Part shown: positions 1 through 64,000 of the stretch, piece by piece | Position numbering within the stretch: position 1 is the first letter of the stretch | Layout: every line of letters starts with the position of its first letter | NCBI RefSeq assembly: GCF_000495475.1 | Contig: NZ_ASGZ01000061.1 | Location: forward strand, 1 to 64,000 | Length of the DNA stretch: 64,000 bases | Source of the DNA: Candidatus Halobonum tyrrellensis G22 | Lineage (GTDB): Archaea > Halobacteriota > Halobacteria > Halobacteriales > Haloferacaceae | Direction: 5' to 3' | Made by a program: the position numbers and the translations under genes | The notes under the pieces: model-generated | What the model saw: the letters and a program-made list of their open reading frames with translations, nothing else | Told to the model about the DNA's origin: nothing | The model's database searches: none

Positions 1-620
1 AGGACGGGCACGCCGAACAGTCCGGCGAAGATGGGGGTCAACACCCCGCCGACGCCGAGCGGCGCGGCGGGCGTCGCGTCGAGGGCGGCCGCGCCGAGCG
101 CCGTCGCGAGACCGAACGCGACGGCGCCGCCGACCCGCCCCCGCCACGTCGGCTCGGTCGCCACCAGCAGCAGCGCGACCCCCGAGAGGACGACCGGCAG
201 CCACCGGTCGAGCGTCGGGTAGCCCCGTTCGACCGCGAGCGTGACCGGGACGGCGAGCGGCAGCGCGACGGCGACGGCGACGCCGCTCCCGAACGCGGAG
301 AGCCTGAGCGCCTCCCGTCCCCGGCCGGCGACGACCAGCCGGTGGCCGGGGAGCGCGCCCGCGGCCATCCCCGCGTCGGGGACGCCCAGTACGAGCGCCG
401 GGACGGTGTCGAGAAACGTGTGGACGACGCCCGCCGCGAGCATCGCACAGCCGAGCGGGAGCGGCGGCGCGTCGAGCGCGGGCGCGGCCGCCGCCAACAC
501 GAGCGCGAAGTTGTTGGCGTGCAGGCCGGGGAGCAGGCCGCTCGCGCAGCCGAGCGCGCAGCCCGCGAGCGCGAACGCGAGCGAGAGGGGGACCAGCGTC
601 GCATTCGTGGTCGCGAGCAT
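1..620 (-). CDS. COG1784-type membrane protein (tripartite tricarboxylate transporter permease-like), 3'-truncated by window edge
   Basis: About 206 residues are visible from an ATG at 620; the rest lies beyond the left edge. The protein is almost entirely hydrophobic, with several predicted membrane segments. Near the N-terminus it has a GLLPGLHANNFALVL motif, which resembles the Gly/Pro/His signature of the archaeal COG1784 branch of TctA-like permeases. Those proteins are usually about 400 residues, so roughly half is missing. The overlapping long reading frame on this strand is Arg-rich and is a shadow. Substrate is unknown; no TctB/TctC partner is visible. The family call is by motif and hydrophobicity only. 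Confidence 0.75.
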   Translation of the reverse strand, partial: MLATTNATLVPLSLAFALAGCALGCASGLLPGLHANNFALVLAAAAPALDAPPLPLGCAMLAAGVVHTFLDTVPALVLGVPDAGMAAGALPGHRLVVAGRGREALRLSAFGSGVAVAVALPLAVPVTLAVERGYPTLDRWLPVVLSGVALLLVATEPTWRGRVGGAVAFGLATALGAAALDATPAAPLGVGGVLTPIFAGLFGVPV

Positions 621-747
621 CGGTGTCGCGACGGAGTGGCCGCGTCACCCGACGTAAACGTACGCACGAACTCGGCCCGGTCGCCCCCGCGGTCGGCCGA
701 CCCGGTCGTCGGGTCGTCGAGCCGTCGAACCACCGGATCGTCCGAAC

Positions 748-1920
748 TCAGTCGTCGGCCGTGCGCTCCGTCTCGACCAGCCGGCTCGTGCGGTGGAGGT
801 CGACCGAGTGGTCCGTCTCGCCGTCGACGACGAAGTCCGCGAGCACCTCGCCGACGACCGACGTGAACTTGAACCCGTGACCGGTGAAGCCGGCGGCGAC
901 GTGGACCGAGTCGTACTCCGGGTGGGGGCCGAGCAGGAAGTGGCCGTCGTGCGACTCGGTGAGCATGCAGGTCCGCAGCCGCAGCGTCGGTCCCGCGCCC
1001 GCCGGGAAGTACGTCTCGGCGAACTCGCGGTGGAACGCCTCGTCGCGCGGCGTCGGGTCGCGGTTCCAACCGTCGGGGTCGACCGGGTCCGCCGCGCCGA
1101 ACGGCTCGTCGGGGTCGGGTTCGCGGCCGAACTTGAACCCCGGCACGTCGTACGTCGGGAAGCCGTAGGCGTACCCCTCCCGCCCCTGGAGGCTGAACAC
1201 GGGGAACGTGTCGGGCTGGAAGTCGGCCGGGCGCTCGGGCTGGAGCCACGCCATCACCCGCCGGACGGGCGTGAGCCGGTCGGCGAGCGACGGGAGCAGG
1301 TCGCCGTTCCACGCGCCCGCCGCGACCACCAGGTCCTCGGCGAGGTAGCTCGCCTTCGTCGTCTCGACGCGGACGCCGTCGGGCGTCTCGCGCCAGTCGG
1401 TCACGCGCTCGCGCGCCCGGACGGTCGCCCCCTCGGCGTGGGCCGCCTCGACGTGTGCGGACACCGCGCGCTCGCAGTCGACGAACCCGCCGTCGGGCTG
1501 GAACACCGCGCGGTACTCCGCGGGGAGGTCGTACCCCGGGAACCGCTCGCTCACCTCCTCGCCCGAGAGGAGTTCGTACCCCACGTCGTGTTCGTCGAGC
1601 GACGCGCGCGCGTCGGGGACGATGTCGGCGTCGGGGTGGCCGGCGTGGATCGACCCGGTGGTCGTCAGCAGGTCGCGGCCCGTCGCGGCTTCGAGTTCCC
1701 GCCAGTTGTCGAACGCGGCGCGCGCCAGCGGGACGTAGCTCGGGTCCTCCGGCTGTGTCAGCCGGACGATGCGCGTGCTGCCGTGGCTCGACCCCCGCGC
1801 GTGGGGGACGTCGAACCGTTCGAGCCCCAGCGTGTCTACCCCGCGGTCGGCGAGACGGTAGACGGCGGCGCTGCCCATCCCGCCGACGCCGACCACGATG
1901 CAGTCGTACTCTCGTCTCAT
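748..1920 (-). CDS. solA: FAD-dependent N-methyl-L-tryptophan oxidase / sarcosine oxidase family protein
   Basis: A 390-residue flavoenzyme of the monomeric sarcosine oxidase/MTOX family, which oxidises N-methyl amino acids to the amino acid, formaldehyde and hydrogen peroxide. The Rossmann FAD motif GVGGMG is at residues 11-16. Near the C-terminus RTCMLTESHDGHF matches the family region where a Cys carries covalent FAD. Length fits the family (about 370-390). The ATG at 1920 is chosen because the FAD motif follows directly and a TATA-like element lies about 25 nt upstream, giving a leaderless transcript. Upstream extensions are Arg-rich noise. Actual substrate (sarcosine, N-methyltryptophan or another) cannot be told from sequence. 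Confidence 0.88.
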   Translation of the reverse strand: MRREYDCIVVGVGGMGSAAVYRLADRGVDTLGLERFDVPHARGSSHGSTRIVRLTQPEDPSYVPLARAAFDNWRELEAATGRDLLTTTGSIHAGHPDADIVPDARASLDEHDVGYELLSGEEVSERFPGYDLPAEYRAVFQPDGGFVDCERAVSAHVEAAHAEGATVRARERVTDWRETPDGVRVETTKASYLAEDLVVAAGAWNGDLLPSLADRLTPVRRVMAWLQPERPADFQPDTFPVFSLQGREGYAYGFPTYDVPGFKFGREPDPDEPFGAADPVDPDGWNRDPTPRDEAFHREFAETYFPAGAGPTLRLRTCMLTESHDGHFLLGPHPEYDSVHVAAGFTGHGFKFTSVVGEVLADFVVDGETDHSVDLHRTSRLVETERTADD

Positions 1921-1938
1921 ACCTGTGGCTGTGTCGTC

Positions 1939-1956
1939 GGGAGTATAGTTCCTCCC
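1939..1956 (-). promoter_or_regulatory. TATA region of the FAD oxidase gene, flanked by a 5-bp inverted repeat
   Basis: On the minus strand an AACTATACT TATA-like core sits about 25 nt before the ATG. On the plus strand it is bracketed by GGGAG (1939-1943) and CTCCC (1952-1956). The arms could be an operator or chance. Confidence 0.4.
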
Positions 1957-2137
1957 ACACGCGCGGGCGAAGCCGCCAGCTCCGGGTCGGCGCGGACGCC
2001 TGCGGTGTGCGGTCGACCCGTTCGGTCGGCGGTCCGACGACCCGCCGGCCCGACGGCCGGTCGCGCCGCTGGCCGGCGACGGTGCGCGAAGAAAGGTGCG
2101 AGTCGGTCCGCGTCGACGGTCGGCGTCGCGCTGCCGT

Positions 2138-2500
2138 TCAGCCGAAGAGGTCGCCGAGACCCTCGCCGGAGGCCTCCTCTTCCTCGTCGTCGCCGCCTTC
2201 GTCGCCGCCCTCGTCGGCGGCCTCGGCCTCGTCGGTCTCCTCCTCTTCGTCGTCGTCGCCGCCCTCGTCGCCACCCGCGGCGCCGCCGGCGGCACCGCCG
2301 GACGCGCCGCCCGCGGCGGGCGCGGCGGCGGCCGTGTCGATGGCCTCCTCGATGTCGACGTCCTCCAGCGCGGCGACGAGCGCCTTGACGCGGGACTCCT
2401 CGACGTCGACGTTGGCCGCTTCCAGCACGGCCGTCACGTTGTCCTCGTTGATCTCTTCGTCCGTCTCGTTCAGGATGAGTGCAGCGTAAACGTATTCCAT
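2138..2500 (-). CDS. rpl12: 50S ribosomal protein L12 (archaeal P1, stalk)
   Basis: A 120-residue archaeal P1-type stalk protein, the multicopy arm that recruits translational GTPases. The N-terminal helical dimerisation domain begins [10 protein letters not shown]. An Ala/Gly-rich hinge spans about residues 60-80, then a run of Asp/Glu. The tail GEGLGDLFG is the conserved factor-binding peptide, nearly the same as the tail of the L10/P0 protein encoded just upstream. It is the last gene of rpl1-rpl10-rpl12, 19 nt after rpl10, so it is probably cotranscribed. A short T-rich stretch follows the gene. Confidence 0.97.
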
Positions 2501-2519
2501 TGGTCTGAGTCCTCAGTGG

Positions 2520-3578
2520 TTATCCGAACATCGCGCCGAGACCCTCGCCGGCGTCGTCGTCGTCGTCCTCGTCGTCGTCGGACTCGTCGACGTCGGCCTC
2601 TGTCTCGGTCTCCGTCTCTTCGTCCCCCTGTTCCTCGTCGTCGGCGGCGTCGGCCTCGTCGGCGCTCGCCGTCTCGACGCCGCGGAGCTCCTCGGGGAGC
2701 GCCTCCTCGTCGTCGACCAGGGCGGCGAGCGCGCGCAGTTGCGCGTCGGCCTTCGCCACGAGCTCCGGCATGAGCTCCTCGTCGGCGATGGCGGCGTGTA
2801 GCCCCACGGACTTGGCCTCGCCCGCGGCCTTCGCGAGCAGCGTGCCCGCGGTGCGGTCGGTCGGGTACGACGAGTTGACCGAGAGGTTCCGCGCGGCGGC
2901 GGCGGCCGACTCCACGTCGGCGCGGTACTCGTCGACGTCGATGGCGAGTTCGTCCGCCTCGAACAGGACGCCCTCGGAGTACACCGCCTTCAGGTCGAGA
3001 CCGACCTCCTTCGGCTCGATGCCGAGTTCGGACAGCACGTTCGCCAGGTCGTCGGAGACGGTCCCGCCCGCCTCCAGCACCGTCGAGTCCGACAGCACCT
3101 GGATCGACCCCTCCTGGATGCGGGCGTCGGCGCCCACCTGCTGGAGTTCGCCCACGAACGGGCCGGGGTCGACGCCGGTGTCGCCCTCCGGGATCACGAT
3201 GTCGTTGGGCGCCACCTCGCCCGCGTTGATCGGCGCGGGCGTCTTCGAGGCTTCGAGCTGCTTGTACAGCCCGAACGGGTTGTCGTTCGTCCCGATCAAC
3301 CCGATCTCGCCCCCGACGTACTCGGTCAGGTCTTCGAGACCCCCGTCGACGTCGTCGAGCGCGTAGTTGATGAGCGTGTTCCGGCTCATCCGCAGCTCCG
3401 CCTCGCCGTGGAGATCACGGCGCATCGACTGGAGCTGCCGGCTCGGGATGCCGGTGACGCCCACGATGCCGACCGAGGAGTACCCCTCGAGGAACTCGCG
3501 GAGCTCCGCGACCTCCTGCTCTTTCCACTCGGGGATGGTCTCGGTCTTGCGGACGTCGTCGGCGGTTCGCGAACTCAT
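2520..3578 (-). CDS. rpl10: 50S ribosomal protein L10 (archaeal P0, stalk base)
   Basis: A 352-residue P0 protein that anchors the stalk to 23S rRNA and binds L12 dimers through its C-terminal helices. The N-terminal rRNA-binding domain starts after [13 protein letters not shown]. The middle part is the extra domain of archaeal/eukaryal P0. A long Asp/Glu-rich hinge (about residues 285-340) leads into the GEGLGAMFG factor-binding tail. The ATG overlaps the rpl1 stop in an ATGA junction, so translation is probably coupled. The acidic hinge is halophile-typical. Confidence 0.97.
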
Positions 3579-4216
3579 CAGACGGGCACCTCCACGGACG
3601 GGCCCATCGTCGTCTTGACGTAGACGCCGTCGAGGTTGAGCGGCCCCTTCTCGAGGTCCGCCTCCAGCCGCCGGATGATCACGTCGACGTTGTCCGCGAT
3701 GTTCTCGGCGGACATGTCGTCGGCGCCGACGCGCGTGTGGAACGTGCGCCGGTCGCGCGAGCGCAACTGGACGGTGTTTTTCATGCGGTTTACGGTCTCG
3801 ACCACGTCGTCGTCGGGCTGCAGCGGCGTCGGCATCTTCCCGCGCGGACCGAGGATCCGCCCGAGGTTTGACGCGACGTCCTGCATCATGTCGGCCTCGG
3901 CGATGAAGAAGTCCGTGACGTCGGCCAGATCCTTCGCCTCGTTCTCCTCGCCCGCCAGGTCCGACAGGTCGTCACCCGAGAGTACCTGATCGGCAACCTC
4001 CTCCGCGCGGAGGGCGGTCTCGCCCTCCGCTATCACGACGATCTGGGTGTCCTGGCCGGTTCCGCTCGGCAGGACCACCTCGTCGTCGACACGATTCGCC
4101 GGGTCGTTGAGGTCCAAGTCGCGTAGGTTGATGGCGAGGTCCAACGTCTCGCGGAAGTTCCGCTCGGGGGCCTCGTCAAGCGCTTGGGATACAGCGTCCT
4201 CGATTGAATCTGCCAT
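3578..4216 (-). CDS. rpl1: 50S ribosomal protein L1
   Basis: A 212-residue L1, the mobile stalk protein at the ribosomal E site and a translational autoregulator in several archaea. It contains the two-domain L1 fold, with the [16 protein letters not shown] stretch in the RNA-binding region. First gene of the L1-L10-L12 operon; its stop overlaps the rpl10 start. Unlike most genes here it has a real 5' leader with a strong Shine-Dalgarno (GGAGGTGA, about 5 nt from the ATG at 4216) embedded in a stem-loop. That is the expected layout for L1 feedback control. Confidence 0.97.
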
Positions 4217-4311
4217 TTTTCACCTCCGTAGTACGCAGGAACTGCTCCTACGGGTCAGTGAAACAGGCGTCCGCCTGTCTCAGTTCCACGGTCGGTCATG
4301 AGCAACTTAAG
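4217..4311 (-). promoter_or_regulatory. rpl1 operon promoter and structured leader (candidate L1 autoregulatory site)
   Basis: A palindromic TATA-like CTTAAG lies at 4306-4311. A start about 25 nt downstream gives a leader of about 65 nt. The leader holds two inverted repeats. One is ACAGGCG/CGCCTGT at 4263-4278, 7 bp separated by 2 nt. The other is CCGTAG/CTACGG at 4226-4253, enclosing GCAG/CTGC at 4235-4245 with an asymmetric internal loop (2 nt against 3 nt). The second overlaps the Shine-Dalgarno. Halobacterium L1 mRNA is known to have a leader of about 74 nt with an L1-binding-like structure; equivalence here is inferred. Confidence 0.65.
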
Positions 4312-4343
4312 GCCTCCGAACCCGCCGCGGCGGTGGCACCGCC

Positions 4344-4423
4344 TCGCACGCGCCGAGACCGGCCGAGACGCGCCGTGACGGGTCGAGACGCGCCGCATCG
4401 GTTCGAGCCGCGCCGCGACGGGG
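4344..4423. repeat. 20-bp tandem repeat, four degenerate copies
   Basis: Units at 4344-4363, 4364-4383, 4384-4403 and 4404-4423 follow the pattern CGAGACGCGCCGNGACGGGT with several substitutions each; the first unit is the most diverged. The array fills the gap between the divergent rpl1 operon and the fructosamine kinase gene, just upstream of the rpl1 TATA element. Confidence 0.7.
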
Positions 4424-4499
4424 CGGCCGACGCGGGAGGAGGTTGACGGCTCGCCCGGCGGACCGAAACCGTTTCGCCCGTCGGCCCGCCCGGACGGTC

Positions 4500-5375
4500 A
4501 TGGACACGGAGACGGACGGGCGGGTCGGTCCCGCCGTCGGGCGCGCGCTCGACGCCGACGTGACCGGCGTGGCGACGCTCGACGGCGGGATGGTCGGCGG
4601 CGTCCACCGGGTCGACCTCGCCGACGGGCGGACGGTCGCCGCCAAGACGGGCGCGACGCCGCTGACCGTGGAGGCGCGGATGCTCGACTACCTCGGCGAC
4701 CGGGGGCTCGCCGTCCCGGACGTGGTGTACGCCTCCGACGCGCTCCTGGTTCTGGAGTTCGTGGCCGGCGACGGCGCGGGGAAGGCGTCCGGCGGACTCG
4801 CGCCCGGGGCGGCGCGTGACGCCGCCCGCCGCCTCGCGGCGCTCCACGACCACACGGCGGAGCGGTACGGCTTCCCGTTCGACACGCTCTCGGGTGCGTA
4901 CCACCAGCCCAACCCCCGGACCGACTCGTGGGTCGACTTCTTCCGCGAGCACCGCCTCCGGCACGTCGCGCGGGCCGCCCGCGACGAGGGGACGCTCCCG
5001 CCCGGCCTGTTCGACCGCGTGGCGGCGCTCTGTTCGCGCCTCGGCGACCACATCCCCGACGACCCGCCGGCCTCGCTGCTCCACGGCGACGTGTGGGCGA
5101 ACAACCTGATGGTCGACGGCGGCGAGGTGGCCGCGTTCCTCGACCCCGCGTGCAGTTACGGCCACGCGGAGGTCGACCTCGCGTACTGCTCGTTCGTCGG
5201 CTTCGACCGGTCGTTCTTCGAGGCGTACGACCGCGAGCGGGGGGTCGAGCCGGGGTTCCGCGACGGCCGGTGTGCGGTCTACCGACTCCTCCCCGAGTTG
5301 GAACACGTCCGCCACTTCGACGCCGACCGCTACCGCCGGGCGGTCGACGCGACGCTGTCCGCGGTGGGGTACTGA
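4500..5375 (+). CDS. fructosamine-3-kinase family protein
   Basis: A 291-residue member of the fructosamine/ketosamine-3-kinase family (PF03881). These kinases phosphorylate sugar-amine adducts on proteins or small molecules so that they decompose (deglycation). The kinase-like catalytic motif HGDVWANNLMVDGG begins near residue 194. It is followed by FLDPACSYGHAEVDLAY near 214, with the metal-binding Asp and the family-typical YGH.E.DLA stretch. The ATG at 4500 is preceded by a CCGTTTCGCC TATA-like element at about -30. It stands divergent from rpl1 and is not functionally tied to the ribosomal genes around it. Substrate is not predictable. Confidence 0.9.
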   Translation: MDTETDGRVGPAVGRALDADVTGVATLDGGMVGGVHRVDLADGRTVAAKTGATPLTVEARMLDYLGDRGLAVPDVVYASDALLVLEFVAGDGAGKASGGLAPGAARDAARRLAALHDHTAERYGFPFDTLSGAYHQPNPRTDSWVDFFREHRLRHVARAARDEGTLPPGLFDRVAALCSRLGDHIPDDPPASLLHGDVWANNLMVDGGEVAAFLDPACSYGHAEVDLAYCSFVGFDRSFFEAYDRERGVEPGFRDGRCAVYRLLPELEHVRHFDADRYRRAVDATLSAVGY

Positions 5376-5459
5376 CCGAACCGCTCTGTGCCCGTCGCCC
5401 GCGGCGGGCGGTAGGCGGCGGCCGACAGCTATTGGCCCGTGGCGGTCGCGGGTGTCGGC

Positions 5460-6203
5460 GTGCCAGTCGGTCCGGTCCTCCCGCTACTCGCCGCCGTCTT
5501 CGTCGCCGCGGTTCACGCCGTCGCGCCGCGGGTGCGCGCCGCCGACCCGATCCCCCACCGCCTCTGGCTGTCGGGCGCGGGCGGCGTCTCCATCGCGTAC
5601 GTGTTCGTCCACGTCCTCCCCGAGTTGCAGGCGGGCCAGGAGGCGTTCTCGGAGACCGAACTCGGCGTCGGCGGCCTGGTCCCGTACCTCGAACACCACG
5701 TCTACCTCGTCGCGCTCGTGGGGTTCGCGGTCTACTACGGCGTCGAACAGATCGCCCGCCGCGGGCGCGACGAACGGGACGAGGGCGACGGCGACGACGA
5801 GAGCGTCCCGTTCCGCCTCCACCTCGGCTCGTTCGCGCTGTACAACGGCCTGATCGGCTACTTCCTCGTCCACCGGATCGAGTCCGACCTCGTGGGGCTG
5901 GCCATCTTCACCGCCGCGATGGCGCTCCACGCGTTCGTCACCGACGCGGGTCTCGACCGCCACTACGACGACGCCTACCGGCGGTACGGTCGGTGGGTGC
6001 TCGCCGCGGCGGTGCTCGCCGGGTGGGCAATCGCGCGGGTCGTGGAACTCCACGAACTCGCGGTCGCAACGCTGTTCGGGTTCCTCGCGGGCGGTATCGT
6101 GCTCAACGTCGTCAAGGAGGAACTCCCCGAGGAGACGCGGAGCAGTTTCGCGGCGTTCGCGGTCGGAGCCGCGGGCTACGCCGTCGTGTTGCTCCTGCTG
6201 TGA
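5460..6203 (+). CDS. multi-pass membrane protein, ZIP-like
   Basis: About 247 residues with seven or so hydrophobic segments and a charged Asp/Glu-rich cytosolic loop near residues 98-112. A late NVVKEELPEE stretch resembles the polar metal-site helix of ZIP carriers, but the classic HN.PEG motif is absent. I therefore call it ZIP-like rather than a proven metal transporter. The start is uncertain: a GTG at 5460 lies about 27 nt after a CTATTGG TATA-like element, while a GTG at 5439 would add seven residues. It sits between fructosamine kinase (same strand) and the convergent rpl11. Confidence 0.65.
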   Translation: MPVGPVLPLLAAVFVAAVHAVAPRVRAADPIPHRLWLSGAGGVSIAYVFVHVLPELQAGQEAFSETELGVGGLVPYLEHHVYLVALVGFAVYYGVEQIARRGRDERDEGDGDDESVPFRLHLGSFALYNGLIGYFLVHRIESDLVGLAIFTAAMALHAFVTDAGLDRHYDDAYRRYGRWVLAAAVLAGWAIARVVELHELAVATLFGFLAGGIVLNVVKEELPEETRSSFAAFAVGAAGYAVVLLLL

Positions 6204-6239
6204 GCCGTGACGCCGAGACGGGAGAGTGGAACCGGCCGA

Positions 6240-6731
6240 CTACGCCGCGGCCTCTTCCTCGGCGAACAGGTCGTCGTACTCGCCGTCGTCGATCCGCTCT
6301 TTGAACTCGCGGGCGTCGTTCCCCTCGATGGTGACGCCGAGCGTGACGCAGGTGCCGACGACCTCCTTGGCGGCGTTCCGCAGGTCGTACGCCAGCAGGT
6401 CCGAACTCTTCTGTTCGGCGACCTTCTTGACCTGTTCGACCGACATGTCCGCGACGAAGTTCTCCTGGGGTTCGCCGCTGCCGGTCTCGAAGCCGGCCTC
6501 GTCTTTGATCAGCGCCGCCGTCGGCGGGACGCCCACCTCGATGTCGAACGAGCCGTCGTCCTCGTAGTCGACCGTGACGGGCACCTCCATGCCGTCGAAC
6601 GCGGCGGTCTCGTCGTTGATCTGCTGTACGACCGCCTGCACGTCCACCGGCGTCGGCCCGAGTTCCGGTCCGAGCGGCGGGCCGGGGGTGGCCTCGCCGC
6701 CGGGGACGAGCACTTCGATGGTTCCAGCCAT
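6240..6731 (-). CDS. rpl11: 50S ribosomal protein L11
   Basis: A 163-residue L11, which binds the GTPase-associated centre of 23S rRNA at the base of the stalk. The N-terminal GQ-domain signature appears as PGPPLGPELGPTPVDVQ, and the C-terminal rRNA-binding domain contains DLLAYDLRNAAKEVVGTC. A short acidic tail (EEEAAA) is added. The ATG at 6731 starts the conserved MAGTIEVLVPGG sequence; a TTTAAGG TATA element about 27 nt upstream suggests a leaderless transcript separate from the L1 operon. Two unrelated genes on the other strand separate it from rpl1, rpl10 and rpl12. Confidence 0.97.
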   Translation of the reverse strand: MAGTIEVLVPGGEATPGPPLGPELGPTPVDVQAVVQQINDETAAFDGMEVPVTVDYEDDGSFDIEVGVPPTAALIKDEAGFETGSGEPQENFVADMSVEQVKKVAEQKSSDLLAYDLRNAAKEVVGTCVTLGVTIEGNDAREFKERIDDGEYDDLFAEEEAAA

Positions 6732-6911
6732 GGTGTGAGGATCCCGGCGGCGTCGTTTAAGGATTACCTTCCGCGCCGAGCGTGTGCCCCCGCGACACGG
6801 CCGCCCGGCGTCGCGTCCCGCGGTCCCCGTGCCCGCCCCGTCGGTCGACGGCCGGTCCCGTACGTCGGTCGGCAATCAGGCTTATGCGCGGGCCGGCAAC
6901 ACTTGCGCGGG

Positions 6912-7889
6912 ATGACGGAGATGGCGTACACCAAACTGGGGAGCACCGGGCTCGACGTCTCGCGGCTCTGTCTGGGCTGTATGAACTTCGGCTCCGAGCA
7001 GTCGTGGATGCTCGGCGACGCCGACGCGAGCGTCGACCTGATCCACGCGGCGCTCGACGCGGGGATCAACTTCCTCGATACGGCGAACGTCTACTCGGGC
7101 GGCGAGTCCGAGGAGATCGTCGGCCGCGCGCTCGACTCGGCGAACCGCGACGACCTGGTCGTCGCGACGAAGGTGTACGGCGAGATGCGCGACGCTCCCA
7201 ACGGGTCGGGGCTGTCGCGCAAGCACATCCTCGACCAGTGCGAGGCCAGCCTCGACAGGCTTGGGACGGACTACGTCGACCTCTACCAGATCCACCGCTG
7301 GGACGACGAGACGCCCGTCGAGGAGACGCTCGCGGCGCTCGATCACCTCGTCGAGTCGGGCCGCGTCCGCTACATCGGCGCGTCGACGACGACCGCCTAC
7401 CGGTTCACCAAGGCGCTCTACACCAGCGACGTCGAGGACTACGAACGGTTCGCGTGCATGCAGCCGGAGTACTCCGCGGTCGCGCGCCACGAGGAGGCCA
7501 ACCTGCTGGAGGTCTGTGAGGGCGAGGGAGTCGGCGTCATCCCGTGGTCGCCGCTCGCGGGCGGCTTCCTCACCGGGAAGTACCGCCGGGACGCCGACCC
7601 GGGAGAGGGGACGCGCGCGGCCGCCTCCGAGTCGGTGCGGTCGTACTTCACCGAGGAGAACTGGGCGGTGCTCGACGCGGTCCGCGACGTCGCCGACGAG
7701 GAGGACGCCACCCCCGCACAGGTCGCGCTCGCGTGGCTGCTCCACCGCGACCCGGTGACGGCGCCCATCGTCGGCCCGAAGTCCGAAGCGCAACTACGCG
7801 AGAACCTCGGCGCGCTCGACCTCTCGCTGTCGCCCGCGCAGGTCGACCGGGTCGCGGCCGCGAAGACGCCCCGCTACCCGAAGGCGTGA
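6912..7889 (+). CDS. aldo/keto reductase
   Basis: A 325-residue NADPH-dependent aldo/keto reductase with a TIM-barrel fold. The catalytic tetrad is visible: Asp56 and Tyr61 in FLDTANVYSGG, Lys87 in VATKVYG and His128 in QIHRWD. The C-terminal GPKSEAQLRENL region contacts the cofactor 2'-phosphate. It resembles the family members related to voltage-gated K+ channel beta subunits and bacterial YajO/Gpr proteins. The ATG at 6912 follows a CTTATG TATA-like element by about 30 nt. It appears monocistronic; physiological substrate unknown. Confidence 0.92.
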   Translation: MTEMAYTKLGSTGLDVSRLCLGCMNFGSEQSWMLGDADASVDLIHAALDAGINFLDTANVYSGGESEEIVGRALDSANRDDLVVATKVYGEMRDAPNGSGLSRKHILDQCEASLDRLGTDYVDLYQIHRWDDETPVEETLAALDHLVESGRVRYIGASTTTAYRFTKALYTSDVEDYERFACMQPEYSAVARHEEANLLEVCEGEGVGVIPWSPLAGGFLTGKYRRDADPGEGTRAAASESVRSYFTEENWAVLDAVRDVADEEDATPAQVALAWLLHRDPVTAPIVGPKSEAQLRENLGALDLSLSPAQVDRVAAAKTPRYPKA

Positions 7890-8044
7890 GCACCGTCGGA
7901 CGGCGGCCGACCGGCGACGCCTGCCGGGGCCGGTGAACGCGCGGTCGGAAACGCGGCCGATCGACCGCGAGAGTCGACCGAACGTGCGTCGATCCGGCGG
8001 GCGCGTGACGGCCACCTAACGGGTTGGCGCACGGAAGGACAATA

Positions 8045-8117
8045 CCTATACTGTCGCCTTCACCACTCGCCTACAATGAGTGTACGCCCGCGAGTTCCGG
8101 AGGGGAGGTCCGCGTGA
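8045..8117 (+). promoter_or_regulatory. promoter plus 13-codon leader ORF overlapping the next start
   Basis: A CCTATA TATA-like element at 8045-8050 places transcription start near 8073-8076, exactly at an ATG (8076). That ATG opens a 13-codon frame ending in TGA at 8115-8117. Its last codons contain GGAGGGGAGG, which also serves as Shine-Dalgarno for the GTG start at 8114, and the junction is GTGA. It looks like a leaderless mini-ORF translationally coupled to the oxidoreductase. It could be fortuitous. Confidence 0.45.
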
Positions 8118-9187
8118 GCCGGTCGTCGTTCGGCGACGTTCGGGTCGGCATCGTCGGACTGGGCGGCATCGGGCACCACCACGCCGACCGACTCACCGAC
8201 CTCGGGGTCGACCTCGTCGGCGGGATGGACGTCGCGCCCGAGGCGCGCGACCGGTTCGCGGGGACGTACGGCGTCCGGGCGTTCGAAGACGAGGAGGAAC
8301 TGTACGACCTGGCCGACGCGGTGTTCATCACGACGCCAAACCGCTTTCACGAGGAGTACGCGGTCTCCGCGCTCGAACACGGGCTAGACATCCTGCTGGA
8401 GAAACCCCTCGCGCACACGCTCGAATCCGCAGAGCGCATCGTCGAGGCCGCCGAACGCGCCGAGGGGTTCTGCATGGTGGGGTTCAACAACCGCTTTTCG
8501 GCGCCGGTCGAGGTGATCAAACACTACCAGGACGAGGGCCGGTTCGGCGAGACCAGCCACGTCGAGGCCAACTACGTCCGCCGGCGGGGCGTTCCCGGCC
8601 GGGGGTCGTGGTTCACCACCAAGGCGGTCTCCGGCGGCGGCGCGCTCATCGACATCGGCGTCCACGCCATCGACCTGGCGTTACACTTCCTCGACTTCCC
8701 GAAGGTGGTGGAGGTGTCGGGCGTCGCCCGCTCGGAGTTCGGGTGGCGCGAGGACTACACGTACATCGACATGTGGGGCAGCGACTCGGGCGCCGACGAC
8801 TTCGACGTCGACGACTCCGTGTCGGCGTTCTTCCGGACCGAGGACGGCCACACCGTCTCGCTGGAGGCGGCGTGGGCGACCAACCGCCCGACCAACAACG
8901 AGTTCTTCGTCCGCGGGACGAACGCGGGCGCGCGGTTCGACCGCGAGACGGGCGAGTTGACGCTGTTCGAGTCGAACATCGGCGGCGGCCACCACCTCTC
9001 GGACACCGACATCGAGACGGCCGGCGTCGACACCCACCGCGCCGAACTCGGGACGTTCCTCCAGGCCGTCTCGGAGGGCGAGGCGACGTCGCGGAACACG
9101 ATCGAACAGGGGCTGCAGGTCCAGCGGGTCATCGACGGCATCTACCGGTCGAGCGAGGAGGGCCGGGCGGTCCGACTCGACGAGTAG
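8114..9187 (+). CDS. Gfo/Idh/MocA family oxidoreductase (first gene of sugar operon)
   Basis: A 357-residue NAD(P)-dependent dehydrogenase of the glucose-fructose oxidoreductase / inositol dehydrogenase / MocA family. The nucleotide motif is GLGGIG near the start (VGIVGLGGIGHHHADRL), and EKPLAHT supplies the conserved catalytic Lys of the EKP motif. A GGGIDIGVHAIDLALHF-like stretch carries the His/Asp pair of the active site. I chose GTG 8114 because a GGGGAGG ribosome-binding site lies 5-6 nt upstream and the Rossmann motif follows. It probably leads a set with the isomerase at 9305 and the second oxidoreductase at 10276. Confidence 0.88.
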   Translation: MSRSSFGDVRVGIVGLGGIGHHHADRLTDLGVDLVGGMDVAPEARDRFAGTYGVRAFEDEEELYDLADAVFITTPNRFHEEYAVSALEHGLDILLEKPLAHTLESAERIVEAAERAEGFCMVGFNNRFSAPVEVIKHYQDEGRFGETSHVEANYVRRRGVPGRGSWFTTKAVSGGGALIDIGVHAIDLALHFLDFPKVVEVSGVARSEFGWREDYTYIDMWGSDSGADDFDVDDSVSAFFRTEDGHTVSLEAAWATNRPTNNEFFVRGTNAGARFDRETGELTLFESNIGGGHHLSDTDIETAGVDTHRAELGTFLQAVSEGEATSRNTIEQGLQVQRVIDGIYRSSEEGRAVRLDE

Positions 9188-9304
9188 CGGCTCCCCGACC
9201 GGCGGACGCCGCCGGAGTCGCCCGCCCTCCGACCGGTTCGGGCGGCCGCCGCCCGACGGCGCGGGAATTGTAACTTTTATTCACCGCCGAGTCGACGGGC
9301 CGGT

Positions 9305-10273
9305 ATGGACATCGGTGTGTTAACCGTCCCCTTGGCGGACCAGTCGCGCGCGGACGCGTTCGAGTACCTCTCCGGACTCGGCGTCGACGCCGTCGAGTTG
9401 GGCGTCGGCGGGTTCGTCGGCGCGACCCACGTCGACCGCGAGCGACTGCTCGACGACGAGGACGCCCGAGCGGAACTCGCGGACGACCTCGACGAGTACG
9501 ACCTGCGGGTGTCGGCGATCGCGACGCACAACAACCCGCTCCACCCCGACGAGGCGACGGCGGCGGAGGCGGACCGGGAACTCCGCGAGGCGATCGAGAT
9601 CGCCGACCACCTCGACGTCGGCACCGTGACCGCCTTCTCGGGGCTCCCCGCCGGCGGGCCGGACGACGAGGTGCCCAACTGGGTGACCGCGCCGTGGCCG
9701 ACCGAACACCACGACGCCCACGAGTACCAGTGGGAGGTCGCCGAGGAGTACTGGACCGACCTCGCCGCCCACGCCGACGACCACGGCGTCGACGTGGGGA
9801 TCGAGATGCACCCCAACATGATCGTCTACGAACCCCACGGGATGTTGAGACTCCGCGAGCTCACCAACGAGCGGATCGGCGCCAACTTCGACCCCTCCCA
9901 CCTCTACTGGCAGGGGATCGACGTGACGGAGGCGATCCGCGTGCTGGGCGAACGGGACGCGATCCACCACGTCCACGCGAAAGACACCAAAGTGTACGAC
10001 GCCAACGCGCGCGAGAAGGGCGTGCTCGATACGGCGCCGTACACCGAGGAGACCGACCGCTCGTGGCTGTTCCGCTCGGTGGGCTACGGCCACGGCGAGG
10101 AGCACTGGAAGGACGTGGTGTCGACCCTGCGGATGGTCGACTACGACGGCGCGCTCTCGATCGAACACGAGGACTCGCTCACCTCCTCGCGGGAGGGGCT
10201 GGAGAAGGCGGTCGACGTACTCCAGCGCGCCGTCTTCGAGACCACCCCCGGCGACGCCTACTGGGCGGAGTGA
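9305..10273 (+). CDS. sugar phosphate isomerase/epimerase (xylose isomerase-like TIM barrel)
   Basis: A 322-residue protein of the AP endonuclease-2 / xylose isomerase-like superfamily, typical of IolE/IolH-type isomerases that use a divalent metal. Candidate metal ligands sit in VGIEMHPNM (Glu, His), NFDPSHLYWQG (Asp, His), HVHAKD (His) and LSIEHED (Glu). A CTTTTAT TATA-like element about 30 nt before the ATG at 9305 suggests its own leaderless start in addition to any read-through from the preceding gene. Its stop overlaps or abuts the second oxidoreductase, so the two are coupled. Probably acts on a keto-sugar or cyclitol; substrate unknown. Confidence 0.88.
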   Translation: MDIGVLTVPLADQSRADAFEYLSGLGVDAVELGVGGFVGATHVDRERLLDDEDARAELADDLDEYDLRVSAIATHNNPLHPDEATAAEADRELREAIEIADHLDVGTVTAFSGLPAGGPDDEVPNWVTAPWPTEHHDAHEYQWEVAEEYWTDLAAHADDHGVDVGIEMHPNMIVYEPHGMLRLRELTNERIGANFDPSHLYWQGIDVTEAIRVLGERDAIHHVHAKDTKVYDANAREKGVLDTAPYTEETDRSWLFRSVGYGHGEEHWKDVVSTLRMVDYDGALSIEHEDSLTSSREGLEKAVDVLQRAVFETTPGDAYWAE

Positions 10274-10275
10274 CC

Positions 10276-11400
10276 GTGTCCGACGACCCACTCCGCGTCG
10301 GCGTCCTCGGGTACCGCTTCATGGGCGAGGCGCACTCGAACGCGCTCGCGCGCCTGCCGATGTTCTTCCCCGACGCGCCCGCCGTCGAGCGTCACACGCT
10401 CGTCGGCCGCGACGAGGAGGCGCTCGCGGCGGCCGCGGACAGGCTCGGGTTCGCCCGCACGGCGACCGACTGGGAGGCCGCGATAGACGACGTGGACGTG
10501 TTCTACAACCTCGGCCCGAACCACCTCCACGCCGAGCCATCTATCGCCGCGCTCGAATCCGACACGCCGGTGCTCTGTGAGAAGCCGCTCGCGCGGACGC
10601 TCGACGAGGCGGAGGGGATGCGCGACGCCGCCGCGGACACCGACGCCGTCGCGGCGTGCGCGTTCAACTACCGGTTCGTGCCCGCGATCCGCTACGCGAA
10701 GCGGCTGATCGACGACGGCGAACTCGGCGACATCAGGCAGGTCCGCGGCCGCTACCTCCAAGACTGGCTCGCCGACCCCGACGAGCCGTGGTCGTGGCGC
10801 AACGACGAGGAACTGGCGGGGTCGGGCGCGCTCGGCGACCTTGGCGCACACACCGTCGACCTCGCGCGCTTCCTCGTCGGCGACCGGGCGGGGGAGGTCA
10901 CTCGGGTCTCCGGACAGCTCCGGACGTTCACCGACGAGCGACCGCTCGACGACGACGACGGCACTCGGGCGGTGACCGTCGACGACGCCTACTCCGCACA
11001 GGTCGCCTACGAGAACGGCGCGACGGGCACGTTCGAGGCGTCGCGCGTGACCGAGGGGCACAAGAACGACCACTCGATCGCGGTCCACGGCACCGACGGG
11101 TCGGTGACGTTCTCGCTCGAACGGCTCAACGAGTTGGAGGTGCTGACCGGCGACGACCGGGGGTACGAGACCGTGCTCGTCACCGACCAGGACGACCCGT
11201 ACGTCGACCACTGGTGGCCGCCGGGGCACGTCCTCGGCTGGGAGCACACGTTCGTCCACGAGAACTACGAGTTCCTCTCGGCGGTCGCGGAGGGCCGGGA
11301 GTTCTCCCCGTCGTTCGCGGACGCCTACGAGGTACAGCGCGTCCTCGACGCCGTCGAACGCTCCGACGAGCGCGGCGAGTGGGTCACCCTCGACCGCTGA
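10276..11400 (+). CDS. Gfo/Idh/MocA family oxidoreductase (third gene of sugar operon)
   Basis: A 374-residue paralogue of the oxidoreductase at 8114. N-terminal nucleotide-binding stretch VGVLGYRFMGEAHSNAL; LCEKPLART holds the conserved EKP Lys; GALGDLGAHTVDLARF carries the active-site Asp and His. GTG 10276 has a GGCGGAG site 5 nt upstream; GTG 10270, overlapping the isomerase stop as GTGA, is the alternative. The two dehydrogenases are only modestly alike, so they probably oxidise and reduce different carbons of the same sugar, with the isomerase acting between them. Confidence 0.88.
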   Translation: MSDDPLRVGVLGYRFMGEAHSNALARLPMFFPDAPAVERHTLVGRDEEALAAAADRLGFARTATDWEAAIDDVDVFYNLGPNHLHAEPSIAALESDTPVLCEKPLARTLDEAEGMRDAAADTDAVAACAFNYRFVPAIRYAKRLIDDGELGDIRQVRGRYLQDWLADPDEPWSWRNDEELAGSGALGDLGAHTVDLARFLVGDRAGEVTRVSGQLRTFTDERPLDDDDGTRAVTVDDAYSAQVAYENGATGTFEASRVTEGHKNDHSIAVHGTDGSVTFSLERLNELEVLTGDDRGYETVLVTDQDDPYVDHWWPPGHVLGWEHTFVHENYEFLSAVAEGREFSPSFADAYEVQRVLDAVERSDERGEWVTLDR

Positions 11401-11529
11401 GCGGCGAGCGTGGCCGTCGCCAGCGTCGCAAACGGGTCGGCCCGCGGGTGGCGGATCCGGCGCGCGCGACGGCCGCCCCGTTCCGGTTCGGCGACCCGGC
11501 CGGAGTGAGGCCGGCCGGGGTCCGTCCGC
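11401..11529. other. convergent intergenic gap with GC-rich inverted repeat
   Basis: Between the plus-strand oxidoreductase and the minus-strand membrane protein a CCCGGCCGG ... CCGGCCGGG inverted repeat (about 11500-11520) could form a strong hairpin. No T-tract follows on either strand, so it is not a typical archaeal terminator. Confidence 0.35.
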
Positions 11530-12624
11530 TCAGTTCAGGGTGAACGCGCCCTCGGAGACGGTCTTCTGTGCGATCACGGCCGCGCGGAGGGTGTACGCTG
11601 TCAACACCAGAAACGGCGCGAGTCCCATCGTGTAGACGAACGCCATGCACAGCGTCATGAGGTTGATCTGCGCGTAGATCGGGCCGTTCGGGAACGCCTC
11701 GGCCCCCATCGGGAGCCCGACGATCACGTACGAGAGGACGAGGATCGCGGGCAGACCGCTGTACAGCAGGTCCCGCGAGAGGTACGAGAACTCCCGCTTG
11801 TAGTAGACCGTCTTGAAGTACTCGCGGGCGCTGATGAAGTACTGCAGCGAGTCGACGATCCGGTCGAGCTGTTCGGACGCCTCGTCGTCGCCGAGCGTCG
11901 ACCCGTGCTCCGCCTGTAGCTCCCGCACCGAGTTGACGTACTCGGAGACGTCGTAGCTCGACCCGAACATCGCGACGTTGACCGCGGCGTTCTGGGGGTT
12001 CGAGACCACGTCGCGCGTCCGTTCGAGTCCGTCGCGGATCCCGTCGAGGTAGTCGCTCACCTCCTCGCGGACCTCCTCGGCGTCGGACTCGGCTTGGCCG
12101 TCGAGGTTGTCGTCGGCCTCCGCTTTGAACGCCTTCAGGTCGTTCTCGACCTGTTCGATGATCGCTTTGAGGAACTCGCCCGGGACGGGCGGGCTGACGC
12201 TCTGTTCGGTGATCTCCGCCGCCCGCTCGCGGAAGTCCCACGACTTGACCACCCGGTCGTGCTGTTCGCCGACCGGCGTGAGTTCCTGCGAGATGGACAG
12301 CGAGTTGACCGACGTCACGATGGAGACGAGCAGGATGACGCCGCTGAGCAACCGCGTGAACAGCGTGCTCAGGTTGCTCTCGGTGTTCGGACTCAGCATC
12401 TCCGCGAAGTCGCTCCAGACGAACGACATGGCGACGAACGCACAGAAGACGACCACCAGGAGGGCGGCGATGATCGTCCGTCTGCTCCCGCTGATCAGGA
12501 GCCACTGTTTCAGGCGGGAGACGTACCCGCTGCCCTCGTCGAGGAACTCCAGTTCGACCGTGTGTTCTTCGATCTCCTCTTTGACCGTCTCGCCGCGCTC
12601 TTCGACTTCCTCCGTGACCGTCAT
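11530..12624 (-). CDS. conserved haloarchaeal membrane protein, four TM segments, unknown function
   Basis: A 364-residue protein I cannot assign to a named family. An acidic N-terminus (Glu-rich, residues 1-30) precedes two TM helices around residues 50-70 and 88-112. A hydrophilic, helical, Asp/Glu-rich domain of about 170 residues follows, then two more TM helices near the C-terminus (LLYSGLPAILVLSYVIVGL and a MTLCMAFVYTMGLAPFLVL stretch). The paired-TM / soluble domain / paired-TM layout could suit a stress sensor or channel-like protein, but that is speculation. The ATG at 12624 is preferred; another at 12657 would add 11 residues. It is convergent with the sugar operon. Confidence 0.7.
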   Translation of the reverse strand: MTVTEEVEERGETVKEEIEEHTVELEFLDEGSGYVSRLKQWLLISGSRRTIIAALLVVVFCAFVAMSFVWSDFAEMLSPNTESNLSTLFTRLLSGVILLVSIVTSVNSLSISQELTPVGEQHDRVVKSWDFRERAAEITEQSVSPPVPGEFLKAIIEQVENDLKAFKAEADDNLDGQAESDAEEVREEVSDYLDGIRDGLERTRDVVSNPQNAAVNVAMFGSSYDVSEYVNSVRELQAEHGSTLGDDEASEQLDRIVDSLQYFISAREYFKTVYYKREFSYLSRDLLYSGLPAILVLSYVIVGLPMGAEAFPNGPIYAQINLMTLCMAFVYTMGLAPFLVLTAYTLRAAVIAQKTVSEGAFTLN

Positions 12625-12787
12625 TGCTGGTACTTTACGACTCTGACGTACCCCCATGAAGCGTTTGTTTGCGCTCTCCGGGTGAACGCAGCGTTCGATC
12701 GGATCGTCCGCTCCGAATCGGACGTATCGGCACGGTGACTGGTGGGCGACCCATTCGACGTGAGCCCCCGAACCAGCGAACCGAGCC

Positions 12788-13636
12788 TCAGAGGTCGCGG
12801 ACGCCCTCGTCGGTGATGACCCGGTCGACGAGACGGGTGGGGGTGGCGTCGTACGCGGGGTTGTCGATGGCGACCCCCTCGGTGGGTTCGAGCAGCACCT
12901 CGCTGGGGGGGCGGAACTCGTTTTCGAACTGGAAGCCGTCGTCGATGAGTTTCGCGCTCGACCCGACGACGACCACCGGCACGCCGAGTTCGTTCGCGGC
13001 GGCGGCGATGGGGAACGTGCCGACGCGGTTGTACAGCGTGTCGCCGACGATACAGGACATCCCGACGACGACCCGGTCACACTCCTCCAGACAGTAGCCC
13101 GCGGCGCCGTCGACGGAGAGGTGGGGGTCGACCCGGTCGACCGCCGCGAGCGCCCGGGCGCACTTCCGGCCGAGGTAGCGCGGGCGCGCCTCCGTGACGT
13201 GGGCGGTCATGTGGGCCCCCTCGGCGGCCGCCGCCTCGATCGCTTCGAGCACCGTCGAGGAGTAGTCGTGGGTGAGGAACGTCTCCCCATCGGCGAACGT
13301 GGTGGCGGCGTTGGCCGCCGCCTCGGTCTTGCCCGTCTCGACGCGGTCGACCACGCGTTCGATGGCGGCTTCGAGCCGCGCTTTCGCGTCGTCGACCGAG
13401 TCGGCCTCGCCGACGACCGACTCCGACACCTCGTGCATCGCCTTGTACAGCGAGGCGTGCGAGGGGTTCGCCCGGCGGAGCGCGCCGACGTTGTGTTCGA
13501 CGTCGCGTTCGAGCTCGTCGAGGGTGGCGTACTCCCGGTCGACGAGTTCGCGGAGCGCGCGCGCGGCCTTCACCGCGACCACGGACGACGAGTGGGTCTG
13601 CATCTCCTGGATCTCGGCGACCGTCTCGTCTATCAT
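12788..13636 (-). CDS. eIF2B alpha/beta/delta-like protein
   Basis: A 282-residue member of the eIF2B / methylthioribose-1-phosphate isomerase / ribose-1,5-bisphosphate isomerase superfamily (IF-2B, PF01008). The helical N-terminal region is followed by a Rossmann-like domain with FLTHDYSSTVLEA, VGMSCIVGDTLYNRVGTF and VPVVVVGSSAKLID, all typical of the fold. It is shorter than true isomerases (about 320-350) and lacks an obvious catalytic Cys/Asp pairing, so a nucleotide- or sugar-phosphate-binding regulatory role is as likely as an enzymatic one. The ATG at 13636 begins MIDETVAEIQ; longer upstream frames are Arg-rich. Divergent from priS. Confidence 0.82.
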   Translation of the reverse strand: MIDETVAEIQEMQTHSSSVVAVKAARALRELVDREYATLDELERDVEHNVGALRRANPSHASLYKAMHEVSESVVGEADSVDDAKARLEAAIERVVDRVETGKTEAAANAATTFADGETFLTHDYSSTVLEAIEAAAAEGAHMTAHVTEARPRYLGRKCARALAAVDRVDPHLSVDGAAGYCLEECDRVVVGMSCIVGDTLYNRVGTFPIAAAANELGVPVVVVGSSAKLIDDGFQFENEFRPPSEVLLEPTEGVAIDNPAYDATPTRLVDRVITDEGVRDL

Positions 13637-13719
13637 GACTCGTGAGTGGGCGGTTCGGGAAATAGGTGTTCCGGGGCGCGCCGAACCGCGGGACCGCACG
13701 CGGCTCCGCCCGGCGCCGT

Positions 13720-13819
13720 CCGACACGCGACCGCGTCGGAACTACACGCGACCGCTCGCGTCGGGACGACACATGGCCGCTCGCGTCAGGACGACACGCG
13801 ACCGCTCGCGTCGGGACGA
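13720..13819. repeat. 25-bp tandem repeat, about 3.8 copies, upstream of priS
   Basis: Three full units at 13745-13769, 13770-13794 and 13795-13819 share a CACGCGACCGCTCGCGTCGG-type core plus GACGA. The middle copy has four or so changes. A shorter copy lacking CTCG lies at 13724-13744. The array sits in the divergent gap between the eIF2B-like gene and priS, about 75 bp before the priS start. Confidence 0.8.
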
Positions 13820-13892
13820 CGCGCGCCGGGAGCCGGCCGACGGCCGGACGGCAACACTCTTGAGCACGACGGCGGAAGGGACGGAGCGTCGA

Positions 13893-15071
13893 ATGAACCG
13901 CCGAACCCGGGAGTACCTGAAGGGGCGCTTCGGCGACTACTACCGGAGCGCGACCGTCTCGCCGCCGCCCGCCGCGAACGAACGCGAGTGGGGGCAGATC
14001 CCGTTCACCGAGGGCGACGGGACCACGATGGTCCGTCACCAGTCGCTGCTCGACGTGGCGGGCGGGGCGGGCGACCTCGACGACTTTCTCGCACGCGAGG
14101 CGCCCCGGCACGCGTACTTCTCGGCGGCACGATACGACGACCCCGGCAACCGGAGCATGAGCGGGAAGGGGTGGCGGTCGGCGGACCTCGTGTTCGACCT
14201 CGACGCCGACCACCTCCCGGGGGTCGACCCCGAGACGGCCGGCTACGGCGAGATGCTCGCGGCCTGTAAGGAGGAACTGCTCAACCTGCTCGACCTGCTC
14301 GAAACCGACTTCGGCTTCCGCGAGGAGGACCTCTCGGTCGTCTTCTCGGGCGGGCGGGGCTACCACGTCCACGTCCGCGACCCGGCGGTCGGCGAACTCG
14401 ACTCGGCGGCGCGCCGGGAGGTGGTCGACTACGTCCGCGCGGTCGACCTCGACTACGACGGCCTGGTCGAGAAGCGCCCGAACGAGCGGGGGACGCTCCA
14501 GAAGACGCTCCGCGCCGAGGGCGGGTGGGGCCGGCGCGTCCACGACCGGCTGGTGGCGTACGCCGACGACCTCCGGGGGATGAGCGAGGAGGACGCGCTC
14601 GCGGAACTCGAAGAACTCGACGGCGTGGGCGAGAAGACGGCCCGGACCATCTACGGCGTGCTCGAACGCAACCCCGACGGGGTGCGGGCGGGCAACGTCG
14701 AACTCGGGCCGGGCGCGGGGACGCTCGTCCGCGCGCTCGCCCGCGAGGTGGTCGAACGCGACACCGCACCCATCGACGAACCCGTGACGACCGACCTCAG
14801 ACGGTTGATACGGCTGCCGGGGAGCGTCCACGGCGGGAGCGGACTCGTGGTGCGCCCGCTCGAACGCGACGCCGTCGAGGCGTTCGACCCGCTGACGGAC
14901 GCGGTGCCCGAGCGCTTCCGCGACCGGCAGATCCTGGTCGACGTGACCGACCCCGGTCCGGTCGCCGTCGGGGACGACAAGACTAAGGTAGCGGAGGGAG
15001 TTCAGTCGGTCCGTGAGTACGTCGGCGTGTTCCTGATGGCACGAGGACGCGCCGAGAAGGCGACGGAGTAG
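13893..15071 (+). CDS. priS: DNA primase small (catalytic) subunit PriS
   Basis: A 392-residue archaeal/eukaryal-type primase catalytic subunit that makes the primers for replication together with PriL. The catalytic acidic triad is in VFDLDADH, with Asp102, Asp104 and Asp106. SGGRGYHVHV carries the nucleotide-binding Ser/Arg/His. The C-terminal RLPGSVHGGSGL region is typical. A helical insertion with a DGVGEKTA helix-hairpin-helix-like stretch lies near residue 245. Start ATG 13893 opens the conserved MNRRTREYLKGRFGDYY sequence. GINS follows 115 bp downstream on the same strand, the familiar archaeal priS-GINS linkage. Confidence 0.96.
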   Translation: MNRRTREYLKGRFGDYYRSATVSPPPAANEREWGQIPFTEGDGTTMVRHQSLLDVAGGAGDLDDFLAREAPRHAYFSAARYDDPGNRSMSGKGWRSADLVFDLDADHLPGVDPETAGYGEMLAACKEELLNLLDLLETDFGFREEDLSVVFSGGRGYHVHVRDPAVGELDSAARREVVDYVRAVDLDYDGLVEKRPNERGTLQKTLRAEGGWGRRVHDRLVAYADDLRGMSEEDALAELEELDGVGEKTARTIYGVLERNPDGVRAGNVELGPGAGTLVRALAREVVERDTAPIDEPVTTDLRRLIRLPGSVHGGSGLVVRPLERDAVEAFDPLTDAVPERFRDRQILVDVTDPGPVAVGDDKTKVAEGVQSVREYVGVFLMARGRAEKATE

Positions 15072-15186
15072 CGGACACGACGCCGACGCGACCGTCGCCG
15101 TACCGTCGTCTCGCGCGACCCGCCCGCGTGGGTCGGGCGAGACCCGGAGCGGGCCGAGCGGACTGCCGAAGGGGAGAGACACGACC

Positions 15187-16385
15187 ATGGACATCGACGA
15201 CCTACGCGCGGTGCAGTCGAAGGAGCGGAGGAAGGACAGCCTCCAGCATCTTCGCGACTCCTTCTACGACGACGTCGCCGCCTACATCGCCTCGCGGCGC
15301 GACCGGCGCGACGAGCGCGCGGCGGCGGTCGACAAGCCGTTCTCCGACTCGGAGGTGCGGAAGCTCTCGGACGAGATAGAGACCGCCGAGGAGGTGGCGG
15401 AGTCGCTGTACGAACGCCGGGTCGGCAAGGTGGTCAAACTCGCGTCGTTCGCCGCCGCCGACGCGCCCGTCGACACCGAGGGGATGACCAGCCAGGAACT
15501 CGACCTGTTCGAGGACCTCGTCGCGCGCATCCGCTCGAACAAGGAGGCGGTGCTCGACGTTCTCGCCGACGGTCCCGCCGCGGCCGCCGACGGCGCCGCC
15601 GGTGCGGAGCCGTCCGAATCCGAAGCGTCCGGGACCCCGGACGCGCCCGAACCGGCCGGCACCGAGGCGTCGGCCGACCCCGAGCGGGCCGCGCCGACCG
15701 ACGTGGCGGCGTCGAGTCCGGTCCCGGGCCGGGACGCGGGCGACGACGGGTCGGCCGACGCGGACCCGCCCCGGCGGACGGCGGCGGCGTCCTCGCGGAC
15801 GCGATGGGCGGCGACGACGCGACGGACGGCGACGACGCGACGGACGGCGAGTCGACGCCCGACCGGGGCGCGAACCCGGAGACGTCCGACTCCGCCGGCA
15901 CCGCCGACCGGGCCGAACCCGGCGGGGCGACGCCCCCGGACACGTCGGCGTCCTCGGCCACCCCGACGTCTTCGACCGGAAGCGACGACGGCGGACGGTC
16001 CCCGCCCGACGGATCCGACGGCGGTCCCGACGGCGACGCGCCGGGGTCCGACAGCGCCGACAGCGCGGATACCGCGGGCAGTGCCGACGCGCCCCCGACC
16101 ATCTCGGCTGGCGCGACGGCGAGCGGGACCGGAGCCGACGCCGGGCGGGACGGACGGACCGGGGCCGAGGAGACGGGAGACGCCGGGTCCGGCGCCGCGG
16201 CGGACGGGACGGACGCCGCGGACGGCCTGGACGACCGGACGACCGTCCGGATCACCCGCGACGTGGGGCGGATCCTCGGCGTCGACGAACGGGAGTACGA
16301 CCTCGCCTCGGAGGACGTGGTGTCGCTCCCGGCGGCGAACGCGGGTCCGCTCGTCGAACGCGACGCCGCCGAACCGCTGGAGTAG
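15187..16385 (+). CDS. replication factor GINS, apparently frameshifted in the linker
   Basis: Archaeal GINS, part of the Cdc45/RecJ-MCM-GINS replicative helicase complex. The N-terminal helical A domain reads from 15187 (DIDDLRAVQSKERRKDSLQ). The short B domain near the end (TVRITRDVGRILGVDEREYD) lies in a different frame that runs to 16385. The change of frame falls between about 15765 and 15780, in the Asp/Gly/Pro-rich linker. Adding one C to the C4 run at 15769-15772 restores a single frame reading DPPPADGGGVLADA. GINS is normally essential, so a sequencing or assembly error is the likeliest reason, but a real mutation or recoding cannot be excluded. Confidence 0.85.
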
Positions 16386-16440
16386 CGTCGGCCCGGCCGC
16401 GACCGCAACCCCTTTTCTCGCGCCCGCACCACGTGGAGAC

Positions 16441-16908
16441 GTGCTCGAGACAGGGACCGACGCGCCCGCGTTCGAACTGCCGAACCAGGACGACGAGACG
16501 GTCGCGCTCTCCGACTTCGCCGGCGAACACGTCGTGGTCTACTTCTACCCGCGCGCGGACACGCCGGGCTGTACGACCGAGGCGTGCGGCTTCCGCGACG
16601 CCATCGAGGAGTTCCGCGAGAAGGGGACGAACGTCGTCGGCATCAGCGACGACCCCGTAGCGGAGTTGAAGGCGTTCGCCGACAAGTACGACCTCCCGTT
16701 CGACCTGCTGTCGGACGCGGACGGGTCGGTCGCGAGCGCGTACGACTCGTACGGCGAGAAGACCATCGGCGGGAACACGGTGACGGGCACCTCCCGGAAC
16801 ACGTACGTCGTCGGTCCCGACGGCGACGTCGTCGGCGCCTACGAGGGCGTCTCGCCCGACGGCCACGCCGACGAACTCCTCTCGGATCTCGACGACGCGG
16901 GGGTCTGA
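16441..16908 (+). CDS. bcp: thioredoxin-dependent peroxiredoxin, Bcp type
   Basis: A 155-residue atypical two-Cys peroxiredoxin (BCP/PrxQ) that reduces peroxides and is recycled by thioredoxin. Peroxidatic Cys44 and resolving Cys49 are in TPGCTTEACGFRD; YFYPRADTPGC is the family active-site signature. The GTG at 16441 has GGAG 5 nt upstream and a CCTTTTC TATA-like element at about -30. The uncorrected GINS N-terminal frame stays open into this gene in phase, which is a GC-rich coincidence, not evidence of a fusion. Confidence 0.94.
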   Translation: MLETGTDAPAFELPNQDDETVALSDFAGEHVVVYFYPRADTPGCTTEACGFRDAIEEFREKGTNVVGISDDPVAELKAFADKYDLPFDLLSDADGSVASAYDSYGEKTIGGNTVTGTSRNTYVVGPDGDVVGAYEGVSPDGHADELLSDLDDAGV

Positions 16909-16934
16909 CGCCACCGGGGACGCGGGCCCACTAC

Positions 16935-17867
16935 TCACCCCTCCGCGGCCGACCCGTAGCGGCCGAGGAGTTCGGGCACCTGCCGGAGGAGCGCGCCCAG
17001 GTGGTCCGCGCCGTCGACCACCGTGAGACGGCCGTCCGGCAGTCGGTCGGCGAGTCGGCGGGCGTCCGCCACGGGGACGTTGGCGTCGTCGGCACCGTGC
17101 CACAGCCGAACCCGGCGGTCCACGTCGGCCGGGTCGACGGTCCACTCCTGTGCGAGCAGGCGGGTCTCGGTCACGAACCCGCGCGCCGTGTGCGCGAACG
17201 CCTCGACGAACTCCCGACGCGCGAGTTCCGCGACCCGGTCGGACACCGCGGCTCGGCCCTCGGGGGTCGTGTACTGCGAGACGACGAACGACGCCGGAGC
17301 GCGCTTGGCAACCCGCCCCCCGCCCCGCGCCGCGCCCGCGAGGAGGCGGGGCGTCGTCGCCGCGAGCGTCTCGGCGAGTCGGACGGCGAGCGGTCGTGTC
17401 GACCGGAGCGACGGCGGGACCGCGCCCGCGACCACGTCGACGCCGTCGACGAGGTCCCGGCGGGTCGCCGCGAGCGCCAGCGCGTGCGGGCCGCCGCCCG
17501 AGAACCCGACGACGCCGGCCCGTCGAACGCCGGCGTCGTCGAGGACCGCCCCGACCGTCGTTCCGGCGTCGGCGAGCGTTCGGTCGGGCCACGGCGACGA
17601 CCGGCCGTACCCCGGTCGGTCGGGGACGAGGAGGCGGACGCCGCGCCGGCGGGCGTCCCCGTCGAAGAGGGCTCCGAGGAGCCGCGACCCGGGCGTGCCG
17701 TGGAGGAGGATTACCGGCTCGCCGTCCGGCGCGCCGTACTCGGCGTACGCGACGCGGCGGTCGCCGGACACCGAGGCGGTCTCGATAGGGGGGTCGGGTG
17801 GGCCGCCGCGCGCCCGGGGCCGGTCCGTCTCCGTCGACCGCGCGTCGGATCGGCGTGTCTCTGTCAC
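16935..17867 (-). CDS. alpha/beta hydrolase
   Basis: A 310-residue alpha/beta hydrolase fold protein. The oxyanion-hole region is ILLHGTPGSR, the nucleophile elbow is GFSGGGPHALAL (Ser in GxSxG), the acid is probably in LWHGADDANVP, and the catalytic His in VDGADHLG. Start is a GTG at 17867, about 55 nt downstream of the shared TTTAAG promoter element; the longer frame upstream runs antisense through the next gene and is discarded. Divergent from the bat-type regulator at 17952. Substrate unknown (ester, haloalkane or peroxidase-type activities all occur in this fold). Confidence 0.87.
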   Translation of the reverse strand: MTETRRSDARSTETDRPRARGGPPDPPIETASVSGDRRVAYAEYGAPDGEPVILLHGTPGSRLLGALFDGDARRRGVRLLVPDRPGYGRSSPWPDRTLADAGTTVGAVLDDAGVRRAGVVGFSGGGPHALALAATRRDLVDGVDVVAGAVPPSLRSTRPLAVRLAETLAATTPRLLAGAARGGGRVAKRAPASFVVSQYTTPEGRAAVSDRVAELARREFVEAFAHTARGFVTETRLLAQEWTVDPADVDRRVRLWHGADDANVPVADARRLADRLPDGRLTVVDGADHLGALLRQVPELLGRYGSAAEG

Positions 17868-17919
17868 GTCTCGGGGTTCGGTCCGCGAGGGTGTGGAACT
17901 ATCCCCGGATGAATGCGGT

Positions 17920-17928
17920 AGTTTAAGT
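17920..17928. promoter_or_regulatory. shared divergent TATA element
   Basis: AGTTTAAGT reads as a TATA box on both strands. On the plus strand it is about 28 nt before the GTG at 17952, which suits a leaderless mRNA. On the minus strand it would give a leader of about 30 nt to the hydrolase GTG at 17867. Confidence 0.55.
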
Positions 17929-17951
17929 GAAACCGGGAGCCCTCTCCCGGC

Positions 17952-18614
17952 GTGAGACGGGTCACGTTCGAGGTGACGTATCCGCCGGAGTTGGCTCACC
18001 CGCTCCACCGGCGTCTCACCCGCGAGTCGGGAGTGTCGCGGATGGAACTGTTGGCGTGGGGACCGACGGCGACCGTCACGACGCTGTCGTGGTACGACGC
18101 GGACCCCGAGACGACCGCGGCGGTGCTCGCGGCGGTCGAATCGATCGCCGAGCGCCACCTCGTCGAGTCCGACGAGGGGACGTACGCGTTCGTCCACCAG
18201 ACCGACTTCGAGTTCGCGGACGACCTGATGGACCTGGTGTCGCAGGCGAACGTGGTGTTCGTGCCGCCGGTGACGTTCCGCGACGACGGGAGCGCGACCG
18301 TCGAGGCGGTCGGCGAGACCGCGTCGCTGAGCGCGTTCCACGACCGACTGACCGACTTGGTCGACGTCCGCGTCGAACGCGTCCGCGCGTTCGGGCGCCG
18401 GGCGTCGTCGGCGGCGCTCACGGACCGCCAGCGGGCGGCGCTCGACGCGGCAGTCACCGTCGGCTACTACGAGGTCCCCCGGGTCGGCGGCGTCGCGGAC
18501 GTCGCGGCCGAACTCGACTGTGCGCCGAGCACCGCGGGCGAACTGCTCCGGAAGGCCGAGGCGGCCGTCGTCACCGACTACGCGTCGGCGGCTCCCGCCG
18601 AGATCCGCCGCTGA
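17952..18614 (+). CDS. bat-type helix-turn-helix regulator (HTH-10 domain)
   Basis: A 220-residue haloarchaeal transcription factor with the bacterioopsin-activator-type HTH at its C-terminus (PF04967). LTDRQRAALDAAVTVGYYEVPR, then VADVAAELDCAPSTAGELLRKAE, is the typical two-part signature. The N-terminal 140 residues form an uncharacterised alpha/beta sensor domain seen in many such regulators. It starts with GTG at 17952, leaderless from the shared divergent TATA. It may regulate the adjacent hydrolase, but that rests only on position. Confidence 0.85.
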   Translation: MRRVTFEVTYPPELAHPLHRRLTRESGVSRMELLAWGPTATVTTLSWYDADPETTAAVLAAVESIAERHLVESDEGTYAFVHQTDFEFADDLMDLVSQANVVFVPPVTFRDDGSATVEAVGETASLSAFHDRLTDLVDVRVERVRAFGRRASSAALTDRQRAALDAAVTVGYYEVPRVGGVADVAAELDCAPSTAGELLRKAEAAVVTDYASAAPAEIRR

Positions 18615-18726
18615 TACCGCTGACGCCGTCGCTTCCGAGGGTGCGCTCCGACCGACAAGCGGGACGAGAAGACGACGCGGGACCGACCCGGTTCGGCTCC
18701 GTTCGGCTCGACTCGGTCCGCCCGCG

Positions 18727-19779
18727 TCAGTGCCCGCGCGTGACGAGGAAGTCCGCGATGTCGGCGAGCAGCGCCCGCGCCTCGTTGTCGGGCAGGACCG
18801 ACAGCCGCTGTTTACTCCGCGTGGCGAGTTCCTCGGCCATGTCGCGGGCGTACTCGATGCTCCCCGCCTCGTCGAGCGCGTCGACGGCGGCGTCCACCTC
18901 CGCCTCCGTCGCCTCCGCGGGCGTCGGCGCGGAGACCAGCGCCTCCACGTCGACGCCCTGCTGGCGGGCGTGGAGGGTGATCAGCGTCTCCTTCGCCTCG
19001 ACCAGGTCGGAGCCGCGTTGTTTGCCCAACCGCTCGGAGGGCACCGTGAGATCGAGCACGTCGTCGTGGATCTGGAACGCGCGCCCGGACTCGACGCCGT
19101 ACTGGTAGAGCGCGTCGGCCGTCTCCTCGTCGGCGCCCATGAGGACCGCGGGGATGGCGGCGCTCGCGCCGTACAGCACGGCGGTCTTGCGTTCGACCAT
19201 GTCGAGATACTCCTCGGGCGTCACGTCGTCGCGCGCCTCGAAGTCGACGTCGAGCGACTGTCCCTCGCAGATCCGGGTACAGGTGGAGGCGAGCATGTTC
19301 ACCGCCTCCAGCCCCGCCGCGGGGTCGGCGCCCGTATCCGAGAGGAGTTCGAACGCCTTGGCGTACAGCGTGTCGCCCGCGAGGATCGCGGTCTCGGTGT
19401 CGTACGCCTCGTGGACCGCCGGGACACCACGTCTGAGGTCGTCCTCGTCCATGATGTCGTCGTGGATGAGGGTGAACGACTGGATCACCTCGACGCTGAC
19501 CGCCGCGCGCAGCAGGTCGAACGGCTCGCCGTCGAGCGCCGGGAACGACCGGTAGTCGGCCGACAGCGGTTCGACGTCCCCGAGCGCCTCCCCCGTGAGC
19601 AGCGAGACGGTGGGCCGGAGGCGCTTCCCGCCGGCGTCGAGGATGTAGCGGGTCGCCTCGTAGAGCCGCTCGGGTTCGGCCATCGGGAGGTCGTCGTCGA
19701 TGGCGTCGTTGACCAACTCGCGCCGCTGACCGACCGCCGAGCGGACGCGCGCCTCCGTCTCCGTCTCGTCGTGGGACAT
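18727..19779 (-). CDS. idsA: polyprenyl (geranylgeranyl/farnesyl) diphosphate synthase
   Basis: A 350-residue trans-isoprenyl diphosphate synthase for archaeal lipid side chains. The first Asp-rich motif is HDDIMD (Asp107, 108, 111); the second is IHDDVLD near residue 240, followed by GKQRGSDL. GGKRLRP (about 50-56) binds isopentenyl diphosphate. The first motif has the short DDxxD spacing with Phe/Thr residues upstream, the arrangement that sets product length, but C15 versus C20 cannot be settled by eye. It begins 4 nt after the RNase J stop, with GGAG overlapping that stop, so the two are cotranscribed. Confidence 0.95.
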   Translation of the reverse strand: MSHDETETEARVRSAVGQRRELVNDAIDDDLPMAEPERLYEATRYILDAGGKRLRPTVSLLTGEALGDVEPLSADYRSFPALDGEPFDLLRAAVSVEVIQSFTLIHDDIMDEDDLRRGVPAVHEAYDTETAILAGDTLYAKAFELLSDTGADPAAGLEAVNMLASTCTRICEGQSLDVDFEARDDVTPEEYLDMVERKTAVLYGASAAIPAVLMGADEETADALYQYGVESGRAFQIHDDVLDLTVPSERLGKQRGSDLVEAKETLITLHARQQGVDVEALVSAPTPAEATEAEVDAAVDALDEAGSIEYARDMAEELATRSKQRLSVLPDNEARALLADIADFLVTRGH

Positions 19780-19783
19780 GGCG

Positions 19784-21136
19784 TTACTCCGTCAGCTGGA
19801 TCATGTTGCCGTTCTGCGTGACGTGGAGGTCACGCCCGAGCGCGTACCCCATGTTCGACGCCAGGTCGACGTACGGGGCGAATCCCTTCATGTCCTGGTG
19901 GGCGGGGATGACGTGCTGGGGCTGGAGCGCGTCGAGCATCTGGTAGTGGCCCTCCTCGCGGAGGTGGCCCGAGACGTGGATCTCGTCGTAGATGCGCGCG
20001 CCCTGCATCTTGAGCAGCCGCTCGGACTGGTAGCGCTGCCCCTCGTTCGTCGGCTCGGGGATGACCCGCGCCGAGAACACCACCTTGTCGCCGTCCTCCA
20101 GTTCGTAGGGGGTTTCGCCGCGGCCCATCCGGGTGAGCATCGCGCGCGGCTCGCCCTGGTGGCCCGTCACGATGGGGAGGAAGTTCTCCTTCCCCTCCTT
20201 CATGATCCGCTTGAACGTCCGGTCGACCGACTTGCGGTGGCCGTACATCCCGAGGTCGTCGGGGAAGTCGACGAAGTCCAGCCGTTCGGCGGTGCCGCTG
20301 TACTTCTCCATCGACCGACCCAGGAGTACGGGTTCGCGGCCGATGTCTTGGGCGAACTCGACGAGCGAGGAGACGCGCGAGACGTGCGAGGAGAACGTCG
20401 TGGCGACGATGCCGCCGTCGTAGTCCTCCATCGACGTGAGCGCGTCCTTCAGGTGGCGGCGCGCGACCGACTCGGAGGGCGTGCGGCCCTTCCGGCCGGC
20501 GTTGGTGCAGTCCTCGATGTAACAGAGGACGCCGTTGCCCTCGCGTCCGATCTCGCGGAACCGCTCCATGTCGATCGGGTCTTCGAGGACGGGCGTGTGG
20601 TCCATCCGCTTGTCGAGCCCGTAGACGACCGCGCCCTCGGGCGTGTGGATCACCGGGTTGATCGCGTCGATGATCGAGTGGGTGACGTGGACGAACTCCA
20701 TCTCGACGTTGCCCGAGTCGCCGATGGACATCGTCTCGCCCGCCTCCATCTTCACGAGGTCGTTGTCGACGTTGAACTTGTTCTCCCCTTGGACCTGCTG
20801 TTTCACCAGTTCGATGGTGAACGGCGACGCGACGACCGGCGCGTCGTAGCGGTGAGCCAGTTTGGAGATGGCGCCGATGTGGTCGAGGTGACCGTGCGTG
20901 GGCACGATGGCCTGCACGTCACCTTCGAGGTCGGACATCACCCGGTCGTCCGGGATGGCGCCCATGTCGATCAGGTCGAGGCTGTGCATCTTCTCGGTCT
21001 CGACGTTGTCGTGGATGAGGACCTGACTCAGGTTGAGCCCCATGTCGAACACGACGATGTCGCTCCCTGTGCGAACTGCCGTCATCTGGCGACCGACTTC
21101 CTCGTAGCCGCCGATAGTTGCGATCTCGACTTCCAT
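19784..21136 (-). CDS. rnj: ribonuclease J (archaeal, beta-CASP)
   Basis: A 450-residue metallo-beta-lactamase/beta-CASP ribonuclease, a 5'-3' exonuclease in RNA turnover. The metal motif [10 protein letters not shown] is at residues 80-89 (His81, His83, Asp85, His86). Further ligands lie in EFVHVTHSI, and the CASP-domain motif VTGHQGEP follows. C-terminal [15 protein letters not shown] and VIPAHQDM complete the domain. The ATG at 21136 starts [15 protein letters not shown]; 13 upstream codons in frame are not conserved-looking. First gene of an rnj-idsA pair, common in haloarchaea. A GTTTTCAACG element about 30 nt upstream may be its promoter. Confidence 0.95.
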
Positions 21137-21620
21137 ATGTTTCGATATCTCTGGTTGCGAGCGTTGAAAACCCACCGCGCGCGTCGCGGCGGACAGGCTC
21201 GTACGGAAAGCCCCGGAACACGGGTCGCTGAGGACCCCGGCGTCTTACAGCGCGTCGGTCCGCGAATCCCGCTATCCGCACGGCGGTCCGACGGTCGGAC
21301 CTCGCGACGGAGTTGCCCGCGGGCTCTGTTGGCAGAACTAAGATCAGCCGCTCTTAAAACTGTGCGGGTTCGTCGCCGCACGCTCGGTGCCCGCCGCGCG
21401 ACGGGGGGGAGACGCCCGTTCGCGGTCGGTTCCCCGGCGAGTGCCCGACACGCCGACCGACGGCGGGCGTTTGACCCGCCGACCGGTCCCGCCCGCCGGC
21501 GGGGTGCCCCGACGAGTCGCGAGTTCGGTCCGCGATTCCGCCCGACACCGACGGGGCGAGCGACGGCGCGCGGCCCGCCGGTCCGGTACGTTTAAACCGC
21601 GGTCGGCCGACGCCCGGTGT
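21137..21620. other. 484-bp gene-free gap between rnj and LSm genes, possible ncRNA on minus strand
   Basis: No convincing coding frame. On the minus strand a strong AGTTTTAAGA TATA-like element lies at about 21352-21361, roughly 220 nt before the RNase J start. Transcripts from there would make a long rnj leader or a separate small RNA over about 21140-21330. On the plus strand, GTTTAAA at about 21592-21597 is the LSm promoter. Nothing else is recognised. Confidence 0.4.
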
Positions 21621-21836
21621 ATGAGCGGCCGACCACTCGACGTGCTCGAGGAGGCACTTGACACGCCGGTGACCGTCCACCTGAAGGACGGCACGGCACA
21701 CTTCGGAGCGTTGGCGGGGTACGACCAGCACATGAACGTCGTGCTCGAACCCACCGACGTGGAGGGCGAGACGCCCGACGAGGTGGAAGACACAACGATT
21801 ATCCGTGGCGACAACGTCGTTTCGATCAACGCATGA
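21621..21836 (+). CDS. LSm (Sm-like) RNA-binding protein
   Basis: A 71-residue archaeal Sm protein that forms heptameric rings on U-rich RNA. Sm1 motif: [25 protein letters not shown] region (residues about 17-40); Sm2 motif: [10 protein letters not shown] near the C-terminus. The ATG at 21621 is about 27 nt downstream of a TTTAAA box, so the mRNA is leaderless. Its TGA overlaps the rpl37e ATG (ATGA), the standard LSm-L37e pairing of archaea. Confidence 0.96.
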
Positions 21837-22009
21837 CCGGCGCAGGAACCCCCTCTCAAGGCAAGAAGAACACCACGACACACGTTAAGTGTCGCCGCTG
21901 CGGCGAGAAGTCGTACCACGTGAAGAAAAAGCAGTGTTCGTCGTGCGGCTTCGGCAAGTCGGCGAAGCGCCGCGGCTACGAGTGGCAGTCGAAGGCCGGC
22001 GACAACTGA
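21833..22009 (+). CDS. rpl37e: 50S ribosomal protein L37e
   Basis: A 58-residue zinc-ribbon ribosomal protein. Two CxxC pairs, [11 protein letters not shown] and QCSSCGFG, bind zinc, and the basic C-terminus [11 protein letters not shown] contacts 23S rRNA. Start ATG 21833 overlaps the LSm stop, giving coupled translation. Confidence 0.96.
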
Positions 22010-22274
22010 CCGGGCGGGCCTCCTCGTCGCGTCGCGTTTCTCTCGAAACCCCACCGACCAGCCGCGGGTCCGTCTCGCGTCCGCGGCCGTCCCGGGACCG
22101 TCGCGGCTCCCGTCCCCGCCCCGGCGTCGCGGCGCCGGTCGTCGCGGCGCCGTCGCTCGGCGTCTCGCGACGACCGCGCCGCTTTACCCACGTTCGTGTA
22201 TACATTCGCGGGGATCCGGCAGTCGGTGGGCACGATAACGAGGGTTTTTGTGAAACCGGCGTCACACCTCACCC
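22010..22274. other. 265-bp gap before purF
   Basis: Highly GC-biased with small imperfect repeats (GTCGCGGCGCCG occurs twice near 22124 and 22141). A TTTTTGTG element about 30 nt before the purF ATG is the likely promoter. No gene is seen on either strand. Confidence 0.4.
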
Positions 22275-23807
22275 ATGCACGACGGGGACGGCGGCGACGT
22301 GCCGGTCTCGGTGACGGAACCGCTCGGCGAGCCAGGCGACGACGGCGCGGCCGAGCGGTCGGGACCGACCGAGAAGTGCGGCATCGTCGGCGTGTCGCTC
22401 GCGGACCGCGGCGCCGCCCGCCCGCTGTACTACTCGCTGTACGCGCTCCAGCACCGCGGGCAGGACTCGGCGGGTATCGTCACCCACGACGGGTTCCAAC
22501 AGCACAGCCACGTCGGGATGGGGTTGGTGGGCGACGCGTTCGACGGCACCACCCTCGGCGACCTCAACGGGACGACCGGGATCGGACACGTCCGGTACGC
22601 GACCGCGGGCGGGGTGAACGAGCGGTGCGCACAGCCGTTCTCGGTGTCGTTCAAGTCCGGCGCGCTCGGGCTGGCGCACAACGGCAACCTCGTCAACGCC
22701 GACGAGATCCGCGACGAACTCGCCTCGGCGGGTCACGCGTTCACGACGAACGGCGACACCGAGGTGATCGCACACGACCTCGCGGGCAACCTCCTCGACG
22801 CCGACCTCATCCGGGCGGTGAAACGGACGATGGACCGACTCCACGGGTCGTACTCGCTGACCGTGATGCACGACGACACCGTCCTCGGCGTGCGCGACCC
22901 GCTCGGCAACCGCCCGCTGTGTATCGGCGAACTCGACGACGGCTACGTCCTCGCCTCGGAGTCGGCCGCCATCGACACGCTCGACGGCCGACTGGTCCGC
23001 GACGTCGAACCGGGCGAACTCGTCGTGCTCGAACCCGACGGCTCGGGGTACGACACCTACCAACTGTTCGAGGCGGACCACTCCGCCCACTGTTTCTTCG
23101 AGCACGTCTACTTCGCGCGGCCGGACTCGGTCATCGACGACACGCTCGTCTACGAGGCGCGCCGGAGCCTCGGGCGGAAGCTGTGGGAGGAGTCGGGCAT
23201 CGACACCGACGCCGTGATGCCGGTGCCCGACTCCGGCCGGGCGTTCGCGTCGGGGTACGCCGACGCCGCCGCCGAGGACGGCGCCGACGTGGAGTTCGCG
23301 GAGGGGCTGATGAAGAACCGCTACGTCGGGCGGACGTTCATCATGCCCACGCAGGACGAACGCGAGCGGGCGGTCCGGCTGAAGCTCAACCCGATCAAGT
23401 CGACCGTCGAGGGGAAGACGGTGACGCTCATCGACGACTCCATCGTCCGCGGCACCACCTCGACCCAACTCGTCGACCTGCTCAGGGACGCGGGCGCAGA
23501 GGAGGTCCACGTCCGGATCGGCGCGCCCGCCATCGTCGCGCCCTGTTTCATGGGGATCGACATGGCGACCCGCGAGGAACTCATCGCCGCCGACCGCTCC
23601 GTCGAGGAGGTCCGCGAGGTGATCGGCGCCGACTCGCTGTCGTACATCTCGACCGACGCGGTGGCGGACGCGCTCTCGGAGTCGCGCGCGGACCTCTGTT
23701 TCGGCTGTGTCACCGGCGAGTACCCCTACGACATCGACGGCGAGACCAGCGACCGCGACGTCGAGCGCCCGCCCGTCGAGCGGTCCGGGGCGCACGCGGA
23801 CGACTAG
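22275..23807 (+). CDS. purF: amidophosphoribosyltransferase
   Basis: A 510-residue PurF, catalysing the first step of purine synthesis: PRPP plus glutamine to phosphoribosylamine. The N-terminal nucleophile Cys35 is in EKCGIVGV after a propeptide of about 34 residues that would be removed. HRGQDSAGIV and HNGNLVNA are glutaminase signatures. The PRTase PRPP motif VTLIDDSIVRGTT lies in the C-terminal half. Cys residues in CFFEHVYF and LCFGCVTGEYP are positioned like the iron-sulfur ligands of Bacillus-type enzymes. Monocistronic by context. Confidence 0.96.
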   Translation: MHDGDGGDVPVSVTEPLGEPGDDGAAERSGPTEKCGIVGVSLADRGAARPLYYSLYALQHRGQDSAGIVTHDGFQQHSHVGMGLVGDAFDGTTLGDLNGTTGIGHVRYATAGGVNERCAQPFSVSFKSGALGLAHNGNLVNADEIRDELASAGHAFTTNGDTEVIAHDLAGNLLDADLIRAVKRTMDRLHGSYSLTVMHDDTVLGVRDPLGNRPLCIGELDDGYVLASESAAIDTLDGRLVRDVEPGELVVLEPDGSGYDTYQLFEADHSAHCFFEHVYFARPDSVIDDTLVYEARRSLGRKLWEESGIDTDAVMPVPDSGRAFASGYADAAAEDGADVEFAEGLMKNRYVGRTFIMPTQDERERAVRLKLNPIKSTVEGKTVTLIDDSIVRGTTSTQLVDLLRDAGAEEVHVRIGAPAIVAPCFMGIDMATREELIAADRSVEEVREVIGADSLSYISTDAVADALSESRADLCFGCVTGEYPYDIDGETSDRDVERPPVERSGAHADD

Positions 23808-23826
23808 GGTCGGTGCGCCCGGCGCG

Positions 23827-24447
23827 TCAGTACACCGCGTACAGCATCGCGTAGACGACGACGCCGAGGACGAACGTGACCGCCCACAGCGACGCCGCGA
23901 CCCGGCCCACCCGCTCGTGTGGGGTGTCGGGCAGTTCCGCGACCGTGTGGGTCGTCGCCAGCACGAGGACGTAGGTGACGAGCGGCACGCAGACCACGGC
24001 CAGCGTGACGTGGACCGCGAGTATCGGGAGGTACACCGACCGATACACCGACTCGGGACCGGGGAACGGCGCGGGACCGAGCAGCGCGACGCGGTAGAGG
24101 TAGAGGACGAGAAACAGCCCGAACAGCCCGGTCGCGAGCAGCATCGCGCGGCGGTGGTGGTCGTACGCGCCGCGGCGCGCGAGCGCCACGCCGGCGACGA
24201 CGACGACGGCCGCAGAGGCCGATATCGCGGCGTTGACGTGCGGGATGGCGTCGAGAACCGCGTCGGGCGCGCGCGGGAGCGCGCCCCCGGGAACGAACTC
24301 CAGTGCGACCGCGAACACCAGCGCGAGCGCGACGGCCGAGAGGGCGAGCGAGACGCTCAGCGCGTGTTCGCGCACCGCCGCCCGGACGCGGTCGGTCGTC
24401 GGGTCCGTGGTCGTGGTCACGCCCGGGTCCACGGGCGGGCGCGGCAT
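23827..24447 (-). CDS. DUF420 family membrane protein
   Basis: A 206-residue, five-TM protein of the DUF420 family (PF04238), often linked to haem-copper oxidase assembly in bacteria and archaea. Conserved polar residues are present: PHVNAAIS before TM2, HHRRAML in the loop, and HVTLAVVCVPLV in TM4. The first 25 residues are soluble and Thr/Asp-rich. Convergent with purF. Function is unproven, though the His pattern suggests metal or haem contact. Confidence 0.85.
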   Translation of the reverse strand: MPRPPVDPGVTTTTDPTTDRVRAAVREHALSVSLALSAVALALVFAVALEFVPGGALPRAPDAVLDAIPHVNAAISASAAVVVVAGVALARRGAYDHHRRAMLLATGLFGLFLVLYLYRVALLGPAPFPGPESVYRSVYLPILAVHVTLAVVCVPLVTYVLVLATTHTVAELPDTPHERVGRVAASLWAVTFVLGVVVYAMLYAVY

Positions 24448-24544
24448 ATCCGTTCGGTTCCGCTCCCCCGTTCGGCGCCGCGCCGGGAGCGACGGCGCGC
24501 CCGCTGTCGAGTCCGGTGGGGATGCCCGGGGGGTCCCCGTCGGC

Positions 24545-24847
24545 TCAGGCGGGGAGGTTCCGCGTCGTCGAGTCCGACTCCCGCTCCTCGATCAGGTCGA
24601 GGAACGGCAGCGCGGCGTCGAACTCGGGACCCCGAGACACCAGGTCGCGCTCGCGGTCCCAACACACGAGGTCGGCCTCCGCCAGCACCGGTAGCAGCGA
24701 GTGGCGGAGCCGGATCCGCTCTTCCGCCCCCGCGTTCGTCAACAGCTCCCCCGTTCTCACCGCCGCCGTCGGGTGTTCCGACCGCAGCCGTGCGAGCACC
24801 TGGCGTCGCTCCTCCCCCACCAGTGCCCGGAGTAGATCGTCTACCAT
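24545..24847 (-). CDS. small winged-helix protein (haloarchaeal DUF7344-like)
   Basis: A 100-residue predicted wHTH protein. MVDDLLRALVGEERRQVLARL is the usual opening of haloarchaeal DUF7344-type regulators; RLRHSLLPVLAEADLVCWD fits the recognition helix and wing. The ATG at 24847 is about 30 nt downstream of an AATATTTATG TATA element. It stands alone, between a DUF420 gene and tRNA-Leu. Target unknown. Confidence 0.7.
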   Translation of the reverse strand: MVDDLLRALVGEERRQVLARLRSEHPTAAVRTGELLTNAGAEERIRLRHSLLPVLAEADLVCWDRERDLVSRGPEFDAALPFLDLIEERESDSTTRNLPA

Positions 24848-25034
24848 TCGTTTCAGGTTTCCGAGTACCTGTACATAAATATTATCCCCCCGGTTCGGTC
24901 CCCATCGACCCCGTCTCTGGGGCGGGGTAAGCCGGCCGAGTCGTCGGCCGTGGAAACAGTCCACACGGCGTATCCCAGATGGAAAGCCCTTTATCCGTCT
25001 CGGGAATACGGTGGAATGCGCACTGATACGTGGT

Positions 25035-25119
25035 GCGTGGGTAGCCAAGCCAGGCCAACGGCGCAGCGTTGAGGGCGCTGTCCTGTAGAGGTCCGCCGGT
25101 TCAAATCCGGTCCCACGCA
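25035..25119 (+). tRNA. tRNA-Leu (anticodon GAG)
   Basis: An 85-nt class II tRNA. The acceptor stem is GCGTGGG/CCCACGC with discriminator A; the anticodon stem CAGCG/CGCTG closes the loop TTGAGGG, giving anticodon GAG (CUC/CUU codons). A long variable arm follows, then the T arm around GGTTCAAATCC. No intron, and CCA is not encoded. A CTTTATCC TATA-like element lies about 45 nt upstream. Confidence 0.95.
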
Positions 25120-25251
25120 TCCAGCGGGCGCGGATGCACCCGGTTTGAACCAGGGAGCGCGTCAGCGCGACCGTGGTTCGAATCCGGTCTCGCATCCAAC
25201 ACGGATGCGGGTGCTGTGCGGCCCTTCGGGGCCGCCCTACGGACAGCACTC
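25120..25251 (+). other. tRNA 3'-end duplicate and nested hairpins downstream of tRNA-Leu
   Basis: GGTTCGAATCCGGTCTC-GCATCC at 25175-25197 repeats, 77 nt later, the tRNA T-arm and acceptor end (25098-25122). Each copy is followed by GGATGC (25132-25137 and 25203-25208), so GCATCC/GGATGC hairpins can form. Next comes a 14-bp interrupted stem: GTGCTGT (25211) plus GCGGCCC, a TTCG loop at 25225-25228, GGGCCGC, and ACAGCAC ending at 25249. No complete second cloverleaf can be drawn, so this is not a second functional tRNA. Confidence 0.6.
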
Positions 25252-25384
25252 ACGCACAACTTCCTTCCGACGCCACACCGCGAGCCGCGGCGCCGTCGGC
25301 TCCGTCCCGACGCGTCCCACGGCACACGCTCTCGCACCGGCGGCGGAGAGCAACCGTTTTGCCGCGCGCCGTCCCCCGGCGAGT

Positions 25385-25969
25385 ATGCACGCGATCACCG
25401 GCTCCGGGTGGCTCGAAGTCATTACGGGGTCGATGTTCTCGGGGAAGACGGAGGAACTCCTCCGTCGCCTGCGCCGCGCCGAGATCGCGGGCCAGGAGGT
25501 CGCGGTGTTCTCGCCCGCGGTCGACGACCGGTACGGCGAGACCACCATCGGTTCACACGCCGACCGCACCTGGGACGCCGTCGTCATCGACGACGAGGAC
25601 GGCCCGTGGGGGATCGTCGACCGCCTGAACGGCGAGAAGGTGGTCGCGGTCGACGAGGCCAACTTCTTCTCGGGCGACCTGGTCGACGTCTGTCGGCGGC
25701 TCGCGGAGGACGACCGCCGGGTGATCGTCTCGGGCACCGACCAGACGTTCCGTGGCGAGCCGTTCGACCCGCTGCCCGCGCTGATGGCCGTCGCGGAGTA
25801 CGTCGACAAACTCCAGGCGATCTGTTCGGTCTGCGGCGAGCCGGCCACCCGGAACCAGCGGCTGATCGGGGGCGACCCCGCCCACGTCGACGACCCGACG
25901 ATCATGGTCGGCGCCGAGGAGAGCTACGAGGCGCGGTGTCGGAACTGTCACGTCCTGCGGCGCGAGTGA
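25385..25969 (+). CDS. tdk: thymidine kinase (type II)
   Basis: A 194-residue TK1-like kinase for thymidine salvage. Walker A is GSMFSGKTEEL (Lys21, Thr22); the catalytic Glu/Asp lies in VVAVDEANFF. The lasso/zinc domain has ICSVCG and CRNCH at the C-terminus. The ATG at 25385 is about 30 nt after a CCGTTTTG TATA-like element, and upstream frame extension runs into the tRNA-associated structure. Monocistronic. Confidence 0.95.
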   Translation: MHAITGSGWLEVITGSMFSGKTEELLRRLRRAEIAGQEVAVFSPAVDDRYGETTIGSHADRTWDAVVIDDEDGPWGIVDRLNGEKVVAVDEANFFSGDLVDVCRRLAEDDRRVIVSGTDQTFRGEPFDPLPALMAVAEYVDKLQAICSVCGEPATRNQRLIGGDPAHVDDPTIMVGAEESYEARCRNCHVLRRE

Positions 25970-26077
25970 CCCTCACCCCTTGCGCCGTCTCTCGAACGGA
26001 AGGGGACGAGACGACGAGGAGACGGTGCGGGCGAGAGACTATGTGCGAGCCGTCCGTCGGACGATCGGTGGAAGACG

Positions 26078-26365
26078 ATGACCTCGGCGGCTGACTGGGC
26101 GCTCCTCGCCGTCGCACTCGCGGTGACGGGCGTCTGGGTCGTCAAGTACGCCCGCAGTACCGCCGCCTCCGAGCGGGCATCGTTGTGGGTCGCGAACTGT
26201 GTGTGTCTGCTGTCGTACCCGCTGGTCCGTGTCTCCGAGGCGCCGTCTGTGGCCGGAACACCGGTCGCGCCCGCGCTCGCCGGTCTCTCGGCCGTCTGTG
26301 TCGTCGTGGGAGCCGCCGGGCTGGTCCGGTGGTGGCGTCGGAGCCGCCGGGACTCGGCGGCGTAG
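26078..26365 (+). CDS. small two- to three-TM membrane protein, unknown
   Basis: A 95-residue hydrophobic protein with TM segments at about residues 5-24, 35-50 and 62-84, ending in a basic WWRRSRR tail. A GACTATGTG TATA-like element is about 35 nt upstream. I recognise no family. Its stop is 24 nt before the Yip1-type gene, so the two may be cotranscribed. Confidence 0.6.
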   Translation: MTSAADWALLAVALAVTGVWVVKYARSTAASERASLWVANCVCLLSYPLVRVSEAPSVAGTPVAPALAGLSAVCVVVGAAGLVRWWRRSRRDSAA

Positions 26366-26388
26366 TCCCGCCCGTCATCGGAACTGTC

Positions 26389-27051
26389 ATGCGCGGCGGG
26401 CCGCAACCCGCGGGCGTGACGACGTGGGTCGAGAACCCCTCCGGCGGGCGGGCGCGCGGGCCGCGCGGACTCGCGCGCGCGTGGGCGGAGGTGCTGGTCC
26501 GGCCGGCGCGCTTCTTCCGGACGGGCGTCGCGCCGGGCGACCAGGCGCCCGGACTCGTCTTCGCGGTCTGCGTCGCGCTGGCGTACGCCGCCGGCCGCTT
26601 CCTGTTTTCGCCGGCGACGGTGCCGGGCGTCGTGGGCGACGTCGCCGCCTCCGCGTTCATCGCGCTCGCGTTCGTCGCCGTGTTCGTCGCGCCCGCGGTG
26701 CTCCACTTGACGGCGGCGGTCGGGACGGTGTCGCTGCTCGTCGCCTCCCTCGGCTACGAGCGCGGTCGGGGGGCGTTCCTCCGCGGCCGCGCGGGCGTGA
26801 GCGAGACGGTGCAGGTGATCGCGTACGCGAGCGCGCCCTGTGCGCTCGCGGGACCGCCGATCCCCGAACTCCGGGCGGCGTGTGCGCTGTACGGTGCGGC
26901 GCTGTTGACGCTCGGCGTCCGCGAGGTGCACGCGACGACCACCCGCCGGGCGCTGGTCGCGGCGGCGCCGCCGGCGGCGCTGCTGTTCGGCTGGGGGTTC
27001 CGCGGGGCCGCGGGGGTCGCGACGCTGCTGACGCGGTGGTACGTCATCTGA
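26389..27051 (+). CDS. Yip1 domain family membrane protein
   Basis: A 220-residue five-TM protein of the Yip1-like group found in many archaea. The N-terminus VTTWVENPSGG then RAWAEVLVRPARFFRTGV is characteristic: a short amphipathic opening followed by the first TM. A VSETVQVIAYASAPCALAG motif in the third quarter also fits. Start ATG 26389 is likely; a GTG 9 codons in is possible. Role unknown; may influence membrane organisation. Confidence 0.78.
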   Translation: MRGGPQPAGVTTWVENPSGGRARGPRGLARAWAEVLVRPARFFRTGVAPGDQAPGLVFAVCVALAYAAGRFLFSPATVPGVVGDVAASAFIALAFVAVFVAPAVLHLTAAVGTVSLLVASLGYERGRGAFLRGRAGVSETVQVIAYASAPCALAGPPIPELRAACALYGAALLTLGVREVHATTTRRALVAAAPPAALLFGWGFRGAAGVATLLTRWYVI

Positions 27052-27228
27052 CCGGTCGCGTCGACGGCGGGGCTGGTTCCCCGCCGGAACTCGGTGCGCT
27101 CCGACCGGATCTCCGTTCTCCGCGCCGCTCGACGGCTCTGTCGGTCGATACGCCGCGATCGGGGCCGACGGTCGGCGCCGCGAGCGTTTCGACAACCGTT
27201 TTAGGACGGGGGCACAGGATTCGCACAA

Positions 27229-29445
27229 ATGGGTACCTGCATCATCTGCGGTACGCCCGTCGACGGGCGTGTCTGCGACTCCCATCAGGAGGACGTCGTC
27301 TTCGAGTTCCGCGGGAACGACCCGAACCAGTTGGTCCAAAACCGGTTCTACAGGGGGACGGTCGACGGCTACGCCGAGTTCGGCGTGTTCGTCGACCTCT
27401 CGTCGAACGTGACCGGTCTGCTCCACCGCTCGGAGCTCGACCAGCGACTCGAGTCGCTCGACTGGGAACCCGGCGACGACGTGTTCGTCCAGGTGAAGAA
27501 CGTCCGCGACAACGGCGACGTCGACCTCGCGTGGTCGATCCGACAGGCCGACCGCGAGTTCCGCGGGGCGCTCGTCCAAGAGGGGACCGAGGAGAAGGAC
27601 GCCGAGCAGACCGACGACGACGACGCCGACGGGCCGGTCCGGCACACCCCGACACAGAAGCAGAGCCCCGGGCGCCGCGACGAGGGGTCCGACTCCGACT
27701 CCAGTTCCGAGTCGGATTCCGACTCCAGTTCCGAGTCCGGCTCCAGCGCCGACTCCGGTTCGAGTGCCCAGTCGAGTTCCGGCTCCAGTTCCGACTCAGA
27801 CGGCGCGAGCGGGTCGGGCGACGACGGCGGGGCGGCCGAGACGGCCGACGACCGCGGCGGGAGCGTCGACGCGGGGACCGACGACGCAGACGAGCCGGAA
27901 CCCGAGGGCGACCGCGAACCCGCGGAGATCGGGTCGCTCGGCGACCGCGTCGGCGAGACCGTCCGTATCGAAGGCGAGGTCGTGAGCGCGCGACAGACCG
28001 GCGGGCCGACCGTGTTCGAACTCCGCGACGAGACGGGCGTCGTCGACTGCGCCGCGTTCGTCGAGGCGGGCGTCCGCGCGTACCCCGAGGTGGACGTGGG
28101 CGACATGGTCCGTCTCGACGGCGAGATAGAGGTCCGGCGCAACGAGATCCAAGTCGAGACGGAGGCGCTGGCGGTGCTGGCGGGCGAGGAGCGCGAGGCA
28201 GTCGAACAGCGGCTCGCGGACGCGCTGACCGCGGAGGCGCGCCCCGACTCGGTGACGACCGTCGCCGACCACGAGTCGCTCGACGCCGTCGGCGACGACC
28301 TGCTGGCCGCCGCCGAGGCGGTCCGGCGGGCGGTGCTCGAATCGCGACCGATCGTCGTCCGGCACGCGGCGACCGCCGACGGCTACGTCGCGGGTGCGGC
28401 GGTCGAGCGGGCGGTGTTGCCGCTGGTCCGCGACGAACACGCCAAGAGCGACGCCGAGTACCACTACTTCACCCGCCGGCCGCTCGAGGACATGGTGTAC
28501 GACATGGACGACGCCACCAACGACGTCACTCGGATGCTCCAGGACCGCGACCGGCACGGCGAGAAACTGCCGCTCGTCCTCCTGCTCGGCATCGGGTCGA
28601 CCGTCGAGTCCGAGGACGGTCTCGGCCTGCTGGGCGTCTACGGCGCCGACCGGGTGGTCGTCGACGCCGTCGCGGGCGACGCCGAAGTGCGCGAGACGGT
28701 CGAGACGCTGGTCAACCCCGACGTCGGCGGCACCGACGGCTCCGGGGCCGGCGCCGCCGACGACGCGCTCACGACGGGCGCGCTCGCGGCGACGCTCGCG
28801 GCGACGGTGAACGACGACGTGGCCGACGACCTCGCGCACCTCCCGGCGGTGAGCTACTGGGAGGGCGCGCCCGACGCGTACGTCGAGGCGGCCGACGGGG
28901 CGGGCTTCGACGCCGACCGCGTCGCGGAACTCCGCGAGGCTATCGCGCTCGAGGCGTTCTACCAGAGCTACGAGGACAAACGCGAACTCATCACGGACAT
29001 CCTCTTCGGGGGCGACGACGGCGCGCTCGCGGGCCACATCTCCGAACAGTTCCGCGAGAAACTCGGGACCGAACTCGACACGGCCGAGGCGAACCTGGAG
29101 ACGCGCGAGGCCGAGGGCGTCGAGTTCGCCGTCCTCGACGCGGACGCGTACGCCCACCGGTACGACTTCCCGCCGACCGCCCTGCTGGCGGACGAACTCC
29201 ACCGCCGGGGCGACGACGGCGGCGAGGACGCGCGCGCGACGCTCGTGTTCGGCGTCGACGAACTCTACCTCCGCGCGAGCGACGACGTGGACGTCCGCGC
29301 GGTGGCGGACGACGCGGCCGAAGCCGTCCCCGACGGGGGCGTCACCGCCCGCGGCGTCCGCGAGGGACGCATCGAGTTCCTCGCCGGCCGGCGCGGCGCC
29401 GTCACCGACGCGGTGGTCGAGGCGGCCGCCGCCCGACTCGACTGA
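27229..29445 (+). CDS. RecJ-like DHH-family nucleic-acid protein with S1 and OB domains
   Basis: A 738-residue protein resembling archaeal COG1107 RecJ-like proteins. A short Cys-rich start (CIICGTPVDGRVC) suggests a zinc knuckle. An S1 RNA-binding domain covers about residues 38-105 (YRGTVDGYAEFGVFVDL). A Ser/Asp-repeat linker runs about 145-200. An OB-fold spans about 225-305 (VRIEGEVVSARQTGG). The DHH-like phosphoesterase core follows from about 365, but its motif reads VRHAATADGYVAGAAVE, lacking the usual HxDxDG acids. The chain may therefore be catalytically impaired and act as a structural partner. A GTTTTAGG TATA box precedes the ATG. Confidence 0.85.
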   Translation: MGTCIICGTPVDGRVCDSHQEDVVFEFRGNDPNQLVQNRFYRGTVDGYAEFGVFVDLSSNVTGLLHRSELDQRLESLDWEPGDDVFVQVKNVRDNGDVDLAWSIRQADREFRGALVQEGTEEKDAEQTDDDDADGPVRHTPTQKQSPGRRDEGSDSDSSSESDSDSSSESGSSADSGSSAQSSSGSSSDSDGASGSGDDGGAAETADDRGGSVDAGTDDADEPEPEGDREPAEIGSLGDRVGETVRIEGEVVSARQTGGPTVFELRDETGVVDCAAFVEAGVRAYPEVDVGDMVRLDGEIEVRRNEIQVETEALAVLAGEEREAVEQRLADALTAEARPDSVTTVADHESLDAVGDDLLAAAEAVRRAVLESRPIVVRHAATADGYVAGAAVERAVLPLVRDEHAKSDAEYHYFTRRPLEDMVYDMDDATNDVTRMLQDRDRHGEKLPLVLLLGIGSTVESEDGLGLLGVYGADRVVVDAVAGDAEVRETVETLVNPDVGGTDGSGAGAADDALTTGALAATLAATVNDDVADDLAHLPAVSYWEGAPDAYVEAADGAGFDADRVAELREAIALEAFYQSYEDKRELITDILFGGDDGALAGHISEQFREKLGTELDTAEANLETREAEGVEFAVLDADAYAHRYDFPPTALLADELHRRGDDGGEDARATLVFGVDELYLRASDDVDVRAVADDAAEAVPDGGVTARGVREGRIEFLAGRRGAVTDAVVEAAAARLD

Positions 29446-29718
29446 GCGGGCCGGTCCGACGGCCCGGCGATTCCACGGCTCCTCCGATTTTTCGCGTCTC
29501 GCGAGCCGTCGCTCTACCGTTTTCAGTTGGACGACCGAACTGCAAAACTACCATCTGCGCCCGCGTCGTTGAGGCGCACGGCTGGCGCGCCGCCGCGACC
29601 GAGGCCCGCGACGGCGGCGCGCGTCGAGTTCCGCGGCGTCGGCCTCGACCTATCGGGGGAGTGACCGCCGCCCCCGGCTCCGAAACCCTTACCCGCCGAA
29701 CCGCCCGAGTTTCCGCCG
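29446..29718. other. 273-bp gap with an inverted repeat
   Basis: GTTTTCAGTT (29519-29528) and AACTGCAAAAC (29538-29548) form a 10-bp stem with one bulged base and a 9-nt loop. No coding frame is convincing. The Elp3 gene follows an ACCCTTACC element at about -28. Confidence 0.4.
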
Positions 29719-31464
29719 ATGAGCGGCGTCGTCCCCTCCGAGGAGTCAGACGAGACGGAGTCCGACGAGTCGGACGAACCCGACGCGTTCGACCGCGCCT
29801 GCGAGGAGTTAGTCGACCGGGTGCTCGACGGCCGACTCGACCGCGACGGTCTCGAAGCCGCGAAACGGGAGGTCTGCTCGGAGTACTCGGCGCCGAAGGT
29901 CCCCCGGAACACCGACCTCCTGGGGTACGCCCCCGAGGGGCGGCGTGAGGAACTCGCCGAGGTGGTGCGCCGGAAACCGGTCCGCACCGCCTCGGGCGTC
30001 TCGCCCGTGGCGATCATGACCTCGCCGCGGATGTGTCCGCACGGCAAGTGCCTCTACTGTCCGGGCGGGCCGGCCTCGGAGTTCTCCAGCGCGCAGAGCT
30101 ACACGGGTCACGAGCCGGCGGCCGCCCGCGGCAAGCAGAACGACTACGACCCCTACGGGCAGGTCACCCTCCGACTCGAACAGCTACGGCACATCGGCCA
30201 CCCCGTCGACAAGGCGGAACTGATCTTGATGGGCGGGACGATGACCGCCCGCTCACACGACTACCAGGAGTGGTTCGTCAAGCGGGCGCTCCAGGCGATG
30301 AACGAGTACGACACCGACGGCCACCCCGACCCCGCGGAGGGGCGGAGCTTCGCACAAGAGCCCGGCGAGTACGAGTTCGAGTACTTGGAGGACGTGAAGG
30401 CGCGCAACGAGACCGCTGACGTGCGCTGTATCGGCATCACGTTCGAGACGAAGCCCGACTGGTGTGACCCCGAGCAGGTCGACCGAATGTTGCGGCTGGG
30501 CGGCACCAAAGTCGAGGTGGGCGTCCAGACCACCTACGAGCGGGTGAACCGCGAGATGCACCGCGGACACGGGACGGGGGCGTCGGTCGACGCCAACCGT
30601 CGGCTGCGCGACGCCGCGTTCAAGGTCGGCTTTCACATGATGCCCGGCCAGCCGGGGATGACCCCCGAGATGTGCCGCGAGGACTTCCGACAGCTGTTCT
30701 CCGACCCGGACTGGCGGCCCGACTACCTCAAGATCTACCCGACGCTCGTCGTCCGCGGCACCCGCGTGTACGACCGGTGGCGCCGCGACGAGTACGACCC
30801 CCTGACGAACGAGGAGGCGGCGGACATCGTCGCGGACGCGATGAACGAGATACCCAAGTACTGCCGGCTCCAGCGGGTCCAGCGCGACATCCCCGCCGAC
30901 TTCATCGACGCGGGCGTCTGGAAGTCCAACCTCCGTCAACTCGCGGAGCAGCGGGCCGAGGAGAAGGGGTACACCCTCCGGGACGTCCGCGCGCGGGAGG
31001 TGGGCCACAACGACGCCGACCCCGACCCGAGCGACGTCGAACTCGACACCGTCGAATACGAGTCCGGCGGCGGCGTCGAGCGGTTCCTCTCCTTCGAAGA
31101 CCCCACCCGGGATCTGCTCGTGGGGTTCTGCCGGCTCCGCTTCCCCTCCTACTCGCACGCCGCGCCCGGCCACCCCGACGGCGGCGACGACCCCGTCCGG
31201 CGGGAACTCCGCGACGCCGCGCTGGTGCGTGAACTCCACGTGTACGGCTCGCCCGCGACGTTCGCCGGCGGCGACGACGAGCGGGCGGACGGCGACTGGC
31301 AGCACCGCGGCTACGGCCGACGGCTGGTCCGCGAGGCGGAGGACCAGGCCGCCGCGGCGGGGTTCGACAAGCTGTCGGTCATCTCCGGGCTGGGCGTGCG
31401 CGGCTACTACCGCGACCACCTCGGCTACCACCAGGACGGCCCGTACGTCAGCAAGCGGCTCTGA
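29719..31464 (+). CDS. elp3: Elp3-type tRNA uridine-34 modification enzyme (radical SAM / GNAT)
   Basis: A 581-residue archaeal Elp3, which makes 5-carboxymethyl-type uridine at the tRNA wobble position. An acidic N-terminus of about 25 residues precedes the tRNA-binding part (EVVRRKPVRTASGVSPVA). The radical-SAM cluster is Cys106-x4-Cys111-x2-Cys114 in MCPHGKCLYCPGG. The C-terminal GNAT lysine-acetyltransferase domain includes QHRGYGRRLVREAE and GVRGYYRDHLGY. Length is normal (about 550). Archaeal genomes generally carry Elp3 alone, without the other Elongator subunits; none is visible here. Confidence 0.95.
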   Translation: MSGVVPSEESDETESDESDEPDAFDRACEELVDRVLDGRLDRDGLEAAKREVCSEYSAPKVPRNTDLLGYAPEGRREELAEVVRRKPVRTASGVSPVAIMTSPRMCPHGKCLYCPGGPASEFSSAQSYTGHEPAAARGKQNDYDPYGQVTLRLEQLRHIGHPVDKAELILMGGTMTARSHDYQEWFVKRALQAMNEYDTDGHPDPAEGRSFAQEPGEYEFEYLEDVKARNETADVRCIGITFETKPDWCDPEQVDRMLRLGGTKVEVGVQTTYERVNREMHRGHGTGASVDANRRLRDAAFKVGFHMMPGQPGMTPEMCREDFRQLFSDPDWRPDYLKIYPTLVVRGTRVYDRWRRDEYDPLTNEEAADIVADAMNEIPKYCRLQRVQRDIPADFIDAGVWKSNLRQLAEQRAEEKGYTLRDVRAREVGHNDADPDPSDVELDTVEYESGGGVERFLSFEDPTRDLLVGFCRLRFPSYSHAAPGHPDGGDDPVRRELRDAALVRELHVYGSPATFAGGDDERADGDWQHRGYGRRLVREAEDQAAAAGFDKLSVISGLGVRGYYRDHLGYHQDGPYVSKRL

Positions 31465-31566
31465 GCGTCGACGCTCGATGTCGACTCTCAGCGCTTGACC
31501 GTCGACGCTCCGCTCTCGATGGGGAGCCATCGACATACTTGATACGCTCCGATCCGAGTCGCCGGT

Positions 31567-32412
31567 GTGTTCGAAGACGCCTTCGTCAGTCTCGTGGGTA
31601 CGAACCCGATACTGCAGGCGCTCGTCGGCGGGTTCGTCATCGCGGGGATGAACATGGTCGGCGCGCTCCTCGTGTTGGTCTACCGCGACCCCAGCGAACG
31701 GGCGCTCGACGCCGCGCTCGGGTTCGCGGCGGGCGTGATGCTCGCCGCCTCGTTCACGAGCCTCATCGTCCCGGGTATCGACGCGACCGAGGTGCTGGTT
31801 CCGGGCGTGCCCGCGACCGGACTCCTGCGGCCGATACCCGTCATCGCGGGGCTCCTCCTCGGCGCCGCCCTCCTCGACCAGGCGGACCACTGGGTGCCGC
31901 ACGTCCACGTGCTGATCACGGGTCGGAGCCGGGCCGACCAGACCGTCTCGGACGCCGGGCCGGGCGTCGCCGCGGTGCTGCTGTTCATCGTCGCGATCAC
32001 GATCCACAACATGCCCGAGGGGCTGGCTGTCGGCGTGGGGTTCGGCTCCGGCGACATCGAAAACGCGGTCGGGCTGATGCTCGCGATCGGGATCCAGAAC
32101 GTCCCCGAGGGACTGGCGGTGTCGGTCGCGGCGGTCAACGCGGGGTTCGACCGAACGAGCTACGCCGTGCTCACGGGGGTCCGGTCCGGGCTCGTCGAGA
32201 TCCCGCTCACCGTCCTCGGCGCGTACGCCGTCGGGCTGGCGACGCCGATACTCCCGTACGCGATGGGGTTCGCCGCGGGCGGGATGCTGTTCGTCATCTC
32301 CGACGAGATCGTCCCCGAGACGCACGCGCGGGGCAACGAGCGGCTGGCGACGCTCGGGACGATGTTCGGCGCCGCCGTGATGCTGTATCTCGACGTTGCG
32401 CTCGCTGCTTGA
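31567..32412 (+). CDS. ZIP family metal transporter
   Basis: A 281-residue, eight-TM ZIP carrier for zinc or another divalent metal. The TM4 metal motif is HNMPEGLAVGVGFG; TM5 has QNVPEGLAVSVA, and DEIVPETHARGNE near the end matches the GufA-type branch. The cytosolic loop after TM3 is short (TGRSRADQ). Starts at GTG 31567 with a CATACTTGAT element about 30 nt upstream. Convergent with the M20 hydrolase gene; no regulator nearby. Confidence 0.92.
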   Translation: MFEDAFVSLVGTNPILQALVGGFVIAGMNMVGALLVLVYRDPSERALDAALGFAAGVMLAASFTSLIVPGIDATEVLVPGVPATGLLRPIPVIAGLLLGAALLDQADHWVPHVHVLITGRSRADQTVSDAGPGVAAVLLFIVAITIHNMPEGLAVGVGFGSGDIENAVGLMLAIGIQNVPEGLAVSVAAVNAGFDRTSYAVLTGVRSGLVEIPLTVLGAYAVGLATPILPYAMGFAAGGMLFVISDEIVPETHARGNERLATLGTMFGAAVMLYLDVALAA

Positions 32413-32731
32413 GCCGATCTCTCGGGGACTTCCCGCGGTAGTCTCGCGACTGTAAGCGGGAACGCGACCGCTGGTGGTGACGATACGACCGCGAAAGCCC
32501 CCGGTCGCGCGGGTCGGGGGACTCGCTGCGCGCTTCGCGCTCCCTCCGGTCGCGCTCAGTGCTTGCTTCGTCCGCCTTCCCCGCGCGACCGGCCCCTTTC
32601 AGTCCCACCCGTCGGCTGTCGGGCCGGGCGTCGCGTCGGATCCCCGGCGCCGCGGCGGAGAGTCGGCCGGCGGTCGTCACCTCGGTCGGACGAGCGTCGT
32701 CGTCCGACCGCTCACTCGTCTCCCGTGCCGT
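32413..32731. other. 319-bp convergent gap holding a structured repeat element
   Basis: Between the ZIP gene and the M20 hydrolase, both of which end here. It contains the structured element described at 32491-32610. No coding frame is credible. Confidence 0.5.
32491..32610 (+). repeat. structured intergenic element, copy 1
   Basis: A 13-bp inverted repeat, CCGGTCGCGCGGG at 32501-32513 and its complement at 32580-32592, encloses GACTCGCTGCGCGCTTCGCG and GGTCGCGCTCAGTGC. The left flank is GCGAAAGCCCC; the right ends CCCCTTTCAGTCCCACC. A related element in the same orientation lies at about 53990-54117. Confidence 0.55.
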
Positions 32732-33991
32732 TCACTCGGTCGCGGCGGCCGCGAGCGCGCCCGCGAGCACGCGCGTCGCCGTCGCGCAGTCCTCCCAGTC
32801 GGTCCACTCGCGGGGGTTGTGGCTCACGCCGTCCCGCGACGGCGCGAACAGGAGCGCGGCGTCGGTCACGCCCGCGACGTGCATCGTGTCGTGGGCCGCC
32901 CCCGAGTGGAGGTCCAGCGTCTCCACGCCGGCAGCGTCGCCCGCGTCGTGGGCCGTCGTCCGCAGTCGCTCGCTCATCGGCGTCGGCCGGAGGTCGAACG
33001 GCCGGGCGAACGCGGTGTCGACGCCGCGTTCGCGTTCGAGCAGCGACAGCGACGACCGCGCCGCGGTCACGATCGTCTCCATCGACTCGTACGCCACGTC
33101 GCGGACGTCGACGCTCGCCTCCACCCGACCCGGGACGACGTTCGTCGCGTTCGGCGAGACCGACAGCGAGCCGACGGTGCCGACCGCCGACTCGCTGGTC
33201 GTCCCCACCACGTCCTCGGCGGCCGCCTCCACGTCGAGGACGAACTCCGCGGCGGCCGCGAGCGCGTCGGTCCGCTCGCCCATCGGCGTCGCGCCCGCGT
33301 GGTTCGCCTCGCCCTCGATCGTCACCTCGCAGTGGGTAATGCCGGTGATGGTCGTCACCACCCCGACGGGCACCCCCGCCGTCTCCAGCCGCGAGTCCTG
33401 TTCGACGTGGAGTTCGTACCACGCGTCCCACTCGGACGCGTCGAGCCGTCCCTCGCCGCGAAAGCCGATACTCTCCAGCGCCTGCGCCAGCGTGACGCCG
33501 TCGTCGTCCTCGATTTCGAGCGCCGCCTCGACCGACCGCTCGCCCGCCGCCACCGACGAGCCGAGCAGGCCGGGGTAGCGCTGACCCTCCTCCTCGGTGA
33601 AGGAGACGACGACGACGGGCCGGGTCGGCTCCACCCCCGCCTCCTGGAGCGTCCGGACCGCCTCCAGGGCGGCGTAGACGCCCAGCGGCCCGTCGAAGAT
33701 GCCGCCCTCCGGCACCGAGTCGAGGTGGCTCCCCGCGGCGACCGGCGCGGCGTCGGGGTCCGCCGACGGCGGCGCCCACGTCCCCGCGACGTTCCCCACC
33801 GCGTCGACGGTCACGTCGAGGCCGGCGTCCGCCAACCGGTCGACGAACCGCTCGCGCGCCTTCCGGTCGGCGTCGGTGCCGGTGAGCACCGTCCGCCCGC
33901 GCCCGTCGGCGGCGTCGACGTCGCCGAACGCGGCGTTGGCTTCGATGTCCTCGCGGAGGCGGTCCGTGTCGGGTGTGCGGTCGAGTTCCAT
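32732..33991 (-). CDS. M20 family amidohydrolase (N-carbamoyl-L-amino acid hydrolase / hydantoinase type)
   Basis: A 419-residue Zn-dependent amidase of the HyuC/AmaB/allantoate amidohydrolase group. [15 protein letters not shown] supplies His and Asp ligands; [12 protein letters not shown] holds the catalytic and bridging Glu; [11 protein letters not shown] and [11 protein letters not shown] contribute further metal-site His residues. The dimerisation domain includes [14 protein letters not shown]. Likely hydrolyses N-carbamoyl amino acids or ureido compounds from hydantoin or purine degradation. The ATG at 33991 begins [11 protein letters not shown]. It is divergent from thrS and no hydantoinase is adjacent. 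Confidence 0.9.
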
Positions 33992-34149
33992 GCGGGGACG
34001 TACGCGGGTCGGATGTTGGGTCTTTCCGGTCGCGGCGGGCGGCTCCGACTCGACGGCCCCGGGGGGTCGAGGTCCCCCGAGAAACGCCCCGCCCGCGACG
34101 GCTCGCGCGGTTCGACAAGACTTATTCGCGCGCTCGGACAGCAACTCGT

Positions 34150-36081
34150 ATGAGCGATATCGCGGTCACCCTACCCGACGGCTCGGAGCTGTCGGTACCG
34201 GAGGGGTCGTCGGTCGAGGACGTCGCCTACGAGATCGGACCGGGCTTGGGGAGCGACACCGTCGCGGGCGTCGTCGACGGCGAGTTGGTCGACCGGGCGG
34301 CGCCGGTCCACGACGGCGCGCGCGTCGAGATAGTCACCGACCAGTCCGACGAGTACCTCCAGGTGCTGCGTCACTCCGCGGCGCACGTGTTCGCGCAGGC
34401 GCTCCAGCGGCTCTACCCGGAGGCGCAACTCGCGATCGGCCCGCCGACCGACGAGGGGTTCTACTACGACGTGACGGGGGTCGACCTCGACGAGGACGAC
34501 TTCCCGGAACTGGAGGCGGAGATGCGCGACATCGTCGAGGCCGACTACGACATCGAGCGGCGCGAACTCCCGCGCGAGGAGGCGCTCGACGCCTACGCGG
34601 ACAACCGATTCAAGACGGAGATCCTCGACGAGGAGGCCGCCGGCGACGACCCCGTCACGGTGTACGAACAGGACGACTGGCGCGACCTCTGTCGGGGACC
34701 GCACGTCGAGTCGACGGGCGCGATCGGCGCGGTGAAACTGCTCTCCATCTCGTCGGCCTACTGGCGCGGCGACGAGGAGAACGAGCAGTTGACCCGGGTG
34801 TACGGCACGGCGTTCGAGTCGGAGTCGGAACTGGAGGAGTACATGGAGATGCGCGAGGAGGCGGCCGAGCGCGACCACCGCAAGATCGGCCGCGAGATGG
34901 ACCTGTTCACCATCGACGAGACCGCGGGACCGGGCCTCCCCCTCTATCAGCCGGCGGGCAAGCGCATCCTCTCGGAACTGTCCGACTACGCCGAGTCGCT
35001 CAACCTGGCGGCGGGGTACGACCCCGTCGAGACGCCCCACCTGTTCCGGACGGACCTCTGGAAGAAGTCGGGCCACTACGACAACTACGTCGACGACATG
35101 TTCCTCCTCGACGTCAACGACGAGGAGTACGGCCTGAAGCCGATGAACTGTCCGGGGCACGCCACCATCTTCGACGACAACTCCTGGAGCTACCGCGACC
35201 TGCCGGTGCGCTACTTCGAGGACGGCAAAGTGTACCGGAAAGAGCAGCGGGGTGAACTCTCGGGGCTGTCGCGGACGTGGTCGTTCACCATCGACGACGG
35301 ACACCTGTTCGTCCGGCCCGACCAGATCGAGTCGGAGATAAACCGGATCATCGACGACATCCTCACCGTCTTCGAGACGTTCGACCTCGACGCGCACGTC
35401 GCGCTCGCGACCCGGCCGGAGAAGTCGGTCGGCAGCGACGAGATCTGGGAGCAGTCGGAGTCGCAGTTGGAGGACGTACTCGACTCACAGGGGATGGCGT
35501 ACGACATCGAACCCGGCGACGGCGCCTTCTACGGCCCGAAGATCGACTTCTCGTTCGAGGACGCGCTCGGGCGGAAGTGGGACGGCCCGACGGTCCAACT
35601 CGACTTCAACATGCCCGAGCGGTTCGACCTCACCTACACGGGCGAGGACAACGAGGACCACCAGCCGGTGATGATCCACCGCGCGCTGTACGGGAGCTAC
35701 GAGCGGTTCTTCATGGTGCTGATCGAGCACTTCGACGGCCACTTCCCGCTGTGGCTCGCGCCCGAACAGGTGCGCGTGCTCCCCATCTCCGACGACAACC
35801 TCGGCTACGCCCACCGGGTGAAGAACGAACTCGACGGGTTCCGCGTCGAAGTGGAGGACCGCGACATGACCGTCGGCCGGAAGATCCGCGCCGCCCACGA
35901 CGACCGCGTGCCGTACATGGTGGTCGTCGGCGACGAGGAGGAGGCGGCCGGCACCGTCTCGGTCCGCGACCGGTTCGAGGACGAACGCAACGGCGTCGAC
36001 CCCTCGACGTTCCGCGCGCACTTGGAGGCGGAACGCGACGAGAAGCGGGTCGAACCCGACTTCGTCGCCCGGTCGGAGTAG
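34150..36081 (+). CDS. thrS: threonyl-tRNA synthetase
   Basis: A 643-residue bacterial-type ThrRS, which many haloarchaea use. TGS domain at residues 1-65 ([21 protein letters not shown]). The editing domain ([31 protein letters not shown]) hydrolyses Ser-tRNA(Thr). The class II core has motif 2 in [18 protein letters not shown] and motif 3 in [15 protein letters not shown]. Zinc ligands are Cys in [10 protein letters not shown] and later His residues. The C-terminal anticodon-binding domain ends near 640. A CTTATTCG TATA box at about -30 gives a leaderless start. Confidence 0.96.
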
Positions 36082-36236
36082 GCGCCGTACGGCTCCGCAC
36101 GCCCGGTCGGCCCTTCGTCCGTCCCCGCCGCTCGGCCCTCGTCGGTCGTCGATACGCTTCACGCCGAGCGGCGGCGCCGTCGGTTCGTCACACGCTACGG
36201 TAACGTTTAACACGGAGACACCCATAAACGAGCGTG

Positions 36237-36356
36237 ATGGTCAAGCGCCCGTTCGTCTGCGCCGACTGCGACCGGTCGGTGAGCGTCCTCTCGTACCGTG
36301 CGGCCTGCCCCGACTGCGGCGGCACGCTAGAGCAGTCGATCGCACGCGGGACGTGA
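36237..36356 (+). CDS. 39-residue zinc-ribbon (rubrerythrin-like) protein
   Basis: A micro-protein with two Cys pairs, VCADCDRS and ACPDCGGT, matching the rubrerythrin/rubredoxin-like zinc ribbon common in haloarchaeal small proteins. Start ATG 36237 is about 28 nt downstream of a CGTTTAAC TATA box. The stop TGA overlaps a GTG start (GTGA at 36353-36356), coupling it to the next gene. Function unknown. Confidence 0.8.
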   Translation: MVKRPFVCADCDRSVSVLSYRAACPDCGGTLEQSIARGT

Positions 36357-36718
36357 GCGACGCCGGGTCGCCGGACCCGACGGTCGTCCGGACGCTCGCC
36401 GTGACGACCGACGACGTGGTGGCGGCGCTCGAAGCCCGCGACCGCAACCGCCGGGAGGCGGTGCTCCGGGTGACGCCGCCGTTCTCCCCGCGGATGCGCG
36501 CGCGTCTCCACGTCGCCGGCGGCGAGGGCGCGTACGACGACGAGGGGGCGTCGCCGGTCCACCTCCACCCGCGGGCGTTCGTCCCCGACGAGTTCCCGCG
36601 GTTCCCCGGCCGCGGCGCCGAGCGCTGGCGCTCGGCGATTCGCGAGTCGCTCGAAAAACGGGTCGAACTCGATACTCCCGCCGGACCGCACGAGGTCCGG
36701 GTGTCGTTTCTCGGTTAG
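36353..36718 (+). CDS. conserved haloarchaeal protein, unknown
   Basis: A 121-residue soluble acidic protein beginning with GTG 36353, coupled to the micro zinc ribbon. It is alpha/beta-looking, with AVLRVTPPFSPRMRARLHV and a Glu/Arg-rich C-terminus. I recognise no family. Its stop overlaps by 3 nt the stop of the convergent cold-shock gene, leaving no terminator space. Confidence 0.72.
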   Translation: MSDAGSPDPTVVRTLAVTTDDVVAALEARDRNRREAVLRVTPPFSPRMRARLHVAGGEGAYDDEGASPVHLHPRAFVPDEFPRFPGRGAERWRSAIRESLEKRVELDTPAGPHEVRVSFLG

Positions 36719-36909
36719 AGCCGCTGGAGGTTCGTCGCCCGCGGACCCTTGTCGGCCTGTTCGATGTCGAACTCCACCTCCTGCCCTTCTTCGAGGTCCG
36801 GACCGCCGACGTCCTCCATGTGGAAGAAGACGTCCTCGTCGGACTCGTCTGTTTCGATGAAGCCGTATCCGCCCGTGTCGTTGAAGAATGCAACCGTACC
36901 TTGCGCCAT
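36715..36909 (-). CDS. cspA: cold-shock domain protein
   Basis: A 64-residue single cold-shock domain RNA/DNA chaperone. RNP1 is GGYGFIE (residues 13-19) and RNP2 is DVFFHMEDV (about 26-34); the C-terminal KGPRATNLQRL strand is typical. Strongly acidic, as halophiles require. It has a GAGGT ribosome-binding site 9 nt before the ATG and a GTATATAC TATA box at about 36946-36953, so a short leader is likely. Confidence 0.96.
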   Translation of the reverse strand: MAQGTVAFFNDTGGYGFIETDESDEDVFFHMEDVGGPDLEEGQEVEFDIEQADKGPRATNLQRL

Positions 36910-36956
36910 TCGCGGTAACCTCGGCGGGTGGATGGGCGGTCGAACGTATATACTTG

Positions 36957-37465
36957 TGGATCGAACAGTCGGGTTCGTTGGCAGATGCGTGCGGGTTGGC
37001 TGACGCGTAGACGCTCGGTACCGATCGGATCGACACGCGGTAGCGACGGGGCGATTGTCGAGTTGGTACCGGACGCTCCGAGCGCGTCACTCGCTCGCAC
37101 CGCCCGAGGGCGCCGGGTCCGGCGGTCGGCCCGTCCTCCAGTTCCCAGCGCGCGGCCTTATTGGTCGTGCGCGCCCGCGTGCGGACGGCCCGGAGCGGGG
37201 TGGCCGGACCGGCGAACGGTCCCGCCGTCCGGTCGGGGTCGCCGCCCGAAACGTTCTTCCCTACCGAACGAGCGCTACCCGGACTGTTTTTGTGGTTCGA
37301 ACGGCCGGCGCCGGCAGCACTCGATGGGCGCGTATCGCGGACAAGAGGGGTCTGTGCGCCGTGTACGACCGATCCCACCGATGCGAACGTTTAAACACTT
37401 CCGGGTATTACTACCAGTAAGGACGACTACCGTCGGGACACCGTGGTCGCTCCGGGAGCAAACCA
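36957..37465. other. gap of about 500 bp upstream of tfb
   Basis: No credible gene. A CCTTATTGG TATA-like element on the plus strand at about 37156 could start a small RNA or long leader toward tfb. The GTTTAAAC promoter of tfb lies at 37389-37396. Otherwise only GC-rich unremarkable sequence. Confidence 0.4.
37389..37420 (+). promoter_or_regulatory. tfb promoter with palindrome at the predicted start site
   Basis: GTTTAAAC (37389-37396) is a perfect TATA-type palindrome. At 37408-37420 TTACT-ACC-AGTAA is a second palindrome covering the predicted transcription start (about 37418). The leader to the ATG at 37466 is about 45 nt and includes a GGGAG site 8 nt before the start codon. Confidence 0.5.
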
Positions 37466-38449
37466 ATGACAGAGACACGAACCACCATCAGCAGCTACGA
37501 GCGGGAGACGACCCCGGAGCCCCGGGTCGAATCGAGCGAGGAGCGGACCCGAGCGGACGTCGCCTGCCCCGAGTGCGGCGGCCACGTCGTCACGGACGAG
37601 GAGCACGGCGAGACGGTCTGTGCGGACTGCGGGCTGGTCGTCGAGGCGGACGCCATCGACCACGGTCCCGAGTGGCGGTCGTTCAGCAACGAGGCGGGCG
37701 ACAAGTCGCGCGTCGGCGCCCCGACGACGAACATGATGCACGACAAGGGGCTGTCGACCAACATCGGCTGGCAGAACAAGGACGCGTACGGCCGGACGCT
37801 GTCGGCCGAGCGCCGCCAGCAGATGCAGCGGCTCCGCACCTGGCACGAGCGGTTCCGCACCCGTGACTCGAAGGAGCGCAACCTCAAGCAGGCGCTCGGC
37901 GAGATCGACCGCATGGCCTCGGCGTTGGGCCTCCCCGAGACGGTTCGGGAGACCGCCAGCGTCGTCTACCGCCGCGCGCTGAGCGAGGACCTCCTGCCCG
38001 GCCGCTCCATCGAGGGCGTCGCCACCGCCGCGCTGTACACGGCCGCGCGGCAGGCCGGCACGCCCCGCTCGCTCGACGAACTCACGAGCGTCTCGCGGGT
38101 CGAGCGGATGGAGCTCACCCGGACGTACCGCTACCTCGTCCGCGAACTGAAACTGGAGGTCGCGCCCGCCGACCCCGCCCAGTACGTCGGCCGGTTCGCG
38201 TCGGGACTCGGTCTCTCCGACGAGGGCGAACGGCGCGCCCGCGACCTCCTCAAGGGTGCACAGGAGGCGGGCGTCACGAGCGGGAAGTCGCCGGTCGGAC
38301 TGGCCGCGGCCGCGGTGTACGCCGCCTCGCTACTCACCAACGAGGCGCTGACCCAAAGCGAGGTCGGCGAGGTGGCGGGGGTCAGCGAGGTGACCATCCG
38401 CAACCGCTACAAGGAACTGCTCGAGGCGGCCGACGGTCTCCCGGCGTAA
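37466..38449 (+). CDS. tfb: transcription initiation factor IIB (TFB)
   Basis: A 327-residue archaeal TFB that bridges TBP-DNA and RNA polymerase. Zinc ribbon Cys34, Cys37, Cys52 and Cys55; B-finger/reader segment RSFSNEAGDKSRVGAP; two cyclin-fold repeats follow from about residue 125. Repeat 2 has the BRE-recognition helix in SEVGEVAGVSEVTIRNRY. Haloarchaea carry several TFBs that select promoter sets; this copy has its own palindromic promoter, which may mean autoregulation. Confidence 0.96.
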   Translation: MTETRTTISSYERETTPEPRVESSEERTRADVACPECGGHVVTDEEHGETVCADCGLVVEADAIDHGPEWRSFSNEAGDKSRVGAPTTNMMHDKGLSTNIGWQNKDAYGRTLSAERRQQMQRLRTWHERFRTRDSKERNLKQALGEIDRMASALGLPETVRETASVVYRRALSEDLLPGRSIEGVATAALYTAARQAGTPRSLDELTSVSRVERMELTRTYRYLVRELKLEVAPADPAQYVGRFASGLGLSDEGERRARDLLKGAQEAGVTSGKSPVGLAAAAVYAASLLTNEALTQSEVGEVAGVSEVTIRNRYKELLEAADGLPA

Positions 38450-38522
38450 CCCTGCGGCGTCCCACGGTTTTTCGTCCGCGAACGCGGTAGCTTTATTGAA
38501 CCGCCGCCCGACGGGTGGGCGT

Positions 38523-38702
38523 ATGGTCGAGGCCTTCGTCAGACTGCTCTGTCCCGAGTGTTCGAAGGACTGGCAGGAGAACCCCACCGATCTTCGTGGC
38601 CCCCGGCAGAACTTCTCGTGTCCGTCCTGTCACGCCACCCGGCGGCTCGCGGAGTTCATGCGGACCGAACGCGACCTCGACACGCTCAAACAGTTCCACT
38701 GA
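38523..38702 (+). CDS. 59-residue zinc-ribbon protein
   Basis: A conserved-looking haloarchaeal micro-protein with Cys pairs LCPECSKDW and SCPSCHATRR, separated by 22 residues: a compact zinc ribbon. The helical C-terminus MRTERDLDTLKQF is polar. The ATG at 38523 lies about 30 nt after a CTTTATTG TATA box, so leaderless. It is convergent with the aIF2 beta gene. Nucleic-acid or protein contact is possible; function unknown. Confidence 0.8.
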   Translation: MVEAFVRLLCPECSKDWQENPTDLRGPRQNFSCPSCHATRRLAEFMRTERDLDTLKQFH

Positions 38703-38721
38703 CGGACCACCCGGGTCCGTC

Positions 38722-39126
38722 TCAGTCGTCGACGGTCGACCGCGCGCCGCACGCCTCACAGACGAGCAGCGTCGTCCCGCCGTCCGTCTCGAGGTGTGTG
38801 TCCGGAAGCCCGCAGTCCGGACAGCGTACGTACGTCCGGACGTACTCGTCGACGACGCCCTCGATCCGGTCGGGCTTGAACGACCCGGTGAGTCGCGCTC
38901 GACCCACGTCGTCGATGCTGGCCGCGGTGCCGACCTCCTCTTGGAGGTACCGGAGGAGATGTTCGGGGTCGCGCGCGAGTCGGTCCGCGACCGCCGGGAA
39001 GTTCTCGACGACCGTCACGCTCCCCTCCTGGCGGACCTCCGGCGTCGGCACGTCGAACCGCGACTCCCCGCCCGAGGCCTCGGGGCTCTCCCCGACCGCT
39101 CTATCGAGCATGTCGTCGTACTCCAT
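38722..39126 (-). CDS. translation initiation factor aIF2 beta
   Basis: A 134-residue beta subunit of aIF2, the factor that brings initiator tRNA to the ribosome. The central domain carries VTVVENFPAVADRLARDPEHLL and TGSFKPDRIEGVVDEYVRTYV, and the C-terminal zinc ribbon is CPDCGLP ... CEACGARS. The ATG at 39126 is preferred: it begins MEYDDMLDRA and has a GTTTTATTC TATA box about 30 nt upstream. A 14-residue upstream extension is unlikely. Confidence 0.95.
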   Translation of the reverse strand: MEYDDMLDRAVGESPEASGGESRFDVPTPEVRQEGSVTVVENFPAVADRLARDPEHLLRYLQEEVGTAASIDDVGRARLTGSFKPDRIEGVVDEYVRTYVRCPDCGLPDTHLETDGGTTLLVCEACGARSTVDD

Positions 39127-39292
39127 ACCACCGGATGGGGGTTCGACGGAATAAAACGTTCGTGGCAACGTCCCGTCACGCCGCGTAACTCCAGTCTACC
39201 CCGCAGGAAATGCATATGAAAACCTGACGGGCATCGTGCTAACGAGCCTCAAGATAAGTCTTTAACCCTCCGGAGGCAAGCCGGAGTCGTCC

Positions 39293-39526
39293 ATGAAGAA
39301 GCAGGAACTCATCCACCTGCACGGCCTTCTCGCCGAGGTACGAAGCGAGTGTGAAGCGCGCGACGAGGATCTTGACCTGACAGCGTACGAAGAGTTGGGG
39401 GTCAAACCAACGTCGATCCATCGTTCGAAAACCGACCACAAGGCGGCGGTGTTCAAACTGGCCGGCGGGATAACCTCCTCGGTCACGGAGTCCCAGCGCG
39501 AGTCGGTCGCGCCCAAGGCCGACTGA
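39293..39526 (+). CDS. UPF0058 family protein
   Basis: A 77-residue archaeal protein of the UPF0058 family (MKKQELIHLHGLLAEVR opening, TSIHRSKTDHKAAVF middle). Unknown function; small, helical and widespread in euryarchaea. A TCTTTAACC TATA box is about 32 nt upstream. Between the two, CTCCGG and CCGGAG (39269-39287) form a 6-bp inverted repeat with a 7-nt loop in what would be untranscribed or very short leader sequence. Confidence 0.92.
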   Translation: MKKQELIHLHGLLAEVRSECEARDEDLDLTAYEELGVKPTSIHRSKTDHKAAVFKLAGGITSSVTESQRESVAPKAD

Positions 39527-39612
39527 ACGGTCCCCTTCCTCACCCGACGGTCACCTCCCCACCAGCCGCGGCGCCCGTCCGACCCCGGCGGCTCGCGGCG
39601 CAAAGCGCCGGC

Positions 39613-40113
39613 TCAGCCGTCCTCGCCGACCATCTCCTCGAACTCCGGGAGCAGGTCGTCCTCGCCGTCGTCCGACTCCCCGTCGCTCGTCCCTCCGTCG
39701 CTCGACTCCTCGCCGTCGGGCGGGGCGTCGTCCCCGTCGGTCGAGTCGTCGCTCGCACCGTCGTCTTCCCCTCCGTCCTCCTCGACCGGTTCGACGCGTA
39801 ACACCTTCAGCGGGATGTTCTCCAGGCGCTGACCGATCTCCTTGCGTGCGATCCGGGCGGCGTGTTCGTCGCGTTCGACGTTGAAGACGACCATCTCCAG
39901 TTCGAGCGCGACGAGCGCTTCGTCGGCCGCGATGAACGCCGGGTCGACCCGCTCGCCCGCCTCGTTCTCGCGGTGGGCCATGTTGATCTCGATGTAGTTG
40001 AGGTCCGGGTTGAGCATCTCCCCGGTCTTCGAGATGGCGATCCGAACCGCCTCGTCGGTCGTCTCCACGTCGTAAACGGGGACGGCGGCCTCGACGACGA
40101 CCCTGCGGTCCAT
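39613..40113 (-). CDS. DUF555/UPF0212 family protein with acidic tail
   Basis: A 166-residue protein of the archaeal UPF0212 (DUF555) group. The conserved core (residues 1-115: [20 protein letters not shown], then [12 protein letters not shown]) is of normal size. It is followed by an Asp/Ser/Glu-rich tail of about 45 residues ending [10 protein letters not shown]. The tail looks like a halophile-specific addition. The ATG at 40113 opens MDRRVVVEA; an in-frame ATG 60 nt upstream is less likely. Divergent from thi4. Confidence 0.88.
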
Positions 40114-40173
40114 GAACACGAGTACTCGTGCCGGCGGCATGAAGCTTCGGCCGGCGTCCCCGGACGGTGGCAA

Positions 40174-40199
40174 CGTTTAATTACCCAGTGGTACTACCA
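40174..40199 (+). promoter_or_regulatory. thi4 promoter with adjacent palindrome
   Basis: CGTTTAATTA (40174-40183) is the TATA box, about 31 nt before the ATG at 40207. TGGTA-C-TACCA at 40189-40199 is a perfect 11-bp palindrome between it and the start codon, well placed for a repressor. In Haloferax, thi4 is known to be controlled by ThiR; whether this is its site is inference. Confidence 0.5.
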
Positions 40200-40206
40200 A
40201 GTGTGC

Positions 40207-41139
40207 ATGGAGTTCGACGGATTCAGCGGCGCGAACGAGGCATCGGTGACCCGGGCCATCGGCGACGCGTGGCACGAGGAGTTCATCGACGGGACGGAGA
40301 CGGACGTCATCGTCGTCGGCGGCGGGCCGTCGGGGCTGACCGCGGCGGCGGAACTCGCCGACCGGGGCGTCGACGTGACCGTCGTCGAGAAGAACAACTA
40401 CTTCGGCGGGGGGTTCTGGCTGGGCGGCTACCTGATGAACAAGCTGACGGTCCGCGACCCGGGGCAGAACGTACTCGACGAACTCGGCGTCCCCTACGAG
40501 GAGAGCGACGAGGCCGAGGGGCTGTACGTCGCGAGCGCGCCCCACTGTGCGTCGGCGCTGATCGAGTCGGCCTGCGAGGCGGGCGCGCGGATGCAGAACA
40601 TGACCGAGTTCACCGACGTCGTGGTACGGGAGAACCACCGCGTCGCGGGCGTCGTGATGAACTGGACGCCGGTCCACTCGCTCCCGCGGGAACTGACCTG
40701 CGTCGACCCCATCGCGGTCGAGTCGGACCTGGTGGTCGACGCGACGGGCCACGAGGCGGTCGTGGTCTCGAAACTCCACGAGCGCGGGGTGGTCGACGCG
40801 CCGGGCGTCGACCACGCCGACGAGCACACCACCGGGATGGACCGCTCCGGGGACGACGAGTACGGCGCGCCCGGCCACGACTCGCCCGGCCACGACTCGA
40901 TGTGGGTCGAAGACAGCGAGGACGGCGTGGTCGAGAAGACCGGGATGGTCCACGACGGTCTCCTCACGGCGGGACTGTCGACCGCGACGGTCCACGGACT
41001 CACCCGGATGGGACCGACGTTCGGCGCGATGCTCGTCTCGGGCAAGCGCGCCGCGGAGGTCGCGCTCGACGAACTCGGCGTCGACGCGCCGCCGGTCGAA
41101 CTCGGTACGAGCGCGCCGACGGCCCCGGCGGACGACTGA
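40207..41139 (+). CDS. thi4: thiamine thiazole synthase Thi4
   Basis: A 310-residue Thi4 making the thiazole half of thiamine from NAD and glycine. The FAD/NAD-binding motif GGGPSG is at residues 38-43 and [15 protein letters not shown] follows. Cys165 in RELTCVDP falls at the position of the Cys reported as essential in Haloferax volcanii Thi4. It aligns with the yeast Cys that donates sulfur, so this is probably a single-turnover, sulfur-donating enzyme. The C-terminus adds an acidic, Asp/His-rich insertion near residues 205-245. Leaderless from the promoter above. Confidence 0.95.
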
Positions 41140-41230
41140 GACGGACGGAGACGTCGGCCCGTCGGACCGCGGGAGGCGGGGATCGTCGCGGCTCGACGCG
41201 GCTCACCACGGCTCCCGGCGGTCGCCCTGC

Positions 41231-42145
41231 TCACTCCCCGCCGGTGCGGAGGTGGTGGAACAGGTACGTCTGGGCGTACCCCGCGTAGCGGCCGCCCAAC
41301 CGCTCGCGGATGGCGCGGGAGGTCTCGGCGTAGCTCCCGCGGTCGCAGTCGGGGAAGTGGTCGGCGATGGCCGACCGGATCCACGTGTCGAGCGGCACGG
41401 CTTCGAGAAAGTCCAGCGAGAACAGGAGGACGCAGTCGGCCACCTTCTCGCCGACGCCGACGAACCGCTGGAGGTGCTCGCGCGCCTCCTCGTACGGCAT
41501 CGCGGCGGCCGCGGCCGGGTCGGCTTCGCCGGTCGCCACCATCTCGGCGGTCCGCCGGACGTACGGCGCGCGGTAGCCCAACGAGAGGTCCCGAAGCTCC
41601 CCCTCCGTGCGGTCGGCCAACTGCTCGGGCGTCGGGAACGCGTGGTACGTCCCGCCGTCGAACGTCACGGGGTCGCCGAACGCCGCGGCCATGTCCGTCT
41701 GCATCCCGTGGATGCGCGAGACGCGCATCTGCGCCGAGCAGATGAACGAGACCAGACAGCCGAACGGCGGGTCCCGCACCAGCCGCAGTCCGCGGTAGCG
41801 CTCGAACGCGCGGTCGAGCACCGCGAGGTCGGGGGTCCCGGCGCGGACCGCGTCGAGGTCGTCGTCCAACCGCAGCAGGTGGGTCAACAGCGGCACCGCG
41901 TCGGTCGTCGCCTCCCACTCCAGTCGGCCGTCGACCTGCCGGACGCGCACCACCGCGCGCTCGTCGCTCACCCCCTCGACCGGCGGCACGACCGTCTCGT
42001 ACCACTCGCTCCCGCCGTGGGCGGCGTCGGTCGCGTACATCCCCCCGTCCGCGCGGTCCCAGAGGTACGTCTGTCCGCTCTCGACTGTCGCCTGTAGGTC
42101 GAACGGTCCCGCGAGGTCGTCGACCGGGATCGCCCCCGTCTCCAT
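41231..42145 (-). CDS. ogg: 8-oxoguanine DNA glycosylase / AlkA-like HhH-GPD glycosylase
   Basis: A 304-residue base-excision repair enzyme of the OGG1 type. The helix-hairpin-helix FVGVGEKVADC carries the catalytic Lys234, and PLDTW holds Asp253, the Lys-activating Asp. The N-terminal half is the OGG1-like beta-barrel domain (FDLQATVESGQTYLW). Lys plus Asp indicates a bifunctional glycosylase/lyase, unlike AlkA. Convergent with thi4. Confidence 0.92.
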   Translation of the reverse strand: METGAIPVDDLAGPFDLQATVESGQTYLWDRADGGMYATDAAHGGSEWYETVVPPVEGVSDERAVVRVRQVDGRLEWEATTDAVPLLTHLLRLDDDLDAVRAGTPDLAVLDRAFERYRGLRLVRDPPFGCLVSFICSAQMRVSRIHGMQTDMAAAFGDPVTFDGGTYHAFPTPEQLADRTEGELRDLSLGYRAPYVRRTAEMVATGEADPAAAAAMPYEEAREHLQRFVGVGEKVADCVLLFSLDFLEAVPLDTWIRSAIADHFPDCDRGSYAETSRAIRERLGGRYAGYAQTYLFHHLRTGGE

Positions 42146-42327
42146 CGGCGTACCCGACGGCCGCGAGGGGGTTGCGGCTTACGGTTCGGGTCGGCGGCGC
42201 GCCGCCGGCGGCGGGGGACGGTCGTCCGCGACTCGGGAGGTGCGCCGCCCGGTTCCGCCGGAGGGCGGCCGACTCCGTCGCGTTCCGGCTTCGGAACCCT
42301 GATTTGTCGGACCGAACACCGGCTACC

Positions 42328-43581
42328 ATGGCCAGCGACGCCGAGTCGGCCGGCGCGGACATCTCCGCGCGGGCGCGCGAGGAGTTGGGGTTCTCGCGGT
42401 GGTGGCAGGTCGCCGCCGCGGCGGTGATGATGGGGCTGGTGAGCCCGTACCAGTACGTCTGGACGGTCGTCCAGCAGCCGCTCGGGGAGGCGCTGTCGAT
42501 CCCGCTGCCCGCCTTGGGGCTGGTGTTCACGCTGTTCGTCGTGATCCAGTCGGGGTCGCAGTTCCCGGTCGGCTGGTGGCGCGACAGACACGGCCCGCGC
42601 GCGCTGACGCTCGCGGCGGGCGTGCTCGCGGGCGGCGGCTACGTCGGCCTCGCGTACGCCACCGAGGTGTGGCAGATCTACCTGCTGTACTCCCTGGGAG
42701 CGCTCGGGGTCGGCATCGTCTACACCGTCGCGGTCAACACCGCCCTCAAGTGGTTCCCCGACCGGCGGGGGCTCACCACCGGCGTCGGGACGATGGCGTT
42801 CGCGGCCGGGAGCGCGCTGTTCGTCCTCCCGGTCCGGGCGAACGCGACCGCCGAGGCGTACGGCGGCGTCTTCCTCGCGATGGGGGCGGTCATCGGCGTC
42901 GGCGTGATAGCGGGCGCGCTCGTCCTCCGCGACCCGCCGGCGGGGTGGATGGCGGAGATGGTCGACGAGGGCGGCGTCGAGGAGACGACGACCGGCCGGC
43001 AGTACACCTCCCGCGAGATGCTGCGGACGTGGCAGTTCTGGCTGATGTACGCGGTGTTCGTCCTCGTGAGCGCCGCCGGTCTCATGCTCACCTCCCTGCT
43101 CGTCCAGTTCGCGACGGAGTTCGACCTCTCGGCGAACATCACCACGGTGTCGGCCGTCGTCCTCCCCATCGCCAGCGGCGTCGGCCGCCTCGTGATCGGC
43201 GACCTCTCCGACCGGTACGACCGCCGGCTCACGATGGTCGCCTCGTTCGTCCTCTCGGGACTGGGGCTGTTCCTCGTCGTCTGGGCGGCGACCGGCGGCG
43301 CGAGCCTGGTGTTCGTCGCCGCCGTCGTGGTCTCGATGTTCTTCTGGAGCCCGCAGTTCTCGCTGTTCCCCAGCGTCGTCGCGGACTACTACGGCCACGA
43401 ACACTCGTCGGCCAACTACGCGCTGCTGTACTCGGGGAAGATGTGGGGCGGCGTGTTCGGCGGCGCCGTCGCGGGCTGGTTCGTGCTCGTCACCTCGTGG
43501 ACCACCACGTTCCTCGTCGCGGGCGGACTCACCGTCGTCTCCGGGCTGGCCTCGCTCGCGCTCCGGCCCCCCGAGCGGTAG
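42328..43581 (+). CDS. MFS transporter, OFA (oxalate/formate antiporter) family
   Basis: A 417-residue, 12-TM carrier. MFS motif A appears as GWWRDRHGPRALTLAAG after TM2. A GDLSDRYDRR copy lies in the second half. FPDRRGLTTGVGTMAFAAGSALF is the OFA-typical central region. Substrate may be a carboxylate or other anion; not predictable. The ATG at 42328 starts MASDAESAG, a soluble tail of about 25 residues before TM1. Confidence 0.9.
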   Translation: MASDAESAGADISARAREELGFSRWWQVAAAAVMMGLVSPYQYVWTVVQQPLGEALSIPLPALGLVFTLFVVIQSGSQFPVGWWRDRHGPRALTLAAGVLAGGGYVGLAYATEVWQIYLLYSLGALGVGIVYTVAVNTALKWFPDRRGLTTGVGTMAFAAGSALFVLPVRANATAEAYGGVFLAMGAVIGVGVIAGALVLRDPPAGWMAEMVDEGGVEETTTGRQYTSREMLRTWQFWLMYAVFVLVSAAGLMLTSLLVQFATEFDLSANITTVSAVVLPIASGVGRLVIGDLSDRYDRRLTMVASFVLSGLGLFLVVWAATGGASLVFVAAVVVSMFFWSPQFSLFPSVVADYYGHEHSSANYALLYSGKMWGGVFGGAVAGWFVLVTSWTTTFLVAGGLTVVSGLASLALRPPER

Positions 43582-43698
43582 CCGCGACCCGCCGAACTCC
43601 TCCGAAATCGACGGTTCGATCGTCCGATTGCCCCGAATACGGCCGTGTGAGTCGTTCTCTGACACGGCGGGCTATAACTTACGAGTGGCCTTCGGGTC

Positions 43699-43756
43699 GT
43701 ATACGGAGTGTGTACAGAGGGGGTATGCAAAACACCTATATGCCCCCCAGGCATAC
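43699..43756 (+). promoter_or_regulatory. promoter with inverted repeat around the TATA box
   Basis: GTATGC (43723-43728) and GCATAC (43751-43756) flank the TATA element CCTATATG (43735-43742). GTATAC at 43699-43704 is another palindrome. It precedes the ATG at 43770 by about 30 nt and looks like an operator. Confidence 0.45.
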
Positions 43757-43769
43757 GTGTGAGTACATT

Positions 43770-44003
43770 ATGACCGGATATCACGACTACGTTCTCGGCC
43801 TCATCCCGGCCGCGCTGCTCGGAATTACCGCTCTGCTCTCGACGACCGGGTTGTCCGTTCAGGCCGCGGTTCCCGTCGGGGGCGGCGTCGCGGCGCTCCT
43901 CGTCGCGCACGCCATGTTCGTGCGCGGTCCGGTCACCGCGTCGCCGACCCCGGACGCGCCCGACGCGGCGGCGCAGTCCGGCCCGGCGCCCAACGGCGAC
44001 TGA
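43770..44003 (+). CDS. small membrane protein, unknown
   Basis: A 77-residue protein with a short hydrophilic start (TGYHDYVLGLIP), two TM segments (about residues 9-26 and 32-52) and a Pro/Ala/Asp-rich cytosolic tail. Similar small proteins with a YHDYVLGLIP opening seem to be common in haloarchaea, but I cannot name a function. Confidence 0.75.
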   Translation: MTGYHDYVLGLIPAALLGITALLSTTGLSVQAAVPVGGGVAALLVAHAMFVRGPVTASPTPDAPDAAAQSGPAPNGD

Positions 44004-44153
44004 GGACCGAGACGGGGCGAACGACTCGCGGTCGGCTCGCGGTTTCTCTCTCGGGTCCCGACCGACGACCCGCCGCTCGCCCGACCCGACTCGAAAAAAT
44101 CCCGCCAGTTCACGGCGCGACCGACTCGCGTTCCCCGCGTCCGACGCCCGCGT

Positions 44154-45323
44154 TCAGGGCGTCAGCATCACTTTCGTACAGCCGTCCTCCTTGTCGCGGA
44201 ACGTCTCGTACATCTCCGGGCCGCGTTCGAGCGGTTCCTTGTGGCTGATGACGAACGACGGGTCTATCTCGCCCTCCTCGATCTTCTCCATCAGCGGGTC
44301 GAGGTAGCGCTGGACGTGCGTCTGTCCCGAGTTGACGGTCAGCGCCTTGTTCATCAGCGCGCCCATCGGGAGGTTGTCGACGTCGCCGACGTAGACGCCC
44401 GGGACGGAGAGGGTCCCGCCCTTCCGACAGCACTTGATCGCCTCCCGGAGCACGTGCGGCCGGTCGTCCTGCATGCCGAGTTCCTGTTTGGCCTTGTCGG
44501 TGACGCCGCTGACGCCCATCCCGTGCGCCTCCGAGCCGACGGCGTCGATACAGCCGTCGGGTCCCCGGTCGCGGGTCAGCCCCATCAGGCGGTCGTAGAC
44601 GTCGTCCTCCTCGAAGTTGATCACCTCGGCGTCGCCGTGCTTCTGAGCCATGTCCAACCGTTCGGGCACGCGGTCGATGGCGACGACGCGGCCGGCGCCG
44701 AGCATCTGCGCGCTCTGGATGGCGAACTGGCCGACCGGGCCGCAGCCCCAGACGGCGACGGTGTCGCCCTCGTCGATGTCGGCGTTCTCGGCGGCCATGT
44801 ACCCCGTCGGGAAGATGTCCGAGAGGAACAGCACCTCCTCGTCGGGGAGGTTCGAGTCCACCTTGATCGGCCCCACGTCGGCGTACGGCACGCGGAGGTA
44901 CTCGGCCTGCCCGCCCTCGTACCCGCCGAGCATGTGCGAGTAGCCGAACAGCCCCGCGGGCGAGTGGCCCATCTCCGCGGCGGCCATCTCGGCGTTCGGG
45001 TTGGAGTTGTCACACAGCGAGTACATATCCTGCTCGCAGAACCAACACGACCCGCAACTGATCGTGAACGGGACGACCACCCGGTCGCCCACCTCCAGGT
45101 TCTCGACGGCGCTGCCGGTCTCGACCACCTCGCCCATCGGTTCGTGTCCCAGCACGTCCCCCTCCTCCATCGTGGGGACGTGGCCGTCGTAGAGGTGGAG
45201 GTCCGACCCGCAGATGGCGGTGGCCGTCACCTCGATGACGGCGTCCGTCGGCTCCCGTATCTGCGGCCGAGGCACGTCGTCGATCCGGACGTCCTCCTCG
45301 CCGTGCCAGGTCAACGCTTTCAT
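44154..45323 (-). CDS. zinc-dependent alcohol dehydrogenase (formaldehyde dehydrogenase-like)
   Basis: A 389-residue medium-chain dehydrogenase. Catalytic zinc: Cys38 ([11 protein letters not shown]), HEPMGEV (His, Glu) and later ligands. Structural zinc: [16 protein letters not shown]. The cofactor site is [13 protein letters not shown]. The insert and length (380-400) match the glutathione-independent formaldehyde dehydrogenase subgroup used for diverse alcohols. Its promoter is TTTAGGG-type with an adjacent 6-bp hairpin. The likely substrate is an alcohol or formaldehyde adduct; unproved. Confidence 0.9.
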
Positions 45324-45642
45324 CGCGTCCCTCCACAGTCGGGGTTCGGTCGGGAGTGCACGTGTCGACGCTCGGGCGACCGGTCCCTAAAGCCAGAGCC
45401 TGCCCTCGCAGGCGGCCACCGGGCTCCACGCGGCTCGTCCCCGAGACCGCACGGGGATTCGCGCGACAGCGGCGTCGAGTCTCGCGTCCGCTCGCGGCGC
45501 GCCGCCGACAGCGACGGCCCGTGTCGGCTCCGGGTCGGCGGGCGCGTGTGCTCGCGATACCGTGGGGCGGGGAGCGTCGCGCGGACGGGCCGAAAGAAGC
45601 GTGGGGGTTCCGAGGGGGCGCGACCGTCGCCGGGCGGCCGGC
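45324..45642. other. 319-bp gap before the zinc dehydrogenase gene, with promoter hairpin
   Basis: On the minus strand CTTTAGGG (45386-45393) is a probable TATA for the dehydrogenase. GCCTGC-CCTC-GCAGGC at 45398-45413 forms a perfect 6-bp stem directly upstream of it. The rest has no gene signal. Confidence 0.4.
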
Positions 45643-47778
45643 TCAGGCGTCGCCGCCGGTCGGGAGGGAGACGTCGAGGGTGTGTTCGCCGCCCTCGAAC
45701 GTCGCCGTCGCGGCGGCGGCCATCTCCTGTTCGCCGGCGGTGTCGAACGAGAACTCCCCGTCCGGCAGCGAGTACGACACCAGCGAGAGGGTGAGTTCAC
45801 ACCCCTCCTTCACGGTGAACTCGACCGTCGCCACGTCGCCGTGGACCTCGATCGACTCGTAGCCGCCGAGACAGTCGCGGGTCTCCGCCGCCAGCGAGTT
45901 GATCCACGTGTCGCGCTCGGTGACGCCGTCGGCGTCGCCGTGGACGTACTGGATCAGCCGCTCCTGGCGACCGTAGAAGTCGCCCTCGCTCTCGCCGAGG
46001 ACCTCGTTGGGTTCGCCGGCGACGAGGTCGACTTGGAACGGGACCGGCTCGTCGGCCTCCTCGACGCCGAAGATGGTCGTCGTCCCGCTGACCTCGTGGC
46101 CGACGAAGACGAGCGGCTGGTCGGTCGGACTCTCCTCGGCGCTGGCGTAGTCGAGCCCCTCCGGGCCCAGATCGCCCGCGGCGCTCGCGGGGGCGTCGCC
46201 GTCGGCGATCCGCTCTCGGATGGGGAACCCGAAGTCGCGGTCGTTGACGTAGTCGACGAACGTCGGCGACTCGGGGTCGGTGATCTCGTACACCATCACG
46301 CCGCCGACGCGTTCGAGACCGACGAACGCGAAGAAGCGGTCGCCGATACGGCCGAGCGTCAGGCCCTCCGGCTCGGGACCCTTGTTGTCGCTCCGGCTGT
46401 CGCCGGTGTTCTCGGTGTTGTCGTTGTTGAACTCGTCGGCGTACCGCTGGGCGGTGATATCCTCGAAGTCGCTCCCGCTGTCGAACACCCGCTCGCCGTC
46501 GGCGGTGAAGATGCTGAACGAGCGCCCGCCGAACGCGTAGATCTCCTCGTAGAGGCCGTCGCCGTCGGTGTCGCCCAGCGTCGTGGTGACACCCTTCGGG
46601 CCGAGGTTCTCGGGCGCCTGCAGTTCCTCGACGCTGTCGACCCCCTCGATCGCGTCGAAGTCGAACGCCTCGGGGTCGAGATCCAGGTCGGCCACCTCGG
46701 CCTCCTCGCTGAACCCGTCGTAGTCGCGGCTGTCGCCCTCGTTGGCCGTGACGACGTACGTCTCGTCGCCCTCGCCCGGCGAGTACGCCGCGATCGCGTC
46801 GGGCTGGAGGATGCCGTGGATCGGCCAGTTGCGGACGTTGACGCCGCCGTCCTCGTTGCTCGCGTCGAGTTCGTTCCCCGCGAGGCTGTAGTCTTTGAAC
46901 CCGAGCGCCCACAGGTCGGTGACCTCGGCGGCGTCGACGTCGATCTCGGCGATCGCGTTGTTCTCCTGGAGCGCCACCCACGCGGTCTCCGAGTCGTCGC
47001 TCACGGCGACGTACTCCGGCTCGAAGTCCTGTGCGGCGGTCGCGTCCGGCCCGAACACGCGGATCCCGCGGTCGCGGAGTTCCTCCTCTCGGCCGACGAA
47101 CGCCTCGAAGCCGGCGGTGGCGACCGTCGCCGACGCGGCGCCGCCAGAGACGTCGACGATGCTGACCGACCCCTTCGGGTCGGTGGTGTACTCGTCGTTC
47201 GGCTCGGCCTCGTTGGCGACGAGCGCTCGCGTCCCGTCGGGCGTGAACGTCACCTTGTCGGGGAGCGCGCCGACCGTGACGGTGTTGCGGAGGTCGAGCG
47301 ACTCGGGGTCGTACAGGCCGACCTGCCCCGGTTCCTGGGGGGTATCGGCGCCGATGGCGACCGCGACGAGGTCGTCCGACGCCGAGACGCTGTTGGCGGT
47401 GTCGACGCCGTCGAGTTCGCCCGCGACGTCGATGTCGGCGACCTTCGTGGGGGTCGTCGGGTCGGAGACGTCGAGCACGTCGACGCCGCCGAGGTCCGCG
47501 TTGACGACGAACAGCCGCGCGGTGGGCGCGTGGTAGGCGATGATCTCCGCGCCGCCCTCGTCGAAGAGGTTCGACTCGTAGCGGCCGAGTTCGGTCAGCC
47601 GGACGCTCTCGAACCCGGACGCGACGTCCGCCGGGCCGGCGAGGGCGTCACCGACCGCCGCGGGGGCGTCCGCGGCCGCGGTGCCGGTTCCCGCGAGCAG
47701 TGCGAGCACGCTACTTCCCGTCAGGCCGAGGAACCCCCGGCGCGCGATTCCATCGAGGTGACTGCGTGAGTCGTCCAC
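45643..47778 (-). CDS. Tat-exported choice-of-anchor I family beta-propeller protein
   Basis: A 711-residue secreted protein. A twin-arginine signal lies near residues 13-20 (ARRGFLGLTGSS), followed by a hydrophobic stretch and cleavage near residue 36. The body has YncE/LVIVD-type propeller repeats (FVVNADLGGVDVLDVSDPTTP, ALVANEAEPND) with phytase- or esterase-like EPEGLTLGRIGD segments. No obvious C-terminal membrane anchor is present; the last 100 residues form a beta-rich domain (CLGGYESIEVHGDVATVEF). Family members are often listed with alkaline phosphatase-like propellers. Start is GTG 47778. Confidence 0.85.
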   Translation of the reverse strand: MDDSRSHLDGIARRGFLGLTGSSVLALLAGTGTAAADAPAAVGDALAGPADVASGFESVRLTELGRYESNLFDEGGAEIIAYHAPTARLFVVNADLGGVDVLDVSDPTTPTKVADIDVAGELDGVDTANSVSASDDLVAVAIGADTPQEPGQVGLYDPESLDLRNTVTVGALPDKVTFTPDGTRALVANEAEPNDEYTTDPKGSVSIVDVSGGAASATVATAGFEAFVGREEELRDRGIRVFGPDATAAQDFEPEYVAVSDDSETAWVALQENNAIAEIDVDAAEVTDLWALGFKDYSLAGNELDASNEDGGVNVRNWPIHGILQPDAIAAYSPGEGDETYVVTANEGDSRDYDGFSEEAEVADLDLDPEAFDFDAIEGVDSVEELQAPENLGPKGVTTTLGDTDGDGLYEEIYAFGGRSFSIFTADGERVFDSGSDFEDITAQRYADEFNNDNTENTGDSRSDNKGPEPEGLTLGRIGDRFFAFVGLERVGGVMVYEITDPESPTFVDYVNDRDFGFPIRERIADGDAPASAAGDLGPEGLDYASAEESPTDQPLVFVGHEVSGTTTIFGVEEADEPVPFQVDLVAGEPNEVLGESEGDFYGRQERLIQYVHGDADGVTERDTWINSLAAETRDCLGGYESIEVHGDVATVEFTVKEGCELTLSLVSYSLPDGEFSFDTAGEQEMAAAATATFEGGEHTLDVSLPTGGDA

Positions 47779-47796
47779 GGGAGCCCGCTGTGATGT

Positions 47797-47830
47797 TCAC
47801 GGCATAGTATTGTCGATAATATTATATATT
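47797..47830 (-). promoter_or_regulatory. AT-rich promoter with two overlapping palindromes
   Basis: AATAT-TAT-ATATT (47818-47830) is a palindromic TATA region, the most AT-rich stretch noticed in the window. Next to it, ATTGTCGATAAT (47809-47820) is a near-palindrome centred on TCGA. Transcription start is expected near 47797, giving a leader of about 20 nt. Confidence 0.5.
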
Positions 47831-48126
47831 CCGGTACGTTGGGGATCCCCCGGGTCCGACCCGTCGGTGGCCCTCCCGGGCGCTCCCGAGCGGTTGGCAG
47901 TGACCGGTCGTTCACCTCCCCGGAACTGTGAGAGGAAGTCACGTGGGTAGTCGACGACGCGTCTATCGACACCCGCCCGGCTCTCCGTTCCGTGGGGGGT
48001 TGTGTCCGTCCGGCCCTCGTCGGCGGTCGGGGAGACGGACGCGGATGCGGTCGGCGGCTACTCGGTCGGCGGGCCGTCGACACGCGAGCGACAGGGCTTT
48101 TCGGCGGGCGGTCGAACCGTCGGCGT
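47831..48126. other. 296-bp remainder of the divergent gap before the OCD-type gene
   Basis: No gene seen. A GGCTTTTCGG element about 30 nt before the ATG at 48127 is the likely promoter. Confidence 0.4.
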
Positions 48127-49128
48127 ATGACCGACGCGCTCTACCTCTCGACGGACGACCTCTCGGGGCTCGCGACGCCCGACGAGTACGTCGACGCGGT
48201 CCGCGACGCCTACCGGCAGGTCGGCGAGGGTGCGCCCGCCGAACCGCGGACCAAACTCGTCTCCGACGACCCGCCGGGGATGTTCACGACGTACGCGGCG
48301 GTGTTGCCCGACACGGGCGCGATGGGCGGGTACATGTACGCCGCGGGGTTCGGCGGCCGCGACGCGTGGTTCATGACGCCGCTGTTCGACGCCGAGTCGG
48401 GCGAACCGCTCGCGCTCCTCGACGGCGCGAGCATGAACCCGTTCAAGACCGGCGCGGCGGGCGCCGTCGGGGTCGACGCCCTCGCGCGCGAGGACGCCAC
48501 CTCGCTCGCGCTCGTCGGCAGCGGCGCGCAAGCGCGCGGGCAGTTGCGCGCGATAGCGACCGTCAGGGACTTGGAGACCGTCTGGGTGTACTCGCCGACC
48601 AAGGAACACCGCGAGTCGTTCGCGGGCGAGATGACGAAGGCGCTCGGCGCCTCCGTCGCCGCCGTCGCCTCCCCCGCGGCGGCCGTCGAGGGGGCCGACA
48701 TCGTCGTCACCGCGACGAACGCGGACGAACCGGTGTTCGACGGCGAGACGCTCGACCCGGGGACGCACGTCACCGCGATGGGTCAGTACGACCCCGCGAA
48801 GCGCGAACTCGACCACCGGACCATCGAGCGGGCGAAGTACGTCCCCGACCTCCGCGCGCGCGCCACGGCGGACGCCGGGTCGTTCATCTCCGCGATGGAG
48901 GCGGGCGTCGTGAGCGAGGACGACATCCACGCCGAACTCGGCGAGGTGGTCGCGGGCGTCGAACCCGGCCGCGAGGACGACGAGGAGGTGACCGTCTTCG
49001 ACTCCGGGGGGACGGGCGTCGAGACGGCCGCGGCGGCGCACATGCTGTACGAGCGCGCCGCCGCCGACGGTCGGGGGACGCCCATCGACGTCTCGGCGGC
49101 GAGTCAGGCGCTGACCGGACAGGACTGA
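48127..49128 (+). CDS. ornithine cyclodeaminase / mu-crystallin / alanine dehydrogenase family
   Basis: A 333-residue NAD(P)-dependent enzyme of the OCD family. The cofactor motif LVGSGAQARGQL is at about residues 130-141; KTGAAGAVGVDALAR precedes it and contains the catalytic region. The acid residue near FDSGGTGVETAA is family-typical. Archaeal members act as alanine dehydrogenase or on D-amino/imino acids; the substrate here is open. Leaderless by promoter distance. Confidence 0.9.
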   Translation: MTDALYLSTDDLSGLATPDEYVDAVRDAYRQVGEGAPAEPRTKLVSDDPPGMFTTYAAVLPDTGAMGGYMYAAGFGGRDAWFMTPLFDAESGEPLALLDGASMNPFKTGAAGAVGVDALAREDATSLALVGSGAQARGQLRAIATVRDLETVWVYSPTKEHRESFAGEMTKALGASVAAVASPAAAVEGADIVVTATNADEPVFDGETLDPGTHVTAMGQYDPAKRELDHRTIERAKYVPDLRARATADAGSFISAMEAGVVSEDDIHAELGEVVAGVEPGREDDEEVTVFDSGGTGVETAAAAHMLYERAAADGRGTPIDVSAASQALTGQD

Positions 49129-49161
49129 GCCGGGCGGGCGGGGCGCTCGGACGGGCCGTCC

Positions 49162-50229
49162 CTACTGTAGCCGGTAGCGCAACAGCGCCGCGACGCCGCC
49201 GAGGTTCCGCAGCTGCTGGCCGGGGGCGAACTCCTCGGAGAACACCACCACGTCGCCGCCCTTCTGTTCGACCGTCTCGATCAACTCGTTGGCGTCGACG
49301 TCCCACTCGCCTTCGCCCTGTCGCTCCTCGCGCAGACGCTCGTCTAAGACCAAGAGCGTCTCGACGGCGCCGAACTCGGCGGCCTCCATCGTCTCGCTCG
49401 CGCCGTACGTCGCCTTCGCCCCCTCGGCGATCCGTTCGGTCAACTGGTCGATGAGGTCCGCCTCGCGGGCGATCCGGGTCTCCTTCTGGACGTCCGCGAC
49501 CGCGCCGCGCTTGAGCACCTCGTGGACCCCGCGGTCGCCCGCCGCCGACGTGTCGACGACGGTGATCCGCTCGTCGAGGTCGCGGAACTCCTCGGCGATG
49601 TAGTCGCGGGCGTCGTTCTTCGTGAAGCCGGGTCCCGCGAGGATGACCGCGTCGGCGTCGAGGTGCGAGAGCGCGCCCCCCAACTCCTCGAACAACTCGT
49701 CGCGGGGGCGGGCGTAGTCGCCCTTCCCGGTGGGTTTGGTGAAGCTGGCGTACTCCTCGGTGCCGTACTGCTGGACCGTGTGGATGTACGCCGCGCCCTC
49801 CTCGACGGTGGCGATGGCGACGTCGGGCGCGCCGGTCGCCTCCTCGGCCTCCTCGACCCGCTCCATCTGGTCGGGCTTGAAGTACTTCTCTATCGTGAGT
49901 TCGGTGCGCTCCTCGACGTTGATGGTGTGGTGGTGGCCCACCTCGTCCTCCTTGGAGGCGCTCACGATGACGCCGGCCACCCGGAGGCGGTTGGCGAAGC
50001 GGGCGAACTCCACCTCCTCCACCTCGATGGTGACGCTGATGTGTTCGCGCTCGCCGCCGGTGTCGCGGAGGTTCTCGTCGTCGCGCTGGATCCGGCGGGT
50101 GGTGTCGGCGTCCACCCGGTCGCCGGGTTCGAGCACGTGCGAGAGGTGCCACAGGTCGTCCGTCGTCTCGGGGACGACCGTCAGGCGCGTGCGGCCCTCC
50201 GCGCCGCGTCCGCGGCCTTCGATTCGCAT
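49162..50229 (-). CDS. pelA: mRNA surveillance protein pelota
   Basis: A 355-residue Pelota (Dom34), which with aEF1A or ABCE1 rescues stalled ribosomes. The N-terminal Sm-like domain has [18 protein letters not shown]. The eRF1-like middle domain includes [18 protein letters not shown]; the C-terminal domain has [12 protein letters not shown]. No GGQ motif, as expected for pelota. Close to two DUF4013 genes and rqcH on the same strand, forming a region of ribosome rescue genes. Confidence 0.96.
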
Positions 50230-50300
50230 GCGAGTGGGTCGGCGGGGCGGCTACAAAGGCCTTCCCAGACGCGAACGGGCCGCCCGGCCGCACCCGGGGC

Positions 50301-51089
50301 TCAGACCCGTTCGGTCCCCGGCGCCATCGACTCGCGCGCCTCCGCGAACCCGCGGCCGAAGCAGTAGTAGGTGAACACCTGCGCGTAAAACAGCGCGGGG
50401 ATGCCGACCAACAGCAGCGAGAACCCGAACGCGACGGTCGCGAGGACGCCACCGACGACGTAGCCCAGGAGGACCCCCAGCAGGTAGTCGGTCGAAAAGA
50501 CCACCTGCCGGAGCGTCCCGAAGTCGAACGCGGCGCTCAGGCTGTCTTGGAGCGCGAAGTTGGTGAGCGCCGCCGGCAGCAGGTACGAGACGACGAGCGA
50601 CAGCAGGAAGACGACCGCGAGACCGGCCAGCAGCCCGGCCGACAGCGCGGCGTTCGGCCCGGTCACGGGCGGTGCGGCCGCCGTCGCAGTCTCCACCCCC
50701 ATCCCGCTCTCCATCCCACCCGTCAGCGTGAACGACCCGACGCCGACCACGACCAACACCACCATCGGGACGGCCACGACCAGCCCGTAGACGAGGCTGA
50801 CGAACAGCAGTTTCAGCCCGTCGACCAGCAGCCCGCCCCAGTTCGTGAACGAGGGGGCGGCCCGCTCGCCGGTCGCCGCCCCCCGGAGTACGCGCACGAG
50901 GTAGCCCTGGACGACCAGCGAGACGGGGAACACGACGAGCGAGACGAGTAGGCCGAAGGGGACGAAGGGGACGAACAGGAGCGCGAGCGTCGACGCGAAC
51001 AGTGAGACGGCGAGCAGCGCGCCGCCGATGAGTAGCGTCGACACCCGGTCGTCGCTCGCGAGGGGGAACCGCAGGGCGGCTTCGAGCAT
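50301..51089 (-). CDS. DUF4013 domain membrane protein
   Basis: A 262-residue, six-TM protein of DUF4013. It shows the typical GYLVRVLRGAATGERAAPSFTNWGGLLVDGLKL region between TM2 and TM3 and a long C-terminal tail FGRGFAEARESM. The gene is followed after about 70 nt by pelA and preceded, 9 nt away, by another DUF4013 gene. Confidence 0.85.
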   Translation of the reverse strand: MLEAALRFPLASDDRVSTLLIGGALLAVSLFASTLALLFVPFVPFGLLVSLVVFPVSLVVQGYLVRVLRGAATGERAAPSFTNWGGLLVDGLKLLFVSLVYGLVVAVPMVVLVVVGVGSFTLTGGMESGMGVETATAAAPPVTGPNAALSAGLLAGLAVVFLLSLVVSYLLPAALTNFALQDSLSAAFDFGTLRQVVFSTDYLLGVLLGYVVGGVLATVAFGFSLLLVGIPALFYAQVFTYYCFGRGFAEARESMAPGTERV

Positions 51090-51098
51090 ACCGGCCGG

Positions 51099-51767
51099 TC
51101 AGTCACCGCCGGCAAAACGCTTTCCCCCGACGCCGCGGGCCCACGCGGCCGCCGCGACGACTTCGAGGTAGAAGAGGAGGAAGAAGCCGACGACCAGCCG
51201 CTCTAACGGGACCGCGAGCGCGGCGCCGACCCCGAGCGCGGAGGCGCCGACGCACCACGCGTAGAAGTACCGGCCGGTCGTGGCGGCCGCCCAGACCGCC
51301 GGCGGGGAGACGGCGGCGCGCAGCCCCGAGCGCGCGAGCGCCGCGAGCGCCGCGGGCAGCGTGTACGCGAACGCGAGCGAGACGAACAGCGTGGTCGTCC
51401 CGCCGACGGCGACCGCGAGGCTGCCGACGCCGTCGAGCGAGGCGTTCCCGCCGAGGATGCCGTAGAACGTGGCGCCCAACACGACGACCGGGACGACGGA
51501 GTAGGCGACGACCACGAGCGACCCGAGCAGGCCGTCGCGGACGAGCGTCCACAGACCCGCGAGTCCGCCGGGCGAGCGGAACGTCGCGGGGTCGTCCTCG
51601 GCGTCGTCGGTCGTCCGGAGCACGCCCACCAAGTAGCCGACGACGAACACCAGCGGGACCACCGGGAGGAACGTCGCCAGCAGGTGGAGACCGCCGCCGA
51701 CCGCGAGCGTCTCCGCGGCGTCCCCGCGGTCGCCGCCGAGCGGGTATCCGAACGCCTCCGGGATCAT
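51099..51767 (-). CDS. DUF4013-like membrane protein, second copy
   Basis: A 222-residue, six-TM paralogue-like protein with a shorter loop (VGYLVGVLRTTDDAEDDPATFRSPGG). It lies 9 nt before the first DUF4013 gene and 17 nt after rqcH, so all could be one transcript. No catalytic residues visible; perhaps a pair of partner subunits. Confidence 0.8.
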   Translation of the reverse strand: MIPEAFGYPLGGDRGDAAETLAVGGGLHLLATFLPVVPLVFVVGYLVGVLRTTDDAEDDPATFRSPGGLAGLWTLVRDGLLGSLVVVAYSVVPVVVLGATFYGILGGNASLDGVGSLAVAVGGTTTLFVSLAFAYTLPAALAALARSGLRAAVSPPAVWAAATTGRYFYAWCVGASALGVGAALAVPLERLVVGFFLLFYLEVVAAAAWARGVGGKRFAGGD

Positions 51768-51784
51768 ATCAACGCGTCACCGGA

Positions 51785-53881
51785 TCAGGCGTCCGGGAAG
51801 TCGGAGCCGCCCGGCGGGAGGAACTCCTGGATGCGGTCGGCCGACGCCACCTTGCGGACGAACGAGTCGTCCGCGAACCGGGCCTTGAGCGTCCGGTAGC
51901 ACTTGACGGCGGCGTCGTTCTGTGCGAACTTCCCGGGTTCGAGTTCGACCGTCGAGACCGCGCGGGGTTCGACCGCCGACGGCGGCCCGCCGATCACTCG
52001 CGTCTCGGGTTCGACCTGGACGCCGACGGCCACCGTGGCGGGCACGTCGCGGTAGTAGTCGCGGTCGCCGCGGATCGCGAACCCGCCCTTCTCGAGGTAC
52101 TCGCCCGACTCGGGCGTCTTCGACACCTGGTCGGGCGTGACGAGGTAGGCGTCGCCCGCGCCGCGGCCGTCCTTCCACACCGACGAGTAGGAGACGGCGA
52201 ACTGCGCGGCCTCCTCGCGGCTGCTCTCCGGGATGGTGACGTCCCGGGCGGCCTCGGAGGGGTCGGTCGCCTTGATCAGCGTCACCGGCCCGCCGTGCGC
52301 CTGCGCGTGCAAGAACAGGTCGTCGCCGTCCATGTACTTCTTGACCAGTTCCTCGTTCTGGTCGGCGTTGCGCCCGCCGATGACGAGGAAGTCGTCGCCG
52401 GTGTGGAACCACCGGAACCGGTCGTACCAGTGGTCGCGCTCGCGGACCGGGATCGACGGCCGCGAGAGCCAGTCGACCTCGTCGGTCTCGTCGTCCGCGT
52501 CGTCTTCCTCGTCGGCGTCGTCGTCCTCGCGGCTCCACTCCTCGCGCCGCTTCCTGACCGCCTCCAACTCCGCCCGGGTGTTCTCGATGGCCTCCTCGGC
52601 GCCCTCCCTCTTCTCCTCGATCCGCTTGGCCTCCTGGTAGAGGCTGTCGGCGTTCTTCTCCGGCCCCGTCAGCGCGTCGAGCGTGACGGTCGCCTCGCCC
52701 AGGTCGACCGTCACCGTGCCGTCGGCGCCGTCGACCCCTTCGACGGCCTCCGCCTCGGGGATGCCCCGGTCGGCCCCTTCGAGGAACGTCTCGTCTATCT
52801 CGTCCCACCCGCGGCCGGCCTCGCGGGCCTCCTGGACCGTGGTGAGGATGTCCGCGACGAGGTCGTAGTTGGCGTACACCGCCTCGGCCTTCTCGCGTTC
52901 GGCCGCCGCGTCCGCCTCGAACTCCTCGATGGCGCCCTCCTGCTGTTGGATGATCCGCTTCTGTTTCTCTATCTCCGCCTCGAAGTCGGGGGAGTCGTCG
53001 ACCCCCTCGTCGTCGGTGAGGTCGAGTCGGTGGAAGTACTCGTCGAGCGCGGCGTTGAAGTCGTCGTACGCCTCGCTGTCGACCCCCTCGCGCTCCTCCA
53101 GCGGGAACGGCGTCACGTCGACCACCTCGTCGTCTTCGAGGTAGACGCGGGGGTCGAGGTCGCCCGCACGGAGGCGGTCGCCCAGCCGGCCGATGGCGTC
53201 GTAGACGGCGCGGTACTCCTCCTCCGTCGCGTCGGCGATGTCAAGCGTCTTCTCGACGCCCGCGCGGGTGCAGAACTCCTCGGCGTACAGCCCGCCCATG
53301 TTGAGTTGGGTGGCGAGCGTCCGCACCACGTCGGTGTCGGAGTCGTCCATCCGCGCGGCGAACGCCTCGAAGCTCACGTCGAGGGGGTTCATCCGCGACT
53401 GGGGGTACTCGTAGCTGCTCCCGGGCGCGACGGTCCGCGACTTCAGGCGGACGGTTTCGAGGCTCCGGAGGACCTCCCCCGTCTCGTCGAGGCTGATCAG
53501 GTTGCCCTCGCCGAACAGTTCCGCGACGACCGTGGTGTCCTCGTCGGGGCGTTCGAACTCGAAGGTGAGGATCCGGTCGAACTCGTACTGGTCGACGCCG
53601 TCGAACTCGCCGCCCGAGAGGCGCGCGCGGAGGGTTTTGGCGAACTCGGGCGGGCGACCCGGCGCGTCGGGGACCCGCTCGGGGTCGGCGACGTGACACC
53701 GCTTCACCTCGCCCGTCTCGACGAGGAGTTCGACCCGGCCGCGGTCGAAGTCCCGCAGTTTGAACCGGACGAGGTCGTCGCCGTAGAGGTAGACCTTGTC
53801 CACCTTCGCGCCCTCGTACCGTTGGAGTTCACCGACGAGGGCCGCGAGGTCGACGCTGGTCATCTCGCGTTTCGGCTCCAT
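51785..53881 (-). CDS. rqcH: ribosome rescue protein RqcH (NEMF/Rqc2/NFACT)
   Basis: A 698-residue archaeal RqcH, which binds peptidyl-tRNA on split large subunits in quality control. NFACT-N begins MTSVDLAALVGELQ. The coiled-coil M region spans about residues 290-345 and 430-460. NFACT-R contains DDFLVIGGRNADQNEELVKKY and YSSVWKDGRGAGDAYLV. Whether it catalyses C-terminal alanine tailing here is inferred from bacterial and eukaryal relatives. Confidence 0.94.
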   Translation of the reverse strand: MEPKREMTSVDLAALVGELQRYEGAKVDKVYLYGDDLVRFKLRDFDRGRVELLVETGEVKRCHVADPERVPDAPGRPPEFAKTLRARLSGGEFDGVDQYEFDRILTFEFERPDEDTTVVAELFGEGNLISLDETGEVLRSLETVRLKSRTVAPGSSYEYPQSRMNPLDVSFEAFAARMDDSDTDVVRTLATQLNMGGLYAEEFCTRAGVEKTLDIADATEEEYRAVYDAIGRLGDRLRAGDLDPRVYLEDDEVVDVTPFPLEEREGVDSEAYDDFNAALDEYFHRLDLTDDEGVDDSPDFEAEIEKQKRIIQQQEGAIEEFEADAAAEREKAEAVYANYDLVADILTTVQEAREAGRGWDEIDETFLEGADRGIPEAEAVEGVDGADGTVTVDLGEATVTLDALTGPEKNADSLYQEAKRIEEKREGAEEAIENTRAELEAVRKRREEWSREDDDADEEDDADDETDEVDWLSRPSIPVRERDHWYDRFRWFHTGDDFLVIGGRNADQNEELVKKYMDGDDLFLHAQAHGGPVTLIKATDPSEAARDVTIPESSREEAAQFAVSYSSVWKDGRGAGDAYLVTPDQVSKTPESGEYLEKGGFAIRGDRDYYRDVPATVAVGVQVEPETRVIGGPPSAVEPRAVSTVELEPGKFAQNDAAVKCYRTLKARFADDSFVRKVASADRIQEFLPPGGSDFPDA

Positions 53882-54416
53882 TCTTGTGTGTCGTTTCGGG
53901 GGGCGACGTTTGGGCGTTGCGGGATGGGGTCGTCGCGTTCGTCGTCACCGTACTCGTCGTCGGAGGATGGATCGGTGACTCAGCAACCGTCGTGACCGCG
54001 AAAGGGGCCGCCCGTAGCCACGTCCTCCCCACCGGACTCGCTCGTCGCTCGCGCGCTTCCGGCGCGGACGACCCGAGCCGAGGGTCTCGCGAGGTCACGC
54101 TCAGTTCGCTCGTGTGACCGGAGCCGTGCCGCCACGCGCCGATAGCCCGGCTGAGCGGTCGTTCCGTCTCCCACCGCGAGGGAGCGAAGCGACCGAGCGG
54201 GCCGACGACTGAACGGAACGAGCGGAGCGAGTGAAGTGAGTGACGAGCGCTTTTGATCGACCGTTTACCGAACGAGGCCGCTCCGCGGCCGAGCGCAGCG
54301 TAAAAGGTCGGGGTCCGGGCTGCGGCTCGTCTCCTTCGAACCCAGCCGGACACCTCGCGCCGCTCGCGGCGACGGCTCGCGCACGGGGCGCTCGCCATGG
54401 TGCTCGCGGCAGAAGT
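53882..54416. other. 535-bp gap with a structured element and purine-rich repeats
   Basis: No convincing gene. It contains structured element copy 2 (53990-54117). Further right is a GA-rich run of AACGAGCGGAGCGAGTGAAG type (54211-54250) and a perfect GGCCGC-TCC-GCGGCC hairpin at 54276-54290, then tRNA-Ser. A 77-codon TTG-start frame at 53884-54117 overlaps the element and is not trusted. Confidence 0.45.
53990..54117 (+). repeat. structured intergenic element, copy 2
   Basis: Starts GTGACCGCGAAAGGGG, holds GGACTCGCTCGTCGC, and ends in the hairpin GGTCAC (54091) ... GTGACC (54112) enclosing GCTCAGTTCGCTC. Compared with the element at 32491, GGTC[GA]CGCTCAGT and GGACTCGCT are shared. The stem base that differs (G versus A) is matched by a compensating change in the other arm. 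Confidence 0.5.
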
Positions 54417-54498
54417 CGGTGGGGCTGGGATTCGAACCCAGGAGGCTTGCGCCACCTGCTTTCAAGGCAGGCGCAATGGGCCACTCTGCCACCCCACC
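54417..54498 (-). tRNA. tRNA-Ser (anticodon TGA)
   Basis: An 82-nt class II tRNA on the minus strand: acceptor GGTGGGG/CCCCACC, discriminator G, anticodon stem CCTGC/GCAGG with loop CTTGAAA (anticodon TGA). Variable arm, then T arm CTGGGTTCGAATCCCAG. No encoded CCA, no intron. Confidence 0.95.
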
Positions 54499-54604
54499 CC
54501 GCTCGTGGGTTGCGATCCCGGTGACATAGGCCTGACGGTCCCCGAGTTCGGGCGTCCGAGCTAGCACTAACGTCAATTGTCGCCCGGAACCCGAGTCCGC
54601 CCGG

Positions 54605-54709
54605 TCAGACGTCGCCCGGTCCCGCGCCCGACCGGAGTATCAGCGCCGCCTCCTCGGACAGGATCCGGAGGAGTTCCACCGGCCGGAGGTCGTCGAGTGG
54701 TCCGGACAT
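54605..54709 (-). CDS. possible 34-residue acidic/helical micro-protein
   Basis: ATG at 54709 opens a frame reading MSGPLDDLRPVELLRILSEE and ending GPGDV. Codon usage is haloarchaeal, and the amphipathic LRPVELLRILSEEAALILR is plausible as a coiled helix. It is too short to prove and no family is recognised. It lies in an otherwise empty 386-bp gap; weak promoter evidence only. Confidence 0.3.
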   Translation of the reverse strand: MSGPLDDLRPVELLRILSEEAALILRSGAGPGDV

Positions 54710-54884
54710 GTACGATATCGGGTTCGACGAGGGCGGCTGCGAGCATAACTCTTGTCGGCGCGTCGATCCGTCCGGTTCGGCGGGTCCGTCGGACGCGCCG
54801 TCACGACCGCATAGACCTGACGGTCACCGGAGTCGGGGTCGCCCGCACGAACACCTATCCGACCCGTCGCCCAACCCCGACCCG

Positions 54885-55904
54885 ATGCGCGCAGCCGCCT
54901 TCTCCGAGTTGTCCGGTCCCGACGGCGTCGAACTCGTCGACCGACCCGACCCCGACCCCGGCCGCGGGGAGGCGGTCGTCGACGTCGAGGCGTGTTCGAT
55001 CAACCGCCACGACCTGTGGATACTGGAGGGCGACTCCGCGATGGTCGACGCCGACGACCTCCCGTTCGTGAGCGGTCTCGACGTCGCGGGCGTCGTCCGC
55101 GACGTCGGCGAGGGGGTGACGGGCGTCGCCCCCGGCGACCGCGTCCTCCTGTGTCCCAACCGGACCTGCGGGACCTGCCGGTTCTGTCGGGAGGGCCCCG
55201 AGAACCTCTGTGAGAACTTCTCGCTGTACCACGGCGGTCTCGCGGAGGCGGCGACCGTGACCGCGGACCGACTGATCGCCCTGCCGGAGTCGGTCGACGC
55301 CGTCGCCGCCGCCGCCCTGCCGACCGCGTACCTGACCGCCCACCACATGCTCCGCCGCGCGGAGGTCGGACCCGGCGACCTGGTGTTCGTCCCCGGGGCG
55401 ACCGGCGGCGTCGGCGTCGCCGCGGTCCAACTCGCCGAGGTGGTGGGCGCGCGGACCGTCGGCACCTCCTCGTCGGCGTCGAAACTCGACCGCCTCGCCG
55501 ACCTGGGACTCGACCACGCTATCGAGGGCACCGACCCGGACGACCTCCGCGAGGCGGTCGCGGCCGTCGGCGCGCCCGACGCCGTGATCAACCACCTCGG
55601 CGGACCGTACACCGACCTCGGACTCGACGTGATGCGCCGCGGCGGCCGGATGGTCGTCTGCGGCCGCACCGCGGGCGGCCGCTCGGAGATAGATATCGCC
55701 GACCTCTTTCTCGGGCACAAGCGGGTCGTCGGGAGCACGATGGGCACCCAGCCCGAACTGGCGTCGCTGGTCGAGTTGGTCGCCGACGGCGACCTCTCGC
55801 CGGCGGTCGACGCGACCTACCCGCTCGCCGACACCGGCGACGCGTTCCGCGCGATGCGCGACCGCGAGAGCGTCGGCAAACTCGTCGTGACCGCCGCCGA
55901 CTGA
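54885..55904 (+). CDS. zinc-binding alcohol dehydrogenase / quinone reductase-like protein
   Basis: A 339-residue MDR-family enzyme. Structural zinc: CGTCRFCREGPENLC; nucleotide motif ATGGVGVAAVQLA. At the catalytic zinc position the usual CGTDL is replaced by ACSINRHDL, typical of MDR members with altered metal sites. The promoter CACCTATCC is about 30 nt before ATG 54885. Not similar enough to the dehydrogenase at 44154 to be a recent duplicate. Confidence 0.88.
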   Translation: MRAAAFSELSGPDGVELVDRPDPDPGRGEAVVDVEACSINRHDLWILEGDSAMVDADDLPFVSGLDVAGVVRDVGEGVTGVAPGDRVLLCPNRTCGTCRFCREGPENLCENFSLYHGGLAEAATVTADRLIALPESVDAVAAAALPTAYLTAHHMLRRAEVGPGDLVFVPGATGGVGVAAVQLAEVVGARTVGTSSSASKLDRLADLGLDHAIEGTDPDDLREAVAAVGAPDAVINHLGGPYTDLGLDVMRRGGRMVVCGRTAGGRSEIDIADLFLGHKRVVGSTMGTQPELASLVELVADGDLSPAVDATYPLADTGDAFRAMRDRESVGKLVVTAAD

Positions 55905-56014
55905 CCGACCGCGACCACCGCGGCGCCCTGGCTTTCGGCGGCCGCTCCCGCGGCGGTATCGTTTCGGATACTCGGGGGCGGACCCTTATCGGCGTCCACG
56001 TCCGAGCGCCTGCC

Positions 56015-56167
56015 ATGACAACGACAACGGCTTGCGAGCACTGTCACGCGGACATGCGGCCGGCGGACGTCGCGGAACCGACCGCGGGGACCATCCGGTG
56101 TAAGCGGTGCGGGGGTCGCGCGCTCCGCAACCGGTCGGCGGTCGAACGCCTGCTCGGCGGCGAGTGA
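56015..56167 (+). CDS. 50-residue zinc-ribbon protein, tandem copy 1
   Basis: A micro-protein with CEHCHADMRPADV and RCKRCGGRALRNR: two CxxC knuckles 18 residues apart, each followed by basic residues. It shares CEHCHA[DE][ML]RPADVA and RCKRCGGRAL with the next ORF, so it is a tandem paralogue. ATG 56015 is about 30 nt after ACCCTTATC. Likely nucleic-acid or protein binding; unproven. Confidence 0.8.
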   Translation: MTTTTACEHCHADMRPADVAEPTAGTIRCKRCGGRALRNRSAVERLLGGE

Positions 56168-56306
56168 ACGGCGGCGAACCGAGCCGCTAGTCGTCGGTTT
56201 CGGGAGCGAAAGGGGAGCGTACGCCCGGCGGTCCGGCCGTGTGTACCGGCCGCCGGGCCGGGACAGACACCAACGTTCATTGGGGACCCGTCCCGCGGTG
56301 GGTCCG

Positions 56307-56510
56307 ATGGCAACCTGCACCGGACCGGCGGCCGAGAGCGGGGTCGGAGTCGACTCGGAGCCGGCGAGCGCGACCTGCGAACACTGTCACGCCGAGTTGC
56401 GGCCCGCCGACGTCGCGCGGCGGGGGGACGACACCCATCGGTGTAAGCGGTGCGGCGGCCGGGCGCTCGACAACCGGGCGGCGGTCGCGCGCGTACACGA
56501 CGCCGGGTGA
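56307..56510 (+). CDS. 67-residue zinc-ribbon protein, tandem copy 2
   Basis: Paralogue of the protein at 56015 with an extra 18 N-terminal residues (MATCTGPAAESG...). Cys pairs CEHCHAELRPADVA and RCKRCGGRALDNR. ATG 56307 is preferred over a start 66 nt further upstream because an AACGTTCATT TATA-like element lies about 30 nt before it. Confidence 0.78.
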   Translation: MATCTGPAAESGVGVDSEPASATCEHCHAELRPADVARRGDDTHRCKRCGGRALDNRAAVARVHDAG

Positions 56511-56556
56511 GGTCGAGTCGCTCCGCCGTCGCGTCGACCCCCGGCGGAGCGCCGAG

Positions 56557-57303
56557 TCAGCCGTCGGCGACGAGTTCGCCGTCGCGGACGCGCAGGCCGC
56601 GGTCGTGGACGAACGACGTCGTGTGCTCGGGGACGACTCGTTCGGCGGCGACGCGCGCCCACAGCACCGGCAGGAGGTCGCGCAGGTCGGCCGTCGTCTC
56701 GACGGCGACCTGGAGGGGGAGGAACTCCACGTCGTGGTCGGCGTCCGCCGCGCGGCGGGTCAGCGTCTCCACCTCGTCGTCGCCGAACGCGTCCTCGTAG
56801 TCGACGGGCGCGGTGTAGCCCGCGAAGTACGTCCGCCCGCGGGTGCTCGGCCCGAGCACCGTCGCGTTCGACCGCAGTTTCATCGCCGCCGAGTCGATGG
56901 CCGACCGGGTCAACAGCGGCGCGGTCCCCCGCACCACCGCGACCGAGTGTGCCCCCTCCTCGCGCAGGAGGTGGGTCGCGGTGTTGCCCGCGCGCGCGGA
57001 GACGGTCGACCCCACCTGTTGCTCGAAGCGCGCGTCGGGCACGTCCGCGAGCGCGTCGCCCGCGAGCGTCCGGAGTTCGACCTCGCTGGCCGTCTCCGTG
57101 ACGTGTTCGTCGGGCAGTAGGTCGTCCGGGCGGTAGTTCACCAGCAGGTCGGCGCCCGACCGTTCGACCGCGCGGAACGTGTCCTTCAGCAGCGCGGCGT
57201 ACAGGTCGGCCGCGTCCGCCTCCGAGAGCGGCGACTCCTCGGCGAGTTCGGGCAGCGCCAGTCCGGGCCGCGGCGGGTCCGCGAGGACGGCGACGACTGT
57301 CAT
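56557..57303 (-). CDS. DUF2064 family protein (glycosyltransferase A-like)
   Basis: A 248-residue protein resembling COG3222/DUF2064 (TIGR04282) nucleotidyl- or glycosyltransferase A-fold proteins. VLADPPRPGLALPELAEESP then LYAALLKDTFRAVERSGADL follow the family pattern of the PRPG motif and YRALLEDT helix. The Asp pair expected for metal binding is not obvious. Divergent from the small membrane gene at 57363. Confidence 0.7.
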   Translation of the reverse strand: MTVVAVLADPPRPGLALPELAEESPLSEADAADLYAALLKDTFRAVERSGADLLVNYRPDDLLPDEHVTETASEVELRTLAGDALADVPDARFEQQVGSTVSARAGNTATHLLREEGAHSVAVVRGTAPLLTRSAIDSAAMKLRSNATVLGPSTRGRTYFAGYTAPVDYEDAFGDDEVETLTRRAADADHDVEFLPLQVAVETTADLRDLLPVLWARVAAERVVPEHTTSFVHDRGLRVRDGELVADG

Positions 57304-57362
57304 GGGCGTACTCGGAGGGGACCGTCCTTACCCTTTATCAAATCGCGCGCCCCACTCCGGAC

Positions 57363-57584
57363 GTGAACGTCACCGGCGCGCTCGTCCGTCTGGGGTCGCT
57401 CGGCTGCGCGCTCGCGTTCGTCGGCGCGCTCGCGGCGCTGCTGTCGTCCGTCGCCGCGGGCGCCGCGGGCGTCCCCGCGGTCGGTCTCCTCCTCACGCTC
57501 GGCCTCCTCGTCGTCGGCGTCGCCGCCGCCGTCGCGTGGGGCCGCCGGACCGCGCGCGCCCGGTGGGAGACGCCGTACTGGTGA
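57363..57584 (+). CDS. small two-TM membrane protein
   Basis: 73 residues, two TM segments (about residues 8-33 and 38-58), basic C-terminus WGRRTARARW. GTG start 57363 lies about 28 nt after CCTTTATC. No family recognised. Confidence 0.65.
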   Translation: MNVTGALVRLGSLGCALAFVGALAALLSSVAAGAAGVPAVGLLLTLGLLVVGVAAAVAWGRRTARARWETPYW

Positions 57585-57628
57585 GCGCCGGCGCGAGGCG
57601 TCCGGTATGGTGAGTCGAGCGCGGCCGC

Positions 57629-58261
57629 CTACCGCCCCTGCCGGCCCTTGGTCTGCCGGTAGTCGCGCGAGAAGACGTTCTCGGTCACGTGCTCGACGAA
57701 CTCGTCGGCGCGCGACTCCGTCAGGTCGGCCAGGTCGACCATCGGGAGGAGTTCGAACCCGCGGCCGCGGACCGTGGTGGCGTGCTCCGCCTCGGCGTCG
57801 AAGCTGTCGGGCGCGCGGGTGGTGTACTCGATGGCGAGCGCTTCGAGCGCCCGCTGGCCCACGGGGACGATGAGTTCGGGGTTGATCATCCGCGTCTCCC
57901 CGTTCAAGAAGGGTTCGCAGTTCGCGACTTCGTCGTCCGTCGGCGGCCGCTCGGGGTGGCGACACCGCGTCAGGTAGGTGAGGTAGACGTTCTGGAGCTC
58001 CGGCTCGGGGTCGTCGGGGGCGGAGCGCGACAGCCCCAGGTCGCCGAGCACCCGCTGGAGTCGCCGTCCCGCCTCGTCGCCCGTGAAGGGGACGCCGTTC
58101 GCCTCCGCGCCCGCCGACGGCATCTCCCCGATGACGAGCACCTCCCCGCCCGCGTCGCCGTAGCCGTGGACGACCCGCTCGCGGCACGCCGCGAGCGCGG
58201 GACAGTTCCGGCAGTCCTCGTCCATCCCGAACGGGTTGTACAGGTCGTCCTGCGTGAACAC
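57629..58261 (-). CDS. uracil-DNA glycosylase, family 4 (iron-sulfur)
   Basis: A 210-residue archaeal UDG removing uracil from DNA. The Fe-S ligands are Cys17 and Cys20 (CRNC), plus CRHPERPPTDDEVANC (C-x14-C). Motif GEMPSAGAEANGVPFTGDEAG is the active-site loop of the family, with G and E where EAPGxxED is usual. Starts with GTG 58261, about 30 nt from CGTTATTCC. Confidence 0.92.
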   Translation of the reverse strand: MFTQDDLYNPFGMDEDCRNCPALAACRERVVHGYGDAGGEVLVIGEMPSAGAEANGVPFTGDEAGRRLQRVLGDLGLSRSAPDDPEPELQNVYLTYLTRCRHPERPPTDDEVANCEPFLNGETRMINPELIVPVGQRALEALAIEYTTRAPDSFDAEAEHATTVRGRGFELLPMVDLADLTESRADEFVEHVTENVFSRDYRQTKGRQGR

Positions 58262-58395
58262 GGCGGGAGTGGGGGCCTCGGAGGAATAACGGTGGGGGTT
58301 CCGCGGCGCGTCGGCCGGGTCGCCGGACCGGCCGGGCCGCCGGGTCGGTCGAGTCGTCGGGCCGGTCGGGTCACCGGATCGACGGGGTGGCGGTG

Positions 58396-58659
58396 TCAGA
58401 CCTCGTCGTCCGGGTCGTGGTCACTCCTGACGCGCGCCACCTCGTCCGCGTAGCGGTCGCGCGTCTCGGGGTCGTCGACCGCTTCGAGGTTGTGGGGTTC
58501 GACGTCCTCGGCGGCGGTGACCGTCTTCGACTCGATGGCGCCCGCCGCGAGCTCCTGTCTGAACACCCGGTCGCCCTCCGGCGTCGCGTACGCGAGCGTG
58601 ACGAGGTCGCGATTGTCGTAGCCGCGCTCGACGAACCAACAGCGTACGGTATCGGTCAC
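58396..58659 (-). CDS. conserved haloarchaeal small protein, unknown
   Basis: 87 residues from GTG 58659; an alternative GTG at 58725 overlaps the gatE stop (GTGA) and adds 22 residues. Sequence VTDTVRCWFVERGYDNRDLVTLAYATPEG is conserved-looking, with an acidic C-terminus. It follows gatE and may be cotranscribed. No family identified. Confidence 0.65.
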   Translation of the reverse strand: MTDTVRCWFVERGYDNRDLVTLAYATPEGDRVFRQELAAGAIESKTVTAAEDVEPHNLEAVDDPETRDRYADEVARVRSDHDPDDEV

Positions 58660-58721
58660 ACCGACCGTTTGGTGGCGAGCGCCTTCGGTGTGGCGTCCGC
58701 GGTCGACGGCCGGCTCCGGGC

Positions 58722-60596
58722 TCACGACCGCTCGCCGATCTCCTCGCGGAGCGCGTCGCTCACGACTTCGCCGTCGGCCTTCCCGCGGAGCGCGTCCATC
58801 GCCTCGCCCATCAGCGCGGAGAACGCGCCCATCCCCTGCTGTTCGACCTGGTCGGCGTTCCGCTCGACCACCTCGGCGACCGCCTCGCGGACCGCCTCGT
58901 CGTCGACGCCCGCGAGACCGGCCTCCTCGACCGCCTCCTCGGGGCTCAGCTCCGGCTCCTCCGCGAGCACGGTCAACACCTCGTTGACGCCCTCCTTCGC
59001 GAGGTCGCCCGACGCCACCAGCGCGAACACGCCGCGGAACTGGTCGTCGGTCAGGCGCTCGACGGCCACGCCGTCACGGCGGAGTTCCGTCACCGTCGAT
59101 TCGAGCGTCGTCGCCGCGAACGTCGGGTCGGTCCCGTCGGCGACGACCGCCTCGAACAGCGGCATCCGTCGGCCGTACGCCACCTGCTCGGCCAGCCCCG
59201 CGTCCAGGCCGTACTCGTCGGCGTACCGCTCTGCCTTCTCGGTCAGCAGTTCGGGCGTCTCCACCGCCGAGGGGTCCGGCTCCACGGGCGGCACGTCCGT
59301 CTCGGGGTACAGCCGGGCCGCGCCGGGGAGCGGCCGGAGGTAGCGGGTGGTGCCGTCGTCGTTCGCGCCGCGCGTCTCCTCGGGGACGCCCTCGACGGCG
59401 GTCGCCGCTCGCTCGGCGACCGCCTCGATGGCGGCCTCGGCCACCTCGGTCGAGTCGGCGACCAGCGCCACCGCGTCGTCGTCGCCGGCGCCGACCGCCT
59501 CGCGTAGCTCCGCGACCTCCGCGTCGGTCACGCCGTACGCCGGGAGTTCGTCCGTGTGGAACACGCCGCCCGCGCCGTGCCGCTTGGCGTGATCCGAGAG
59601 CTCGGTGCCCAGCCGGCGGTCGGGCGCTATCTCGCGGCCGACCAGCCCGTCGAACCCCTCCAGTCCAACCGCCATCACGCACCCGCCATCGTCGAGCGCG
59701 CCTGCGATCACGCCCGAGTCGGTTCCTTCGAACACCTCGCTCGCGTCCACGGGGTCGTCCACCGCGGCGTCGCGCTCCCGGAGTTCGTCGGCGACCTCGA
59801 CGAGTTCGGCCTGCCGGCCCACCTCGGTCGCGACGATGTCGTCGATGTCGTCGAGCGCCTGCACGCCCTTGATCTCGACGCGCGCGCCCTCGGCGATCGA
59901 GACGTTGACGTCCTGACGGATCGTCCCGAGACCCCGCTTGACCTTCCCCGTAGAGCGGAGGAGCATCCCGATCCGCTCTGCGGCCTCCCGCGCCTGCTCG
60001 GGCGAGCGGACGTCCGGGCTGGTCCCGATCTCGACCAGCGGGATCCCCAGCCTGTCGAGCGAGTAGCGCACCCCCTCGTCGGTCTCTTCGACCCGCTTTG
60101 CGCTCTCCTCTTCGAGCATCATGTCCTCGATGCCCACGCTCCCGTCGTCGGTCTCGATCGACCCCTCCTGTCCCAGGAGGACCGACCGCTGGAACCCCGA
60201 GGTGTTCGACCCGTCGATCACGATCTTGCGCATCACCTGCGCCTCGTCGACGACCGTGAGGTCGAGCAGGTCGGCGATCTGCATCGCCACGTCGAGCGCC
60301 TCGGCGTCGAGTTCCGCCGGCGGTTCGTCGTCCTCCTCGACGAGACAGGTGGTGTCGTACGCGAGGTACTCGAACTCGCGTTCGACCTGCGACTCCTCCA
60401 GCGCCGCCTCGTCCACCTCGCCGAGTTCGGACTTGGTCGGGTGGAGATAGCGGGTGATCGTCCGCTCGGCCTCCTCCGGTTCCCGCAGCGTCGTCGGCGA
60501 CCCGCAGAACAGCTTCGTCGCGGTGTCGAGTTGCTGGTGGATCTCCAGCCCCGCGACGAGGCCGAGCTCCTCGTAGTCGTACTCGCGGTCGGTCAT
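58722..60596 (-). CDS. gatE: Glu-tRNA(Gln) amidotransferase subunit E
   Basis: A 624-residue GatE, part of the archaeal GatDE amidotransferase that converts Glu-tRNA(Gln) to Gln-tRNA(Gln). LEIHQQLDTATKLFCGSP at the N-terminus is the GatB/E signature. A GAD domain is inserted in the middle (GLEGFDGLVGREIAPDRRLGTEL region), which separates GatE from GatB. ATG 60596 starts MTDREYDYEELGL, about 30 nt downstream of CACTTTTG. GatD is not in the window. Confidence 0.95.
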   Translation of the reverse strand: MTDREYDYEELGLVAGLEIHQQLDTATKLFCGSPTTLREPEEAERTITRYLHPTKSELGEVDEAALEESQVEREFEYLAYDTTCLVEEDDEPPAELDAEALDVAMQIADLLDLTVVDEAQVMRKIVIDGSNTSGFQRSVLLGQEGSIETDDGSVGIEDMMLEEESAKRVEETDEGVRYSLDRLGIPLVEIGTSPDVRSPEQAREAAERIGMLLRSTGKVKRGLGTIRQDVNVSIAEGARVEIKGVQALDDIDDIVATEVGRQAELVEVADELRERDAAVDDPVDASEVFEGTDSGVIAGALDDGGCVMAVGLEGFDGLVGREIAPDRRLGTELSDHAKRHGAGGVFHTDELPAYGVTDAEVAELREAVGAGDDDAVALVADSTEVAEAAIEAVAERAATAVEGVPEETRGANDDGTTRYLRPLPGAARLYPETDVPPVEPDPSAVETPELLTEKAERYADEYGLDAGLAEQVAYGRRMPLFEAVVADGTDPTFAATTLESTVTELRRDGVAVERLTDDQFRGVFALVASGDLAKEGVNEVLTVLAEEPELSPEEAVEEAGLAGVDDEAVREAVAEVVERNADQVEQQGMGAFSALMGEAMDALRGKADGEVVSDALREEIGERS

Positions 60597-60668
60597 GGTC
60601 GGCCCTCGGTCGGGAGGGGGCAAAAGTGGGGCGACTCCCGCCGCCCGCGGCGGCTCACGACGCCGCGT

Positions 60669-62291
60669 TCACGACAGCTCGAACCGGTCGAACCGCCGGG
60701 CGGCGTACGCCGACGACAGCAGGCCCGCGGCGGCGACGAGCACTACCGTGACGCCGAGTCCGACCGCCGACAGCACCGCGGGCGCGAGACCGAGCAGGTC
60801 GCCGACCCCGTCCGCGAACAGCGGCAGTTGCGTGACGACCCCCGGAACCGACAGCCCCAAGAGCGCGAGCGAGTAGGCCGCGAAGGCGAACAGGCTGGGG
60901 ACGACAGCCGACCGGCTCCGGGTGATCCGCGACGCCTCGAACTTCGGGAGCGCGGCGCCGACGCCGGTCGCGAGCGCCGGCGCGCCCACTCCGAGCGCGA
61001 CGGCGGTGCCGGCGAGGGTGGCGAGCCTGACGGGCGGGAGTCCGCTCACGACCCCCAGCCCGACCGACAGCGCGAGCGCGCACGCCCCGCCGAGCGCCGC
61101 CCCCGGGAGCGCGACGCCGGCGACGAACGTCCACCCGCCGACGCCGGAGGTGACCGTCACGGGGAGCGCCGCTCCCTCGTCGCCGAGCGGGTTGAGCGCG
61201 AACGCCGCGCCGCCCGCCCACGTCGCGTACAGCGCGCACAGCACCGGCAGCGTCCGCGACACCTCGCCCGTCTGGAACGCGACCGACAGCGGGCCGAGCA
61301 GCCCGAACGCGGGGTAGGCGACGTAGACGAGTTTCATCGGCGCCCGGCGCGCGCGGAGCCACGACTTGCGGGCGACCCACGCGGTCCGTCGGCCCACCAG
61401 GCGGCCGAGCGGTCCCGCGTCGAGCGAGGTGGCGTCGGTCCCCGTCGTCTCCGCGGCGTGCGCGCGGTCGGCGTACCAGAGCGCGCCGGCGAGGCGCGCG
61501 CCCGCGACGAACGCCGCGGCCGCTCCGACGGCGGTCACCGCGACGGCGGCGGCGGCCCGGAGCGCCGACGCCGCCGGGTGGACGGGCAACAGCGCGAGGT
61601 CGGCGAAGTAGGTCAGCGGCGGCCGCGCGAACGCGCCGACGACGGGCGCGAACACCGCACCCTGCGAGCCGGTGGCGAACACGCCGAAGTAGGCGACGAA
61701 CACGACCACCCACAGCAGGACCCGGAAGCGCGCGACCAACTCCGACCGGACGGCGACGTTCTTCACCGCGAACCCGAGCGCCATCCCGGTCAGGACGCCG
61801 AACGCGACGAGCAGGCCGGCCGCGAGCGCGACCGTCACCCCGACGGCGAGCGAGCCGCTGCCCGCCGCGAGCGCGCCCGCCGCAACCAGCACTGGAAGCA
61901 GCCCGTACACCGTCACCCCGACGAGTTCGACGCCGAGCAGGCCGGCGAACACCTCGCCGTAGGGGACGGTCGTCAACATCCCGTCGAGGTTGTCGGGTTC
62001 GCTGTTCTCGGAGACGGTGCGGAACGCAACGAGCGCCGCGACCAGGGCGAACAGCCCCCCGGCGGCCTGCCCCGCGTAGCCGAGGACCGCCGGGTCGCCC
62101 AGTCGGCCGCCGCCGGCGTACGCGAAGAAGCCGACGGCGGCGACCACACCGAACAGGAACAGCCCGGCGACCGCGAGCGCGACCAACTGGAGCGGCCGGT
62201 CGAGCAGGTTCCTGACCCGCCGTCTGAGTTCGACGACGACGATCCGCCGGACGTGGCCGAAGTCGACGGCGGGGACGCGACTCGAACTCAT
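60669..62291 (-). CDS. ABC transporter permease (exporter)
   Basis: A 540-residue protein with about 12 TM segments, of the ABC-2-type exporter permease group. RSELVARFRVLLWVVVF and FRTVSENSEPDNLDG are typical polar loops. Its ATG overlaps the ATPase stop (ATGA 62288-62291), so they form an operon. Exported substrate unknown. Confidence 0.85.
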   Translation of the reverse strand: MSSSRVPAVDFGHVRRIVVVELRRRVRNLLDRPLQLVALAVAGLFLFGVVAAVGFFAYAGGGRLGDPAVLGYAGQAAGGLFALVAALVAFRTVSENSEPDNLDGMLTTVPYGEVFAGLLGVELVGVTVYGLLPVLVAAGALAAGSGSLAVGVTVALAAGLLVAFGVLTGMALGFAVKNVAVRSELVARFRVLLWVVVFVAYFGVFATGSQGAVFAPVVGAFARPPLTYFADLALLPVHPAASALRAAAAVAVTAVGAAAAFVAGARLAGALWYADRAHAAETTGTDATSLDAGPLGRLVGRRTAWVARKSWLRARRAPMKLVYVAYPAFGLLGPLSVAFQTGEVSRTLPVLCALYATWAGGAAFALNPLGDEGAALPVTVTSGVGGWTFVAGVALPGAALGGACALALSVGLGVVSGLPPVRLATLAGTAVALGVGAPALATGVGAALPKFEASRITRSRSAVVPSLFAFAAYSLALLGLSVPGVVTQLPLFADGVGDLLGLAPAVLSAVGLGVTVVLVAAAGLLSSAYAARRFDRFELS

Positions 62292-63103
62292 TCGGCCGGG
62301 CGCCCGTCGGTTGGGTCGGTGGACTCGGCGTCGTCGGTCGTCGCGCCCGCGGCCCGGTCGGTGCCGACGCCGTCGGTCACGTCGAGGAACACGTCCTCCA
62401 GCGTGCGCTCCTCGCCCGACTCGGCGCGGCGCTTGAGCGCTTCGGGTGCCCCCTCGGTGACGAGTCGCCCCTCGGAGAGGACGCCCACCGTGTCGGCGAG
62501 TTCGTCGACGACGGGGAGGATGTGCGTCGAGAGGAACACCGTCGTCTCGCCCGCCGCGAGGTCGGCGACGGTGTCGCGGACGGTGCGGGCGGCACGGGGG
62601 TCGAGCCCGCTGGTCGGCTCGTCGAGAAAGAGGACGGCGGGGTCGTGGAGGATGGCCTGGACGATGCCCACCTTCTGTTTCATCCCCTTCGAGTAGCCGT
62701 CGATCCGCCGGTCGGCGTCGTCCGCGAGGCCGAACCGGCCGAGGAGGGCGTCGATCCGCTCGACGGCCGCCGGTTCGGGCAGGTCGCGGAGCGCGGCGAC
62801 GTACTCCAACTGCTCGCGGCCGGTGAGTTCGTCGAACAGCGGGGGTTCGTCGGGGAGGTAGCCGATGTCGTCGACGACCGCCGACCGGTCGCTCACGGGC
62901 GCGCCCGCGACCCGGGCGGTGCCGTCGGTGGGGGTGGTGAGCGTGGTCAGCATCCGCATCGTGGTGGTCTTGCCGGCGCCGTTCGGCCCGAGGAAGCCGT
63001 AGACGCTGCCGGCCTCGACCGCCAGGTCGACCGAGTCGACCGCGACGGTGTCGCCGTACCGCTTGGAGAGCCCGTCTGCGTCGATGGCGAGCGGGGGAGT
63101 CAC
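62288..63103 (-). CDS. ABC transporter ATP-binding protein
   Basis: A 271-residue ATPase. Walker A GPNGAGKTTTMRML, signature GYSKGMKQKVG, Walker B VLFLDEPTSGLDP, switch His in STHILPVVDELADTV. Drug- or lipid-exporter type. GTG start 63103; upstream extension rejected as a shadow. Confidence 0.93.
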   Translation of the reverse strand: MTPPLAIDADGLSKRYGDTVAVDSVDLAVEAGSVYGFLGPNGAGKTTTMRMLTTLTTPTDGTARVAGAPVSDRSAVVDDIGYLPDEPPLFDELTGREQLEYVAALRDLPEPAAVERIDALLGRFGLADDADRRIDGYSKGMKQKVGIVQAILHDPAVLFLDEPTSGLDPRAARTVRDTVADLAAGETTVFLSTHILPVVDELADTVGVLSEGRLVTEGAPEALKRRAESGEERTLEDVFLDVTDGVGTDRAAGATTDDAESTDPTDGRPAE

Positions 63104-63217
63104 GGGTCGACGCGACGGGAGTGGCGGGCAAAAAGGTGCGGACTCCCCCCTACGGCCGCCCGCCGGGAGGGTGGAGCGCGGCCGACGGGGGTCCGGGCGT
63201 GCCGGTCGGCGGGTGGC

Positions 63218-63388
63218 TCAGTCGTCGAGGCGACAGAGACCTTCGCCGATGCCGGTCGCGTCGCAGTCGTCCTCGGGACAGGCGAAGTGCCAGCCGTCCC
63301 GCGTCGCTCTCCCCTCCGGGAACTCGGCACCGCACTTCCGGCACCGGAGCAGGTCTCGGCCGGTTCCTCGGACTGCGAGTTGCTGCAT
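63218..63388 (-). CDS. 56-residue zinc-finger protein
   Basis: Micro-protein with CRKCGAEFPEGRATRDGWHFACPEDDC: a Cys-x2-Cys ... Cys-x4-Cys zinc site. It resembles small haloarchaeal zinc-finger proteins studied in Haloferax (HVO_2901-type group); that match is from memory and not verified. ATG 63388. Confidence 0.75.
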   Translation of the reverse strand: MQQLAVRGTGRDLLRCRKCGAEFPEGRATRDGWHFACPEDDCDATGIGEGLCRLDD

Positions 63389-63546
63389 ACGCCTCCCTTC
63401 GCGGGAGAAGTGTTGAACGTACCGATTCTCCCGGCGCTCTGGCACGTGGTCCCACCGCACGCCCGACCTCGGTCGCGGACTCGCCCCCGCCGCGCGGTCG
63501 CCACCGTTGGGGAGAGTATTTCACCCCGGCGCGTCGTCGGGGTGGT

Positions 63547-64000
63547 ATGCACGACCTCGACGGGACCGACATGCGGATCCTCCGACTGCTCGCCGAGGAC
63601 GGCCGCCGCCCGTACAGCGAGATCGGCGACGCGGTCGACCTGACGCCGCCCGCCGTCTCCGACCGCGTCTCGCGGCTCCGCGAGGCGGGGGTCATCCGCG
63701 GGTTCACCATCGACGTCGACCGGTCACAGCTCCGGTCGGGCGTGCCGGTGCTCGTCCGGGTCGAGCCGAACCCCGACGAGCGCGCCGCGGTCAACGAGCG
63801 GCTCCGCGACTCGGAGGCGGTCGAACACGTGTTCACGACCGCCGAGGGGGACATCACGGCGTACGGCCGCCTCCCCTCGGAGTCGGCGTACGAGTGGGTC
63901 GAGGAGACCGTCGGCGTCGACCGACTCGACGGCTACGAGGTCGACCTGGTCGCGGACGTCGACTGGACGCCGAGCGTGCGCGGGACGGAGTTCGCGCTCG
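63547..64000 (+). CDS. Lrp/AsnC family transcriptional regulator, cut by right edge
   Basis: About 151 residues visible. N-terminal HTH MRILRLLAEDGRRPYSEIGD and VDLTPPAVSDRVSRLREAGVI, then RAM-like effector domain. The visible end VDWTPSVRGTEFAL matches the point where haloarchaeal relatives continue into a metal-binding TRASH domain, often next to copper ATPases; that part is off-window. Leaderless ATG 63547 after GTATTTC. Confidence 0.88.
   Translation, partial: MHDLDGTDMRILRLLAEDGRRPYSEIGDAVDLTPPAVSDRVSRLREAGVIRGFTIDVDRSQLRSGVPVLVRVEPNPDERAAVNERLRDSEAVEHVFTTAEGDITAYGRLPSESAYEWVEETVGVDRLDGYEVDLVADVDWTPSVRGTEFAL

Follow-up and report, generated by a model that had tools for sequence, protein, structure and literature searches.

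E1, a copy of a mobile and structured element family of Halobacteria, in Candidatus Halobonum tyrrellensis G22

The element at its locus and its relatives

The window, that is, the whole stretch of DNA analysed, comprises positions 1 to 64,000 of contig C61 of the Candidatus Halobonum tyrrellensis G22 genome (3.68 Mb in 72 contigs). In the gap between two convergent genes, one for a ZIP transporter that ends at 32412 on the plus strand and one for an M20 peptidase on the minus strand, lies an element, E1, with the following parts.

32485 to 32613, plus strand (the G-rich strand is the minus): E1, a full-length copy of the family (cmsearch; model R1, 121.5 bits, E = 5.7e-24; model R2, 111.1 bits)
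32493 to 32497, plus strand: 5' side of the closing helix, GAAAG (helix 1, paired at 99.3% in alignment A4 and 99.4% in alignment A5)
32498 to 32500, plus strand: 5' side of the 3x3 internal loop, CCC, conserved by the counts in long copies
32501 to 32513, plus strand: 5' arm of the variable 13-bp stem, CCGGTCGCGCGGG (13 of 13 Watson–Crick pairs in E1; covariation in the family)
32514 to 32579, plus strand: inner helices and loop, with the conserved words CTCGCTGCGC.. and GTGCTTGC..TCG (covarying helices in the A2 and A4 alignments)
32580 to 32592, plus strand: 3' arm of the variable stem, CCCGCGCGACCGG, which pairs with the 5' arm
32593 to 32595, plus strand: CCC, 3' side of the internal loop (from the counts in long copies)
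32596 to 32600, plus strand: 3' side of the closing helix, CTTTC (covariation in A4 and A5)
32602 to 32610, plus strand: conserved 3' motif GTCCCACCC (GGGTGGGAC on the minus strand), nearly invariant among loci most of which had been found by that motif

The fold of E1, read inwards, begins with a GAAAG/CTTTC closing helix and the 3x3 C/C internal loop; a 13-bp stem with every position paired comes next, and then the inner helices with their loop. A first-pass annotation had placed a strong intergenic hairpin at 32491–32610, with the words GCGAAAG, GGACTCGCT and GGTCGCGCTCAGT, and both hairpin and words are present. No Rfam family matches E1 at its gathering score; the sole Rfam match, of 19.1 bits against a cut-off of 59.5, lies at 32665–32709, adjoining E1. 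The word GTGGGACTGAA may resemble the haloarchaeal CRISPR repeat. Inverted ends or a target duplication are not clear at E1 when judged by eye.

The same annotation had proposed 53990–54117 (E2) as a second copy, because of words shared with E1. The words exist, but the similarity between E1 and E2 is at chance level. Within the window, GGACTCGCT occurs at three places on the plus strand, and GCGAAAG at five on the plus and one on the minus strand. The local alignment score of E1 to E2, 29, ranks 21st of 974 scored places, the best of which scores 37, and the best non-self scores of 25 random 129-nt queries (30–50) each lie above it. With filters off, the covariance model, which scored E1 at 121.5 bits, gave matches down to 7.2 bits, none of them overlapping E2, and in BLAST searches of the genome neither element was listed when the other was the query. 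By covariance model, local alignment and BLAST, E2 was therefore rejected as a member of the family, and represents a chance word match. The covarying pair that had been noted in the closing stem thus rested on a false partner; the true family does covary there, between A–U and G–C. A tRNA gene (an Rfam tRNA match) lies at window positions 54417–54498 on the minus strand, about 300 nt from E2.

The annotation's proposal to look for more copies in the genome and its relatives was rewarded. BLAST with E1 found five further full-length copies in its own genome, and a covariance model built from those six returned seven full copies and one short form (C34:62319–62361); two of the copies form an inverted pair on C27. 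The exact 20-nt 3' motif is present in at least 119 genome stretches; among the 80 listed, 79 stand under haloarchaeal names and the remaining one under ‘uncultured archaeon A07HN63’. When the best eight candidates per genome were scored with strict filters, model R2, built from 59 sequences, matched in 336 of 391 Halobacteria genomes (86%), representing 76 of 86 genera, and had no match in the other 55. In a sample of the phylum, 48 of 294 genomes carried R2 matches, all among the 53 genomes of the order; there were none in the 241 outside it, 226 of which had been placed outside from the kinship ordering of the genome list. Twelve well-assembled genomes, chosen among those with strong matches and with the best 150 candidates scored, had 120, at least 150, 121, 14, 94, 20, 15, 102, 20, 41, 105 and 21 matches. 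A phage origin was considered and rejected: only two IMG/VR contigs contain the 18-nt motif, and E1 is unmatched in phage records.

Searches of open-licence papers by sequence string and by topic found no description of the family. In the part of the text available of a survey of 104 candidate RNAs, no word begins with ‘halo’ (PMC2864571), and the available part of a study of seven haloarchaeal genomes does not describe the family (PMC3404096). We conclude that, in the genomes searched, the family is confined to Halobacteria, and that it is apparently unnamed.

The covarying hairpin and the strand that probably folds

Family units are 115–135 nt long. In the long copies, a GRAAG/CTTYC closing helix encloses the 3x3 C/C internal loop, followed by a 13-bp stem whose sequence is nearly free and by inner helices. 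The 80 listed loci contain 82 exact 3' motifs, from which stem pairing was assessed without a model; a 5' sequence anchor was present for 66 of these and absent for 16, and the 61 long copies among the 66 were used. Stem positions 3–12 were paired in 67–95% of these 61 copies, against 41–71% with shuffled partners (G.T counted), and pairing was 31% one step past the 13th pair. All 13 pairs were formed in 22 copies and at least 11 in 44. In the model-fitted alignments, 92.7% of cells were paired in A4 (57 rows) and 94.3% in A5 (137 rows), with 312 two-sided changes against 97 after shuffling in the former and 895 against 276 in the latter; because the copies share ancestry (two sequences are common to A4 and A5), cell counts overstate independence. 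In slid controls, paired cells dropped to 36–47%. The closing stem reads GAAAG/CTTTC in 38 of the 57 rows of A4, GGAAG/CTTCC in 17 and neither in two, and its outermost pair is flipped from G–C to C–G in 24 rows of A5. The covariance model and covariation test that had been suggested for E1 thus gave a result far above shuffled and slid controls, and the evidence for covariation, as in structured non-coding RNA, is overwhelming.

The internal loop remains fixed beside this variable stem. CCC/CCC was found in 180 of 192 parsed long copies and the 5' CCC in 186, whereas only six of 14 hairpin-less forms had the 5' CCC (Fisher p = 4e-6), a comparison that is not of like with like, the long copies coming mostly from a model that contains the loop and the short ones from a pattern. 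Since the short forms lose the CCC constraint, the loop seems to be constrained only while the hairpin is present. Nested within the hairpin loops of L112, L114, L125, L145, L167 and others are inserts of a pair of small, perfect hairpins, such as GAGAGCGAAGCTCTC..CATCACGAAAGGCGC..GCGCCTTTCGAACGA, with stems that vary yet pair; they are perhaps a second family of variable palindromes.

The mismatches that the stem tolerates differ between the strands. In 152 distinct stems with at least nine Watson–Crick pairs (from 167 distinct stems among the 192 parsed), the plus strand has 1842 Watson–Crick, 53 A.C, 10 G.T and 71 other cells, and across the two alignments A.C outnumbers G.T by 72 to 23. 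An A.C on the plus strand is a G.U on the minus strand. Forty copies contain A.C only, six G.T only and four both. Interior mismatches of the kinds C.C, C.T and C.A number 76, against 17 for G.G, G.A and G.T, and the former are the more stable kinds when read on the minus strand. The A.C lean is shared by seven of the eight A5 genomes, several of them on just 1–4 cells, with G135 as the exception (A.C 2, G.T 3). Of the 184 rows of 100–150 nt (of 196 rows), 174 have the lower RNA folding energy on the minus strand, with a mean difference of 5.7 kcal/mol, while for 200 random segments the strand difference had a mean of -0.4 and a standard deviation of 7.6. Of the unpaired bases on the plus strand 78% are C or T, which leaves the minus strand purine-loaded. 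Helix 5, which is near-invariant, counts against a minus-strand reading, since it contains two conserved pairs that are G.U on the plus strand. Owing to the shared ancestry of the copies, p-values for the strand bias are optimistic. Because the mismatches tolerated are G.U, G.A and G.G on the minus strand, we believe that the folded molecule is probably this G-rich strand, most simply as an RNA.

Mobility, genomic context and age

Elsewhere, in several lineages, the moving unit consists of two hairpins placed tail to tail, about 305–395 bp in all, with inverted ends and 8-bp target duplications. Terminal inverted repeats GGTNCTGTTCAG / GGTNGTGTTYAG were found in G231 (probably Halonotius roseus), G050 and G239 and, by eye, also in several MAGs. 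Tail-to-tail pairs make up 16 of the 22 clusters in G231; their ends resemble GGTACTGTTCAGAGTAG on one side and GGTCGTGTTCAGATAAG on the opposite one, and are recognisable in 14 of these pairs and not in two. The flanking 8-mers were alike at seven or eight of eight bases in eight of the 14 pairs, five of them perfectly, against a mean of 0.77 and a maximum of five in 500 shuffled controls, with offsets of 2–6 nt allowed at either flank, in the data as in the controls; with fixed offsets, the best single register accounted for at most six of the 14 pairs at six of eight bases. For one duplicated G231 pair, the uninterrupted (empty) site is present in two congeners. In G050, the 8-mers on either side of a pair are identical, and in G239 four copies share the same core although they sit at unrelated sites; the loci with an 8-bp target duplication outside G231 are L307 and L390, the latter a G239 copy with a perfect one. 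The family's mobility is therefore well supported. The earlier suggestion of a mobile miniature element or an RNA was sound as regards mobility, borne out by family members in other genomes, and as regards covariation far beyond chance; the E1/E2 pair offered as its evidence was not.

Two of the G239 copies, L388 and L391 (contig C7, near 1577 and 1814 kb), have their ends swapped, the split 8-mer GTCGCGAG standing to the right of the former and to the left of the latter. This suggests an inversion, perhaps of about 237 kb, by recombination between the two copies, and would mean that copies of the family can mediate genome inversions. In L266 (G300), tandem 48-nt partial units (GAACCGCCAGAAAGCCCCGCTAG..) flank a pair on both sides.

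Inverted ends together with an 8-bp target duplication make a DDE-type transposase acting in trans the likely mover. An autonomous parent was sought among 20 pairs of ends 150–3000 nt apart (L099–L307), and no transposase-like ORF was seen by eye. The ends look like IS6 ends; however, a transposase of the IS6 family was rejected as the mover, since PF13610 was found in none of 10 genomes at E 1e-10.

We compared the family with known mobile repeats, as far as the parts of the sources drawn on here describe them. Like REPINs or REP doublets (BIMEs), it consists of small high-copy intergenic repeats with two inverted units per replicative element (PMC3116915, PMC3733652), and it has a hairpin with compensatory changes and a variable spacer (PMC3116915). 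It differs from REPINs in being found only in Halobacteria, in its units of 115–135 nt with a conserved internal loop, and in its inverted ends and 8-bp target duplication; nor does it have by the stem the GTAG/CGTC tag of REP repeats (PMC3733652), its ends being GRAAGCCC and CTTYCRGTCCCACC. With MITEs it shares short length, inverted ends, target duplication, many copies and structure (PMC10969869), whereas its core hairpin keeps one shape throughout most of a class while the stem sequence is free, and a parent transposon was not found. The PATEs and SMRs of Haloquadratum are likewise small haloarchaeal repeats that lack a transposase, contain palindromes or have inverted ends, and often nest in one another, with 177 and 194 PATEs per genome; their terminal-only core deletions resemble our short forms (PMC3119063). 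They differ in that SMR-A targets PATE palindromes, and they are reported without target duplication where our family has one of 8 bp, a distinction drawn from the description and not from sequences (PMC3119063). Covariation is typical of a curated Rfam family of structured RNA, although E1 matches none. The family is thus a MITE- or REPIN-like mobile element.

Genomic context was read for the 90 clusters to which a home-made caller gave a neighbouring gene on each side; 45 are tail-to-tail pairs and 45 singles, and seven overlap a predicted ORF. The gap is tandem for 26 of the pairs, divergent for 14 and convergent for five; for the singles, read in the orientation of the element, it is divergent in 19 cases, tandem in 18 and convergent in eight. 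No single gene orientation is required, which argues against a specific cis target. The distance from core edge to start codon has a median of 107 nt (quartiles 81–212) and that to the stop codon a median of 69 nt (quartiles 46–153), so that the elements are mostly clear of promoters and terminators.

Several features recur around the cores. From -26 to -8, L099–L178 show a purine-rich base at each third position; a coding reading of the upstream region was rejected, the open frame having a median of 23 codons against 16 and 18 in the other two. In genus g2 (probably Halorubrum), the word TTATAA occurs no more than 60 nt upstream of the core in 10 of 25 copies (L268–L287), in seven of them at -30, and a truncated duplicate of the 5' end of the core often precedes it; this is a possible embedded promoter. 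The word CCTCCCCAGCC, maybe another repeat module, recurs 3' of single elements, for example in L158, L166 and L268–L287.

We then asked what stands at the position of E1 in relatives. Its neighbourhood was matched in 127 of 148 genomes of the family to which the organism belongs; 30 loci were returned, and the 14 relatives in which both gene ends seemed close were read. G183 has a full element with 12 of 13 pairs, its arms differing from those of E1 at eight and seven of 13 positions. G650 has a hairpin-less short form, G296 and G145 have remnants with other end points (by eye), and G026 could not be anchored. Nine of the 14 have no element; eight of their gaps measure 20–66 nt, and that of G311 is 324 nt long with no model match. 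Most relatives read at this locus thus lack E1 and 55 of 391 genomes have no match, which together indicate that it is dispensable. E1 probably predates the split of the genera that share its locus, the alternative being that the elements there are independent insertions. An ancestral empty site is a less likely account of the short forms, because G650 is short where the genome of E1 and G183 have the hairpin, and G296 and G145 have remnants; the comparison suggests that short forms arise by loss of the hairpin.

In g2 (52 genomes), one locus was read in 30. It has a match in 13, near full length in 11; the species differ there by paired changes, and A.C intermediates occur. Where positions are orthologous, the stem stays paired while its sequence turns over, and the fixed internal loop stays unpaired.

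What keeps the stem paired

In E1 we probably have an old single copy, inherited vertically, from a family of small, non-autonomous mobile elements that spans the class, and the hairpin seems to be kept by selection after insertion. A transcript reading through a tail-to-tail pair, whichever side it came from, would carry one hairpin in its G-rich form. By a weaker inference, the pair could serve as orientation-independent RNA punctuation between genes, either as a block or as a processing or stability hairpin. Such punctuation would render insertion harmless or even useful, and on this proposal that is why the shape would be kept. Taken whole, with an old copy, a non-autonomous mobile family, a functional hairpin on the G-rich strand and a pair that is perhaps RNA punctuation, we consider this explanation rather likely. 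An extended version, to which we give little credence, has a class-wide mobile structured RNA spreading an orientation-independent insulator, whose GGGTGGG..GGGG-hairpin-GGGGG might be a quadruplex–hairpin hybrid stabilised by K+. The haloarchaeal cytoplasm contains molar potassium, and all four G tracts of at least three are present in 154 of 179 parseable copies (192 distinct); loss of the 5' CCC tract in eight of 14 hairpin-less forms counts against a quadruplex.

A stem could also remain paired without selection, if template switching or conversion from arm to arm copied each mutation in a repeat that is otherwise selfish and neutral. G–C/C–G flips, which would be slow by stepwise RNA evolution, are very common in the stem in A5, L149 alone among the 192 long copies forms a perfect palindrome across the CCC loop, and the identical-core copies with swapped ends in G239 imply that recombination between inverted halves or copies occurs. 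Arm correction would, however, erase the 3x3 CCC/CCC loop that persists in 180 of 192 copies, and it sits poorly with strand-asymmetric mismatches and with pairing changes that pass through A.C intermediates between orthologues. Because of this persistent unpaired loop, the strand bias and the orthologous intermediates, we favour selection, and regard arm correction as somewhat unlikely, though to be taken seriously.

Alternatively, the folded strand might act as single-stranded DNA read by a transposase or nuclease, as in REPINs and IS200/IS605, so that compensation would reflect selection for mobility. A bias to one strand suits a single-strand substrate, and REPINs have compensatory stem changes and a doublet architecture in the part of the source drawn on here (PMC3116915). 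The moving units, on the other hand, have the inverted ends and 8-bp duplications of DDE transposons, and the stem is kept at orthologous positions, where selection for mobility would not be expected to operate by itself; we think this reading unlikely. That the whole pattern is a product of chance or low complexity in GC-rich haloarchaeal intergenic DNA describes E2 well, its similarity to E1 being at chance level, but for E1 it is refuted by the family-wide model matches, the shuffles and the slid controls, and we give it virtually no weight.

With matches in 86% of the sampled Halobacteria genomes and at least 150 in one of them, this apparently unnamed repeat would rank with the more common structured elements so far known from archaea. 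Its orthologous stems, with different letters and the same shape, amount to many natural replicates, which could separate selection, a strand-specific RNA function and arm correction as the keeper of a paired mobile hairpin.
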